Program-made: the position numbers and the translations under genes
DNA from: Macrophomina tecta
Lineage: Eukaryota; Ascomycota; Dothideomycetes; Botryosphaeriales; Botryosphaeriaceae
Direction: 5' to 3'
NCBI GenBank assembly: GCA_024180945.1
Contig: JAKSGN010000034.1
Location: 1-64,000 of the forward strand
Length of the DNA stretch: 64,000 nucleotides
Shown here: piece after piece, positions 1-64,000 of the stretch
How positions within the stretch are numbered: the first letter of the stretch is position 1
Layout of the letters: the number at the start of each line of letters is the position of its first letter
Notes under the pieces: model-generated
What the model saw: the letters and a program-made list of their open reading frames with translations, nothing else
Databases searched by the model: none
Told to the model about the DNA's origin: nothing

Positions 1-269
1 AACTTGACATCCTTGAAGAACACGAATATTTATGCCGTCACGCTGATGTAATCCCCGACCTTTGAGTCTCGGTCATTATTAACTGCCCTGTTTGGGTCAT
101 ATAAGCCCCTTCCCATATTTGCCCAGCGGTACGGCCTGCCACTAGTTCAGTCACTCAAGGCTTATGAACCGGCACGTACTTAGCGAGCACACTACAGCAC
201 ATGGTCGTTCGCCCCTACGAACGCGTAAATTCCACAATCTCGACTCTAGCACGATGGCCGGCAACCTGA

Positions 270-1166
270 ATGAATCAGCCGTATGTTGCGGGACCCTACC
301 ATTCCTGCTCACTGCTCACCGAGCTCTCCCAGGCACGCATTCCGCTCCCCACGAGCACGATGGCAGCGTACGGCCTCGACCATGTCGAACAGGGCTGCCG
401 CTTCCTAGGATCGGCCAGCTCTGCGCCTCCGGCAGAGCACCTCCTGCGTGCTCTGTCCTACTGCCAAAGCTATGCTTGCGAAGTCATGGCCTCGTGCTGG
501 CAGCAGAAACACCAGCTGAGCTTATGCTACCAGAGCCTCGCTACCCTTCAACAGCAGTTGGAGCAGGAGCGCACCGAGCACGCGTCCACGCGCCACCAGC
601 TTGAACACGAGCGAGACGAACACTCCAGGACCGACCATTTGCTCCAGGAAGAACGACTGGGGCATGGTGCGGCCAGGGCGGAACTGAACTGGCAGGCTGA
701 GAGGATATCCGTTTTGGAGACGCACTCTGCCAATGCGCACGCCGCGCTTCAGGAGTGCGGCAGTTTTGCCGACGACTTGGCCAAGCAGCTTGCAGCCTTG
801 AAGGGAGAATGGGGCGGTCTTGCAGTGGGAGCGGTTGATACGCCGGCGCCAAAAATGGCGGATCTGTTACTCGAGCTTACCTCTCTAAGAAGCATGATCC
901 TTCTGCTGCAGGAGAATGGGGCGGACGGACGCATCCGCTACCTTTTGGAGGAGAATGCATTGCTGCGTCGCCGGAATCAGGAGCTCCAGAGGCTCGTAAA
1001 CCCGCACTCCGACGGGACGCGCGAGATGGCTGCGCAGGTAGAATGCACGGACAGTCGCGTTAAGCTCGAGAGCGAGCCTGATGCTGAACGAGGAAGCAAC
1101 AGATCTGAGAGGGTAAAGCAGGAGGAAAATTTCGTACCCGTTTCCCCTGGTACGCTCTCAGACTAG
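270..1166 (+). CDS. coiled-coil hypothetical protein
   Basis: An uninterrupted 298-codon frame starts at an ATG. A later in-frame ATG about 30 codons in (MAAYGLDHVEQGC) is an equally possible start. Residues from about 85 to 165 are rich in Glu, Gln, His, Arg and Leu in a heptad-like pattern (for example LQQQLEQERTEHAS and RHQLEHERDEHS), which points to a coiled coil. A second helical stretch lies near residues 200-245, and the tail is acidic and polar. I recognise no catalytic motif, signal peptide or membrane segment. No intron is needed. The opposite strand also has short open frames, but only this one gives a natural composition over its whole length. The function is unknown; a structural or scaffold role is only a guess from the coiled coil. 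Confidence 0.5.
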   Translation: MNQPYVAGPYHSCSLLTELSQARIPLPTSTMAAYGLDHVEQGCRFLGSASSAPPAEHLLRALSYCQSYACEVMASCWQQKHQLSLCYQSLATLQQQLEQERTEHASTRHQLEHERDEHSRTDHLLQEERLGHGAARAELNWQAERISVLETHSANAHAALQECGSFADDLAKQLAALKGEWGGLAVGAVDTPAPKMADLLLELTSLRSMILLLQENGADGRIRYLLEENALLRRRNQELQRLVNPHSDGTREMAAQVECTDSRVKLESEPDAERGSNRSERVKQEENFVPVSPGTLSD

Positions 1167-1602
1167 TCTCATTACCTTTTTCTTCTTTTCTTCGCCGCAG
1201 CACACGACGAAGGAGACAATTGCACCTTGAACAACCCCTCCGCGCGGTAGTCGAGCCTAGGGTTACGTTGGATACCCTGTGTCTGTGTATACCTCAGTTA
1301 GTTAGCCGCACACGCAGAGGTTATAACGGGTCTGTCCTGTCTCGCCGTCTCTGCGCAGCAGGAAAGCAATCTAACAACTCATTCCACACCTCATATTCCA
1401 ACAGCTCCATTGGATCTGATTCGGTAATCACCAGGCACTACAAACAATATTAACACTTTGTTCTTGCAGAGTATATTGCCCGATGCATGTCTAAAGATGA
1501 TAAGGTCCTGAACGTTGAAACTGGATCATTGAGAACATATTTGAGGCCGGCGCCTTTTTAGCTCCTTCATTGAGCCCCACTCAATCTTATTTCTGTTCTA
1601 TA

Positions 1603-2115
1603 ATGCGACTGATCGGCTCGCAACCCGCCAGGACTCTAGAAAGAGGCAATAAGATGGTATTTCGAAAGAAAGACAGAATGCCTGCTGTGGCGAAGCCTCC
1701 AGCCCCTCAAAACGTGGACGCCAAGCTGGCCTCAAGAGGCGTAACGACGTTCGCCTTCGGCCTTACTGAAACATCCCTTCAGCCAGCAAAGAAAGACAGA
1801 AAGCCGACCGAAGATCAGATATACGACCTCGTGCGCCAGATCGGCACTCACCGCGTGGAGATCATATACTTCCGCGAAGCTCTCGAGGCGTATTCAAACC
1901 TTTGCAAAAAAGCCGAACACATGTTCAAAACACTCAAAAGCCAAGTTGACATGGCCACGGCAAATGGCAGTCGTCCATCTGATGTTGTAGCGTGGGAGGA
2001 GGAGAACTTTCAGAGGGCTAAGAAACGTGTGATTGAACACGTACTTCGTGTCGAGGAGGAACTTATACGATTCGTGGACGAAGGAGGGCTTCCGAGGTAT
2101 AACGGGTTCGGATGA
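1603..2115 (+). CDS. small helical hypothetical protein
   Basis: The frame stays open from 1570, but the first true ATG is at 1603, giving 170 residues; a second ATG at 1654 would give a 153-residue form. The first 70 residues are basic and probably disordered. The rest is strongly helical with alternating charge (VRQIGTHRVEIIYFREALEA, then EEENFQRAKKRVIEHVLRVEEEL). No enzyme motif or transmembrane segment is visible. The gene stands alone, with no partner on either side within 400 bp. The charged helical style resembles the protein at 30200-30829, but I see no clear sequence match. Function unknown. Confidence 0.5.
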   Translation: MRLIGSQPARTLERGNKMVFRKKDRMPAVAKPPAPQNVDAKLASRGVTTFAFGLTETSLQPAKKDRKPTEDQIYDLVRQIGTHRVEIIYFREALEAYSNLCKKAEHMFKTLKSQVDMATANGSRPSDVVAWEEENFQRAKKRVIEHVLRVEEELIRFVDEGGLPRYNGFG

Positions 2116-3963
2116 ATAGCCGCGGTAGCTCTACGTGCTTGCAGCTTGAAGCTTGTGTTTTGACCTAGGGATTTATAATAATAGGCCGAAGAATTGCTGA
2201 CGATCTGGGGGCGGCGGGGAGAGGGCTGCTGGAAGGAGTGGCTACATACGCGGAATAATTTCGGTCATGATGACCGGCCCGGGGTTGAGCTTTACAGCAA
2301 TGTTGAATATATTGGGTCTTGTCGTACCTGGAGATGGATGTGTTTCACGAGATGATAAGCTTCTCACACACATCACGCTATAAAAAGCCGATCAGGGAGC
2401 ACTCTCCTGTAAATATGGCCTCTCATGCCCAGCCTCTTCAGAGGGCCTGCTGTCCTTCAATCCATCATTGTACCCCCTCTCTAGTTGTAGTTTGATACTA
2501 CGGAAAATAATCTACTTCGTCTATACAAGTGTATATTCCATGATCTGTGCCGGCTGTAGGCTTGAGTTTGTGCACTTTGCTTTGCCCACACCAGGAACCT
2601 AGTCACGTGTTGCACAGGGTGTTCTGTTTCCACTCCTGAACCCTCTTGCCTTGGTAGGCGGTATCTAGACAGCAGCTCCGAATAATTTAAATGAATTCTT
2701 ATATCTATCCCTTATATAACTTATCGTTGTTGCCTCCTTATCTTTTCAGTGTCGCTAGAATCCAAACGGTATCGCCTCAAACGCATGCTGTTTAACGGGC
2801 TTCACCGTACTCAAGCAACTTAAGTAGATTAGGCGCGCCATAGGTGGCATCCCGTTCCACGATAATCTTATACCTCACAGGACAGTCGGTGGATTCACCA
2901 CCGTCGACCTACATGATTTGCACGAGAAGCAAGAGTCGATGGATGGTGTTACGTTCGTGGGGAACCCCGGAAAGTTGCCAAGAGAGCACACTCCTCCCGT
3001 ACGACCCTTACCTTTTCTCAGACCGTTTCTTTCTACAAGCCCTTACTTTCTATTGGACTGAAAAAAGCACGGCGCCGCACTGTTATTCAGTGCGAATTGA
3101 TTGAGTTATATCCCAACACTTTCTTACGGAAGGCTCACTTTACTGCATAGTTCTTACTATTACACGACCTCACCCTTTCTTTCTTTTTCTTTTTCTTTTT
3201 TTGTTGCAAGACCTCACATTTTGGCAGTAACCTTTACCCTCCTGGTTTCCTTGCTTAGCATCCAGCAGAAGCGCCATGCCGGATTATTATATGATACGAA
3301 TGTAGAAAAGTGTTGATGTGGCAGCGAGCCTCTTTACTGAGGTATACCACGAAAGGTAACACAGATGGAAGCGCGCTGGGTGGTGATGTGGACGCTGCTG
3401 CAGCTTCGACCACCAAGGCGAGACGCATGAAGTACAGGGGCACAACAAAGTTGACGATGGTATTTTCTGGGAAGCGTGAAGGCTTGTCAATAGCGCTAGA
3501 GCTTGCAGGAGCGGAGATGACGCATGGCAAGTGAAAGGTGGCCGTTTCACGGATGATCGAGCAGTTCCGGTCGACAGCGATTGAAGCGATCATCGTGGCG
3601 CAAACAAACTTTTAGCAACAACGCGTGTTCATGAATTCCAATGGATTCTATCCATATGGGAGGGAAAATGCAAAGATGCCCTCGATCGTAAAGCTCCGGG
3701 AACACGGGACCGGACTTAATCGGTTCATTGCCCCCAGAGTTGAAACCACCGCCGATTGGAAGCGCACACCACGCAGATCTTCGCTTTTAAGTTCTGCACT
3801 TTGCGCCGCCCTAGCACAGCCGCTCCAACCAGTCTCCTGAGAAAATTGTCCGCCTCATAGTCGCCAAGGATCATCAGCATGTAGGTTCGAGCGTGCCTTC
3901 ACGCAGCACAAGACCAGATGGCACCTAGGTTCCAACCTCGGAATCCAAAGACACAGCAACACG
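2116..3963. other. intergenic stretch without a supported gene
   Basis: I see no convincing gene here. The sequence is mixed and moderately AT-rich, with a pyrimidine tract near 3178-3200. A 112-codon open frame on the minus strand (3255-3593, true ATG at 3593) has an acceptable composition, but the plus strand is equally open across the same bases. I therefore do not call it. Confidence 0.4.
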
Positions 3964-4642
3964 TCAACGTAAATCGATGCTCGAACCACTCCTCCTCCCT
4001 CCCCAGTCGGTGTACCCGATTGCCATGACTCTCTGTACTGCATACATCACGAGGAGGTCGGCCTTGTAGTAGGGGTACAGTATTGGTGAGAGCAGCGAGC
4101 CGTGCGGCATGCTGACGATGTCACACTTGTGCGCATGTCGGTTCTGCAATAGGGGTGCCATTACCCTGGCCCTGGATCTCATGACGTTGTTCTGCAAGCT
4201 GAAGAGCCGTCTGTCTTTAGTCATCGAGCATCGTGCTTTCCTTGCTAGTGACCGTATGTTTGGCTGCTGAGCGTTCGTCGCTTGTCTGCCCGACATGGCC
4301 AGCGCATGCTTACGGAGCTGCTGGTTTGCTCTGGTCAATCTGTCGATCTATTCTTGCCGCTCTCCCCTCAGTATGGTGTCTTCGGGTTCAGTGTGTGACC
4401 CGCGCTTCCTGGTTGGGCAATCTGCCGGGTCGTTGACGGTTGTGTCGTCGTCTGTCAGTGGGTGAAGCTGTCTGCTTTGATGCTTGCGTCAGTTGCTGCT
4501 CGTCTCTGGCTGATGTTTTCCGGGTGAAGGAACGGGAAACGCTGCTGAAATTTACACGTTCGATCGTAGAGCTCGCACGAGAGCATCTCCGCTTGTCACA
4601 CCATGCCTTCGGTGAGTATTGCGTTAGCATGGCATCCTCCAT
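3964..4642 (-). mobile_element. decayed LINE reverse-transcriptase fragment
   Basis: The minus frame near 4110-3990 reads MPHGSLLSPILYPYYKADL, followed about 15 residues later by GYTDW. This matches the order of the non-LTR reverse transcriptase motifs PQGSPLSPILF..YxADL and the catalytic YxDD, with the first catalytic Asp kept and the second replaced by Trp. An upstream minus frame (4642-4388) is basic and Ser-rich, like the linker between endonuclease and polymerase domains in fungal LINEs. The frames do not connect, so the copy is dead. Tad- or I-clade membership is likely for an ascomycete but cannot be shown from so short a piece. Confidence 0.5.
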
Positions 4643-5019
4643 CCTAATGAACCCACTACCAGCGACGAGACTTTGTTGGTGGACGCCGTAGTTAGCCAGC
4701 CTACGTATTCAACCTCGGCATTGGAGAGTATTCGCTTGCTCGTTGGTGACCACCATGGCGAACAACCCGGTATTGGGCGACCGCAGATGGCCTGTAGAGC
4801 GGCTTGGTACGCCTTGCAGAGCAATTACGGATGGCTGTATGGTTCAATTCCAAGAAATTTCTCTTGCTGTAAGATGGTTGTTTTTCGCGGCGCAGGACTG
4901 GGAATTCTGCGTACTGCTTTCTTTTCTGCACCATCACCCTACACCTATTCCGTAGTGTAGGTGCTCCCGCTGTAACAAATGAAGTTGATCTGTAGAGAGT
5001 GTCAAAGAGTTGAACTATT

Positions 5020-5453
5020 CTATTCACTAAAGGATGGCAGTTCTCTCTTTAGCTCCAGGATATCCATAAGTGCTATCTCGCAGCGATCATGGATCTCTAC
5101 GAAGTCATTTAGCACCTCACAATCCTGAGACTTCTCCATCTCCTTTCGCAGGCTCCGTAACCTTTTAGAATATTCCTTAAATAGCCATTCTATGCCCGGT
5201 AATAACACTCTTGGGTCTCGCTCCTCTTCCAATGCCTTGATAGATGTCTCCACGCTTGTAAGAAATTGCTTGACTTCAGAGGCCCCTTGTCTGGCTGGAC
5301 AGAGACGTTCAGACTGCCTTGTTTGGTGGCCTTCCTGGTCGGAGTGAATTCCTTCGGATGTAGAGACTTGGAGCTCGACGTTTGTATTTCTAGATACTGG
5401 GGATCTGATGAGGTGTTGTATGCAAAATCAGAGAGAGCTTATTACTTACGCAT
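5020..5453 (-). CDS. small two-exon helical protein
   Basis: The model is complement(join(5020..5396,5450..5453)), 126 residues. The intron (5397-5449, 53 nt) has a GTAAGT donor and a CAG acceptor. It joins an ATG plus one base to a frame that stays open to the stop, and the phase fits. The protein is highly charged and helical in its C-terminal two thirds (KEYSKRLRSLRKEMEKSQ, then DILELKRELPSFSE). The 4-nt first coding exon is unusual, so the start is the weakest part of the model. The downstream exon alone is better supported. No domain is recognised. Confidence 0.45.
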
Positions 5454-6416
5454 CTTTCTACCTTTGTGCTATACGTTTAGTGTGACAGTTTAAGTACAGA
5501 TAAGATATCTTTTGCCAGTACCGTCCTCTCACATCACTTTTCACAAATAGGTGAAGGCAAAGTCGAAAGTCTGTCCATTCAAGGGACTTATAAATGACTA
5601 GTAATCGCACGACTCTTAAGCGTCCTGGCTGTTCTGCTGTTGTGCACTGACCGGGCTTGTGCGTCGAAGGGAATGACGGCGGCGGAGAAGCGGGGTATAC
5701 TAGGCAGTAAGTTGCTCCGAGACTCTGCAACATCTGTCTCCAAGGCTCATATGGTCCCGATACCTGTTATTGGAAATTTTGAAAATGTTGGGCTTCTGAT
5801 GAATAGAGAGTGGATTGGTGATGCCACTGAAGAGCGTAACGAGTGGTAAACGAATATCCCCTTTATACTACAGTGTTGGGCTAGGTAACCACGGATAGTC
5901 CTGTAACGCTTAACGTTTTGATATCAAATGAGTGAGTAGATGCACATTGATCTGCTCTGAGGGTAAATTCATTAGAAGGGATCACTGAGGTAGGCCAATC
6001 GAGATCGCCTTCTAGTCCTTGAGATACCGGACATATCGTTCGGCCTGAGCACGAGTACGTCAATTAGAAAGACTAGACGATGGAGCAAAAAACTTCGTTG
6101 GAAATTAGTACTGTTCAAGTATTTTGCGCTGCTAACAAAGACAACTCGGTGCAAGACCTAGTAGCCCCTCGCTACTACGTAAAGTCCACGCCTGAGACCT
6201 TATGTGGCGTGCTATGTGTCGGAGAGCGAGACACACATGGTTTGCTATTGTTGAGCTTGTTTCTCTTCCATATAATCTATACACATCGTATGTCGCATAA
6301 ACTCTTCTTACGCTCAAACCTCATAGTCCACTAAGAAGAATAAATTGTCAAAACACCTTATATCTACGTCATTCCAGCCACTTTATGTGAGGAAAAATGT
6401 TTAGTAAATTCGCACA

Positions 6417-7376
6417 CTAATCCTTGCGCTTCCCTTCAACCTTCCTTCGGTTACTCAGCGCCTTTCGTTTCTCCGCGAGCGGTAGTGAGACTCGTGTCGC
6501 CTTTGATATCGCTGGTCGAAGTGAGGCTAGTTTCTTCGGCAGGTGTGACCTGATTTCGAAGCTACCTGGAAAACAGCGATAACGACAGGTTACGTTGTTG
6601 TATTACCAAACTCATGGGAGAGACTACCACTTACGTTTCCGGGGAAATTTCGTAGTACTTCTTAGAGAGTATCTAGGTTGTCCGTCTACAGAATGCTCAG
6701 ACGCGGTACGCCGCCCGTTCCGTTTGTGGATGATCTTTGTGGATCGTACTGCTACGACGTGACTGTTTTTATCTTCTGTGTATACGTGCAGGCCGCTTCC
6801 TCTGGACGATGAGGTGGAGCTCGCGTTATTGCTGCTGCCATACACCTCTGTGGAGCTACCGTCAGATTCTCGTTCATCTTGATCCATCCATTCGGGCAGG
6901 AAAGATAAGTTTCCCAAGTCGAGGAGAATTATAGTGTTCTCAGCTCTGCCGATCGTCAAACATCTGAGCGCAAAGGCAATAGAGATGCTTACTTACTTAG
7001 GACAAAGTTTTGCAAGTGGCTTCCCGTCGGGCAGATGAGGTGCCCAGAGGTCTCGCGTTAAATCCTGTGAACCCCGTGCTTTGTACCGGTTAGAGATGTC
7101 GGCAACGGTATCATCTCCATGGGCCGTAAACCAGAAGAACTGATTACGCTCCTTGGCCAATGTTGACAAATTGTCCAAGTTCAATGACTTCGTGTCACGC
7201 GGAACTGCTACCCATCTGTGCTTAGGATTAGGGAGTATTTGCGGTTGGATTCTCTCGACTCTCTTGCAAATTTTAGAATATATCTCATCAACCCCACGGA
7301 GTGGCCCATCGAGCTGTGGGAAAATGGTGGCACGTGGAGGATGATGTTGGCCTTGTGGAAAGTTTCTAGGCACCAT
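6417..7376 (-). CDS. three-exon hypothetical protein, basic Ser-rich C-terminus
   Basis: The model is complement(join(6417..6565,6635..6945,6997..7376)), 279 residues with all phases consistent. Intron 1 is 51 nt (GTAAGT donor, CAG acceptor) and intron 2 is 69 nt (GTAAGT donor, CAG acceptor). The first exon reads naturally (TLAKERNQFFWFTAHGDD). The middle exon carries a Ser/Asn-rich linker, and the last 90 residues are strongly basic (RKRSF, KALSNRRKVEGKRKD), which would suit nuclear targeting or nucleic-acid contact. I recognise no known domain. An open frame upstream (7409-7648, minus) could be an untranslated leader or a separate short exon, but no splice joins it in phase. Confidence 0.65.
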
Positions 7377-7892
7377 GGTCAGAGGATGGTAGAGATGCTG
7401 GTACCGGATTAAAGGTTAGAACGGCGGAAACGACGATGTACGGGAGGGCCTTCAGAATCTACCATCTTCGCAGATAAAGGCTGGTGGGACAACAGGGGAA
7501 GCACCATGTGTCTTTCCATACGCATGGCTGAGTACGACATTCGGTATTTCGGCAATGCTGCGCCGCAGCTGAGGCAAGGTCCCAATGCCCGGGCCATGAA
7601 GCGGCATCTAAAATGAAATTGGGACGGAGTCATGACCACGTGGTGCATCAGGCAAAGCTTGGACCATAGATGTTTGCGGGCGGTCGTTGCAACTCGGACA
7701 CGCGCTTGTTGAGAGTTGAGCAGTACTTGCCTATCGTGCGCGCAACGCGGCAGTCAGCTCTGCGCCCTTCAAGAAGCCTTTCTGTATTCCCATCCAGCCT
7801 GTAGTGAGTTCTGAACTCTCGAGCCACTGATTCACCTGGATCAGAGCACCTTCGGACTATTACGGACGCATCTCCACAGAGAGGGTGAGAGA

Positions 7893-8180
7893 GGAAGATG
7901 ATGACGACGATTCATACACCCCTTCGGCCTTCGTGGGCTATAGGGAAAGATGCACTATAGAATATTTCTCAAGCACACGAAAATTTCCTTCCTCCTAAAA
8001 ACCCAAACAGTAGTACGGCTCATATAGTCATCTAGCGAGAATAAAGGGCAAAAGGAAAGCCCCTAAAGTCAATAGAACACAAAAGTAATCCTTACCCTAT
8101 TTCCTTGACCATCTTGCCTCCTAATTTTATCAAGAGTGCTATCCCGAGTGTTGCCCGTCACTCTGATGGCTGAGCAGCAA
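7893..8180 (+). mobile_element. LINE 3' end fragment
   Basis: The frame starting with a GATGATGACGACGAT run encodes an Asp tract followed by SYTPSAFVGYR. A nearly identical tail (Asp tract, LYTPSASAGHRDKER, stop) occurs at 52300, and a related one (DDDD, SYISSASADHKDKKR) ends the LINE remnant at 25211-25537 on the other strand. The following 200 bp also resemble the 52.4-52.6 kb sequence, including a shared GAGTGCT...GGCTG ending. This is therefore a 5'-truncated LINE copy that keeps only the last codons and the 3' untranslated region. Confidence 0.5.
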
Positions 8181-11050
8181 GCACCGAGAGACCATTAGCT
8201 ACAGGGCCTGATTGTTCTCATATCAGCAGCTTTCTCCCTTTCCACCAATTCATTTCTACGGCCGGCCAGTCAGTTCCTTCAATGGCTTGGTGTATCCTGG
8301 TTGGCGGCGCCGGGGGCATATTCTGAAGATAGCTTGCATAACTCGCGTTGATCTGCTACTGCGAGGTCCGGTTCGCCTTCACGAACGCGGTCATCTACTT
8401 CTCCGTTTTTCCATGCGCTCTCCTATCTTGACCTGCGATTCTTCAAAGATCTCCAGAAGCACTAGACATCCACTTGATCTCATCTTCGTTGCAGCTCCTG
8501 CTCGATAAGGGGGTCATTGCTACACAGCCATTCCCGCCTGCAGAGGAACCCTCCAAAAGCAGCCTCCTCGCCCCTTACCCCACTCTCTACACTTGGTGGC
8601 TAGGGCACGTCTTGCTCACCTCCGATGGGCTCATTCCATTGCCCCGAGCGAAGACCAGGCAACAGAATCGAGATGAAAGGCTGATCCATCATCCCTGGGA
8701 AAGATCCCTGAGAAGGTGAAGGAAGTGGAAAGAAAAGATTGTGAGCCAGGAGGCTGCGTGCGCATCAGGGAGGCGGGAGAGCTAATGGAGTAGCCGGGGC
8801 ACTCTATGGTTGCATGCTCCACAGCGGCGCAGCGGATATCGGATTTACAGATCACCGCGCACGTGCTGTACCGTTATTTCCCTCAGGCGAGGTGAAAATA
8901 AGCAGCTGACGCTCCACGTACTGCTTGCTGGCCCGTGCATGGCCCGTTTCTCCTTTCGCGGGCCCCGCAGCCAGGCAAATCGGGCTGATTCATAGAATGC
9001 TTCGTCATCGCTCCTTGGCCTGAGGCACAGCAAGTAACTATCGTGTTCCTTTTTCCATCAGTACCGCCGTTATTTGCTTCGCTTGAAGTGACCGGCCTGG
9101 CGGGACTGGATTGAGCGTCCGCGTCCTCGCCGGAAGCGACGCAAACCCTGCGGCGCGGGCAGACACACGCAGCGATCTACTGGCCCTCAACTGACATAGA
9201 GGAAGATTGCATGCAGATGCACGGAGTACATTGTCCCATGAGGCATGCGGGGAAAAAGAAGAGAACACCAAGCGAAAACACCGAGAGTCGTGCCAGCTTT
9301 GCATCCTGTCCGCTCTCTTCGCCCCTACAGCCCAGCCAGCCTACAGCGAAGGATCTTGAGCTCTGTCTTGCACAGGCGTCCTCACGTGTCAGCTACCGGA
9401 GTTCAAGAGAGGCTATATATACAGGAGAGTGTCCCCTGGCCAGTCGTACATGACGTGATGCGTGTGTGAAGTTCAATATCCCATAGAACACAGCCATCTC
9501 CAAGTCGATAGGTTTATACACTATATTGGCGGGCGAGGTCTTCTCAATCTACGTCGAGATGATAAAAGCGGTGACACACAAATATGAGGCTGGAAGTGAG
9601 CAGCCGAGCCTCATAATGTAGCAGGGCCAACACACGTGAAATCCACATGAACGCTGCACGAGGAGCGGGAGGTGAGAAGCGGCACAACTTTCGCGGGGGA
9701 TCGCTGAACCCCGGAAAATGGCCAAGAGAGAACTGATCACGGAGCCACACCAAAAGCGCAACTGTCACTTTTCTAAACCGACCACCCTCATTTCCTCGCT
9801 CCAGAAGCGCTCTACGCAACGGCTACCGGTTGCCTCGCTGATTGGAGAACGGGCAAAATTTAGGAAAAGCGGGTGGAGACAGGACTGGAGGGCAGCGCAA
9901 CAACGGTTGTATGGAACAGACGATGCGATATTGACTGCGGATTCTAGTGACGGCGTGGCCAGGAATTACAGGTTTCGATTTGCGCCGCGAGGCATTACGC
10001 CGCCCCTTCGCCCGTCAAAGGTAGTGTATATCATTGAATTTTTCGAGCGTTTCGCTACTGCAGCCCGAGTCAAAGATTGCTACGATGCACACAACCCTTA
10101 TAGAGCCGTTGGATTGAGTTTGGCCCTTTAGGCTGATCACTGTAGTACCTTTCGGCCGCCAACTGGCAAAAGCCTGGCGCAATGCTGTGTGGTGCCAAAT
10201 GTAACTCGACATTCCTGGCCAGTCATAACAGTATATGGTCAGCTTGTGCCAAGTAATTTCGTCGAAGCTTGCGTACGAGACTTTATCAAGACGCCCAAAG
10301 AGAACTGTATACTCTATTTCCGCCAATCCAGGTACGGAGAGAATATGCTGCTGGCAACCAAAAGCCTGAGAGCCAACAGTTCGCTTTTCCATGGAGCCGT
10401 GCCTGCTTGTCCGTGGATGTACGTGCTTTATTTCATGGTGCAAACCATATTTCGAAACATGTTTACCACAAAGACCTCCCGTGACTGCCGTCTTTCAATA
10501 ACCCTCCTCCAACTCCAACCCTGCTGCAAAGAAGATGTACCAAGAACAAAAGACATACGCTACAACCAAGTGCTAGAGGATGGGAGGCAGATGAGGGCAG
10601 GGCGGGCTGAGTGGGTGGAACAGCAGAGAGGCCCGGATCGTGCCAGCCGCGGCACCCAAACCCCACCGCAATGCCCGACTGACAAGCTACGGACTTCCCA
10701 AAGCTTGGGTCTGTGCGAGCGCTCTCGACGCCGCTATGGACACACTGAAGGCACGATCGGTGATTCCTGATGCCTGACTCAACTAGCGAGTGGTCAACTC
10801 TATTGCGTGGGGTTCACTCCGTCGCTCGCTAGCAGCGTTTGCGGCGTAGAAGCAGCACTAATGGAGCGGTGCTACGGGATATGCTGCCTCGGGCTAAGTT
10901 CAGGACTTGGACTTGAGTACGTGGAGCAACTTCAACGGAATAGTTGAGGGGGGGAGCCAGGGCCTATAGCACTCGAGAGGTGCATACATCCCCAGACGCA
11001 CAAACTCTAAGACCCCCCGTACGTGCACTCGTGTAGCTGCTGTCTATCTC
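8181..11050. other. long stretch without a supported gene
   Basis: Many short frames exist on both strands, but none has a convincing composition or splice structure. A 137-codon frame at 9718-10131 (+) and a 142-codon frame at 10015-10443 (-) overlap each other and are not called. Around 10130-10235 there is a weak, decayed relative of the short repeat found at 14922 and 51795 (shared pieces such as GGCTGATCA and GGCGCAATGC). Confidence 0.35.
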
Positions 11051-12115
11051 ATGGCTGTCGCTCTGGCCGCTCCTGGGCCTGCAACTGCGCTCATCATGTG
11101 GGCTGAGGTGACGGTCACCCTAATTTGCGTCCTGCTGCGGTTCTACACCCGGACGAGGATCCTCCGCTTTCAAGGCTGGGATGATGGCTTAATGTATATC
11201 TCCATGGTAGGCTCTCCGGGGAACAGCTCGATTCGTGCGCTGCTGACAGTTCATCTACTAGCTACTATTCATGCTCTACGCAGTTTTCCAGACAATCGCG
11301 GTTGCTCACGGACTTGGGCGCTGCGACAGGGCACTGTCTGCACCAAAGTTTGCGTCTGCAAAGAAGTATGAGTTTATCGGCCATGCCTGCAACATCTGCG
11401 CGGTGGCGACGGCCAAAAGCTCTGTTGCTTGCGTCCTCCTAAGGCTCTCCAGCTCGCGCGGTCAGAGGTGCGCTCTTTGGTTCTGCATCTCCAGCACCTG
11501 CATTATTTGCCTCTTGTGCATCATCCTCATGTTTGCGCAATGTTCCCCTTTGGAAACGGTCTTTCAGCCTGCTGCTGGCCAAAACTGCTTCATCGATTTT
11601 ACTGTGGCAGCGGTTTTCACAGGAGGTACCGTGAAAAGCTTTCGATCAAGCCTCGTGGATTTACTGACAATGTCTCTAGCTTACACTGCATTGATGGATA
11701 TCATTCTTGCCGTTGCCCCGTGGGTAATGTTCAGCCAAGCCCTCCTCCATCGAAAGGAGAGGCTCATTGCACTGACTGGGCTGTCTCTGGGCATCCTGTA
11801 AGCCGACACACCTCTCGTTCAACGCGCGTCTGACCACTTGCTAGGGCGGGTATATGCGGTATAGCTCGAGCTGTGGAACTTCGAAGAGTCTCAGCGACCA
11901 CAGATTATCTTTGTAAGTACTGTTTCTCTCTCCATTGACAGACCCGTGATGTACTCCCAGCCGACATTGCTGCAGCCGATACAGTCCCAATCGTCCTTCT
12001 GAGTTCTACCGAGCAGTGCGTTTGCATGTGCTGTGCAATACTACCCACTCTGCGGCCATTCATGCGTGGCGAAGGGCGCAGCACCCAGCACAATGTCGAC
12101 CATGGCACTCCATAG
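11051..12115 (+). CDS. fungal rhodopsin-domain integral membrane protein
   Basis: The model is join(11051..11206,11262..11625,11680..11797,11845..11912,11976..12115), 281 residues; all four introns (47-63 nt) keep phase. Seven hydrophobic segments can be placed at residues of roughly 12-35, 48-70, 92-112, 118-142, 175-195, 205-225 and 240-262. Family landmarks are present: the Asp-Asp pair after helix 1 (GWDDGLMYI), the AHGLG turn, YTALMDIILAVAPW in the helix 5 region, and the ending AILPTLRPFM. These mark the large Pezizomycotina family annotated as rhodopsin domain or SAT20/Pth11-like. They are plasma-membrane proteins of mostly unknown ligand and are not retinal pumps (no Schiff-base Lys helix is seen). 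The cytoplasmic tail is only about 18 residues, shorter than usual, so the last exon may be truncated or mis-ended. Confidence 0.8.
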
Positions 12116-14921
12116 ACAACTCTTCGGTATTGACACAACTGATCCACACTTCTGACAATATTTCTCCACGTGAATGCATTCGTGCCTACGACTCCGCGAG
12201 TTCTGCCGTCATATTCTACATCGGCGGCGCCTTTATGCTGGCGTAGATGTGAGAAAGCCGTCTCTGGGAGTTTTTACCCCCTTTGGTTGCACACGGCAAA
12301 CGGGATCACCCAACTGGATCCTCAGTTGGGCTACCGGTGGAGACCTGCACCCAGCGTGATTGGGAGGTGGGTCATGGTTTGGCACAATGCCAAGTCGAGA
12401 TATTGGGTCGTGATGCGTATGGCCCTCCCGCGCCGTCTGATGCGTCTTGCACTGGCCAGGTCACGCGGGAGCAACTAATTTCGGTTCAGACTCGATGGGT
12501 GGTGGCAGATAGAGCCGAAGAATGGAGTAGACATATCTAAAGTACAGACCGCAGCAGGCAGCTCCGATGTTGCTGACGCGTGGACCTTCGCTGTCGACAT
12601 AGAGCACTCCAAGATCGAGAGCCCAGAGATGTCTCACGTGAAGGAAAGCAGGACCGAGGGCGCGTCCGCCAGAGAGCTCGAACGAAACACTGGCAAGAGC
12701 CTCCAAGCTGAAGGTCATCTACTTGCAGGTTATCTACTTATCTATTTGCAGACGCTAATGCACAACAGCCCGAGTGATACCACCAATTTCAGCTATGCTC
12801 AACGCCGAAGAGTCCTCCATAAAGCAACCGATCCTCCCGCCTCCATGCGCCATTGCTTGGCGGAACGCCTCCCAGTCTTCGGAAGCTGCACAGCTCCAGC
12901 CAGAAGCGGGTGTCCGTACTGCTGCGGAGCTCTACGTTCCCGCAGGTCCGGAGTATGTCGACGAGCCACTCAGTCTTCAGCCTAGGAGTATGCTCCCTGT
13001 CGCTGTGCATCTATGGCTTCACGAAAACTGCCCGCCAGCAATGAATGTCATCGTCACGGTCAGCAGGCGCTTGAACTATGGGCCGCCCTCAGTGAGGCTG
13101 ACGTCACGCAGCACACACAGGACCAGTCGATTCAGATCAAATATGCAGTGAGACACGGCCACGCTCATCCGCAGTTCACTCCAGGCTTGCAGAAAGCCGC
13201 TCGTGATTCAGGGCCCAGATCCGAGCTCTCTGTAGTGGCTCAGATCTGGATTGCTCGCAATGTCGAGCCAGGAGGAAGCGTTATTTTCCACGTGAGTCTT
13301 CTCGCCATGGTGTTATAAGGACGCGCCTTACCGTGTACTAGTTGGCACCCGATGGGAGAGTATGGTGGCACTTTGCCACCCGGCAAGACCAGCAGGAACC
13401 GCGGTACCACTAAGGCACGGGTTTCTATGTAGTGGAGATGCAAGAATAGGACCAGCGTACTATGTCCTCACATTTTGGTGTCGTAGAATTGCACTAAGAG
13501 CTATCGCTTCTCATTAACCCCGTGAACGATTGTGGCACAGTTACAATTCCCAATATCGTGGTAGATCTCTCTGTACAATGCGGTGCTGACGCTCGCGCTG
13601 TGACGCTTGCATAGTCAGGGCACTCTCAGCGCCTACATCCTTCAATGGTCAACAGATTTGACGGCATTGCCGATCACCGGCTTGAATACGGGCTCTATTC
13701 CTGAGGTCACTCGATCCGCACGCATATCTGTATTAGAAGGAGCCGCGGAATTCATTCGATAAAGATACAAAGCTAAAAGATCCTGACAAGCGCATGCTCC
13801 ATCCGCCTTGCTAACACAAACCGTAACAACGAAGATCCGCAGCCTGGTTTACATAGGAATGGCTATATCTCCGCAATGCGATTGTTTGCGCAGATACATG
13901 TCGAACGACATGAGAGAAGGCGGAATCCGCTAGAGACATCACTCCGCCCTTCGACAATAAAAAAAAAGCAACACGTTCACTAGAGCAACGGTCAGTCGAA
14001 TCAGAAGTTGAAACGCTGATTGACTCAGGCCCTCGCTATCAAGCATCGGGCTTTGTCTTCCCATGATCCGAGTGCTTCAATGGTCCCTGGAGAGTATAGT
14101 CCTGAGTTCTGACATCACAGCGAAGACTATAACCCCAATCAAAGTGTGAAGTCGAGGCGTTGCCGACGGCGGTTGTAGCCTAATGGCATAACAGGATAGC
14201 AATTCTCGCAACATGGAAGCACCAACAGTGACTAAGGTCCTCCCACTGGCGCCCCAGGCTATGCATTATAAGAAGAGACGTACAACGCGGCATCTAAGTA
14301 ACGCGATAGGTCTTTGAGCGACGAAGTATGTATATGAGAATTCCCTAGGCTCGCCATTCGAACAAGGAATCCATGATGTTGCCTAAGTGGTATACAAGAT
14401 GCCTTGCCTAGAGCCACTGAGATTGACAGCGCTCTAATTTCTGACGAATACAACCAATTTACAAAACGAGCAGGTGACTGCCAGTGTGAGAGAAACATTC
14501 AATAGAATCAGACTGAATCACATTGACTCGTTCTGACTACTGCCTAAGTTTATATTCTATCTTGTTGTACATACTAAAGTCTGGGTTCCACAATACATAC
14601 TCGCGTCTGCTGATTCATATCTGCGATGGGTTTTTCTTTTCCTAAGGTTTGGCCAGTTTACCCCTTATGTCTTTCACAGCAGTGCAGACCTCATGCTGGT
14701 AGAGCGCTCACCTTTTCCAACAGTCCTCGGCTTGCAGGAAGGCGAGGCGGGAATCCGTAGACTTCACGCCAAAATGAGTCTGGTGTCCTCGCTCTCTACC
14801 TTCATCAGGCTGTCAGACCATCCTTCTATAGAGCCCCCTGAATCGTCAGCTCGTAGACTTCACGAAGCAGTTCGAATTCTTTGGCCACCGAATCTCGAGT
14901 TCTGCACAGCCAGAAACTACC
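12116..14921. other. stretch without a firm gene model
   Basis: Downstream of the membrane-protein gene, several frames of 75-125 codons lie on both strands between 12.17 and 13.3 kb. On the minus strand, a natural-looking segment (FRQAMAHGGGRIGCFMEDSS) near 12.8 kb could be spliced to a second open segment at 12.46-12.72 kb. The plus strand at 12774-13151 is equally open, so neither is called. From 13.45 to 14.7 kb I see no coding signal. Confidence 0.3.
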
Positions 14922-15075
14922 TGTTACGACGGACCCGACCGTGTTGGGTTTCAGTCGGTGCGTAAGACCATTCGGCCAACCTCCCGTCGACTCCCAGTCA
15001 ACAAAAGGTTCAGCAATGATCAGCCTGGTGGCTGATCGTGCCCCAACAACTCTATATACAGGTAGGTCCGTAACA
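14922..15075 (+). mobile_element. 154-bp solo terminal repeat with 5-bp target duplication
   Basis: The element begins TGTTACGACGGACC and ends GGTCCGTAACA, so its ends are TG...CA and also imperfect inverted repeats. It is flanked on both sides by CTACC (14917-14921 and 15076-15080), a perfect 5-bp target-site duplication. A second copy lies in inverted orientation at 51795-51947 with its own duplication. Size, ends and duplication fit a very small LTR (a TRIM/SMART-like retroelement) left as a solo repeat, although a MITE with short inverted ends is an alternative. Confidence 0.8.
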
Positions 15076-16469
15076 CTACCCTCCTTTCGCAACAAGTCGG
15101 CGTCCTGCCTAGGTAGAGCGGGCCGAGGCGTCCGCGTTGCTGCGATTCTTTGTATGATTGCTTGCAGAGGCCAAAAGCTCGACCCGACTCCTTTGTCTTC
15201 GGGCAGCCGAAAACGTCAATGTCGATTTCTGCGTCTTGCCAAGCTCTCCGGTCCCCATATCCTTTGTGCTCTGGACAGCTGCATGTCGGGACAACTCCGC
15301 GCCACGCCGGACCCATAGCCAGGGTGAATAGTGAGAATCTCGGGCAGACGGCGGAGGGCGCCTGAACGGTGTCGATGCTCTGAGGTGTTAGGCCACCTAC
15401 ACACACGAGTAGATGAATCTCCAAGCCGCCAAAACCCCGCGAAAATGCGGGCTTTCCGGGACTGTGCCCAAAGCTCACGAAGCCCGCAGCAATGCCTTGC
15501 ACCTGCGCTCATACACCGTCCACCCGCCCCTTCAGCTGCGCCGCTCACCGTGCTCTGCGCACCGTACCAGGGATATCCATGTCGTAGACTATTCAATTTA
15601 GCGCGGCAATCCTACCCGGCCTACCGGTCCGCCGCCTTGGGTCGCGCCGCACGCGGCGAAGCATTCGCCTCCTCCAGGCTGCAGCTCTTGGCGCACCGGA
15701 GATATGTCCGCCAGCAGCAATAAGTAATGTGTGCCGTCCGCCCGAGGGCGGAATCGACCACGGATCCCTGATGAGCCGCGCCGTTGACCGGGATTCCGTC
15801 ATGCTGAGCCAATCGGCGCCACCGCGCGTTGGCTCGCTTGCCCACGCGCGCAGTTCCGCACCCCGCAGCAGCGCACCGTGCGCTTGCACTTGGCCCGAGA
15901 TGGGCAGTGCAATCACACTACTGCCGGGCGGTGGGCTCACCCGAGCACACTGCGGCGCGAAGGAGCATAGACTGCGATGCTCGCCAAGTGTCTGCTGCCC
16001 TGCTCCCCCCCACCCCCCACCCCACCAAACACCCAAAACAAACGTCGCGCTGGGTGCAGAAACGGCGAGGAAGCGGCCTGCTAGCCCTCTGCCATCCGAA
16101 GCGTCCACCTTCGCGGATGGGGTCGCAGCAAACAGCCGTCCCAGGATAGGTGTACTCTGTGCAGACAACGCGGGCAGGGTTGCGCTAGGGCACTCCCAAA
16201 CTATAGGCAGCAGCGACGCCGGCAACACCCACCACGCCGAGCTGTGAATGATCAGACAAGCGGTAAGGCTAGTAGACAATCCGTAGTCGCCCCTGGCGAT
16301 AGCTACTATGTCAGCAGCACCCAAGGCAAGGGACGTGATTTTCAGCGATGGCAAAGCGGCCTGAGCAAAGACGGTAGGATCTGGCCTGTTCTCTGCCAAT
16401 CCCACATCTCTCTACATACACGCGTCTTGGTTATGCAGTCCTCCCACAGCGCCGGCAACCTCCGCAGAC
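15076..16469. other. GC-rich segment with long uncertain frames
   Basis: The base composition rises visibly, especially between 15.3 and 16.2 kb, and long frames appear on both strands (for example 15593-16405 minus and 15729-16247 plus). The minus frame has no usable ATG at its 5' end and has hydrophobic runs that could come from GC-rich codons alone. I see no splice structure or known motif and call no gene. Confidence 0.35.
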
Positions 16470-16997
16470 TATCCTGTCTTCCTCCAGTGTCAAGCTTCAA
16501 GCAATGAGTATGATGTCGCACGGTGTTCCTCAAGGAGCCTGGTCGCCATCATGAACTCTGCTGCTGCAATGGCTGTGTTGCGCTGGCTCAGCAGTTTCCC
16601 CAGGCGAGCCTTAGCTCGTCGAACTTGCTGCACGTGTACAGCACCTGGCCGACTTGTCTGCAGCCCCTGCCCGCAGTCGCATTCGCCAGCCGCCACGCCC
16701 AGCACTCGTCTTTGGTGGAGGTGGTCGCAACCCAATCTTGCCCGTCTTCATCTGCACTATTACCAAGCTCAGGGCCCTCGGTGTGCCTCGGCGAAGTGCT
16801 AATGTTTTCCTGCTCGACTCTGGAGCGACCTTGAGGAGTCGCTGTCCGCGCCCGCTGTCCTTCTTGAGCTGCTTCCACTCATCCATCACGGCCTGGTCGA
16901 TGGCTTGCTTGAGTGCTGCTACCAGGCTGGGCTGCGTGTGCGGCCCTGTCTTGCGCTGTTCAGCCTCTGGAGCGCGCCCCTCCCGCGCTGTCGCCAT
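16470..16997 (-). mobile_element. LINE ORF2 C-terminal remnant
   Basis: The minus frames read KDSGRGQRLLKVAPESSRKT and LALRRGTPRALSLVIVQMKT, then (in a shifted frame) ECDCGQGLQT and VLYTCSKFDELRLAWG. This order of a Thr/Arg-rich RNase H tail followed by a Cys/His knuckle (CxCGxG...H/C) is typical of the end of ORF2 in Tad/I-type fungal LINEs. At least two frameshifts separate the parts. The 3' part aligns base by base with 25211-25537 and partly with 39332-39595, so three fragments of one family are present. Confidence 0.65.
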
Positions 16998-17002
16998 ACA
17001 TG

Positions 17003-17130
17003 GCTATCCTGTTAAACATGTTAAGAGCAGTATAATAGAATACAGGATAAGATAAGGCCCCATAACAGATTACAGGATTAGATAACAGGATAACGAAGAG
17101 AATAACAGAATAGGGGATATGATAACCATT
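17003..17130. repeat. ACAGGATA/ATAACAG subterminal motif cluster
   Basis: Within about 120 bp the strings ACAGGATA, GATAACAG, ATAACAGAT and ATAACAGAATA recur many times, mostly in one orientation, with an inverted TATCCTGTT at the left edge. The cluster lies immediately beyond the 3' end of the hAT transposase relic. hAT transposons carry such short subterminal repeats as transposase-binding sites, so this is probably the right-hand subterminal region of that element. Confidence 0.5.
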
Positions 17131-17157
17131 ATGATTGGTCAATTGAGTATACCTAGC

Positions 17158-18485
17158 CTACTTCGCTTCATCTATATTCGTAAGATCATCGTCCTGATTC
17201 ACAGCATCACCATCTGGCGAAGGTATCATCGGCAGCCCCAGCCCGCCGTGAGATAGCGGTAAAATATGCTCTTCGCGTAGCCAGCTGCCTATACACTCCA
17301 CCACATCTATGTGAGCGCATGTGATGCGTACCCTGTCCCATGAGCATGTACTGCGGGCGCAAGAGAAGGTTTTTTCTGGTTCTGACGACTCAGATGGGAT
17401 GGAGAGTATCGCGATAGCCATGCGGCTAAGACGTGGATATTGCTGCCGCTGTTCAAGCTTACACCACCATTGTAGCGGCGTACAGTCGATTGCTATCGGC
17501 TGTGATGTGATAAAGGACATAAAGCTATCCTCGTCTCTCGAAATTGCAGCTTTCACCTCCATATCCTTCATCAACAGAGCCAATTGGCTGTCCTTATGCT
17601 TTATAGGCGCCACAACAGGATCTGGAACGGCAGGATGGTCGTTAGGGACGTCTACGTTGTATTCCTCATCCCAAAATCTCGCGGGCACCGCCAACAGCAC
17701 CTTCGCACCACTCGTCTGGCCAGTTCTTCTTGATATAGGCATCGCGCTTCGAAGGATCCAGAAGGAGGGCCGCACAATAAACAGGAACGTCTTCGGCCAT
17801 GGTGTAATATTCCTCGATGATAAACCAGCCCATTTCGATAGCATGGAGCATACGGACATTATATGAATCAGCTGTGCTGTAATAGGTCTAATTACTGATT
17901 AGCATCAGTTGAAGTGATATAGATAAACATACCTGCTTCTCGTAATGATGCAGCAAGCAATCCATCAGAAATAGAGACTGTGATAGTGATGGTTTATCAC
18001 CCTCGGCGTACAAAGTTGCTGATGCGAACGGTTGGAGGAATAGATGCGCTTTGCTCAGTAAATCCCAATTAGATCCTGTAAGGATACTGACGCGTTACTT
18101 CTTCATTATCGTCCCGATTCGGAATCTTGTATGAGCAGCCCCACTCTCATTTCCGATTCTCCGAGAACACGTGGATATACTCTATAGCAGATAGCCTCAC
18201 TCGTAAAACCAGAGATTCCTATATACTCTTTTCTCTCCCTATGCAGGCAAGGATATACTGCACACCAGGATGAGTTATCCCAAAACTCAACAGATCCCGT
18301 CAATCAATTGTCGCCGAGGTCCTCTTCATGATCAACCATGAACTGGACGATGTGCGGCTCCCTTCTGAAGAGGTTATTGATGACTCGATACCACGAAGAC
18401 CACCGTGTTACATCATCTATGCCCAGCCGCAGACCGATCCGATCATCCCATATACTAGCATGAATCGATGAATTACGTAACCTGT
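17158..18485 (-). pseudogene. hAT transposase relic
   Basis: Reading on the minus strand, the segment at 18480-18300 includes WDDRIGLRLGIDDVTRWSSW, like the conserved hAT DxTRW region. Then 17851-17670 gives YCAALLLDPSKRDAYIKKNW. After a frameshift near 17670, the frame ending at 17158 contains WWCKLEQRQQYPRLSRMAI and EPEKTFSCARS, the hAT C-terminal dimerisation domain. Stops and shifts break the region in at least three places and the N-terminal BED finger is not found. The copy belongs to a different subfamily from the hAT at 52742-55575, although the dimerisation domains clearly align. Confidence 0.8.
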
Positions 18486-18490
18486 TGAAT

Positions 18491-18823
18491 TTAAGAAACG
18501 CCTGCCAGCTCAGATTCTGAGCGTGGCGTCACGCTTTTTTCGTTCCAACATAACCATACAGCAAGGCTATGTAGCCTGCGCAATGATTGGATGCCTTCTA
18601 CACCTTGGTAGCCAGCTAGATCATCCTTTGAGGGCCGCCTGCCTCTTCTCATTCCCTCGCCAGCGGGCACCCGCAGCGCAGCGGATCGATCGGCAGCGAG
18701 TGATTCGGAAAAGCGGCTAATAAGGTCTTCGCCAGAGACCCTGGCGGCCGCATTAAGGGCAGCGTTGAGCGCCTCCTTTGAGGACGTGAGCAGCGTGTCA
18801 CATAAGCCAGTCCAGGCAGTCAC
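18491..18823 (-). other. uncharacterised open frame between two transposon relics
   Basis: A 110-codon minus frame is rich in Ala, Ser and Arg (KEALNAALNAAARVSGEDL, EGMRRGRRPSKDDLAGYQ). It sits exactly between the hAT relic and the MULE relic, and it ends at the large palindrome that bounds the MULE. It may be a piece of the hAT N-terminal region or of another element. No motif settles this, and it is not called as a gene. Confidence 0.25.
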
Positions 18824-18877
18824 AGGCCAGTCTAGTGCGATCAGCTATTTTTAGCTGGTCCGTGCTAGACTGGCCTG
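18823..18877. repeat. palindrome at MULE left boundary
   Basis: A perfect 13-bp arm (CAGGCCAGTCTAG at 18823-18835) is repeated in inverted form at 18865-18877, with a further AGCTA/TAGCT pairing inside the loop. It lies just upstream of the MULE transposase frame and could be part of a terminal inverted repeat or a hairpin formed where two elements meet. Confidence 0.7.
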
Positions 18878-18919
18878 CGGCAGTCCAGACGACCGCAATC
18901 CTTCACTAGCACTAATGGC

Positions 18920-21223
18920 TTGGAGGCGCTGCCGTTCACCATACCGGTAATCTTTCTGGACTCTACATGGCTCAAATGTCAGCATAGCTCGTTGCACCTC
19001 TTCATGGCCGTTGTCAAGGACGCAAACAACGAAACCTTACCTATCGCTTGGGGGTTATACCCGGGCGAAGATGACGTTAGCTGGGCATCCTTTTGCACCG
19101 ACTTAGCCAGGGCAGCAAGGTTTAATGAAGCTACTAGTAAGTATCTAGGCACCAGGAATTCTCCGTTAGCTCTAATAAATTTACTAGTAAATCGTCGGGA
19201 TTATACCAAATTTTCCGTTGTCTCTGATCGCAACGCTGCCCTTATTAAAGCCGTTAGAGACGTCCTCCACCTTCACCACTTCTACTGTATTAATCATATG
19301 GCTCGTAACGTTCATAAGAAGTTTAGCGCGTTAGCTGCAAAGCACTTTCGACGGGCTGCCTATGCAGCGAAGGAGGCGGCCTTTTCTCATCATATGAGGA
19401 GCCTTCGAGAGGTGAATAGCGACGCCGAAACTTACGTATCAAATATAACTCTCAGCCACTGGGCAAGGTGTGCGCAGCCAGCAGGCCTCCGGCGCTATAA
19501 CAATATGACGAATAATCCAGTGGAGTCGATGAATAAGCAGATTGATGATGCGCGTCATCAGCAGCCGCTCAAGGCACTAGAATGGATATATGACTTAGTA
19601 CAGGCGCGCTTCTTTAAGCGGCGTACGGCTGCACACCCTAACGCCTTTGGACTTACTACATACGCGGCGCGCAAGCTAGAGGAGCATACGGCTATTGCGC
19701 AGCAAATGAAAGCGACGCCCGCTAACGAGATTGACGGCTCCGGCAAGGTTATTGTGTCTCTAGATGAGGGAGAGGTTCACTATAAGGTGGCGTTAGCAGA
19801 CAACCGCTGTAACTGCATGGATTAGCTAAACGAAGGACTCCCTTGTAAACACGCCTACGCGCTGGCCTTGCGCATGAAGAGACGGCCTGAACACCTCTGG
19901 ATTAGCGATATATAAAAGCTTAAGACGCAGAGAGAGGCGTACCGACTATCGTTAAAGCCGCTAGAGCTGGATTACTTAGTGGAGGGTGAACTCTTGCCAC
20001 CAAATATTAGAAGCCGCTCCGGACGTCAGCAAACGAAGCGTAAGGAAGCGCCAAAAGAACCTACCAGGCCTATTAGGACGTACCGCTGCTCAATTTGCGG
20101 CTTCAGCGGTCATGGCAAGCTGCGCTACCGTCGGAATCCTAAGCCATTTAGGCCGTATATTAGTGGAGTAGGTGTTAATGAAGAAGCGGAGGCGGCCGTA
20201 ATACAAGCAGAGATAGCAGAGAGGCCAGGCAGCAGCCAAAATAGGCCTAGCAGCATCCATAATAAGCCTAGCGGGGGGACCGATAAGACTGATAAGACAC
20301 CTGGGCGAAAATATCAACCTCGTTGCGCACTTCCAAGCCTTAGCACCGTCAACGTACAATGCCATGAACCACCAAGCGACGGCTCCAGCTCACCCGGCGA
20401 TGTAAGCCCTATTGAAATCAGCCCCGAAAGCGACTCTAGCGACTCTAGTAGCTCTAGCGATGACGTTGTGCCGCCGTCAGCACTTGCGGAAACCAACACC
20501 CACCGTACTCCTCTACCAAGAACGCCCCTGGAGGACGTTCTAAGCCGTACATGGACTTCACCGCCACCCCGCATACCTTCTACACCTATACTAGGCTACA
20601 CAGGACCAATTGAATGGCCTGAGCTTGGCTCACCATCAGAAACAACATGGGGAGTAATGGCTAAGCGCGCCCGGGCTGTTCTTCAGAGCCTGGAGGTTGA
20701 GTTGAGTAAGGCGAAGGAGACGCTCTTTGCCGCCCAGCTAGCTAATCCGCAGGCCAATAAAACGGTGTGGCGCAAGGAGAGTGATGTGCGCTTCCTTAAG
20801 TCAAGGATTGAAACGCAAAGACGCCGTATTACCAACTTTGAATGCGAGGCTGAATTACAGCCTTATGAAGACCGTCATCTAGAGGTTATAAGGCGTGGGA
20901 GAGTAGTGCAACACCGCGATATGTACGAGCGACGGTGGCGGCCTCTTCTTAAATATCAACACCAGCAGGGCCAAGAGTACGTTATTCAGCAGCAGCAGCA
21001 GTGGGCCCGGTTACTCCTTCAATCGCCTTCTAATTCACCTCTCTCATCGGCACGTTCAATCGCAACTCCGTCGCCTCCACCACTGCTACTTACAATGCCA
21101 ATACGGCTTACTCGCAAGCGCCCGCTAGAGCTGCCTATTCGACTCTCGCCTCGCAAGCAACAACGTGTTAATAGCTACAACGAGGTTTATATGAGTAGGA
21201 AGCAATTGGGCTGGAGGCAATAG
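18920..21223 (+). pseudogene. Mutator-like (MULE) transposase, RIP-type stops
   Basis: One frame runs 768 codons and is broken only by TAG at 19823 and TAA at 19913. Both sit where Gln is expected and fit CAG to TAG and CAA to TAA. The core reads VIFLDSTWLKCQ...PIAWGLYPGEDD, then FSVVSDRNAALIKAV and HFYCINHMARNVHKKF, the MULE catalytic domain with its Asp residues. Next comes a SWIM-type zinc finger (CNCMD, stop, then NEGLPCKHAYAL) and a knuckle CSICGFSGHGKLRYRR, in which the third Cys position is Tyr (TGC to TAC, again RIP-like). A 330-residue Ser/Pro/Arg-rich tail follows. The N-terminus is missing. Confidence 0.85.
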
Positions 21224-21255
21224 AGGTAGGGGTTATATAATACGTGTTTAATGGA

Positions 21256-21327
21256 GTTACTGCTGTTCAACACCATGCCAAGTAATATGAGCGTGTTACT
21301 GCTGTTTAACACCACGCTAAGTAATTA
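21256..21327 (+). repeat. 39-bp tandem duplication
   Basis: Two adjacent units starting GTTACTGCTGTT(C/T)AACACCA are spaced 39 bp apart (starts 21256 and 21295), with a few C/T differences. The pair lies 30 bp downstream of the MULE frame stop and may belong to the element's subterminal region. Confidence 0.75.
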
Positions 21328-22677
21328 CCTAACATGCAGACCCCGGCGGCTTTCAGAGCGGTAAGGATTAGGCCAGGAACCCCCTGTGAATATACCCTGC
21401 AAGAGGTGGATTGTGTCCGATAGGGTGGTTTATGCGTTTTCGGCCTGAATGAGGGTGGATTTAGTATTTTCGTCTATCTTATTCTAAATTGCTACTGGCT
21501 AAAGTACCCTTGTTAGGTCACCAGCACTTTCGGCTAGATAACGATCATCGCGGGCTCGTCCGAGAGCTAATCCCAAACGAAGGTCATGACTAGTCAATAA
21601 CACGAATTTCCTCCCCGCTGCCGCTGTATACGCTCTCGCTACTTTAGAAAGGATCTAAAGTACCACTAACTACAGTTTAGAAAACCTATAGTTATACTGT
21701 GTCGCACTAGGTCGGCATCAGCTATCCGGCTAGCCGATATTCTCATGGGTGCGACCTGCAATTCTATGAGCCGACCCCCGCGCTCGCCGTAATCCACGTG
21801 GCCTGCAGAAAACTCTGCCCGGACCACCCCGGCCTCGCCTCTCGTTTTCCACTAAGTTCTCTGACCATAGCCTAGCGGGCCCTCCATCTCCACAGAGACT
21901 TCCTTACACATCTATCGCCTATCGCATCGAGCTCGTGCAGCAAGCTCTCCGCAAGCTCAAACCAGCCGGCTCTTCCAGCGCCCGTGCCGTCCCCAAGCAA
22001 GCCCATTCACCCCAAAGAACCCTAAGACCTTATGCTTTATAGTAAACAGCCCTCTTTCCAACTATCTGGTCTCTGATCGTGTTGGCTGCTTCTTTGGAGC
22101 AAGCCTGTGCGCGGGCAGTCGGAGGAACACCAACAGCCTGCCGCTGAACCGTGCGAAGCACACTTCCACCAAAAATGGAAAAATAACTCTTGTACTACGT
22201 GCCGACATGAGCTTATTCTAGAGGCCGGAGCGCAGCGAAAAATCTGGAGGAGGTGGTGCACGGCCGGAAGCTTCAGGCGGCGTTGCGATAGGCACTTGGA
22301 CGAAGCAAGGACGGAGGAACGCCTAAGCCCGGGAGCCTTAGGATGAGCATGGCACGCTATGATGGCTGTGAACGTTGTGCCGCTAGTTCTAATTAAGAAT
22401 TATTCTGGCGCACCAAAGCTCCTACGCGGTAGGAGATGCCCGGCAACAGTCATATTGCATGTTGGCAAGCGAAGTTTTTACAAACCACACCTCCCCTATC
22501 TGTATGAGCACGTAGTCGGCGGCAAGGCGCCAGTGTCTCCCTGACAGCCGGCGCACGGACTGAATGACGGCCAGTGAAAACAGGGAGAATCGGAAGGAGG
22601 GCTGTTCATAGGTCTTCGGCCTGTTGTCAATGCCAAAGCCTAATGCTAGTCTTTCCAAACCTGATTGAGATGTCCGA
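21328..22677. other. intergenic stretch without a supported gene
   Basis: No frame here has a convincing composition. The sequence may still be partly MULE flank up to about 21.5 kb. The 3' end of the viperin gene begins at 22678 on the minus strand. Confidence 0.35.
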
Positions 22678-23736
22678 TCACCATTCCAACTCTTTCCTGC
22701 TCCCACCACCGCTACAAACACTCTGCTGCTGCACACCCGATCTGCCCCAATCGTAAATACCACCTCGTTCAACAAACGACTTCTTGTCCCAAACAATCTG
22801 CTTCATAGCTTTCTTGACGCCGACTTCCAAAATCGACTCGCTCTTTGTCATCACACCAGCTCCTTTGTCCAGAAAACACATGTACTCGTCTAGAAGCAGG
22901 TAACTGCTCGCCATGGATTGGTTGTCCTCCGGAACATAGCACGGAATATGCTTATGCCGGTCACAGAACGTTCGCCATTGTTCATCGGCCACTAGGAAGG
23001 TCCTCGCGTCTCGCTTTCTCGTCTCGTCGTCGTTCTCGCCAGCGACGATGAGACACTGGAATACTTTCCATCGGAATGGTGCCAGCTGTTCAATATTGGC
23101 GACCATGTCTTCGTCCCAGTTGTGTGTGTTAACAACGGTATTCAACTTGAACTTAATTCCGTATTTCCTGCACCACTCCGCGATGCGAAACAGCCGAACC
23201 GCATTCTCTCCATCGTCGCCACGCCCAATTCTTTTATTCGTCTCCGGATTAAATGAGTCGCAAGACACTGCCAGAATATCCAGCCACTGACAATTTTCTC
23301 GCAACCACTTTTCCTTGATCTTGCTGCCGTTGCTCACGATGCTTGTACTCTCGACGCTTAGCTCCTCCTTGCAATAGCGGAGTAGTTCGGTGAGGAGATG
23401 AGGATAAAGGAAGGGTTCTCCGCCCGCGATGTTGAGCTTGCGCATGCCGGCCTCTTTTAGCAACCGCAGACCACGTTTCGCCTCATCGATAGGAAGGACG
23501 TAAGAAGAGGTGTCAGTGTGGAAACAGAAGCCGCATGTGTAGTTGCATTTTCGAGATGGGAAGTAGTTCACGGAAACTGGGGCGTCCGGTCCTTTTGATG
23601 GGTCCTCAGGTGGCTTGTTAATGGCGTTCACTCTAAAGTATCTCTTGATTCCGGTGGACGTGAAAACGGCGTATAGGATAGCAATGAAGAGACATAGGGC
23701 AGCCGGTACATTCGTCAGAAGAGCAATAATAGCCAT
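22678..23736 (-). CDS. viperin-like radical SAM enzyme (ddh-nucleotide synthase)
   Basis: An intact 352-residue frame begins at a true ATG and has no intron. Residues 1-28 are hydrophobic, suggesting a membrane-associated N-terminus. The radical SAM CxxxCxxC motif is C64-C68-C71 in SVNYFPSRKCNYTCGFCFH. NIAGGEP (102-108), SIVSNGS (132-138), LAVSCDSF (155-162), NTVVNTHNWDEDM and RWKVFQCL follow in the order and spacing of the viperin/RSAD2 family, which removes the 3' hydroxyl of CTP via a 4' radical to give ddhCTP. The frame ends in ELEW; a C-terminal Trp is conserved in eukaryotic viperins, where it is needed for cytosolic Fe-S insertion. Length is close to the 361 residues of human viperin. 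No RIP-type stop is present. It is transcribed away from the NMP kinase at 24102. Confidence 0.93.
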   Translation of the reverse strand: MAIIALLTNVPAALCLFIAILYAVFTSTGIKRYFRVNAINKPPEDPSKGPDAPVSVNYFPSRKCNYTCGFCFHTDTSSYVLPIDEAKRGLRLLKEAGMRKLNIAGGEPFLYPHLLTELLRYCKEELSVESTSIVSNGSKIKEKWLRENCQWLDILAVSCDSFNPETNKRIGRGDDGENAVRLFRIAEWCRKYGIKFKLNTVVNTHNWDEDMVANIEQLAPFRWKVFQCLIVAGENDDETRKRDARTFLVADEQWRTFCDRHKHIPCYVPEDNQSMASSYLLLDEYMCFLDKGAGVMTKSESILEVGVKKAMKQIVWDKKSFVERGGIYDWGRSGVQQQSVCSGGGSRKELEW

Positions 23737-24101
23737 GACCAGGTACGCTCCGATTATGCGTCGGTAAACAGCTTAACAATAGGTGTGAACTCGGTCTCTT
23801 CAGCAAGGGACGGAATGTGGGAAAGTTGGTGATCGCTACTGACGTGGCCACTTGGAAATGCTTGAAATTTGATTGGTTTTCATATCTGCACGTTCATGCG
23901 ATAACCTCGGACCGAATGCTAAATTTGGCGCTTGCGCTCCGCCATTCGTAGCGCGTGTCTAAAATAATATCGAACTTCTCCACTCATAGTGTTGCGATAA
24001 AGAGCTATCACAACTGTCTCACCTTCTTTTCCCTTGACACCACCCACGCCGAAACTACCGACTCTGTCTAAGTCATATTGACCTCACGGCCGACTAGCAC
24101 T
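23737..24101. promoter_or_regulatory. shared divergent promoter, viperin and NMP kinase
   Basis: Only 365 bp separate the two start codons, which face away from each other, so both promoters must lie here. An inverted CCAAT box (ATTGG at 23872-23876) is visible near the middle. No repeat or transposon end is recognised in the interval. Co-regulation of the pair is likely but not shown. Confidence 0.6.
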
Positions 24102-24916
24102 ATGGAAACTATACCTTCTGTCCCCACTCCCCGCAGCTTTGCGGTCATTTTCGTCCTTGGTGCGTGCCCTTAGACCTTCCAATTTGCCCTGACCCTGCGC
24201 CAATAAAGTTTCAGGAGCGCCTGCCGCCGGGAAAGGAACACTCTGCAGTCATCTCGCACAAACACACAACCTGACACACTACTCTGTCGGCGATAGCCTC
24301 CGCCGTTGGATGCGCGGCAACAATACCACATCACTCGCAGTTAAAATCCAAGACAAACTCGACAATCAGGGATTTCTTACTTCTGACGATTTGAATCCAT
24401 TTATTCGCCAGGCGGTCAAGGACGCTATCTACCAAGATGGACCGAAATCCCGAGGCATTCTAGTCGATGGATTCCCGCGATGCACAGAGCAACTAGAATC
24501 CTTCAACACATGGCCGTTCCAGGACGAATTGCCACTTGCTCCGAACAGTGACGGTGGGGTGAGCGCGAATGCAAAACCGGACATTGTGCTATCTTTAAAG
24601 GTTACCATGCAAAATGCGAAAGCGAGATATCTAGCCCGAGCGCGGGATAGCAATGACAGCAATGAGAAGTTTGAGAGGCGTTTTGCCGAATATGAGTTAG
24701 AGACTATGGCGGTTGAAGAAGTGTATCGGCAACATGGCATTTTGATCGATGTAGGTATTGAACAATCTATCTGAAATGAGACACTGACGGATGTAGGTTG
24801 ATGCAAATGGAACAAAGGAAGAGAACATCAATGAGTTAACAAAGAAGCTTGAAGAAAGTGTGCTCTGGCGGAAGATTATCGTTGAAGGAAGTTTGGGAGC
24901 GCATTTTCTCTTGTGA
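24102..24916 (+). CDS. nucleoside monophosphate kinase, UMP-CMP kinase-like
   Basis: The model is join(24102..24159,24215..24750,24797..24916), 237 residues. Intron 1 (55 nt) splits the first Gly codon of the P-loop and intron 2 is 46 nt; both phases are exact. The protein shows the adenylate/UMP-CMP kinase fold: P-loop GAPAAGKGT (20-28), GDSLRRW (45-51) at the NMP site, ILVDGFPRCTEQ (101-112) and a short lid (about 157-175, RYLARARDSNDSNEKFERRF) that, like UMP-CMP kinases, lacks the long zinc-type lid of adenylate kinases. It ends after a helical tail (NELTKKLEESVLWRK). An acidic insertion near 123-138 is unusual. Its place directly opposite viperin suggests supply or phosphorylation of cytidine nucleotides for ddhCTP formation. 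Substrate preference is inferred. Confidence 0.88.
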
Positions 24917-25065
24917 AGGGCATGAAAATGGAAGTATCGCTAGTGTGGCACTACCTCACGTTCGCGCGGGGCGCGTCGCTCGCTCAAGGTCTCACTGAGA
25001 GCTAAAACCCAAAGTTCGGCGCCTTGATGTTACAGCACAGCCTCCACAATGAGGAGGGAAAGAAG

Positions 25066-25214
25066 ATGATGTCATAGACCGTCTCAGCCACCAAAGGCAG
25101 CTATGCGGCATGCGGCCGGCTTCTCCGTGCCCGCTAGGCCATTTTGAGCCTAAACCAGGCGGTAAGCTCTGACTTATTCTCTACCTATACTACATATCTC
25201 TACAAACGAGTTAA
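25066..25214 (+). repeat. dispersed repeat, copy 1
   Basis: This segment aligns with 31043-31192 in the same orientation. Shared landmarks include GTCTCAG, GGCATGC.GCCGGC(T/C)TCT, a central TTGAG and a CTATACTACATATC/CTCTGCATATACG ending. In both places it lies upstream of an LTR of the same family (25538 and 31199). It may be a retroelement fragment into whose neighbourhood the LTRs inserted. Confidence 0.5.
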
Positions 25215-25537
25215 TAGCGTTTCTTGTCCTTATGGTCCGCTGAGGCCGAAGAGATATATGAATCATCATAATCATCATCATCTACATATCCCGTCTTCCT
25301 CCAGTGCCAAGCTTCGTGTCGTGAGTATGATGTCGCTCTAGATTGCCTAAGGAGCTTCGTTGCTATAATAGATTCTGCTGCTGCTACGGCTGTTTTGCGC
25401 TGGCTCAGCACCTTTCTCAAATTTGTCGTCCAGTGTTTCTGCCCCTCCTACACGAAAGGCAAGTCTCAGCTCGTTGAATTCGCTGCATGTATAGCACGTG
25501 GCTGATCGTCTGTGGTCCACGCCCGACGTCAGGCCTG
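25211..25537 (-). mobile_element. LINE ORF2 C-terminal fragment
   Basis: The minus frame contains SQRKTAVAAAESIIATKLLR and ends YVDDDDYDDSYISSASADHK. The DNA aligns with 16470-16720 (shared AGTATGATGTCGC, GCGCTGGCTCAGCA, CTCGTTGAATTCGCTGCA-like blocks). The (ATC)n tract at 25262-25283 encodes the Asp run. The copy lacks everything upstream of the last part of ORF2 and its knuckle cysteines are partly lost. Confidence 0.6.
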
Positions 25538-26026
25538 TGTTACGACGCAGCCTTCACAGGAAGGATAAGAAAAGAGAAAGGACGGGACACGGCGATCGCA
25601 GGGTCCGAACCTTTCAATCACGTGAGGCACATGGCCCGGATAGCCAAACCAAGGCCGCTATCTTTGGATAGCGGCCACGACTCCGCTACCCACATATAGC
25701 GAGACACTACCAGCTATCCTCAGATAGCAGACCCTACCTCGCTATCCACTAGATTGTATGAACTTTCCTCACGGATATAACTGTGCCCCGGATTAGCGCA
25801 AAGACCCGATCAGTTACTTATCTGCTCGATTAGTAACTGATCGGGTCTTTACGCTAATCCGGGACACATAACGAGCCTTTCGCACATCGTGCACCGACTT
25901 ATCACGTGATACTGCTCCTTATCCAATCACTGCCGCCCCTCCTCTTCGCTTCAAGGTGAACCCTTCGACAACCGTCAGCCTACCTGGCGACTCCGAAACC
26001 AGGTAGAAGAAGGCACGGTCGTTCCA
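25538..26026 (+). mobile_element. solo LTR, diverged copy with internal palindrome
   Basis: It starts TGTTACGACGCAGCCTTCAC and ends GGCACGGTCGTTCCA, matching the 482-bp LTR at 31199-31680 (TGTTACGGCGCAGCCTTCAC to CCGCTCGTTACA) at both ends and in the stretch CTCAAGG-AACCC-TCGACA near the 3' side. The final TTACA is changed to TTCCA. The middle 100 bp, where the other copy carries a TATA-like TATATAAACC, is replaced by the palindrome listed separately. An apparent minus-strand protein frame at 25919-26131 is simply this LTR read backwards. Confidence 0.65.
25782..25868. repeat. near-perfect foldback, 37-bp arms
   Basis: The left arm (25782-25818) begins TGTGCCCCGGATTAGCG and the right arm (25832-25868) is its inverted copy. 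There are only two mismatches, both C/T, and a 13-nt loop. It lies inside the diverged LTR at 25538-26026. It may be a small foldback insertion or a palindrome specific to this LTR subfamily. Confidence 0.85.
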
Positions 26027-26234
26027 GCAGGCTGGCACTGCCCCGCCGACGTTTACCGGGTTTTGCACTACGACTGTCAATTTCGGAAAAATATAATTTT
26101 TCTCCGCCAGCCTCACTAATTTGCCTACCAAACCTTCGGAGATCGCTTTCTCGTCCCCAAACCGTGCAATATCGTGTTTCTTCTAAGCTGCGCTTGTGCT
26201 ACTGTCCCAATTGGGTAATCTTCTTGGTGTTGCA

Positions 26235-27749
26235 ATGGCTCCCTCTCGTCGCGCACGCCGTGTAAACAACGCGGCTCTCATCCAAGAGGCCTTGGAGGCT
26301 CAGAACCACCACCAGACGCGTCGCACGACGCGCAATGAGCTCCAGGCTATGAATAACGCTCTCAAAGAGGCTTATATTTTTTCTTCAAATGGTTCCGGAG
26401 GTGCCGAAGGTGGTGATCTTGCTACTAGCGCTACCTTGTTCAATGCCGTAGCCGCCGCCATGAGCGACGAGCCTTCAGCTGATGAATATAATGCTCATCT
26501 CGATAAGGACGTGCCGCCGCCGCCTGCTTCTATAAATAAACCTTGTGTACCGTTGTCTAACGCCGTGAAGGAGGAGGAGGAGGAGGAGGAGGACTTACCG
26601 TCATCACCGCCGCCGCCGCCTAGCCGGCGCTCTGCCAGGGCCCGTACTCCCTCTGCTAAGGCTCAAGGTGTAGGTGTTGTTACTCACTCACCAGCGAAGC
26701 CTCGCAAGCCGGCCTCCGAGAAAACTTCTAAGCCCAGCCAAAAGCAAAAGCAGCCTACAGTCTCTGCTAAACGTGCTCGTGAGCGGGCTGCGAAGATTGC
26801 TACTGAAGTAGCCAGGCAGAAGCTGCCAAAAAGAGCCACAAAGGCGCCCTCTCATCCGGCTCGTATTCAGCGAGTTAAGCCGTCGCCACCTTGGGAGGGC
26901 TTCAGTAGCAGCCCGGCGCCTCCCACCTCACCGCCGCCTGCTATAAATGTCGAATATATGGTTATACTACGCACTAAAGGCGCCAAGGCAGCCCAGCTGG
27001 TGGATGAGCGGTCGATAGATACGTTCGTACTCGGTGAGAGGCTCAACTACGGCAAGGTATTAGTCTAGATTAACGCTGCACTGGAGGCTCTCTCATCTAA
27101 GGTTCAGCCTCGCGCCTTTGAACGCGTTAAGCTGTGCTGCGTCGTTAGCTACGATAGGCTCGCTAAAAGAAGTCGCCCTGCCATGGATATTACCCTCCAC
27201 GAGGACTTTGATAAGGTGGAGTCGTTTATACGTCGGTTTAGCGCCGATAGGAGGAGAGGACTTACCCTTGAGGCCGTGTGTTATGTTAAGGTAACTGCTA
27301 CTGCCGTTTAGGCGTCGGTTGCGAAATCCACGGAGGCAATGCTAGCTGGTCCAGCCACTGCAGCTCTTAGCGGCTAGGTAGAGTAGATGAGTACGTACAT
27401 GTCGTTGTTGACGAGTAAGAGAGGAAGAGGAGGCTCCTCTACAACGAGTCTTTATCGTCTGAACCTACCTAATGACGTTATATCGGAGCTTGCTAGCGGT
27501 AATCCAGGCGTACTTCTTATAACACGCTGGCGTTGCCAGCAGCGCTAGTGCACCAATTATACGAATACTTGCTGGCATCCACGCGCAATTGAGAGTGCCT
27601 CTAGGTACCGGAAGCTCGACAGCGGAGCGCTCACGGCTTGGGCTGAGATGATTAAGCGCGGCGAGGCTGATGTTGATAATGTTCTACCGGAGGTTATGGA
27701 GAGAGTCCTCTTATTAGAGGGTTTAAGTAATAAGCGCCAGCAATATTAA
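26235..27749 (+). pseudogene. accessory ORF of the Tc1/mariner element, function unknown
   Basis: From ATG 26235 one frame continues 504 codons to TAA at 27747, interrupted only by five TAG codons (27066, 27309, 27435, 27444, 27546), all consistent with CAG to TAG. The first 270 residues are basic, Pro/Ser/Glu-rich and low-complexity, with a Glu run and a Pro run. The C-terminal half is more ordered (YRLNLPNDVISELASGNPGV, RWRCQQR-stop-CTNYTNTCWH with possible Cys/His ligands, ending VMERVLLLEGLSNKRQQY). I do not recognise the family. It is convergent to the transposase and inside the element's terminal repeats, so it is probably transposon-encoded. Confidence 0.65.
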
Positions 27750-28141
27750 TACTAGCTAACGCCTCAACAAGCACCTATCTGGTAGCTAGGCTACTTTTTA
27801 ATGGCTCTGTGGCATGCATATTAACCTCTGCCGGGTACGTACGGGCCTCCTCCAGCGCCGCCAGTGCCGCCAGCGGAGGTGGAGAGGGAGGCTCCCTTAA
27901 GCCTAATTTAGCTATAGGAGTCGGCTTCCCAGCAGTTATCACGCTTCTTCTAATGGCTTGGTACACAGGGTTCCTTTCAGGGCTTAAATCTCGCACGTGT
28001 TCATACAGTTTTAGCAGAGGGAGACTGGGATTTAGAGGGACTACAGAAGGATATTACACTTAATCTATGGAGAGAGTGGGGGCTACCGGAGGGACTACTA
28101 TAGCGCCTAAAGCGTGAGGTACGACGTTTCAGCAAGGCTAC

Positions 28142-29231
28142 TTATACGTTATCTTTACTAACACCAACGGGCTCCTTTGCGCCGCAGTAACCAGCCTTAC
28201 GGAAGTGGCTAAGCGCACGAGCTGGTGATATAGCCTCTCTAATAGTATGTCGCAGGAAGGAGCCGAAATCTATATAGTTATTGACGTTGTGGAAGTTGCG
28301 ACGTATCCATGTCTTAATGTCGTGGAAGCTGTGTTCAATAGGGTTGAGTTCAGGGCAGTATGGAGGGAGGTATACTGTAAGTACCCTAGCGGCTTGAATT
28401 GCTTGTCGGATCTCCTACTTTTATTAGTAAATATTAATAGAAATACGGAGATTTATAAACGCACAGGTGCTCTATGGATAGACGCATTATCTATAATAAT
28501 AATATGATAACCGGGAGTAAGCTGCGGCAACACCGACTCTTGTAGCTAATGTAGCAGTACTTCTGCGTTAATTGTTACCTGTTCAACGAGGACTCCATCT
28601 ATATAACCGTCTAGCGTATATGCAGGTAGAATACTCCATCGCGCACTGCGTTGCATTGAGCCTTCTACGGTGGCCTTAACACCAACCTCACTCCAGCCAT
28701 GTGGCCGCCAGCCAGTACGCTTATTCGCACCACTCTCGTCTAGAAACACCAGCTGTCGAGGCTCAAATGAAAGCATACGGCCTCTGAAAACAGCTTTAGT
28801 AAAGAGGTATCGCTCTGCAGCCCGTCTACGGGCATATGTACGGCTCCAGCCTCGCCGCTGAAGAGTCCTCCACACGGTTGTAATATGCACAATAACGCCG
28901 CATGTATGATGAAGAAACCAGGCCATTTCGTCAAGATAAGCAGTAGGGTTCGCGTCAAGGAAGTTTAGAAGAACCTGTAAGCGTTAGCTTAGTAAATTAG
29001 CTGTGTAGGCTTATTACGTCTTCCTCGTGTGCGCTAAGAGCCCGTCTTTCAGGACCACGATTCTGCCTTGGGGGGGTACGGCTCACCCCACACCCTCATA
29101 TTCTTCTGAATGCGGTATACAGTGCGTGTTGTGCACTTAGCGGCGTCGGCAATGGTATCTGGACGCCATGAGGCAAGCGAACAGTCGAGAATGGTGGCGA
29201 TTTGGTGTTCAGCAAGGCGTGGAGGGGGCAT
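28142..29231 (-). pseudogene. Tc1/IS630-type DDE transposase, decayed
   Basis: The minus strand starts with a helix-turn-helix-like segment (PPPRLAEHQIATILDCSLAS ... RTVYRIQKN). After stops and shifts, YLDEMAWFLHHTCGV follows, then RQLVFLDESGANKRTGWRPH (first catalytic Asp), YHIIIIDNASIHRAP (second Asp) and, in a shifted frame, VYLPPYCPELNPIEHSF (final Asp/Glu). This is the DDE_3 order of IS630/Tc1 transposases. Stops are mostly TAG/TAA at Gln positions and at least two frameshifts occur, so it is inactive. Confidence 0.85.
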
Positions 29232-29726
29232 GATGAACCTACTGCTACTCAACACCAAGGAAACGCGTCAGAGGCGAGTACACTCACCAGTGCGTGTGGA
29301 TTTGGACGTGGATTTGGACGTGCAAGCGTCTGGATTACGCGTTCTCGCGATTTTGTTAGGGCGCGTCAGTGAAAGTTTCGGAGATCGGCTAAATTGACAG
29401 TTGTTGTTGGAAAATAAGTAATTGGCAGCCTTGATACAACTGATGAAGATGAGTTCCCATAGATTGGCATATCTAGTAGAGGGAGGCCGTACGGGCTTCC
29501 CTTATACCTATTCTACCTATTAGGGTAAAACGGGTATGTAACTTGCTTACCTGCTGAGACAGGTGTGCAACGAGTATAAGACATAACTAAATCCAAAACA
29601 CCACTGAATCAAATATTCCAACAGTTGTACTGGGGTTTGCAGCTTAACTGTCAGTAGCGAACTTTCAAAATTTCCACCACCACTCCGCAACTTCGAAATC
29701 ACGAATACTTGATTACTCGCCCAACG

Positions 29727-30010
29727 CATTGTTAGATATATATAAAATTAAGAATACTTATAGATCTAAGTCTCTAGATTTTAAATATTTAGTTATTTTT
29801 TTTTAAAAATTTCTAGATATAGGAGAGTAGATTAGAATATCTTAAAAACGCTCGATTTTTACCTAGTCTTGGCGACTCTTGGCGGGAAGAACGCGAAAAA
29901 ATGAAGTTCTTTTTTTTTTTTAGAGAAAAAAAGGGTAGAAAGTATAGTACTACTAAGAAAGACTTTAGAAAAGTCTTTTTTATTAAAAAAAGAGGGTGTA
30001 GTTACGAAAA
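29727..30010. other. AT-rich tract inside the element
   Basis: About 280 bp are strongly AT-rich, with A and T runs (for example a T run at 29911-29922). They contain no open frame. The tract is a sharp local departure from the roughly even composition around it. Heavy RIP of the non-coding end of the transposon would explain it. Confidence 0.6.
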
Positions 30011-30199
30011 ACTAGATACGAAAGGATGCGAAAGGTGTCGAAAGTCGGGTGTGTGAAATTTTCGGCGGTCGGCCAAACTGACAGATAAGCTGCAAAACCC
30101 GGCAGTGCAAAACCCGGTACCCGCTGCCCTCCAGAGCTCCATCCACGTCAAATCTCCCCGCTTCTCGATTACCCCACCGTTCGACGCGGCCAGAAGACC

Positions 30200-30829
30200 A
30201 TGACGTCCAACTCCGACCACTCCCTCATTGTCGACCACAGTCCGCGCGCCGACGTCAGGGCGGCGAGGACGATTGGCGAGCTTGTCACGCTTATACCCTT
30301 TCCCTACCGAGCCCGCGCAGGGGAGCTCGTGAACAAGGTGTACCGCGCGTACATCAACGCCAACCAGATACGCCTATACCTTGCCACCCTTCAGCAGCAC
30401 AAAATGGCCGCAACCTTCCAGCCGGAGATTCAGAAAAGTATCAAGGATCCGGCTCTCCAGTTTTCAAAAGAGTACAAGGCCTCAGAGGACTACGCGAAGA
30501 GAAAGTCGGAAATGGCCGCCACCACTCTAGCGTATAAGCGGAGGGCGCTCGAATCTTTCATCTCGATCAAAGAGTTGGAACTGAATTTGTTCCGGGAGCA
30601 ATTCAGCGATGTCACCTACAAGGCGGAAACGCGCGCAATCCTCCTCGAGGTCACGCAGGATATACTCTGTAATTGTGGAGTTGATTTACACGCTGACGGC
30701 TCTATCAATCAACAAACCATGCCGGACTACATTGCTCTTGACTATGTAAAGTTCGATGAGCTCAAGGATTTCTACATTGAGAGAGCTATTTCCCTTGCTG
30801 CCGGCTTCACTCAGATGAAGGCTGTATAA
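30200..30829 (+). CDS. intronless helical hypothetical protein
   Basis: An intact 209-residue frame begins at a true ATG 83 bp beyond the transposon's right end. It is almost wholly helical and charged (RAYINANQIRLYLATLQQHK, then FSKEYKASEDYAKRKSEMAA, then SFISIKELELNLFREQFSD), with a hydrophobic C-terminus (YIERAISLAAGFTQMKAV). There is no RIP-type stop, although a decayed element is adjacent. I recognise no domain. The transposon has inserted in its promoter region, which may affect expression. Confidence 0.65.
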   Translation: MTSNSDHSLIVDHSPRADVRAARTIGELVTLIPFPYRARAGELVNKVYRAYINANQIRLYLATLQQHKMAATFQPEIQKSIKDPALQFSKEYKASEDYAKRKSEMAATTLAYKRRALESFISIKELELNLFREQFSDVTYKAETRAILLEVTQDILCNCGVDLHADGSINQQTMPDYIALDYVKFDELKDFYIERAISLAAGFTQMKAV

Positions 30830-31042
30830 AAGGTGACGAGCCTCATGCACAAGACCAACGCGGATAGCAAAGCTTAGGCACGAGACCACTGGAAGAGTTC
30901 CAAAAGCGCCCTATATATCGTTAGGAGACCATCAATCCTTAATTCGAAGCTCGTCACTATCAAACTACAGCCCCTACGTGTAGATGGGACGATGCGAGGG
31001 ACGGCAGAGATAGAGTGAATCGGCAAGGGCGATAGGATTGAT

Positions 31043-31192
31043 TCGGTAGACAGTCTCAGTTGCCGAAGATACTTTAACGGCATGCTGCCGGCCTCTTCGC
31101 GTCCACTGAACTCAGTTGAGTCTGAGCGAGGCCGCGTGGTCAAATCTGTCCTTTAACTATTCTGCTTATCTCTGCATATACGTCCTTTAACG
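31043..31192 (+). repeat. dispersed repeat, copy 2
   Basis: This is the counterpart of 25066-25214 described above. It lies directly upstream of the solo LTR at 31199. Confidence 0.5.
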
Positions 31193-31198
31193 CTGCAG

Positions 31199-31680
31199 TG
31201 TTACGGCGCAGCCTTCACAGGATTAGAAGCAGGCAGAACGAGGGAAGTGAAGCGGGGCGCAGATACGCGCCGCAGGAAGATCCGCAGAAAGGGTCTCGGG
31301 TTTCACGTGACTCCAAGCATTGATCTGTTTGCTCCAGCCTGGGCAAGAACAGATCAAACGGATCAACCACTATTGCTCCCTATGATCTGTCTTGAGACGA
31401 CACAGATCATACAGGGCAAAAGCAGATTGTATGCACTCTCCTACTTGTATATAAACCACACTCCTTAGATAGCTTTGACCTTCGTGGTCAACTTCAACAA
31501 TAGTCTTCAACCATAGAATTTGAACTCTATTGGTAACACGGCCTTCGCACGCAGTGCTCAGTCTTAGCACGTGTTCACTTGTTCTCACCCTCTTCTTGTA
31601 CCCACTCAAGGAAAACCCCTCGACAGGTTTTCTCCCTCTTTGGTGTTTGGATCCTTAGAGGCAGAGGCCCGCTCGTTACA
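31199..31680 (+). mobile_element. solo LTR, 482 bp
   Basis: It begins TGTTACGGCGCAGCC and ends CGCTCGTTACA (TG...CA). A TATA-like TATATAAACCACACTCC lies near the middle, and two short palindromes (GATCTGT/ACAGATC) lie in the presumed U3 part. Related copies or fragments occur at 25538-26026 (+), 42995-44123 (+, split) and 51988-52298 (-). A longer-U3 relative seems to end at about 41480 (+) and 55944 (-). No internal retrotransposon genes adjoin it, so it is a solo LTR. I could not find a clean target-site duplication. Confidence 0.7.
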
Positions 31681-31808
31681 GCCTGTTTAAACCCACCCCC
31701 CACCCTCCCCCCACTCCTATTTTTTTTTTTGCTGTCACTTGCCATATTAGGTCAGCATATAGTTTGAATTCTTCACTCCGCACTCTGTATGCACAGGTGA
31801 TGGACGGT

Positions 31809-32741
31809 CTATGTCTCCCACCGATCAGGTTTCTGATGAGGGCGAAGTGTCATAGATTCCCTCATAGGGTGCAACCACAAAAACGTCACATTAGCCCTGA
31901 AGTCCTCCCCCAGTTCCAGATAGGCGCTGGTGCTCAGGTGAACTGCGCGGTGAAAGCGAAGCGGCTGGCCCGACAAGCCCGGGGCCAGGGCAGCAGAAAT
32001 GCCCAGTGGGATCAAGATATCTCCACCCAGCGGCACTATCCACTGCGACTGCGCGAGGTGCACGACAGTATATTTTGCGGCGGGATGCAGGACCTGTCTC
32101 GGTGTCAGCAGGGACGGAGCAACCAAATTGGACGTGCGTGGCTTCCGGACCGTGTAGCTTTGCGCCAGTGCCGACACGTGCTTTCCAAGGCGGGACACAC
32201 GCTGATGCACATTTATGGTGAAGTAGGTCTGGAAGTCCGCCCACGTGCACTCTTTCAGCTCGTTCGCCATGTCGTGCAAGGCGGCTTGGGCGCCTTCGGG
32301 TATCTGTTCCTGAATGAGATGGGCTCTTGGCGGCCGAGTCTGTGAAGTGGACTGCTCGCCGAAAATCGCGTCGGAACTGCCAATCCTCGAGAGCATGGTG
32401 CAGGTTACCGGCATGCCCGGGTTCGTCGCCTGTTCACAGTACCAGGAAGCGGTGAAGCTGCGCGGGTGCGACGGCGCTACTGCTGCGACTTTCTTCAATA
32501 GAGCATTCTGCGCGCGAATCTCGCCCCTTGCGAGCCAGTGGAAGTCAATGTATTCGCGTAGCATGTCGGTGAGCTCGGTCCTGCCCCGCGCGAGCTCCTC
32601 GTATGGCCAACCGCATGTAACCATGCCGAGGATGAGGAGCCGCGCCACGACGAAGTCCCAATTGTGCCTGCGCTCCGAGCTTACGTAGCCGCGCAGCTGG
32701 GTCCGGTATTCCTGAATCAGAAGCATATCCTCCTCCCTCAT
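31809..32741 (-). CDS. hypothetical protein, 310 residues
   Basis: A single open frame from ATG 32741 reads naturally over its first 190 residues (LLIQEYRTQLRGYVSSERRH, LREYIDFHWLARGEIRAQNA, DFQTYFTINVHQRVSRLGKH). The last 100 residues are less typical, so a missed intron or frameshift near 32.15 kb is possible. It starts 20 bp after the stop of the next minus frame (32762-33478). The tight spacing on the same strand could mean two genes or one gene with an unrecognised junction. No known domain. Confidence 0.5.
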   Translation of the reverse strand: MREEDMLLIQEYRTQLRGYVSSERRHNWDFVVARLLILGMVTCGWPYEELARGRTELTDMLREYIDFHWLARGEIRAQNALLKKVAAVAPSHPRSFTASWYCEQATNPGMPVTCTMLSRIGSSDAIFGEQSTSQTRPPRAHLIQEQIPEGAQAALHDMANELKECTWADFQTYFTINVHQRVSRLGKHVSALAQSYTVRKPRTSNLVAPSLLTPRQVLHPAAKYTVVHLAQSQWIVPLGGDILIPLGISAALAPGLSGQPLRFHRAVHLSTSAYLELGEDFRANVTFLWLHPMRESMTLRPHQKPDRWET

Positions 32742-32761
32742 GTCTTGTTCCCAGCTTTAGT

Positions 32762-33478
32762 TTAGGACGTTAGCCAGGTTCGGCTTGCTGAGATCAGGCC
32801 ACATACACTCTTGCCGCGTTGCCACCCGATCTCTAGAAGCGTTCCGGGCCCCGCAGCTTTGATCAGTACCATGTACTTCTTGCCTTTGCGAAGCAGGCGG
32901 CGGGCGCTTGGGATCTGCTGCTCGAGTTTCTTGCTGGCCTCTCCTCGCCTCGACATGCCAAGACTCATCTTCTCGGTATGGGACAACGCCAGTGCAGCCG
33001 CCTCGCTGCTCATGAGAAGCAGAAATAAGCGACGTAGAAGCATTCCGTGGCTCGGTGCTACAATATCAAAGCTCGCCTGCATCTTGTCTAGGCACCATGC
33101 ACGCGCGTCGGCCTTATTGAGATCAGATGGTGGGGTGCCGGAGATGGGGGGCCACGAGAGCCTTTCGATTTGAGAGTCCTCTATCGTCTCTGGATGCAAC
33201 AGGCTTTGCAATGCCTTGCAAAGCACCTTCACTCTTGTATCATTCAAGCCGTGGGACGTAAAGAAGGCGCCTGCCGCTGCCAGCGCTCTGCCGAGTGTTC
33301 CATCGTCAGACGCCCTGTCTCTCTCGGTTTCCGTGGCGTTTTGAGGCGAATCAGCGTCCATAACTGTAGGATCGGAGATAGGCTGACGGTTAGGATCGTT
33401 TTCGATGAAAAGGGGGACGTATCCCACGCGAGGTGTTGAGAGTTGCCTGGCGGAAGGGGGCCCTATTGGACAGAGCAT
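32762..33478 (-). CDS. hypothetical protein, about 238 residues
   Basis: The frame is open from ATG 33478; a second ATG at 33361 is also possible. It contains a helical core (LGRALAAAGAFFTSHGLNDT, ARAWCLDKMQASFDIVAPSH, LLRRLFLLLMSSEAAALAL) and a basic end (RRLLRKGKKYMVLIKAAG). In the final 25 codons a shifted frame (RQECMWPDLSKPNLANVLN) looks more natural than the annotated one, so a small indel or a short intron near 32.82 kb may change the C-terminus. Function unknown. Confidence 0.5.
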   Translation of the reverse strand: MLCPIGPPSARQLSTPRVGYVPLFIENDPNRQPISDPTVMDADSPQNATETERDRASDDGTLGRALAAAGAFFTSHGLNDTRVKVLCKALQSLLHPETIEDSQIERLSWPPISGTPPSDLNKADARAWCLDKMQASFDIVAPSHGMLLRRLFLLLMSSEAAALALSHTEKMSLGMSRRGEASKKLEQQIPSARRLLRKGKKYMVLIKAAGPGTLLEIGWQRGKSVCGLISASRTWLTS

Positions 33479-33925
33479 CTGGTGCGGAGGCTTTAAGTGG
33501 GGCCGGGAAACCGGACACTGATAGAAAGATTTCTAATGGCGTGTGTAAGGAGCACGGGCCGCACCGCGTTCTCTGCCGGTGTGCTGAGCACGCTCTCCAC
33601 AATAATCTGTGTTAGACCGTACCCGAGCCCTGTCTCTGCCGATTCATGCGGACGAACCTATGCGGCGCATGAGGTTGCCTCCCGCAAGCGATCTTACGTG
33701 CTTTTACCTCCTTCGAACGCGAACATAAAACCCAGCGGCTCTTGAGTTCTTGACACTTCAAACCAAATTACTACTCTATTTTCCCGTCAGTCGAACTTTT
33801 CAAATATACTGCTATCCTTTCGAGAATCAAAACCGCACACCTGTGTTTTTTTGTCGGGTGTTGAAAAGTAGCCAAGTTTCTTTTTATTGCAAGTGCGGTC
33901 CCTGTCAGCAAACCCGGTTCACAGC

Positions 33926-34911
33926 ATGTCCCGAAAGCCACTCTGCAGTAGATGCGAGCAGAAAGGAAAATCCAGGTGTCCGTCACGCTTAAACCAGTGC
34001 AGAATCTTCAGCCGATGGTGTCAGGAAACGTTCATTGAGTATGTAGCAGCCCAAGGAAGCCTTTGGGGGCTGATGGACTGATCCTTCGAAGCGTATTGGC
34101 TTCTCATTTGGCGCGGAAGAGTTCAGTCATTATGTTCATTCGCATTTCCCTCGGGCAAGAGCATATCGGACAGCTTCCTAGGAGAAATTTGCTCAAAGTA
34201 TGTATTGCTAGGCTCTATTCGAACGTGAGCTAATCTTACAGATATTTTGGCTTTCTCTGACACGCCACGAATACTTGATGCAAGCTGGGAGAGAAATATT
34301 CGAAAACATTTACTTGCTTACTAGAAAGAGGCTTCTTGATCTGTCTATACCACGACTGACTGGGTCGACGGATACGGCACTCGATCAAGTATGCCTGAGA
34401 ACTGAGGATGTTGTGGCTCCATCTGAGATACCCAGGTGCGTGTCAGCCTCTGAGAATGCAGGGAAGACTACAATAGCTTACACTTTCAAGCAGGCCGAGA
34501 CTGGGAAACTCAAATGCGACGGGAAAACCGAGCCTTAATTCCCCAGAACTTTGTCCTTCATTCAAGGAGCAAACCTACTGGGATGACGCATCCCCTGCCG
34601 GCAGTCGAACTCACACAATCACTCAGACCGCTTATGGCATTTCCGTATCGCTCGGATCGCCTGTACGCTCAAGACTCATTAAGTCTGGGCTTTTGTGTTC
34701 GTCACAGTCCGAAGCACCCACAGATCCCTGGGAACTTGCTGTTCCACAACACGCCACGAAAGAAAACAGCGACTGGCTTTCCCCATCAGATTGTGATTCA
34801 TTTCAAGCAGGTAAAACACTCAAGGATGTGAATTTCGACTTAATTAATCATTCCGAGGTAATGGAGGACGATAACTTCTTCTTGATACAAGACGTTTACC
34901 CAACAGACTGA
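33926..34911 (+). CDS. four-exon hypothetical protein with Cys-rich N-terminus
   Basis: The model is join(33926..34038,34092..34197,34242..34435,34494..34911), 276 residues. Three introns of 53, 44 and 58 nt have GTATGT, GTATGT and GTGCGT donors, and every phase agrees. The N-terminus has clustered Cys and basic residues (CSRCEQKGKSRC, then NQC and RWC), suggesting metal or nucleic-acid binding. It is not a standard Zn2Cys6 spacing. The middle is helical (RHEYLMQAGREIFENIYLL). The tail is Ser/Asp-rich and acidic (SDWLSPSDCDSF, SEVMEDDNFFLIQD), like an activation domain. A regulator is possible but unproven. Confidence 0.55.
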
Positions 34912-36550
34912 GACTATACATAGGTAGTGATGGACGAGTAGAAGCAACTCTTGTTACGCCGAGTGCTCGTTCTGGGGAAGGGTCTGGCATATAGTTGGGT
35001 AGATCAGGCTTTTTGGGGGCCGTCAGCGGTCAAAGGGATCCATTTAGCTCTCCCGTAATGCACGCTTCTGACTCATAGCTCAAGACGTGTTGATTCGAAA
35101 TGGTTCCTGCGGTCTCAGGCGTGGACATTGCGCAAGTAGCGAGGAGCTGCCGCGCGACCCTGTCTGTGGCGCCAGATGCATTGAATGTGGTGTTGAGGAA
35201 CCAAATAGTAGCTTTATCGTGCGCGAGCGGAGCGCATAGCCCGCCAGCGATCAACAATTGCCGCCCTTCACAGTGTCCCCACATTGTGGAGGCTTCTGTC
35301 CCTGTCGTATCGCAGCCGCTGCGGCCTGCTTCGATCGGTGGTCTTGCGTTGAGCATCGCATCTCGCCTTGTGAAGTCCTAGGCCGCATAGATTGCGTATT
35401 GGGCATGTAATATTCGACTGCATGCGTGCTGGAGATAGTTGTATGCAAGCTTCATGATAACTACATTTTCCAGTCTTCCACAGCTCGCATGCGCGGGGCA
35501 GCCGGAGTTCTTCCCGTCCATGTATTGGGATCTTCTCTAAGACATACTTTTGGCTTGTCTATGGAAAGAGTCAAAGAGACTCACACTGCGCGGCGACCCC
35601 GGGATCATACCTACGTCGCACGACGTGCAGGTGTGGGTGCATCGAGCCGGGACCTTCATAAATCTCTGACCCCATCAGAGCGGAAAGAGCGGCTAAGAGA
35701 GCACGCTACAAGGCCACAACCGGCGGGGCAGCAATATTGAGGGGCCAACGCAGCTCACATACGAGGGCATGCTTCGGACTCAGTGGCGGAGCGAATCCCA
35801 CAGGCATACCCACAGACACTGGCCCATAGCTAGCCGTGGGATTGGCTGCGTGAATCGACGTAACGGCCTGCCTTTCTTTTTCCCGAGACGAAGCAGGGGA
35901 CGGGGTCATGTTCTGACATGGCCTCAACTAGCCCTTGACCTCGGCGAAGGCTTTGCGCTGGCTGAAAGCATTGGAATTCTAGAGTCGAGTCTAGAATCCA
36001 CTACTTGGGAGACTACGGCCGAAGTGATGGAGTGGACAGCGCAAGACAAGAAGAGGACAGCTACGATGGGGCTTGAGAGGAACCTATGACGTACAAGCTA
36101 AGGCTATCCCTTGCAGCACCATTTCTCGTCTCACTGCGCCGCAAGACTGCCTGCCACGTGTCTCATCCTGCAGGCGCCTTTTCCATGCGGATCATCAAGC
36201 TTTCTGGAATAGCCTGGTAATGTCCGGATCCAGTACGGCGCTACTGCGGAACTGCGGTACATGAAGATGAGGCGGTATTGGAGCCACCCGTGCGGACCGT
36301 TTGCCTTAAATTTGCGGCCTGGAGTGAGAAAGCACATAAATCGTCAGAAATCCGCTTTTCTTTTTGTCAAACATTAAGCGTTACAGGACTATCCGCGGCT
36401 TACTAGCCCGACACTGTAGTATAAAGGGGATCCTCCCCCACCACTCGTTACACTCTTCAGTAGCATCGTCAATTCATTCTCTACTCATTACAAAGTCTTA
36501 CACTTTTGTACCTGCACTGTCCATACTTCCTGCTGGATCATACCCTTAAT
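34912..36550. other. stretch without a supported gene
   Basis: Several overlapping frames of 60-106 codons occur on both strands. None has a splice structure or composition that stands out. The last part before 36551 is pyrimidine-rich, as expected for a fungal promoter. Confidence 0.35.
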
Positions 36551-39115
36551 ATGGATACGGACGACGTTACCCTATACGAACGCGCAGGACAGAACCAGAC
36601 AAAGCGAGCAGCCCTTAGGCAGCACTCCAACGAGGCGCTTACCTGCCTATACTGCGACTGTCAGCCTTTCTACGACGACAAAGCGCTTGTCTGTCACGTC
36701 CGCCGCAGCCACCATGCTCAAATCCCGGCTTCCGAAGTGCAGGAGATCACTTCCCCCTTTTGGACGCTGCTCAAGGATGAAGCCTTACACAAAGCGTAAG
36801 TATGCTCCTAGCCGCGCCGCTGTAGCAGGTTTTAACTTTCTTGCAGAAGACAGACCGCCAATGTGCAGCGTCAGCTGCGCCTCGGAGGACCCGGACGTGG
36901 GGGAAGCTCGCTCCTCACAGACGCTACCTTGGACCTGACCATGTTCAGTCTTCAGAGTAAGATAATTGCTACCTATCAGAGTGCGCTCTCGGAGAAATCG
37001 CTGCGCGCAGTGACGGCTGTGTCTGATAATCCCGCATTAGGATCGCCCGATGGCTTCCCCGTTCATCAAAATGACGAGCCGATACGAGATCACGGTATGG
37101 ATTCCAAAGCTAAGCCCCGGATCGTTGGAGAAGACGCAATGGATCCTGAGAAATGCTGGAAGAACCTCCCACACCCCTTCGCCGCCGCTACCGGAAACCT
37201 GCATCTGGGCACAGAGCGAAGGGTCACGGCGCAGGACCCACGCGTACAATCTCCGAGGGTGCTACATTACCGTGCACAGCAGCAAGACCCTGAACGCGAG
37301 ACTGGCGGCGACGACGAGCCATTTTCATCCTCGACTGCATTATCTAGCAGCCCGCTTCTCCCCCGGCCATCATATAGGGTGGGAGCCTTGCCAAAGCCCA
37401 CGAAGGAGCAATGGCCAGACTTGGTTCTTCAACCAGACTCACGGCCCATCTCGCAGGAGCAGCTCGCAGCGGAAGTAAAATCTCTCTATGCTGGGCTTAG
37501 AATGGTTGAGGTCAAATGTATGAGTGTCCGTAAAACGCATGCGCCTTTCCGGAGGGATCATGAGTCTGGTTGGCAACCAAGCTTACCTCCTAGCCATTGG
37601 CAAGCTCTTGTTAGCTTGCATAAGACTCTGCTCGATGAGCATCATGATTTCTTCCTAGCATCACAGCACCATTCGGCGAGCCCTGTATTGTATCAGCTCG
37701 CAGCCAAGTATTCCATGCCGGCTCGGTTATGGAAACATGGCATTCATTCGTTTCTAGAGCTTCTGCGTTGCCACCTTCCGGAATCCCTCGAGTACATGCT
37801 GACGTTCATTCATCTCGCCTACCAAATGATAGCGCTCTTGATGGAAACCGTCCCAGCATTCGAGGACGCTTGGATCGAATGCCTTGGGGGCTTGAGCCGC
37901 TTCCGTATGGAGATAGAAGACCGGTATCTCCAGGATTCGGAAACCTGGATGGGAATTGCCCGTTATTGGTATAGCAAAGCTTCCGATAAAAGTCCTGCCG
38001 TAGGCCGCTTCCACCACCACCTGGCCATTGTGGCGACACCAAACCCCCTCCGGCAGCTCTACTTTTTCTGCCGTTCTCTCACCTGCGTACGGCCCTTTGC
38101 AGCCTCACGCGAGTCCATCCGCACGTTTTTCGACCCCATCCTCGGCCGTCCAAGCACAAATGATTCCCGTCCGCTCCCCACAGAGACTAGCTTTGTACGT
38201 GCACACGGATTACTCTTCAGGAAAGGCCAAGGGTCTTGTCACACCTTTGAAAAAGCTTTCACCGAATTTAGTGGCCAGCTGGACAACAGCATCAGACGCG
38301 CCGGCTTGAAGTGGAAGGAGCATGGGTCGTACATGGCTATTGCGAACATCGCCAGCCTATTCGACTACGGAAGAGAGGATAGCTTCCTCCGCCTCGCCTT
38401 TGAGGCGAGGCTGCAGGGGCTCATGCGAGAACAGACGAACCAGAACGACGATTTGGACGGGCAGAATTCACACCCTGCACTGCCGCCACCACACCCCGTA
38501 TCCGATAACATCAAACTCGACCTCCGCACCAACACGACATTTCCTCACGCCTGTCGCCTAGCTTTCAGCACTTTGAACGTCGTCCTTCAGCACCATGGAG
38601 ACGAGAATGTCCTGGCTCACCTTCATATCCTGCTCGCTTTTCTGTGCCAACTTGTAACTCTTCCACACGATACGTCCTATATTCTCGATCATGTCCAGTG
38701 GGATGAGTTGGCCTTCTTCCTCAATGCCCTTGCGAAGACGGAGACGATCACCCAAGCAATCGAGTCCTCAGCCTTCGTTCGGGAAGGAGAGGAAGGCTTC
38801 CGCCCATTGCCTGAAGACTACCCGATGGGAGGCCAGATTTGGGCTCACGCTTACTATCCGGCGACTTGGTTCAGCGATGCGGTCGACGAGGAGGAGCGGG
38901 TGCTGGAGTTAGCATCGACGACCAGGTCGAGAGCCGAGAGGATCCTGTGGCTCGGGATCCGACTCGCTTCGGTAGGTCCATATCCATTACGGTCTAATCT
39001 TGTCTGGCTGAAGCTGACGTGCAATGAGACGAGCCTGGACTTGACCTACGACTATTGTACCCACACTTGGAGCACTTGCCGCAGTGAAGATTACCCTCTA
39101 ATTAGCTATCTGTAG
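36551..39115 (+). CDS. Est1-like DNA/RNA-binding domain protein with C2H2-like finger
   Basis: The model is join(36551..36795,36847..39115), 837 residues; the 51-nt intron has a GTAAGT donor and a TTGCAG acceptor in phase. Residues 32-54 (CLYCDCQPFYDDKALVCHV) form a C2H2-like finger. Residues 85-320 are low-complexity. From about 332 to 510 lies the block LHKTLLDEHHDFFLASQHHS, KYSMPARLWKHGIHSFLELL, AFEDAWIECLGGLSRFRMEI, ARYWYSKASDKSP and ASRESIRTFFDPIL. This is the fungal form of the Est1/SMG5-7 DNA/RNA-binding TPR-type domain. A helical C-terminal region follows. Such proteins are expanded in Pezizomycotina and their role (telomere, mRNA decay or other) is not established. The frame is intact. 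Confidence 0.85.
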
Positions 39116-39331
39116 CGTGAAGTGTGGTAAGCTGCTTGGGTATTAAGCGGCATGGTTTGGGATGTCCCTTGATTCGCATGTAACATAGACAGCTCCAAAT
39201 ATGCATGTAGATTGTCAGGACAGGTGTCGTCAGCCGGTGTAGATAGTAACAATCGAGGCTACGGCGGCCCAGTGCTATTCCCTATCTCCTTACACGCTGC
39301 TGTCCTGAAATGATAGAAGCGTTCAAAGAGG

Positions 39332-39595
39332 CTACTGAGAGTTTACTATGTACATAGCTAAGCCACGTTGAACTCGAGGTACTTTGTTGCCGGTGCTTGA
39401 TCTCCCAACTATAAACCACCCTCTAGAGTTGGCACCGGCCTTTCTCGTCTGGCTTGCGGTAGTGAGCGTCAGTTCGTTGAATTTACTGCACAAGTACAGC
39501 ACGTGGCTGACTGTCTGCAGCCCCTGTCCGCAGTCGCATTCGCCAGATGTACGAAGCGTACGCTTCAGATCCGCTCCGAGCTTTGTTGGCCCCAA
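39332..39595 (-). mobile_element. LINE ORF2 C-terminal fragment
   Basis: The minus frame contains GECDCGQGLQTVSHVLYLCS, the Cys/His knuckle (CxCGxG...H...C) that ends ORF2 of Tad/I-type LINEs, followed by KFNELTLTTASQTRKAG. It matches the knuckle region of 16470-16997. Upstream polymerase sequence is missing. Confidence 0.65.
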
Positions 39596-39659
39596 CTACA
39601 CGTGCAAGATGGTGAGGGGAGGCCCTCTGTTTATCCACGGTTGCACGCTAAACTACTGA

Positions 39660-41480
39660 ACAACCGCCCTTTCATGCTGGTGAACCTGGCACGGATCAAC
39701 CACCCACGGGTACGGCTTTCTGCCATCCTCTCTTCAGACGGACACTATCAATACTAGCCAGCCTGTGCTTTACTTCTTGGAAGTTATGGAGGAGGGGCAG
39801 ATGGGTCATCGTACCATTAAACCGATCATCTGTGCCCAGACTTAAGCACTGTTGCTGACACCTCTTGGCGTATATTCTTCTCCCGTAGCGGGCGAGTGGC
39901 CTCCATAGTGCTCGCTGTCTCTACGTATGGGTCCGGTCTTTCCAGCGGCGTGTTATAATTAGTACCAATGCGGCGCAGGAGATAATGAGGTTCCGTTGGC
40001 CAACACAGAGCAACGATAACATGTGGTAAGGCGTACAGAGACTTCCGATAAAATCATGGCAGGCAAGATCATGTTCGTGATGCAAATTGCGTTTATAATC
40101 TCATATAACTATTGGCTTACCAGCCGACTTGGGTCATTCGGGTCCCCGTACGGCATGATCGATAGGCCTTTATTCCTAGCATCACCATCCTCCTCTCCAG
40201 TTTTCTCTCGAATTTTTCAGCTTTATCAAAAGCGCCATCATCCGACGGTTTGACACACACGTCCTGTTCACCCAATAATCGATCCGCTCGTCCAAAGTGG
40301 CAAGACCTTCCGGACTGGACACCCTCGATTTCGCCCCACCTTCTGATCCCTCAGATATCGATATCGTTTCTTTGCTGGAATAGCGAGATCGCTGTAAGCC
40401 TTGTCTCTGTGCTCTGCATCAGCGGTGTGCGAATGCTCTTGCAGGCGAAGATAATACACTCCTGCGCGATGGAAGAGCCAGGAGCCCTGCGGCGAAGCCT
40501 CCAAGACGGCCTGGACATGTAGTTTACTCGAATACGCTTAGGTTGCTGGAGGTGCGGGAAGAAGAGGCTTGGTGAGAGGTAAGTGAGAGAAGCATTTTTT
40601 AAGGTCGCTGAGCAGGAAAACAGAGCCGCGAATGGGAAGCAAGGCGGAGGTCGAAATGGCGAGGGAGAAGATTTGGGCAAACGGGGAGATATAGATGAGG
40701 ATGTCAGGCAGCTCAAATATAAGGGGGCGCTTAGACATGATGTGGCAACGGAAATGCGATGGGCGACTGAGATGGGCCCGCTCAACCGTGGCGAATGATC
40801 AGTTAAGGCGCTGCTGCCACCGCCTGTCGTCCAGGTCCATGATGTCGGCAAGCCTAGTATCGCGCACAGAGCTCAAGGACTGGAATCATTATTCCGTTTC
40901 CCCAAGCTTAGTTGGTTTAGTTAGCCGACGAGACCAGCCTCAATCAATATGTGCGAGGGTTCAGGGGTGTGGACCCGCAGGCGCATGAATCGCTCCTTCG
41001 CCTCGATGGTCGTCCGGAGATGCCGGTTTCATTGCACTCATGGAGTTGGGGCGCCCTCAGGGCTGCTGTGCCGCATGCGGCCTGCAACGACGGCCGGATA
41101 GTCCTGGACATCATCCAGTGTGGGGGTTCCTGACACAGAGCGCGAGGGGTCTTCGGCTGCTGAGCCAACGGGGTTTAGTGCGGTGAGAGAGACAGCCTGT
41201 GCATGCCTCACTGGGTTGGCTTCTCTAGTGCTTCGTGGCATCGAGTGTGGGCGCTGCCGGCGCGCGTGACGCTGGTGGCTGACTGTAGCGGACCGGACCT
41301 TCGTGGTAAACCTAAAAGTAGCAGTCCATACTAATGCTGGTAAGACGGCCTTCGCAGGCGGTGCTTAATCACTTACCTCATGACGCTTGTTGCCACTTTC
41401 ATCTTGTGCCCACGGCTTTCCCGCCTCTTTGGTGTTTGGGTCCTCAAAGGAAGAGGCCCGCCGGCATTTACCAGAGGACA
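39660..41480 (+). repeat. large dispersed repeat block, copy 1
   Basis: Nearly all of this block has an inverted counterpart at 55944-58680. Shared blocks include the TTAATTAATCC-like CAACCACCCACGGGTA, the stretch around 39790-40060, the minus frames MSKRP(L/V)IFE and YMSRPSWRLRRRA, and the end with ATCCAGAGTGGGGGTTCC-like and GCCCGCCG sequence. Its right end (41.30-41.48 kb) resembles the 3' part of the LTR family (GTGGTCAAC, TCTTTGGTGTTTGG, GGAAGAGGCCCGC). It may be a long LTR or non-autonomous retroelement. Copy 2 has about 860 extra bp between 57.63 and 58.49 kb. Confidence 0.7.
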
Positions 41481-41867
41481 CCCCGGAGATTGTCAAGCCA
41501 CCTTGATCCTCTTGTATCTTTTTGGATCCTTCTTCACCACTTAGTCTCTAGAGTTGGCATGGATTTCTTAGAGGACCACTTTCCTGGCTGGTTAGTGTTG
41601 CTGCATTTGTCAATCACACGCGAACGTATCAATGCTAGAACTGGCACGATTACCCAAGCGGAAGCAAGCCGAGAGATGCCACACCACATGCCGAGTATGC
41701 ATAAAGTTGTTCCAGCAAGGATAACGTCCTACTGCTGACTGAGGCCTTGATGCTCCTGTTTTGTCATGGCGGAGCTGACACCCATCCAAACGGGTATCCA
41801 TAGCCGTCACGGGGGCCTGAATGATACTGCAGTGCGCGAGACATGTATGGCTTTGTCTAATTTGTTT

Positions 41868-41990
41868 AGGCACGATCAGCCACTAGGCTGATCGTTGCTG
41901 TACCTCTTGTCGACTGGCTTGCGGCTCGCAGTTGACAGGAGGTTGGCGCAATGCCTTGCGGCGCCAATGGAAGCCCAACACTTTTGGACG
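41868..41990 (-). repeat. decayed relative of the 154-bp element
   Basis: GGCACGATCAGCCACTAGGC, CTTGTCGACTGG, GGAGGTTGGC and CCCAACAC, ending CTGTAACA, follow the same order as in the copy at 51795-51947. Both the ends and the target duplication are worn. Confidence 0.5.
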
Positions 41991-42216
41991 ACTGTAACAC
42001 ACAGTTCTCCGCTTCTCATAACTCGCATTTCTGCAGCTTAATCCGCTCGGAGATGTTCTTCAGGCTGCATAGACCTTGCCAGGCGTGGTTTTGCATAGCT
42101 TTCACCTCCTTGTCGATGTAACACTGAGTGATCACGAGATGCCGGTTGACAGAGTAGATATTCTAGTCCCTCCCTCAGTCGAGGCTTGAATTTTGTGAAT
42201 AGTCAGCGGATCCAGC

Positions 42217-42540
42217 ATGTCATCAACCAAGAGCATTCAAGCTCTCAGGACCGCAAAGGCTGGGAGTCGAGTTCCAGTCAGTGATATATCGCAGCCCAAG
42301 CTCCATGGAATCCATTCAGATCATCTAAACCCAGCGTCTGCTAAAACACCCGAGGAACGTACTGCTAGAACTGCCCGGCGCCCGCCTACAGAACTTCTCT
42401 CAAACGTCGCGCATCTTGTCAATGGAGGCTCGCTGGACTATGTCCTTCGCACTGGATATGACAACAACAAAGAAAATGTCATATGGTCTCCAGGTGTGGA
42501 TTGTCGCCAGAGCTCGATCGAGCCTCCTGGTGAAGGTTCC
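42217..42540 (+). CDS. possible 5' part of a truncated gene
   Basis: From ATG 42217 about 105 codons read naturally (TKSIQALRTAKAGSRVPVSD, RPPTELLSNVAHLVNGGSLD, TGYDNNKENVIW). The frame stays open to 42864, but after about 42540 its composition changes and a different frame looks as likely, close to a LINE 3' end. Either a splice site near 42497 (CCAG|GTGTGG) is used or the gene has lost its 3' part. No domain is recognised. Confidence 0.35.
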
Positions 42541-42865
42541 TGCCGTGGTTGTCTCGAGGATTTGTCGCCGTGTGGTGGCCATCGCTTCTTTACTCCGTGC
42601 GATAACGGCGGGCCGCGTTCTCGTGTTCTCTACGGCGGGTGCGCCTTTCTCGGGGGGCGCGGGCGAGCTCGTCCGCTTTCTCGTTCCTGGAGACCTTCTC
42701 ATGGGCCGCAGAAACTCCGTTCTCAGAACGGCACGAAAAACAAGGGATTTTCCCGGAAAATGCCGGAATCCCCACAAGACACCCGAGCAGGAGTTAGGGA
42801 AAAATTTGACTGCGTATCAGACGTGAGAGACACTGCCCCAGACCTTGCCCCCTCTAGTGTATAGC

Positions 42866-42980
42866 TATAGGTAGAAAGGGCACGTCCTATGCCCCTAGGG
42901 AGGCGCTAAGGGAATTCCCCGCATAGACGGAGGAGTCACCCGCCGGACGTTAAATAGTATCAAATCAAATCAAATCAAAA
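42866..42980 (+). mobile_element. LINE-like 3' terminus with (TCAAA)n tail
   Basis: A short untranslated-looking region ends in GACGTTAAATAGTA followed by four TCAAA units (42959-42979). A simple-repeat tail of this sort is common at 3' ends of fungal non-LTR elements. The coding part upstream is not securely identified. Confidence 0.4.
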
Positions 42981-42994
42981 TTACCGGCCCTCTA

Positions 42995-44123
42995 CCGAAG
43001 GTAGACCAGAGGACTGATCTATCCAGACTGTATAGACTTTCCTATGTATATAAACCACACTCCTTAGATAGTGTCGAAAGTCGGGTGGACCTCTTGGTCC
43101 GTTCATGTCGAGGTCAGAAGGAAAAATCGAATTTCTGCCTGTCCTTCTAACTGAAGGAGATGATGATGATGGTATTAACGTCTATCTGTACTAACTTTAT
43201 AGCCAGTTTGCCTCCCATGGGGCTTGTTGACGGGTGGAGTAGCCACCTTTTCGCTGGACAAATGAGATCCTCCGCTTCCTACCCAGTTTTTATTACAAGT
43301 CCTGCTGTACAGCCGCCTTGCTGGCCGTCCCCAGCACTCCGCGATTTAGATTCGCGGCTTAATCCGTTTGCGATGCCTCGCTTCCGGCCCGGAACACCTC
43401 TGTTGATTCAACAAGGCTTTGGAACAGAAACCACCCCGTTTGTCCGAGGAGGCCCTTAAGCTTCTCTGCCCTCGTCGCGACTCCCGGATACCCCCAGCCG
43501 GCTGCTAGGCGGCAGTCGATAAAGTGCCATTGCGCTTTCTCAGCGCCGCATTTACAGGTAAGTTTTGCCCTTTCATGCTTAAGGCGTCTGTGATATTCGG
43601 CGAAATCCCCGTGTCCCGTTCTTTCGGCTAGTAGCCGATGCAGCGTCTGCCTTGGCAGTGCTAGTTCAGGGTTCCTTCCTTTTCTTATCTTGAGGCCTAG
43701 GTGCCGGTAGGTTGGTGTTTGGTGCTCCTCCCACCAAGCCTAACTGAAGGAGAATGAGTGTCCTTAAATACATGAATCTGAAACAGTATAACCGAGGAAT
43801 TGAGAACATCCGAGGAGAAGTAGAAGATCCGAGGTGTAGGGGATACCGAGGAAGGAATCAATGTAGAGCCTAAGGAAGCAATGATAAGTGTTGCCTAAAA
43901 ACACAAGGGGATTCTGGTTGGCAGATAGCTTTGACCTTCGTGGTCAACTTCACATCAATTCGGCACTATTCTTGGTAACAAGGCCTCCGCACACGCAGTG
44001 CTCCATCACGTAAATCTTGCTACTCCGTTCTCACTCCTCCCTTGTACCCACTCAAGGAAAACCCACACGGCTTTCCTCCCTCCTTGGTATTTGGATCCTT
44101 AGAGGAAGAGGCCTGCCGTTACA
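42995..44123 (+). mobile_element. LTR copy split by a nested insertion
   Basis: The left piece (about 42995-43071) carries TATATAAACCACACTCCTTAGATAG. The right piece (43924-44123) continues GATAGCTTTGACCTTCGTGG through TTTGGATCCTTAGAGGAAGAGG to CCGTTACA. Together they match 31420-31680. The U3 part on the left is missing, probably replaced by the LINE tail. Confidence 0.75.
43072..43923. mobile_element. 852-bp insertion nested in an LTR, 5-bp duplication
   Basis: The insertion starts TGTCGAAAGTCGGG and ends TTCTGGTTGGCA (TG...CA). It is bounded on both sides by GATAG (43067-43071 and 43924-43928). Read on the minus strand, its interior contains HRLLAERTGHGDFAEYHRRL and LTCKCGAEKAQWHFIDC, which resemble a LINE ORF2 end. 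The ends and duplication favour an LTR-type element, the interior favours a LINE. A chimeric or captured sequence is possible. Confidence 0.65.
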
Positions 44124-45688
44124 CACAGATGGAAAACGGTGAAGCACTGGATCGATGTGCTGCCCAAATCGAATCCGCACGCGTGTGGTGCTACGCTCAG
44201 CTGGCCGCTCCCCGCTCATTCCCACACGGCATTAGAGCCCTATCATGCTAGCGCTAGGATCAGAGACAGGTTTGGCCCTTTCAAACTCGCACTAGCCCCG
44301 ACCCGCTTCTCGAGAACGAGTCGCGATATGCTTCGGCCTATCCGAGACGGTGAACGCAAGGATACGGACGCCCCATCGTCATGGGCAATTGCCGCATCCC
44401 CGATGAGATTGTGCATTGGCGGTCAGTTGGCTCGCGTAAAGCTGAGCGGCACAGCGGGTAGGATGTAACTTTTCGCTCCGATAGCCTGTGCCTCTCCCGG
44501 TAGAAGACCTAGTGCCAGTATGGACGCAGAGGCCTGCTCTTCTTGGCCCGTAATTCCCCACACAAGCAGGTCTCGCCCGCCGTATCAGACGACGAGTGCC
44601 GTGGAATCAGTGCGAGGTTCGAAAACTGTCTGCTTCCCCTTTTAGCGGCGTTGAAAGCACTTGAGGGCCAACAAGTTATGCAGTGCGCTCTCCTTCCCGC
44701 GATATGCTGCCGATCAAGCAATGCATTCGCAGGCGAGCAAGAAATCACCGACCACGAGTTTGTCGAACTTACCGGCTACCGCCTGCGCGGCTCATGTGGC
44801 GGGGCTTTCTCTAATCCTCGTACTGCAATACGTAGTACTGTAGTATGTGGTGAGAAAGCCGCAGCAAGCCCCCTCCGATCATCCAAGATACCCCAAAGCG
44901 TGCGGCGCAGGGGCTCCACATCTTTAGAGCTGGGTTGCATATCGGATAGGTGAATCCTTCACCTGCCGAGACGCGCTACCAGCCATGTCAGCTGGGGTGA
45001 ACTGACCCTTCCTCCCAAGTGCCACGCACATGTTCCAAGGAGTCCGCATGGGGTGGAGACAACGTTCCATATCCAAGCACTGAATTAGCCACCCCAATAC
45101 TCCTTTGGAGAAGGGAAATTCGGGCAGATTTTTACCGAGGCGGATACTTATACCCTACTCTGACCCGGCGGACACCGAATAATATACGTGCGTGCCCCTT
45201 TAGGTTCATTTTCGCCAAGTGCATATCTATCTATGGCTCGGTCCATCTACATAACACAGTGGCTCTATCGAGTTGCTGCAACAACAAAAATAACAGCTTG
45301 CTAGTCCTATACGTTATTATCGATGACATTCTCCTCACCCTAACATGCTCTCCCAGCACGCAGACCTTCCGTTTGCCGAGTAGAACCTTGGACGAATGGT
45401 TCCAACGCAGGTGCACGGAGCTTGTTTCCGCTCTTAGCGACTCCCTTCTCAGTAATCTTCCTACCTAATATTCCGTGGTTCTGGGTATCGGCGCCCTTAG
45501 ATGGGATCACATCAAGAAATCGGACATGAACACGTCACCAAACGCTGATTAGACAGATCAATAGCATGCATTTTAAGTTCCCTTTTCGCCACATGACTTG
45601 CTATTCCTCAAACTACTCTGAGGCCTAATTAACCAGAATAGCAGTTACAGACAAAGTAAAAAGGAGGAACATAGTGATCTAAAGATCG
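44124..45688. other. stretch without a supported gene
   Basis: Frames at 44543-44953 (+) and 45019-45468 (+) are open for 136 and 149 codons but show no motif or splice structure. They are left uncalled. Confidence 0.35.
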
Positions 45689-47046
45689 CTATTGCCAAGG
45701 AAATGTAGTAGGAGGCTTGATGAGGAAAGAGCAGCGGTCGTCATCCATGAATGGATTGACGTAATTGAATGTTTCACGCAACAGCCGTTGGCCTTCGTGC
45801 AACACCGAATCCAGGCCAAATGTATCGGCCACATCAAGCTCTTCTTTAAGTTCATCGGCGCCCTCAACACGTCCCTTCGTGCCATAAATGACGTCATACG
45901 TGCTTTGGACTATCCCATCATGTGTCTGAAGTTGCAAAAATGTCTCAGGAACCATACCGGATCCAAATTTATCCCAATTCCAGTCTCGCAGAGCCCTCAA
46001 GGCGTGATATACCTTGGGGTTAGTTGGCTCTAGCAAGAAAACCGCTTCTTGGTGATCCTCTATCAGCCGCTGAAGGATTATACTAGATGCCAACTTGGAG
46101 CTGAAGTCGGAGGTGCAGCAGAGGGTCCATAGAATGTTCATCCGAATTTGCTGGACGATGTTTTCAAGCTCGCGAACGTTGGCGGTAACAGAGTCTCGGA
46201 GGTCGTTAGACAGGCGGCCTAAGCCTGTCTTCGTGGCGTGAAATCGTCTTACGATCTCCACCATTGCCATGCGAAAAACTTCTTCACGCTTGAGACTATA
46301 TCCTATCTCAAGAATTGAGCATGGATCATTCCGTAACATGTCATTCTCAACGACTGCATTCAGCAAATGTCCGTCGAAATTGAATTTGACAGAATCGGCA
46401 GCCTCGTAACGTGCGAGAAGTATGGCGATGTCGGCCCAAAAACTTGATTCTCTCGCCTTGAAGGACATCCGGAGCGTTGACAAGTCCAAGCAGATAAGCT
46501 CGAGCAGGCTTTTGTGTGCTTCAAGGGAATCTTTGGCCTCGGAGTCATCCATATCCTGCGGTTGGGTACGGCTATCGTCGAGGTCCGCTCCCTGGCAGAT
46601 ATGATTTGTCATTAAAGGCCTCACTGAGAGGGAGAGGGGAGCCTATATACCTCACTTGGGAGCAGCCACCAAGATGACCAATCTTCGGGATCATTCTTAG
46701 CCGTAAACGAGAATTGCTTGGGGAACTCCTCCAAGGTAAATTTCGCAAAGTACCCGAATGCATCTCGGAGCTGCTGCCTGCGCACTCTGATGGTGAGCGT
46801 GCCCAGTAGAATGGATACCTCATGGTCTTCAAGCTCTGTGTTCGAGACGGTAGACACCGCATTGTCGCGTGATCTGGTGGGTGTGCTCGGGACTGCGGGT
46901 ACCCCCTCGTCTTCGGGCTCGGTACGTCTGCGCTTCAACTTGTCGGCCGACGTGGATTGAGGCTCGGAGCTGCGGTCCTCTAGTGGCTCAGAATGACAGC
47001 GCTTGGGGGACATGTCACTCAGAGAATGGCGGCGCTTGGGAGGCAT
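45689..47046 (-). CDS. two-exon hypothetical protein, 432 residues
   Basis: The model is complement(join(45689..46591,46651..47046)). The 59-nt intron has a GTATAT donor and a GCCAG acceptor and joins the exons in phase 0. The N-terminus is a basic, Ser/Pro-rich region with a repeated PKRRHSLSDM/PKRCHSEPLE motif. Next comes a compact segment around residues 78-130 (HEVSILLGTLTIRVRRQQL, KFTLEEFPKQFSFTAKNDPE). The long second exon is helical throughout (SLLELICLDLSTLRMSFKAR, FWADIAILLARYEAADSVKF, YHALRALRDWNWDKFGSGM). No enzyme motif is seen. A fungal-specific family is likely, but I do not recognise it. Confidence 0.75.
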
Positions 47047-49018
47047 GTCGCTCAGTAAAGGTTTGGTGATTAAAATGTAGAAGATTGCTGGAGGGGTTTC
47101 AAGTATAGGAGCACAGGGAACAAGCCGAGAGGCATCTCTTAAATGTTATAATTGATGTTTTCACTGTCCGTCGGCGAGGAGCAGCGGTGAGCGACAGAGC
47201 ACTAGAAGAGGAAGAAATGCATCGTGCTTTGTCAATACACTCCCGGTCAATGTTCCATGGTATGGGGACATGGAAGCCCTAGCATTGAGGCCCGCTTTTC
47301 GTCTCTAATTTCTCTTAGTAAAAAAGTCGCGAGGCTGGACCAGTTAGCGATCTTGCGTAGCCAGCGAGGTCGCAGTCTCGACGCGAGAAGACCCGCAGTA
47401 GCTTCGAATATGTTTTATACTGAGCTCGACTATTTGCGGAGGAAGCGCATACGTGAGTATTCCAGCTGAGTGTTGCACTATCTTCTCGCCCGCCTCTTGG
47501 TATGTGCTAGCCTAAGTCTCAAAAAAGGGGGATTGTACTTGTCGCTGTGGCTGCATTCCAGATTCTAAGAACGCAATAGGGGATGGATGCACAGATACAT
47601 AAGAGGTTGCATAGTATTGCATGTAGCGCATAAAAGGTTGTGTACCTATGTTTTCACCCTTCCGTTTCATGCCTCCCGAGGGGCCAAAGGACGACGTGGC
47701 ATCATCTCCGTTTCATCGGGTATTGTTACTGCTCTCCTCTGGGTAGGTGGGCACCGCTTGCTCGATGAGCACTATCAGCTGGCCCACGAATGCACCCCAC
47801 TCAGGCGCAGCACCGGTTACGAAGCCGATGGCTTGGCTACGGTCGCGTCTTTCGAACCCTCCGGGATTAACCGGTCAATTGGCCCTCTTCGAACGCCATC
47901 GCCTTGCTCGTTGATCCATATCAGTCCATGTTTGTGCCTGTCTGTGCTCACTTGGCTCCCAGCGCCCGCTTGACGTAGGGCTCCAATGGTCCCGCACAGA
48001 CGGACATGTATCACCTCAGCAACGGCCATGATGCCCCGCGTATGATTGGCTTACTTGTACGCGGAGGTGGCGGGCCACTGAGAGCAGCAACGATGCATGC
48101 GGGCTGTGAAGGGGGACAATAAAGCGCTGCGCAAGCACGGGCAGAGGGCAAGCTTACGCTGGCGTGAGCACGGCCAACATGTTCGCCACATTATCTGTAG
48201 CGTCACAGAAACGCAAGAGTTGATGACACCCGCCCGCTCAGAAGGGTAAGACGGCCGCCAATCGACATGGACCTCGACGAACCAGATATTCGGCAACGGC
48301 CAACGGGCGCGCAACCCGGCTTGAGTATCACTCGATCGAGGTCGTAAATTGCTCGTGTAATGATTGCGGTGCCCATGGAGTCGGGAATGCCCGGCTAAAC
48401 AATCGCTAATTTGCTAGGGGCATTGTTTTTTTGGAATTTTTTTTTTTATTTTTAGAAGGCGTTATTGACCCTTGGAAGGCAGGAGATGTCGGTCCATAGC
48501 ATGTTCAAGCTTACAGGCCCCAGCAAAGTGAGCCTTGCCGCGGAATCTTGTGGGACTCTGGTCGGCCAACGTGGTTACCACATCAAACAGACACGGAACA
48601 ACACCAGGTGGGCGCAACATGTTCTGACAAGGTGGGTCCAGAGTAGCTTTGCAAAGTTGACAAGGTGGGTCCAGGGTACCTTTGCAAAGTTGACAAGGTG
48701 GGTCCAGAGCAGGTTTGCGAAGTTGGCACATTGGTTCGTGCATGGGCCCGCTGCCAACTCAGTGGATCGCCGGTTCACCTACCGAGTTCTCATACACTCA
48801 GGATATCCGCACGGAATTGCTTCCCCTGCAAGTCGCAACGAATCCATTGCAGGCAGGGTCTCTTCTTTGGCCCCCATGTGCTGATACCCTGTAGGTGCAT
48901 GTCGACAGGGCGGTGAGAGCCGAATGAGAGAGATGCTTAAATCAGGGTCTGGCCGGAGCAATCTTCTCCAGCCATTTTGCGCCACCACGCACGTTCTTTA
49001 CCTCTCCCCTCAAAAAAA
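47047..49018. other. stretch without a supported gene, contains a minisatellite
   Basis: No frame is convincing. The interval holds an A/T-run region at 48420-48455 and the 33-bp tandem repeat listed next. The last 60 bp before 49019 are pyrimidine-rich with an A run just before the ATG, as expected for a fungal leader. Confidence 0.4.
48626..48724. repeat. 33-bp minisatellite, three units
   Basis: Units at 48626-48658, 48659-48691 and 48692-48724 each start GACAAGGTGGGTCCAG and end GAAGTT or AAAGTT, with a few substitutions. On the minus strand the repeat encodes an 11-residue unit (LDPPCQLCK) inside a 93-codon frame, 48462-48743. The multiple-of-three period leaves that frame open, but no other evidence supports it as a gene. 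Confidence 0.85.
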
Positions 49019-50545
49019 ATGCGCCACTCAACAATAACCATTAGGCTTTTGTCCGACCCCGCGCCGGGAGATGCCGCCCATCCGGCTGAAGTTCAAGTTT
49101 GCAATCCATTCTTCCTCACCAGGCGTCAATGCAGAGAGCTGGAAAACGTCATCTCAAAGCTGAAAAACCTCATCACTGAAGGCAACAAACTGCAGGAGTT
49201 AAAGGAACGCTTGCATATGAGCATGACGGCCTACAGCTTGGGAGAGTTTGCCCGCGACAAGACCCGACTATCCAACCTGAATTCTTACTTGGACCATTAC
49301 GACCGCTCTCTCTGCGGTGCACAAAACCCGAGCTTCAACATCAAGGCATTTGTCCTCGCATCTCTTAGCAATAACCATTGGATCCTCGTCCACAAGTACA
49401 AACAAGAATTTTGGGCTTGGGCAATGGAAGAACTTGCCGACGTTGCGGAACCCCCCGCGAATTGGTTGCGTCTTCTGTTGAAGCGAGTCGGAAAACTGCG
49501 TGAGATCGCGATAGACAAAGACGTACCCTTTTCTCAGAACTTCGAGGATCTTAAAGAAGGTGAAAAGCATATCCGTTCTCTACCGACTCTAGCTGATGTT
49601 TGAAAGATTCAGAGAATGTGCTCAAGGCCGTCTACCGTCGGAAAGTTGATTTGTCTCGCTCGTCTTCCGTCCTGGAGACCGCATCCTCCTCACCGAGGAT
49701 AGAAACTGCTCAGGTTCGTCATCAGCAGCAGCCCGTGTCGAGCCCTCCGATCACTAGCACAGTCACTGCGCCACAAGCCGCGAACATGTCACGCCGGGAG
49801 AGTTCTTTCCAGAGCCCAACGCCGGCCCACGGATATCTCTCATTTCGCGATAGCCCAGCTCATGACGGAACACAAGGAGAGTCCGCGAACACACAAGGTC
49901 GACTAAAGAGGCGTAGGACAGAAGGAAGCTTTGAGCACGCCGCAGAAAGTGATCCAAGTGAGTGTCCCGGAACGAGGTCTCTCCAACATTAACGGGCTCG
50001 TAACCAGTGATGGAAGCACAACAACCTGCACCAAGAGTCACTCAGGTCGGGCAGGAACCTTCTCTTTCGAATGAGCGTGGACGGTCCATTGCTGCCGAGT
50101 CTCCGCGCACTCACGCCGTGTCTCGAGACCATGCTCTGAGGCAGCTTGCAACTAGCGAGCGGGCCTCGGAACGAAACTCTCAGACCGCCTCTCACACGCC
50201 CATGTTCCAGCAGCAATTCGACGGCGTGACACTTCACCCAGTAAGTGGTCCAGCGGTGACCACTGGTTGGCATGTGGCTGCGCATGGATACGATACCGTT
50301 GGTGCTCCATGCAACCACGAGGCTTTTCGAGAGTCATATGATACAGCGCAATATGCCAACGCTATGCCGGCGACTGGGCGTAAGTTGCACCTAGGACTGT
50401 TCCAGAGCGGTACGCTGATACACTGTCGTCAGAAAGCTTGGTAGCGCAGAGGACACATTTCGATGCAGGGTATCCGGCCGCGGGTGGGTTTCCTCGAAGT
50501 GTTCGTGCGCCGGTGCTAAAGGGATTGCAGGTTACGAACGAATGA
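49019..50545 (+). CDS. four-exon hypothetical protein, 456 residues
   Basis: The model is join(49019..49559,49613..49957,50008..50379,50433..50545). The three introns are 53, 50 and 53 nt with donors GTGAAA, GTGAGT and GTAAGT, and all end in CAG; every phase fits. The first 185 residues are ordered and helical (RRQCRELENVISKLKNLITE, LSNLNSYLDHYDRSLCGAQN, LASLSNNHWILVHKYKQEFW). The rest is low-complexity, rich in Ser, Gln, Arg and Pro, with a basic LKRRRTEGSF stretch that could be a nuclear signal. No known domain is recognised. The N-terminal helical region may be an interaction module. Confidence 0.75.
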
Positions 50546-50587
50546 GCGGGGAGCCCGAGACCCTGATCAATGCCTTTGTGAATACTA

Positions 50588-51087
50588 TCACGCGCTCCTA
50601 CGGAAATACCATGCCCATGCATAGTCCGCGGCGTTCGAGCTTTGGAACGCAATGACGGTATCCATCTCGGACATCTTGGGGCCCACGGCGATGATGCTTC
50701 CAGCCACGGCTTTCTCTATATCTATTCCTCCCTTCCTTATCAAAGCCATCCTACCGAGAGGCACGCGGCATGTGAACATGGCGAGTCTATCGGGCGGCCA
50801 TTCTTTTGGCGGCTCCTTCGGCGATTCGAGTATGACATTTGCGTTTTTCGGGAGCGAGGTGGGTTCCGGAGCAAGAGTAAGTTGGGTCGCGTTAGGCTTA
50901 GCCAGAGGCAAATGTCGAACTTCGAGAACGTCGAAGTTTTCCTTAAGAAAGTTGGCGTTTGCTGTCAGCGTATGTAGTGAAGCTGCAAGGAACCGGGGCG
51001 CACTATTCCCAGCCGACGGGCGGCTTCCCTCGCGAGATTGTCGTCCGAGCCCTCCCCGGGCCTGACTATCGTGTAGCTGGGCGGCAT
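50588..51087 (-). CDS. possible frameshifted gene
   Basis: From ATG 51087 about 40 natural codons (PSYTIVRPGEGSDDNLAREA, ARRLGIVRPGSLQLHY) run into a stop. From about 50970 a frame shifted by one base continues naturally (NFLKENFDVLEVRHLPLAKP, APEPTSLPKNANVILESPKE, GRMALIRKGGIDIEKAVAGS) to the stop at 50588. Either there is a sequencing or evolutionary indel near 50970 or a very short splice is missed. No domain is recognised. Confidence 0.4.
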
Positions 51088-51449
51088 GGCAGAAACGAGC
51101 GTCGGTCGAGGGCGTTATGGTGTGGATTGTTCCTCGGTCGCAAGAAAGTTTGACGTGCGAGAGGCCCGCGTGACGTGTCAGCCTTGCGCCGACGTTGCGG
51201 CGGTGAGCGGTAAAGTGCCGACGAGCCGCAGACACGTGCACGGAGCACCGAGGCAGCGTGCCGGGCTCGCCGCGGGCCGGGCGCACAGAGAGAGGAGGAA
51301 CATTTTGTAGCTTTCAGCAGGGTTCGCAGCATTGGAAGCAATTAGTTCTCGTAGTTCGTGATAAGAGGATGATTGCTACGGAGAGACAAGAAACGCTACT
51401 GCTACGTATTGAATCATCAACCCTTCTTTGAGCGCTTGATGGCCCGTGA

Positions 51450-51776
51450 TCAGGGCATCGGAAGCCCGGTTCCCAGCGTCGCCGCGGCCCCATCTCCCGC
51501 CATGTCCACTCGCGGATGCCGACGCTTCTGGCTACGAGAGAGCGCCGCTCTCCAGATCCCGAGAAAGGTCTGTCTGCTCAGCCTTCGCAAGGCGTTGGTA
51601 CCAGCATTAGAAGGGATGCCGTCGATTGCCGAGAAGATCTTCTCCAGATAGTATGGTGCGAAGATCTCGAAGTCATTCTTCGTGGACTGGTAGACGTTGA
51701 ATCTGTCCTTACCTTCGCACGCGGCAAAATAGAACCGGTCGATAATGCGACGGTTATAGTGAATTTTCCCCGACAT
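51450..51776 (-). CDS. small hypothetical protein
   Basis: A 108-residue frame from ATG 51776 reads KIHYNRRIIDRFYFAACEGK and NDFEIFAPYYLEKIFSAIDG near its start and becomes Arg/Ala-rich at the end. The 153-bp terminal-repeat element lies only 18 bp upstream of the ATG, so if the gene is real its promoter has been interrupted. Support is limited to frame quality. Confidence 0.35.
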   Translation of the reverse strand: MSGKIHYNRRIIDRFYFAACEGKDRFNVYQSTKNDFEIFAPYYLEKIFSAIDGIPSNAGTNALRRLSRQTFLGIWRAALSRSQKRRHPRVDMAGDGAAATLGTGLPMP

Positions 51777-51794
51777 AGTGCCCGGATAGCTAGA

Positions 51795-51947
51795 TGTTAC
51801 GGACCTACCTGTATATAGAGTTGTTGGGGCACGATCAGCCACCAGGCTGATCATTGCTGAACCTTTTGTCGACTGGGAGTCGACGGGGGTTGGCCGAATG
51901 GTCTTACGCGCCGACTGAAACCCAACACGGTCGGGTCCGTCGTAACA
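51795..51947 (-). mobile_element. 153-bp solo terminal repeat with 5-bp target duplication
   Basis: Read on the plus strand it begins TGTTACGGACCTACC and ends GGGTCCGTCGTAACA, so it is the inverted counterpart of the element at 14922-15075. It is flanked by CTAGA at 51790-51794 and 51948-51952, a perfect 5-bp duplication. The interior is nearly identical to the other copy, indicating relatively recent movement. Confidence 0.85.
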
Positions 51948-51987
51948 CTAGACCGCGCTGTGGTTGTACGAGATGGAGAATGCCAGG

Positions 51988-52298
51988 TGTAACGAGCGGG
52001 CCTCTACCTCTAAGGATCCAAACACCAAAGAGGGAGAAAACCTGTCGAGGGGTTTTCCTTGAGTGGGTACAAGAAGAGGGTGGGAACAAGTAGAATACGT
52101 GACAAGACTGAGCACTGCGTGCGAAGGCCGTGTTACCAACAAGTACACTGAATTGTTGTGAAGTTGACCACGTCGGTCAAAGCTAGCTAAGGAGTGTGGT
52201 TTATATACAAGTAGGAAAGTGTATACAATCTAGGTGAAGCCGTTGTATGTCCGGCACACAAGGTTCTGTGTGCCGTCTCTTGAGGGCACCCTGTGCCG
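51988..52298 (-). mobile_element. LTR fragment, 3' part
   Basis: The plus strand starts TGTAACGAGCGGGCCTC, the inverse of the LTR end at 31680. It continues through the inverse of CTTGAGTGGGTACAAGAAG-type and TATATAAACC sequence to about 52232, then a U3-like part with a CGGCACACA...TGTGTGCCG palindrome. It is cut at about 52298 by the LINE 3' end. Confidence 0.7.
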
Positions 52299-52299
52299 T

Positions 52300-52338
<39 letters not shown>

Positions 52339-52640
52339 ATACACCCCGTCGGCCTCCGCAGGCCATAGGGACAAGGAACGCTAATCTACGCTAATCTACA
52401 TTAGGATCCCCGTTCGTTCAAGGCCCAGCACGCTGGATACAGAGAAACTATCCCTTCTCTCCCATCCAACGATCGAAAACCTAGATGCAAATGAAAGTAC
52501 GACTCGAGGAAGCTGGACGAAACGCAAGAAATGAAAGAAAGGAAACGTGAAAGTAGAGCTATCCTTCATAAACCCCTCGTGCCATCCCCTTCTAGACCAC
52601 TTCTCGAGTGCTGTCAGTCCCTGTAACGGCGTGACGGCTG
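52300..52640 (+). mobile_element. LINE 3' end with (TGA)n tract
   Basis: A trinucleotide run of about 12 units (52300-52336) encodes an Asp tract followed by LYTPSASAGHRDKER and a stop, as in the fragment at 7893. About 260 bp of 3' untranslated sequence follow. The element is 5'-truncated at the microsatellite itself. Confidence 0.55.
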
Positions 52641-52741
52641 GTTGGAGAAGGGATCGATTTGCTTAGAGAAGGACTGAGCTCTCAGCCTTAGGTTGCAATC
52701 AATCTTCCAGTAGCCAAAGCAAAGGCTGCTGTTGCTTTGAC

Positions 52742-55575
52742 CAGTGGTGTATTTGGTATTGAAAAGCCCCTGTCAATATCCTCAATACATATTGAGGATA
52801 TTGAGAATATTGCATTCAAGCACTCGCTACCCAGGAGAACTCCGTGTTGTGGTTCATGACTTAAGTGGCAATGTTGCCGCTCGAAGTCTCTAGAAGCAGC
52901 TGGAACATAATAGAAGGTGGCAAAAGAATTGTCCAGAGAAAGGTATAAAATGATGGGTTGAGTCCGTAGACAACAGAACAAGTCTTACCCCGTGTTTTAC
53001 AACACTCCGGAGTCACAGACTTTTCGTTTGTCAGAGTTTTCGCACACTGTGCATATAACTAAGGATTAACGCAATTACTCCACTACCACGTCCAATATGG
53101 CAAGCAGCGACACCGAAATGGATGACGATCGCTCCTCTCAATTCTCAAACCTCGATTCTTCTCAATTTGCCGAGTTGTCGCGTGCCGATAGCCCCGATTC
53201 TGCAGTCACTACTGAGAGTAGAGCTTCTTCGGGCCGCTGGGCTAAGAAGCGTACCCAAACCGCTATAGAGACTTGGGGCCATGCGAAGAAGCTAAAGCCA
53301 GATGAACAAGCCCGGCGTGATCGCGCTGGCAACAGGATATGGGTGTGTAGTAGATGCTCATGGTAATCAGCTTCTCTGACCTCTGCACGAAACCATCTTG
53401 ATCAAATGCACGGTATCAAGATTAAAGCGCAGCAGCCACAGGTTATAACAAAGGGACAGGCGAAGCTTGAGCAGATTCTTCGACGGCAGTGCGAGAAACA
53501 GCAAGCCCAGGCTGATGAACGCGAGCAAAAAATGCTCAGGAATGCCATCAATCAAAAGGCATTCGACGAATCTCTACTGCAGTTTATCGTGAACAACAAC
53601 CTCCCACATAAGTCAGTAGGGTATCCGGAGCTGTACTCCCTGATTATGAGCGTCAATTATATGGCAGCAGAAGTTTATTCAAAGTCCCGAGCCGCAATAC
53701 CAAAGAAAATCGACCTCTCCTTCCTGCAGACTAAAGCCGAGATAAAACAACACCTCCGCTCCGCACTCTCCGAGATACACCTTGCCTGTGATGTTTGGAC
53801 AACTGAGTATAAGAAGAAGGCTTTCCTGGCTGTTGTCGCACACTTCGTTGATGCCGATGGGAAGAATCGCAAGGCTCTTCTAGGCCTACCACAATTACGA
53901 GGGAGCCATGGCGGTCAACACCAAGCGGAGTACGTGAATGGCATAATTGACTGGTACGAGATTGCTCATAAACTTGGATACTATATTGGTGATAATCACG
54001 GTTCAAATGACAAGTGCTGTCGCTTTACCTCGAGGCATCTTAGGGAGCAATATCAAGTTAATTGGGAGCCAAAGACTCGTCGAATTCGCTGTCACGGCCA
54101 CATCATCAACCTTGCCAGTAAGGCCTTCATTTTCGCATCTGACAAAGAGACGATTGATGCGGTGGTAAAGGAGATCAGACAGGAAGCTGAGCCTGGGGAC
54201 GAGGACGATCTGAATGGTAGTTCTGATGAGGGTATTGAGTACGATGAATAGGTAAGGCTTTCAGCGTTGTCAAAAAAGAAGAGACTTAGTTGGAAGGACA
54301 TTGGGCCGCTAGGAAAACTTCATGCGATCGTCGCTTATATGAGGGCTTCAGAACTTTTCTACAACGAATTTCTCGCCGCCGCGGGTCGCATGATACCTAT
54401 GGATAACGATACTCGATGGGATAGCTGGCATACTATGAATACGGTTGCTTGTGAGTTTGAAAGCCATGTCGATACCTTTGTGAAGAATCACCGTAAAGCG
54501 ATTGGGAAGTACGCACTTACCCCTGACGATTGGGAAACGCTACGCGAGATGAACGTTTTCCTTAAGCCCTTTGAGAAAGGCACGAAGGGAACTCAAGGCG
54601 ACCTTGATTCTATTGAGAAAACGCTAGTAACAATGGACGTCCTCGTTAAGCACCTCGAGAAGCAAAAGAATAAGCACGCAAATGATACTGAGTTTCAGAA
54701 CGCAATTCTAATGGCTTGGTACGCCTTTGACGAGTACTACAGCCCTTACCGATCAGGTGCCAGCTTATGCGGCAGCTTTACTCCTCCATCCTTCAAGGCG
54801 AAAGCACTACAATGATGCGAACTGGAAGAAGTCTTGGGTTAGAGCAGTACTACCAAAGCTCCAGAGCCTTTTGGGAAAAGAAGTATTCTGCTATCGAAGA
54901 AGCTACCGCTCCGACCTTATCGCAACCAACCAACGAGCCTGACGAATATGATCTTCTTGAGCGAGATCTTAACGTGGTTCAATCATTCGCTGATGACTGG
55001 GAATCTTTTATTGAAGCTGACCCTACCGAAATCTCTACTAAGACTGCACTAAAGTGGTGGTGTCAAGAGCAACAGCGAATACGGTACCCACGTCTCTCCC
55101 GCATGGCAATTGACATCCTTTCGGTACCAGCGAGGTCAGCAGAGGCAGAGCGAGTCTTCTCAGGCGCGCGGCGTCAAATACCATGGAGCAGGGCAAGCTT
55201 GGGAGCGAAGATGATCGAGCAGATGGAGTGTCTAAAACACTGGCTAAGGAAAGGCTGGCTTGACCAACTCAACGTTGACTTACCACCAGAAGAAGGCGAA
55301 GGCGGCGAAGCAGAAGCAGAAGGAGAAGTAGAGGCCGAATGCAACGGTAGTACGGTGATGAATTCAAAGTGAAAGGGTCGCCAGAAGAGGATGGGTTCAA
55401 CTTATAAAGCCTTACAGTGCCTAGCTAGATTTTTCAATATACTCAATATTCTCAATAATTTCTCAATATCTTCAATACTCAATTCTCAATATTCAATATT
55501 CAATATAGACTTCTTCAATATTGAATTTTTTCAATATGGTGTCATATTGAGTATTGAATATTGAATGCAGCACTG
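52742..55575 (+). mobile_element. hAT element, nearly complete
   Basis: The left end reads CAGTGGTGTATTTGG and the inverse of the right end reads CAGTGCTGCATTCAA, matching over CAGTG.TG.ATT. Both subterminal regions are packed with CAATAT/ATATTG and CTCAATA motifs (52772-52813 and 55436-55567), typical transposase-binding repeats. The transposase frame lies between them. I do not see a clean 8-bp target duplication. The total length is 2834 bp. Confidence 0.8.
53097..55372 (+). pseudogene. hAT transposase with BED finger, few disabling changes
   Basis: From ATG 53097 the frame gives a BED-type finger (WVCSRCSW, stop, SASLTSARNHLDQMHGI). The catalytic region follows (LACDVWTTEY, YYIGDNHGSNDKCCRF, RCHGHIINLASKAF) with PMDNDTRWDSW. 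The dimerisation domain is WWCQEQQRIRYPRLSRMAI with RSAEAERVFSGARR. Disabling changes are only TAA at 53364 and TAG at 54249, both compatible with a RIP change of a Gln codon, and two one-base shifts near 54742 and 54880. The C-terminus is Glu/Ala-rich. It resembles Restless/Tfo1-type fungal hATs. Confidence 0.88.
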
Positions 55576-55943
55576 CTTAGAGGATTGGTGCTCTCCACAA
55601 CCGTCAAGGACTGCAGGGTCGCTCCGGTGCCAGTCGTCGTGCCTGCAACCAAGGTGCCAAGGCCATCTGAGAGCAGAGCAGAGTGGGTCATCAACACATC
55701 TTTTTTCAGTATTAGCTCTCATGTTTCGAGCCAGCCTCGGCTGATTGAATAATGCGGCTTCGGCTTCAGCTTCGGCTTCCTCATCCTGTATGTCGGAAGA
55801 GGCTCCACCACACCATCCAGTGATAGAGTTAGTGCAAGCCGCCAGTACCGAGAACATGCGTGAGAGCATTATCTGACGGCGTCATAGGGTCAGTCAGAGC
55901 TGCGAGGGTATTCATTCCCGAATATGCGCCCATACGTGGCACG

Positions 55944-58680
55944 TGTAACGGCGGGCTTCTCTTGTTTGAGGACCCAAACCCCAAAGAGGGCGGAAACCCG
56001 TGGACACAAGAAGAGGGTGGTAATACGCAATAAGAGGTGCGTGGCTGAGCGAAGGTCGTCTTACCAGCAATGGTATGGACTGCTACTTTTAGGTTGACCA
56101 CGAAGGTCCGGTCCGCCACCGTCAGCCACCAGCGTCACGCGCGCCGGCAGCGCCCACGATCGATGCCACGAAGCACGGGAGAAGCCAGCCCAGTGAGGCA
56201 TGCACAGGCTCTCTCTCTCTCACCGCACTAACCCCCCGCTGTTCAGCAGCCGAAGACCCCTCGCGCTCTGTCAGGAACCCCCACTCTGGATGATGTCCAG
56301 GACTATCCGGCCGTCGTTGCAGGCCGCATGCGGCACAGCAGTTCTGAGGGTGCCCCGACGCCACGGGTGCAACAATACCGGCGTCTCCGGATGACTATCG
56401 AGGCGAAGGAGCGATTCATGCGCCTGCGGGTCCACGCCCCTGAACTCTCGCATGCAGTGATTGAAGCTGCTCTCGTCGGTTAGCTCGACCAGTTGAATTT
56501 GGGGAAACGGAGATAATGGTTCCAGTCCGCGAGCTCTGTCCGCGATATTAGACTTGCCGACATCACGGACCTGGGCGACAAGCGGTGGCAGCATCGCCCT
56601 GGCTGATCATTCGCCATGGCTGAGCGGGCCCACCACATCTCAGTTGCCCATCGCATTTCGGCTGCCCCATCATGTCTAAGCGTCCCGTCATATTTGAGCC
56701 GCCCGGCATCCTGGTTCTCATCTCCTCGTTTGCCCAAAACTTCTCCCTCAACATCACAACCTCCGCCTTGCTCCCCATCCGCGGCTCTATTCTTCTGCTC
56801 AGTGACTTCGAAAATGCTTTTCTCACTTACCTCTCACCAAGCCCCTTTCTCCCGCACCTCCAGCAGCCCTAAGCGCATTCGAGTAAACTACATGTCCAGG
56901 CCGTCTTGGAGGCTTCGCCGCAGGGCTTCTGACTCTCCCATCGCGCAGGTGTGTATTATCCTCGCCTGCAAGGGCGTTCGCACACCGCTGATACAGAACA
57001 CGGAGACACGGCCTGCAGCGATCTCGCTGTTCTAGCACAGAAACGATATTGACATCTGAGGGGCCAAAAGGTGGAATGAAATCCAGGGTGTCCAGTCTGG
57101 AAGGCCTTGCTCTTTTGGACAGGCGGATCGATCAACTGGAGAAGAGGATGCGTGTGACAGACCTTAGGACCATGAAGCTTTTGAGAAAGGCTGAAAACTG
57201 CGAGATCGACCTGGAGAGGAAAATGGCGATGCTGGAAACAAAGGCCTATCAATCACGCCGCACCAGGACCCGAATGACCCAAATCGGCTGGTGAGCCAAT
57301 ATAAGAGATTATAAACGCAATGTGCATCACAACCATGATTTTACCTGCCATGGTTTCGTCGGACGTCTCTGTACGCCTTACCACGTGTTGTCGTTGCTCT
57401 GTGTTGGCCAACCGAACCTCATCGTCTCCTGCGCCGCATTGGTGCTAATTATAACACGCCGCTGGAAAGACCGGATTCACCCCGAGAGATAGCCAGCACT
57501 GTGGAGGCCACTCGACTGCTGCGAGAGAACAACATACGGCCAAGAGGTGTCAGCACCAACGCTTATCCCTGGGCACAGAGGACCGGTTCAATGGCACGAT
57601 GACCCACCTGCCCTCTCCTCCATAACTCCCCTGCCTCCCGCATGGTGGGTCTGGTACCGTGTCAGGCAGTTCAATCCCCGTACCTACTTCTTCAAAGCGT
57701 GCCGGCGTTGGGGATGCCTCAATTTTGCGGGTCTACCGGTGTGGCGCGTTGGGGGAAGAGGCACATGCCTTGGCTGCGTGCAGCAGTACCACATGTCGAA
57801 GTGACGGAACGGACTTGCGCCATGTCACAAGGCCTTTCCCACAAGATTTTGTCTATCTTTTAATCCTCACTTGGTACCGTGATGGCAGTCCGTCAACTCC
57901 CAAATCCACATCATGGCTTCCTCTGCCAGCTCTTTCAGTGGCGTCAGTAACACCATCGCGGACGCTCTAATGTATAGTGTCCTTGTGCCCCCTCGACGAC
58001 TCTGCTGACTCGAAGTAGGAATGATTTTTTGTTGGACCAGAAGCATCCACGCAACGATCCTCGGGTTCTCTGGGACGTATATTGCAGCTGGTGCATGGAT
58101 AGAATCATACACTAGATGGGCGGAAAAGAGAACCCAGTATCTCCCCGCGTTGAGCGGGACCTCCTACTCGAGTCTTACTTCTACGGAGTCGGAAAGGGCG
58201 ACACCAACTTTCAAGATACCGTCGTCAATGCGATTTTTCAGCAATCCACCAAGCATCCTCAACTCCTTCTGGGGGAGAATCACGTCGACCGAGTTTACAA
58301 CCACACAAGGAAAGGAGACAGATTGCGCGATGCTTTCATCACGATCAACATATTTCGCCTGCCCCTGGGCTCTCTGGAGAAGCTATTGACAAGTGCCCAG
58401 CCAGAATAGTTCCGCGACGAACTCAGGGCGGCATGTCAATTAAGTGACACGGAGAGGGAAGAGATACATCAGGCAGATCCTAATCTCTTGCTAGAAGTAA
58501 AGCCCGGGCTGGCTAGTATTAATAGTGTTCGTCTGAAGAGAGGATGGCAGAAGCAGTACCCGTGGGTGGTTAATCCGTACCAGTTTTACCAGCATGGACA
58601 GCGGCCCTGTCCAGTGGGTTTATCACGCCGACCAAGGAGCACCTGACAGTTCTACGAGCAGCACAGCTTCAATTTCTTTT
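55944..58680 (-). repeat. large dispersed repeat block, copy 2
   Basis: This is the inverted counterpart of 39660-41480. It begins on the plus strand with TGTAACGGCGGGCTTC, the inverse of an LTR-like 3' end. Within it, a frame at 57055-57294 (+) encodes a short coiled-coil-like segment (LEGLALLDRRIDQLEKRMRV, LRKAENCEIDLERKMAML), better preserved than in copy 1. The extra 860 bp at 57.63-58.49 kb separate two parts that are adjacent in copy 1. Confidence 0.7.
58030..58645 (+). pseudogene. degraded protein-coding fragment in the extra segment
   Basis: One frame reads FLLDQKHPRNDPRVLWDVYC, SPRVERDLLLESYFYGVGKG, RDAFITINIFRLPLGSLEKL and then LKRGWQKQYPWVVNPYQFYQ. It is broken by TAG at about 58114 and about 58406, both at plausible Gln positions. 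The RLRDAF...FRLPLGSLEKLL pattern recalls the C-terminal part of some fungal BTB-type proteins, but this is weak. The last part overlaps sequence shared with 39.66-39.75 kb. Confidence 0.45.
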
Positions 58681-58984
58681 TTAGGTAGTTCGCACAATCA
58701 ATTAGGTAATTATCATGGCAATTAGTTACAAGATACCGGCTAGCGCAAGTGCCCTAGGACGCAATGACACGTTGTTCGATCAAGCGAGTGATTAACGAGT
58801 CACCGCATTTGCCGCCCGCATGCAGAGTCAGGGATACGTCCAGAGATTTCCGAAGGAGGCGGCGAAGCATCTCAAGCATGGGGTGTGCTCGATGGACCCG
58901 CAGAGTCCCGGACCGGGTCGTAGTACGTTGAGGCTTGCGAGTCAGGCGCCGGCGCATCAGCAGTTGCGTTTACGTCCCCACGTT

Positions 58985-59275
58985 CTATAGGGTATTAGTG
59001 AGTCTTGCTAATGCGCATTGTCTGAAACGTACTTTGCAGTCTGTAGTATAACGCCTTCTTCATCCGCCAGTCAAAGACGTCGTCGGTGACCTTTGCGAGC
59101 TCGTTCTCTACGAGCTGATCATTTACGTTCCTGTGCGCACTTTTCCAAACGGGTTGTGGCACGTCTTTCCACGACTTTAATTCGCGCTTCCGTACGCCTG
59201 CCCATAGGTTCTCGTTAAACGAAGCGATCTTTTCGGCTTCTTTATTTGTGAAATCCTACGCGCAATTAAGTAATG
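58985..59275 (-). pseudogene. degraded frame, unknown
   Basis: The minus strand reads NKEAEKIASFNENLWAGVRK, SWKDVPQPVWKSAHRNVNDQ and DDVFDWRMKKALYYRLQSTF without a stop over about 85 codons. It then continues past a stop with PIERGDVNATADAPAPDSQA and further stops. It has no start codon and no recognised domain. The surrounding sequence is transposon-like. Confidence 0.4.
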
Positions 59276-61951
59276 ATACTTCTCGTAGATTGTATTTAGC
59301 TTACTAAAAACATGCCCCATTCTCGATTGCCCTAATCTATTGTTTGTTTGACATATTACTATGGAGTTTTAGAAGTTACGGGTTCTATGACCGATAACGT
59401 CTTGGAAGCTTGAGCGACGGGTGAGGAAGTCAGAAGAAAGAAGCGAGTTTTCTATCTTAATATAGCGCTAGTGGAGCATTCGGATGCACCCGCAGCGAGC
59501 CAAGTACCTACGGCTAGGCCTACAGGAGGCCTTATCCGCTGTGCCAAGAATGCGGGCCCGCTCAAAATGCCGGGACAAACCGGAAAAAATGGTCAAAATC
59601 GGAAAAAGAGGCTTGAAATTCCAGTGAACGCCGCAGCACCATACTATTCTAGGCGGCTTCTCCGTACACGCCCTCTTCGGCAAGCATCTGGCTGGGTCCG
59701 TTCGTTCCCCACTTCTGTTAGTACGTGTTGGTCGGGACTACATGGCCGCAGCTTTGTACTAGCTATTACTTTGCCAACATGCATACGAGCTGATCTTCCC
59801 GGCAGCAACAATCCGGGGGCCCACCTTACATCCGAGTCTAGCCTCTGGACGACAACCCGCACGCGCTCGTCTCGTATCGCCAACGCCTTCCTCTCTTCCT
59901 TTAACCTCCCCTCCCGTTTTAGCTCTACATCTCGCTTAGACCTCAAAGCTCACGAAAATGCTCCATGTTGCAAGACCTTCGAGATATGCCGCACGTCCAA
60001 CTTGCTTTTAGCAAAGTTTTCCTTTGATTTACACCGAGATTCTATACCGCCTTTTGAAGTTCGTACCTAGTCGCCGAGGCCTGACTTGTTGGCCTCGTGC
60101 TAGTCCGCCGTGCTTTCGTCCTCAGGCTCTGCGGCCGCAGTGGATCTCTTTCAAGCATCGACGCGGGTGGTCACACCAATTTGATTGCAGCTCCGTGCCC
60201 TGCGCGAACCGTCGGAATTAACGCTCCCCTGAGCTAACAATGTGCCCTACGATCAGGTCAGTGCATGGTTTTCACCACCAAGCACACTGCATACCGGCAC
60301 AACGACGGGCTAATGAGTTCCCTCGTCAGAAGCAGATCCTCCATTCACGATGTATATTTCAAGAGCTTAAAGAGGGGAAGGAGAGATAGAGCGGCGTCTG
60401 CGATTCATATTAGCAGCTAGTAGGTCTTCTGCCGTCTATACAACGCCGCTCTTTTTATGCACGCCACGGCGTAACGCTATAAACAGCTCCCCGGAGCCCA
60501 CATACTGCTGGTGCGCGCTGAAGCAGCTCGCGTGACTACACGAAAGTAATAGGTAATCAGACCTGCGTCGTAAACGAGGCTTTCGAATGAAGCCGCTCTT
60601 ATCAAGGCACCCGAAGAGGCAGACGTGCGTCATATGGGCAATTTGCTCCGTGGCTGGATGTTAGCCAGCATCCAACCGCGGACGAGGCCCCGTTTCTACT
60701 CTACTCAGCCGGTGCTTTCACCGCCCCCAGAAGAGATTTGCGGCGTGCCGCTTTTTACCAGCTGTCATGGGTGACGGAGATACTAATGGTCTAGCCACTC
60801 TTACTTCGCCATGCACTTGCTATAGTTCTATATAGCAACAATATTTCAAGGATAAGGCTTTGAATTTCTATAGACCGTAGAATATCAGGCTCCTGTCTCA
60901 CTGCCTCCAGCCGAGTCCATCACCGCCGAAGAGGTCTGAAATGAGTACCCGCTCAACAAACAAGCACGACTACGGTCATCCAATAGGGCGCTTCGTGTTA
61001 GCCATGACTCGAAATATCCACTTAGTGTTGCCGCTCTTTACCGTCGATGATCTTGCTTCGCAGCGGCCGCCTGTTCCTCGGTGGCTTTGGCGTGCCCGCC
61101 GTATCATAGCCGCCGCGGCCTTAATCAGACTCCTGTGGGTCGAGCTAGTATCAAGTCAGTATTTCATGAATGGAAGATCCGTCTAAGAGCACCAACTAGT
61201 TGTGCCATATTCAAATCAGTAGATGAGTCCAACTGTAGATCGAGTTCCGAGATAGTAAGCTACTCGTCGGACTATGGTACCATTAATACATGGCACGTAT
61301 TTATACTAAAGACACATCTGCTGCAGAGAGTCACAGGATGCTAAAGTGGAGCTCTTATACACTTAGATAGCGCTCCGGAGTACACGCCGAGAATAGCCAG
61401 CGCCAAGCGGCTTTGCCGCAGCACTTTCTTCACCATCCATATTATGGGCCAAGCTAGGGTCTCCAGCTCACAGGACTACGCGTTGCCTATAAGACGCTGC
61501 GGTGCGCAAATGTATGCCGGGAGTCCACGCCATACATGTCGTCCGACGGCCAGGGGAGCTACGTTGGCTACATGAGAGCCAGCGCCACGTTAAGACCGTG
61601 CTCTTCCTAGAGCTTGGTACTCTATATAGGCCCTTGTTAAGCGCTTCCTGCGGGATTATTAGTGGGCCCCCTCACGATGCTACCTGTCAATCTACAACAC
61701 TCCAAAGTCATTTCAGGAGACGAGCAGTGTGCCATCGCCGTGCCGCGTGCAGCTACTCCGTTCTGTAACGCCGAAATTAAGCTGTCCAGGTCTAGTCATA
61801 CGATTACAAGTCACACGGATGTGATGTCTGACTCGGAAGCGCGCGCCCTCGTGCCCAGGACGACGTATAAGCCCTCGAGGCCTGTGCCGGTACTTCACGT
61901 CAAGCTCCTGTGTCGACCAACCCAGCCAAGTCTAAACTACAGCTAGACAAG

Positions 61952-62810
61952 ATGTTGCAGCCTACCTCTCGAACCGGCGAAGCCCAAAAGATAGGCAATT
62001 ATCTATACAGTAAGTCCCAATTCAGGACTTACAGTCTACAGTGACTCAAGTTTTCCTACCGCAGACCCCGATTACCCCCTAGAGGAAAACTTCTCCTAGC
62101 TTCGGCTCGAAGACGATGCGACTAGCATCCATTCCTCCTCGAATTCCGACGACCCATACGATGATTCGGATTCCGCCGTATCAAATGATAACATAGAGGT
62201 CCAACATAAGGTCGGAGTCCACCATGACCCTAATAGGATGCCACCGGCATAGTGCGATGAAGCCGAGAGAGAGACCCCCAAGCCGGAGAAGCCTATAAAT
62301 AGTAAGGTTACCAAGTGGAAGTATGAATTATCTACTTACATCGTTACAGTTAGTGCACTCTCGTCTGTCCAGGCCCATGAGACTTTGCTCGGTGCAGAGC
62401 CCTCAAGTCATGCTTAGTCAGCAATCTATCAAGGTGTACAGCAGGACCTATGCCACATCTCTAATATCTTATCGGGCTTTGTTTGTGGTCTCGAATTCAG
62501 CCGCGGCATGGTCAAGGAAGAGCCGTTATACCGTAAGAAAGTTCTCGAATACCAGGAAGTCGATCAAGAGAACCTCTACAAATTAATCGACGAAAGGCGT
62601 GTCCAGGCGATATTTGTCACGGGACAGGCACTACCTGATTGGATGATGCGGTCCATTTACAATAACGAGATGTTGTACTTTAAGAAATTTCAGGTGATAG
62701 TTGCGGCTGCAGAGTGGTCCGACTAGAAGTCCTAGGAGAGCTACAAGGCCGATAAGGCCTCCTACAAGAACTATCAGGCGGTGATGACGAAGGAATCATC
62801 TTTTTGGTGA
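61952..62810 (+). pseudogene. RIP-degraded ORF with five TAG stops
   Basis: The model is join(61952..62009,62065..62810). The 55-nt intron has a GTAAGT donor and a CGCAG acceptor, in phase, giving 268 codons with five internal TAGs (62097, 62250 and 62418 approximately, 62724, 62733), all at plausible Gln positions. The N-terminal half is acidic and Ser-rich (RLEDDATSIHSSSNSDDPYD). The C-terminal half is helical (KEEPLYRKKVLEYQEVDQEN, LPDWMMRSIYNNEMLYFKKF, ESYKADKASYKNYQAVMTKE). No family is recognised. It is probably a transposon-encoded accessory protein like the one at 26235. Confidence 0.6.
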
Positions 62811-64000
62811 ATAGTAGGGTATTTAAAGCTCAGATAATGTGTGAGAGGGGATTTTAAATTCGAGTGTTCAGCCTTATGTGTAGAGCCTGCTTTGTGCTTT
62901 TGTGAGGTGCGAGCTGGCTTGCTAGAAGGTGGCTCCGTGCCATCTTCTTGGAAAAAAAGACAATTAAAGCAAACCGACGCTCAACAGTTGGCTAACCTAA
63001 TCTTGGATGGTAAAGGCAATTGACATAAACCTCTCGAAAACGTATCTCAGCTGCTGGCGTCCTCCAGGTGTTGCCATTTCTTTCAAGTGCTCGAGCTCAC
63101 CGGCTTATCCGCTAAATCGAACGTGCCAAACCACCGCTTGAGCGTACGACGGGGACTGCAGATTGGATAGTTCACCACATGTAAAACTAAGGTATTAGTG
63201 TAGCATCTCGGCGTTGTCCGTGGTTTCCCACCTCCAATCTTCGAGTGTGGAGCTCCTGCATGAGACGGGACTTCGGGTGTAAGGCGGCACTGTGAACAGT
63301 AGGGGCTATTGTGGAGTGACAGGGGGGGCAACGGAGGTGCGCGTGTGGTGCCATGTATGCGCTCAAGCCTGGGGATCCTGGGTGGGATGCGCTTTGGCGG
63401 TCTTGGAAGCGTCAAGTCTCGGCGCTGATCTGGACCACACTACGTCAACACAAACACGGGAACGTCGCCACGTCTTCTTCCCTCGCCTCGCCATCGTGTC
63501 GTTACGCGCAGCGAGCCGTGAGGCGGAGATGCGGTGAGACTACTGCGTCGGGACAAAACCAGCCAGCTGAGGGAATACGAGGCTCCGAAACCTGCATATG
63601 ACTTATCGGGTTGAGGGTATAAGGAGCTCGTGGAAGCGTCGCTTACAGTATCCATTCACAAGGCTCTTTCCTTCCAGCCTCCTCCTATATCCACTCACAG
63701 CGTCTTTTCCTCCAGCCTCCTACTATATCTCCTCGAAGCTCTATCAAACATCTCAATGGAAGCCTATGCCACTAATGCGGATGCTCGCTGTTCCGCTGGG
63801 TCCAGAAGCATCGATGCTGCTGCCATTTCCGAGAACACTCAGGCTTGCCCGCACACGGGTGCAAAGAGTTGGCCCGATGAAGTCCTCTCGCCTGCCGGTT
63901 CGTTACTTGCTATGCACTGGGCTTAACATGTTGCAGAGCTTAATTCTTTTTCTTGGACAGGTTCAACGGAGACTGGGGAGCATACTGCCGACCACTGCAA
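62811..64000. other. stretch without a supported gene
   Basis: Short frames only, no motif. A 110-codon minus frame (63083-63415) and a 98-codon plus frame (63630-63926) are open but unremarkable. Confidence 0.35.

Follow-up and report, generated by a model that had tools for sequence, protein, structure and literature searches.

A viperin gene linked to a nucleoside monophosphate kinase gene of separate lineage in Macrophomina tecta and other fungi

Introduction

The product of viperin is, in the known cases, a terminator of RNA chains. In vertebrates, the viperin gene RSAD2 stands beside CMPK2, whose product belongs to the thymidylate-kinase family and is usually taken as a supply enzyme. 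Fungal antiviral immunity other than RNAi is poorly known. Viperin-kinase pairs have already been described in animals and bacteria, and eukaryotic viperins are reportedly restricted to CTP or UTP derivatives (PMC11249213). The fungal viperin of Thielavia terrestris, TtRSAD2, converts both CTP and UTP, and the same work mentions a hypothesis that a fungal enzyme produces antiviral natural products (PMC9642334); the word "kinase" occurs 0 times in its text. A word search also returned 0 occurrences of "kinase" in the main text of a survey of eukaryotic viperins (PMC10732462). In Trichoderma virens, structures have been solved of VLE1 (6b4c, 7n7i, 9dgw) and of a "second" VLE (9dfn; F40H variant 9dfu). 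Fungal viperins are already known; what appears new is their pairing in fungi with a kinase of a different family. No description of a fungal viperin-kinase pair was recognised among the papers listed in literature searches, and an earlier one may exist.

Here, we describe a viperin gene and a nucleoside monophosphate (NMP) kinase gene of Macrophomina tecta, located in a stretch of 64,000 nucleotides (the window) that forms the beginning of contig C28 in a genome of 54.1 Mb and 37 contigs. The start codons of the two divergent genes are 365 bp apart, exactly as originally predicted. The vertebrate RSAD2/CMPK2 arrangement likewise places viperin beside a kinase, but the fungal partner is a member of the ADK family (PF00406), and because the kinase families differ, the fungal association looks independent of the vertebrate one. 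A third, apparently independent pairing, after animal CMPK2 and the prokaryotic kinases, would suggest a functional requirement and not a relic.

The Viperin Gene

The viperin coding sequence (RSAD2/SAND family) occupies positions 22678..23736 of the reverse strand, on which all features of this gene lie. An open reading frame and a family search identify it as one intron-free exon of 352 codons, encoding 352 residues with no internal stop. The landmarks named in the original prediction of an intact viperin are all in place: the [4Fe-4S]/SAM motif CNYTCGFC at residues 64-71 (23524..23547), recognised in the translation and in aligned relatives, NIAGGEP at 102, SNG at 135, CDSF at 159, and a C-terminal KELEW. 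The CxxxCxxC and GGEP signatures of the family are thereby represented by C64, C68, and C71 and by G105-P108. The three cysteines are kept in 51/51 rows of the viperin alignment A1 and in 110 of the 120 relatives listed (the best 120 of 1573), the others showing gaps (seven) or other residues (three).

The protein passes the NF038283 model (246.6 bits, cut-off 180) and adopts the viperin fold, the nucleotide-binding portion at the C-terminus included. With 392.1 bits, it stays below the cut-off of 450 for TIGR04278, "antiviral radical SAM protein viperin", and is for this reason, as judged from sequence, a member of the viperin family that is not filed under this narrower model; at a guess, TIGR04278 is perhaps tuned to animal proteins. 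Compared with the prokaryotic viperins (pVip) of PADLOC, the protein matches three models, including "associated with kinases" (207.3 bits) and "viperin-kinase fusion", although "not associated with kinases" scores highest (227.7 bits). A scan of viral contigs with alignment A1 for viral relatives of viperin gave 22 pattern matches, of which 0 were confirmed. An N-terminal hydrophobic helix at residues 10-33 (23638..23709), modelled by AlphaFold2 and reaching 2.52 in 19-residue hydropathy, is a probable membrane anchor.

Two sites vary among relatives. The alignment places F59-P60-S61 of the window protein (23554..23562, within NYFPSRKCN) at a site where VLE1 of T. virens and the viperins on contigs C12 and C21 of the M. 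tecta genome carry NYHF(S/T). Both T. virens proteins group with the C12 type, and a 100/99 branch separates them from the clade of the window protein, although both T. virens branches are long and their placement is unsure; with this placement, Phe may have arisen twice. The second site, residue 285, follows D283 and E284, which are invariant in all 51 rows of A1. Among the 120 relatives listed it is Tyr, Arg, His, Asp, Asn, Lys, Glu, Phe, or Cys. The Tyr of DEYM is absent at 285 in 44 of these 120, and some of them may therefore act on another substrate; residue 285 is a possible specificity or diversifying site.

The Kinase Gene

The kinase gene (24102-24916, forward strand) encodes 237 residues when spliced from three exons. 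Exon 1 (24102..24159) is followed by a 55-bp intron (24160..24214, GTGCGT..TTTCAG, phase 1) that lies inside a glycine codon of the P-loop, so that the P-loop GAPAAGKGT is formed only once this intron is removed. Read by eye, an intron of the C12-type kinase interrupts this codon in the same phase. Exon 2 (24215..24750) holds the remaining P-loop, the DGFPRCTEQ motif (24466-24492), and the short lid RYLARARDSNDSNEKFERRFAEYE (24625-24696). A second intron of 46 bp (24751..24796, GTAGGT..ATGTAG, phase 0) precedes exon 3 (24797..24916), which includes the stop codon and on which the C-termini of homologues align. The spliced protein aligns with its relatives over the full length, including the stretch after intron 2. 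The claim of an intact NMP kinase with P-loop, DGFPR, and short lid thus stands, except that the gene is not a single open reading frame but is interrupted by two introns.

The spliced kinase passes Pfam PF00406 (ADK) with 72.9 bits against a cut-off of 26.8. In 35 aligned rows, R108, R157, R161, and R163 are invariant and R175 is nearly so. With its PF00406 match, P-loop, DGFPR, and lid arginines, the protein is by sequence an NMP kinase of the ADK superfamily. A short-lid NMP kinase fold is found in the structure model of P0121, the best structure matches having 26-28% identity, and the same short-lid fold occurs in yeast URA6, CMPK1, and AK1, from which the fungal kinase forms a separate clade.

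The original prediction had gone further and named a "UMP-CMP kinase" that feeds cytidine nucleotides, which the models and the active-site residues do not bear out. All 21 NCBIfam models listed for the protein score below their cut-offs; the UMP-CMP kinase model TIGR01359 gives 81.6 bits (cut-off 207.6), and the adenylate kinase models listed all remain below their own. The residue that we take to be the base-reading position after DGFPR is Gln112, which is invariant in 35/35 aligned kinases. Yeast URA6 and AK1 also have Gln at this position, while Asn occupies it in CMPK1 (DGFPRNQDN) and in the UMP-CMP kinase of Dictyostelium. Gln112 thus argues, on sequence grounds, against a CMPK1-like CMP kinase.

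In the tree, the paired kinases form one clade (support 100/97) apart from the housekeeping URA6, ADK1, ADK2, CMPK1, and AK1, and the window kinase does not group with ADK1, ADK2, or AK1. The tree check proposed for the partner, whether it falls among housekeeping adenylate kinases, therefore comes out in favour of a separate lineage. Genes for housekeeping URA6, ADK1, and ADK2 are also present in the genome, apparently intact with exons joined by eye. The window kinase resembles neither CMPK2 nor the pVip-associated kinases, giving no Thymidylate_kin row at E 0.01 in Pfam and matching no PADLOC model. This conserved own-lineage partner offers a direct handle on the questions of which nucleotide fungal viperins use and of why viperin needs a kinase.

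Copies of the Pair in the Genome

Viperin is found at six places in the genome: C28 (the window), C20, C12, two on C21, and a broken one on C1. A kinase match adjoins it in divergent orientation at 6/6 places, one of them degraded. By sequence, only three lineages stand behind these pairs, namely C28 with C20, C12 with both C21 copies, and C1, because the genome has internal duplications of 98-99% identity, among them the DNA blocks shared by C12 and C21. The block shared by C28 and C20 extends over 10790..26070 of the window (15.3 kb, 99.3-99.5% identity), holds the whole pair, and bears hAT and MULE remnants. The C20 viperin is identical to that of the window at 352/352 residues, and the C12 and C21 viperins are 55-56% identical to it.

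The second type of pair lies in a block at C12:293079-298168 that recurs at the two C21 copies, and 181 bp separate the start codons at C12. Downstream of the C12 kinase, on the kinase strand, lie a thiamine-triphosphatase-like ORF, which matches solved thiamine triphosphatases (PDB E about 1e-8), and an AAA_28 NTPase (82.4 bits in Pfam). Both also occur at the two C21 copies, which are duplicates and not independent evidence. The triphosphatase-like protein was located in the genome at these three places only, and searches for it and for AAA_28 gave no match on C28 or C20. A Pfam search of the genome for CYTH found nothing, a sensitivity limit since the C12 ORF matches solved thiamine triphosphatases. 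An OTT_1508-like deaminase (73.3 bits) flanks the C12 viperin on its other side, and the C12-type kinase gives a Thymidylate_kin row below the cut-off (17.5 against 27 bits).

The C1 pair is decayed. Relative to the window, its commonest changes are C>T (150, of which 62 in CA) and G>A (164, of which 79 in TG), and its indices of 1.52 (TpA/ApT) and 0.62 are clearly RIP-like. Close to it, at C1:19858-20619, lies an HD-domain-like ORF that appears cyanamide-hydratase-like by eye.

Linkage in Other Fungi

A search for relatives found 1573 viperins and 134 kinases, and the counts below rest on the best 120 of each. Contigs were counted as shared when their sizes were exactly equal, which is not a sequence match, for 119 of the 120 viperin clusters and 119 kinases listed. 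Among the viperin clusters listed, 41/119 share a contig with a listed relative of the window kinase, and 78/119 are without a size-matched kinase among the matches listed. Eight of the 41 contigs are shorter than 12 kb and 16 shorter than 100 kb; the other 25 exceed 100 kb, and sharing there therefore does not establish adjacency. The URA6 control (118 housekeeping rows) gave 1/119, a weak comparison, since the species behind its rows are in part different ones.

Gene order was read from locus tags. By eye, 13 tag series are common to both lists, and in 11 of them the viperin and kinase tags are consecutive: Monosporascus ibericus, Monosporascus sp. CRB-8-3 and 5C6A, Daldinia eschscholtzii, Diplodia seriata, Diatrype stigma, Fusarium poae, F. 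sambucinum, Fusarium FIESC RH6, Arthrobotrys conoides, and Orbilia oligospora. The tags are far apart in Diaporthe batatas and seven apart in Fusarium oxysporum LZL87, and Arthrobotrys has an additional kinase on a separate contig. The linked pairs span Sordariomycetes, Dothideomycetes, and Orbiliomycetes. The suggested check of adjacency in other fungi is accordingly positive for several genera; outside this genome, it consists of contig sharing and tag order, divergent orientation being seen at the six places of M. tecta. Together, these sequence data indicate that the pairing is not chance and support a two-gene fungal module with conserved linkage, as had been proposed.

Trees and Possible Spread of the Pair

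The window viperin shares 88.0% identity with that of Monosporascus ibericus (Sordariomycetes), 84.3% with that of Macrophomina phaseolina MS6, and 81.0% with that of Diplodia seriata, a member of the host's own family. The URA6 protein of the genome is 100% identical to that of M. phaseolina MS6 over 216 aa, 94% to Botryosphaeria dothidea, and 87% to D. seriata, and no Sordariomycetes were recognised by name among its best 120 relatives, many of which are without a name. These URA6 identities point to Macrophomina (Botryosphaeriales, Dothideomycetes) as the probable host. As a separate observation, the MS6 viperin is merely 84% identical against 100% for URA6, and the pair thus differs strongly between very near Macrophomina strains.

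A single Sordariomycete clade is rejected in the viperin tree (p-AU 0.00035, 25/52 rows) and in the kinase tree (p-AU 0.0045, 13/44 rows), with p-values that are optimistic as the groups were picked after the first trees had been viewed. Nine rows had been removed for the viperin test (five unnamed or contaminant, two long, two near-duplicates) and four beforehand for the kinase test. Leaving out Colletotrichum and Diaporthe, a Sordariomycete clade is not rejected at 0.05 (viperin 0.0551, kinase 0.0678). A Botryosphaeriales clade of four rows is not rejected either (p-AU 0.252 and 0.384, respectively), and the trees therefore do not demonstrate transfer into or out of this order.

Viperin and kinase distances correlate over 33 external pairs and the window (Mantel r 0.61, reached by 0/5000 shuffles), a count from which eight of the 41 matched viperins were omitted by choice (P0019, P0026, P0048, P0055, P0063, P0069, P0084, P0105), in two cases because the tags are not adjacent. 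Shared ancestry alone would yield some correlation of this kind, and joint horizontal spread of the pair fits these data but is not proved by them. Ancient paralogy followed by loss is another possible source of the discordance between trees and taxonomy. Transport by a Starship is not supported by the search for DUF3435 (PF11917), the mark of Starship captains: of 43 matches in the genome, 0 lie on C28, C20, C12, or C1, and the one on C21, at 635 kb, is >400 kb from both viperins. A captain may lie past a contig end or have been lost.

Possible Function of the Pair

We consider it probable that the locus is a two-enzyme nucleotide-analogue module in which viperin would make a ddhNTP and the kinase would supply or recycle nucleotide. 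By analogy with its family, the viperin, probably anchored in a membrane through its N-terminal helix, would use [4Fe-4S]/SAM radical chemistry to convert a pyrimidine NTP (CTP and/or UTP) to the 3'-deoxy-3',4'-didehydro (ddh) NTP, which could end RNA synthesis by the polymerases of viruses or retroelements. The kinase, a short-lid enzyme of the NMP kinase fold reserved for this module, would raise local NDP and hence NTP, or alternatively would re-phosphorylate ddh-NMP freed by exonucleases. Because Gln112 is URA6-like, a UMP/UTP route appears no less likely than a CMP/CTP one; a T. virens enzyme is said to use UTP.

Unlikely, in our estimate, is that the pair and its larger C12 version constitute a pathway for a secreted ddh-nucleoside natural product directed against other microbes or viruses, with the kinase, joined in the C12 type by the triphosphatase and AAA_28, tuning the phosphorylation state and providing self-protection. 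The triphosphatase-like ORF and AAA_28 downstream of the kinase at all three C12-type copies would suit such a pathway, as would the uneven, multi-copy occurrence of the pair, which is usual for accessory clusters. It would also agree with the natural-product hypothesis mentioned in PMC9642334. The matches to these two additional proteins are nevertheless absent from C28 and C20, the probable membrane anchor fits an intracellular role, and Pfam recognised no exporter or regulator in the 20 long window frames, out of 30, that were scanned unspliced, so that intron-bearing genes may be missed.

It is also quite improbable that the kinase serves mainly in salvage, re-phosphorylating ddh-NMP or repairing a side effect of viperin in place of a normal NTP feed. 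The usual interpretation of CMPK2, beside vertebrate viperin, as a supply enzyme speaks against it. A diverged short-lid kinase of its own clade would make sense in such a role, while URA6, ADK1, and ADK2 could provide the normal nucleotides, and a viral exonuclease is reported to remove the ddhC nucleotide from RNA (PMC9415739).

That the genes adjoin only as a consequence of segmental duplication or of hitch-hiking with transposons, the kinase being an ordinary NMP kinase, might be read from the position of the pair inside the duplicated segment with its hAT and MULE remnants and from the triplication of the C12 type, but is very hard to maintain, as three diverged lineages of this genome have the same two partners, consecutive tags occur in several other genera, and the kinases stand in a clade of their own. 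Scarcely credible, too, is an element of the selfish or allorecognition kind, in which one enzyme makes the analogue and the kinase protects the carrier, despite the multiple copies, their duplication in repeat-rich DNA, and the discordance of the trees with taxonomy: no element of such a type with viperin and kinase enzymes is known to us, and the viperin product in the known cases is an RNA chain terminator.

The nucleotide-analogue module can be extended, tentatively and with more doubt than confidence, to an independently assembled fungal viperin-kinase immune unit with a kinase family unlike that of animals. Such a unit would comprise at least two ancient types, move between classes as a unit, and employ a specialised ddh-NMP or UMP kinase, and the triphosphatase and AAA_28 of the second type would close a cycle in which the ddh-nucleotide is made, recharged, and cleared. 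If this were true, the variation at viperin residues 59 and 285 would mark a diversified nucleotide product.

Intergenic Region and Surrounding DNA

The 365 bp between the two start codons (23737..24101) form a shared 5' region and a presumed bidirectional promoter from which both genes may be co-expressed. In the last 5.7 kb of the C28/C20 block, which contains the pair, the two copies differ at nine positions: a silent one in viperin, a single one in the intergenic stretch, a silent change and a replacement (S12N) in the kinase, two in kinase intron 2, and three outside the pair. An intact pair had been contrasted with surrounding transposons riddled with RIP-like stops; the pair indeed has normal indices (TpA/ApT 0.66 and 0.53), but across the window, taken in 4-kb bins, the effect is mild too (TpA/ApT 0.65-1.13; second index 1.01-1.38), and the clearly RIP-like copy lies on C1.

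The C20 copy of the block carries an extra insert of 11.7 kb (C20:126329-138044) opposite window position 18918, with short inverted ends CACGC..GCGTG by eye, which splits a MULE-like stretch. In the MULE-like stretch at window 19076-20275, the differences between C28 and C20 are clustered and nearly all G/A, C28 having chiefly G at first and chiefly A further on, a pattern that RIP-like change together with gene conversion might leave. At window 25782-25868 lies an inverted repeat whose two arms of 41 nt (93% complementary) flank a 5-nt spacer; part of the repeat matches elsewhere in the genome, for example at C2:3370275.
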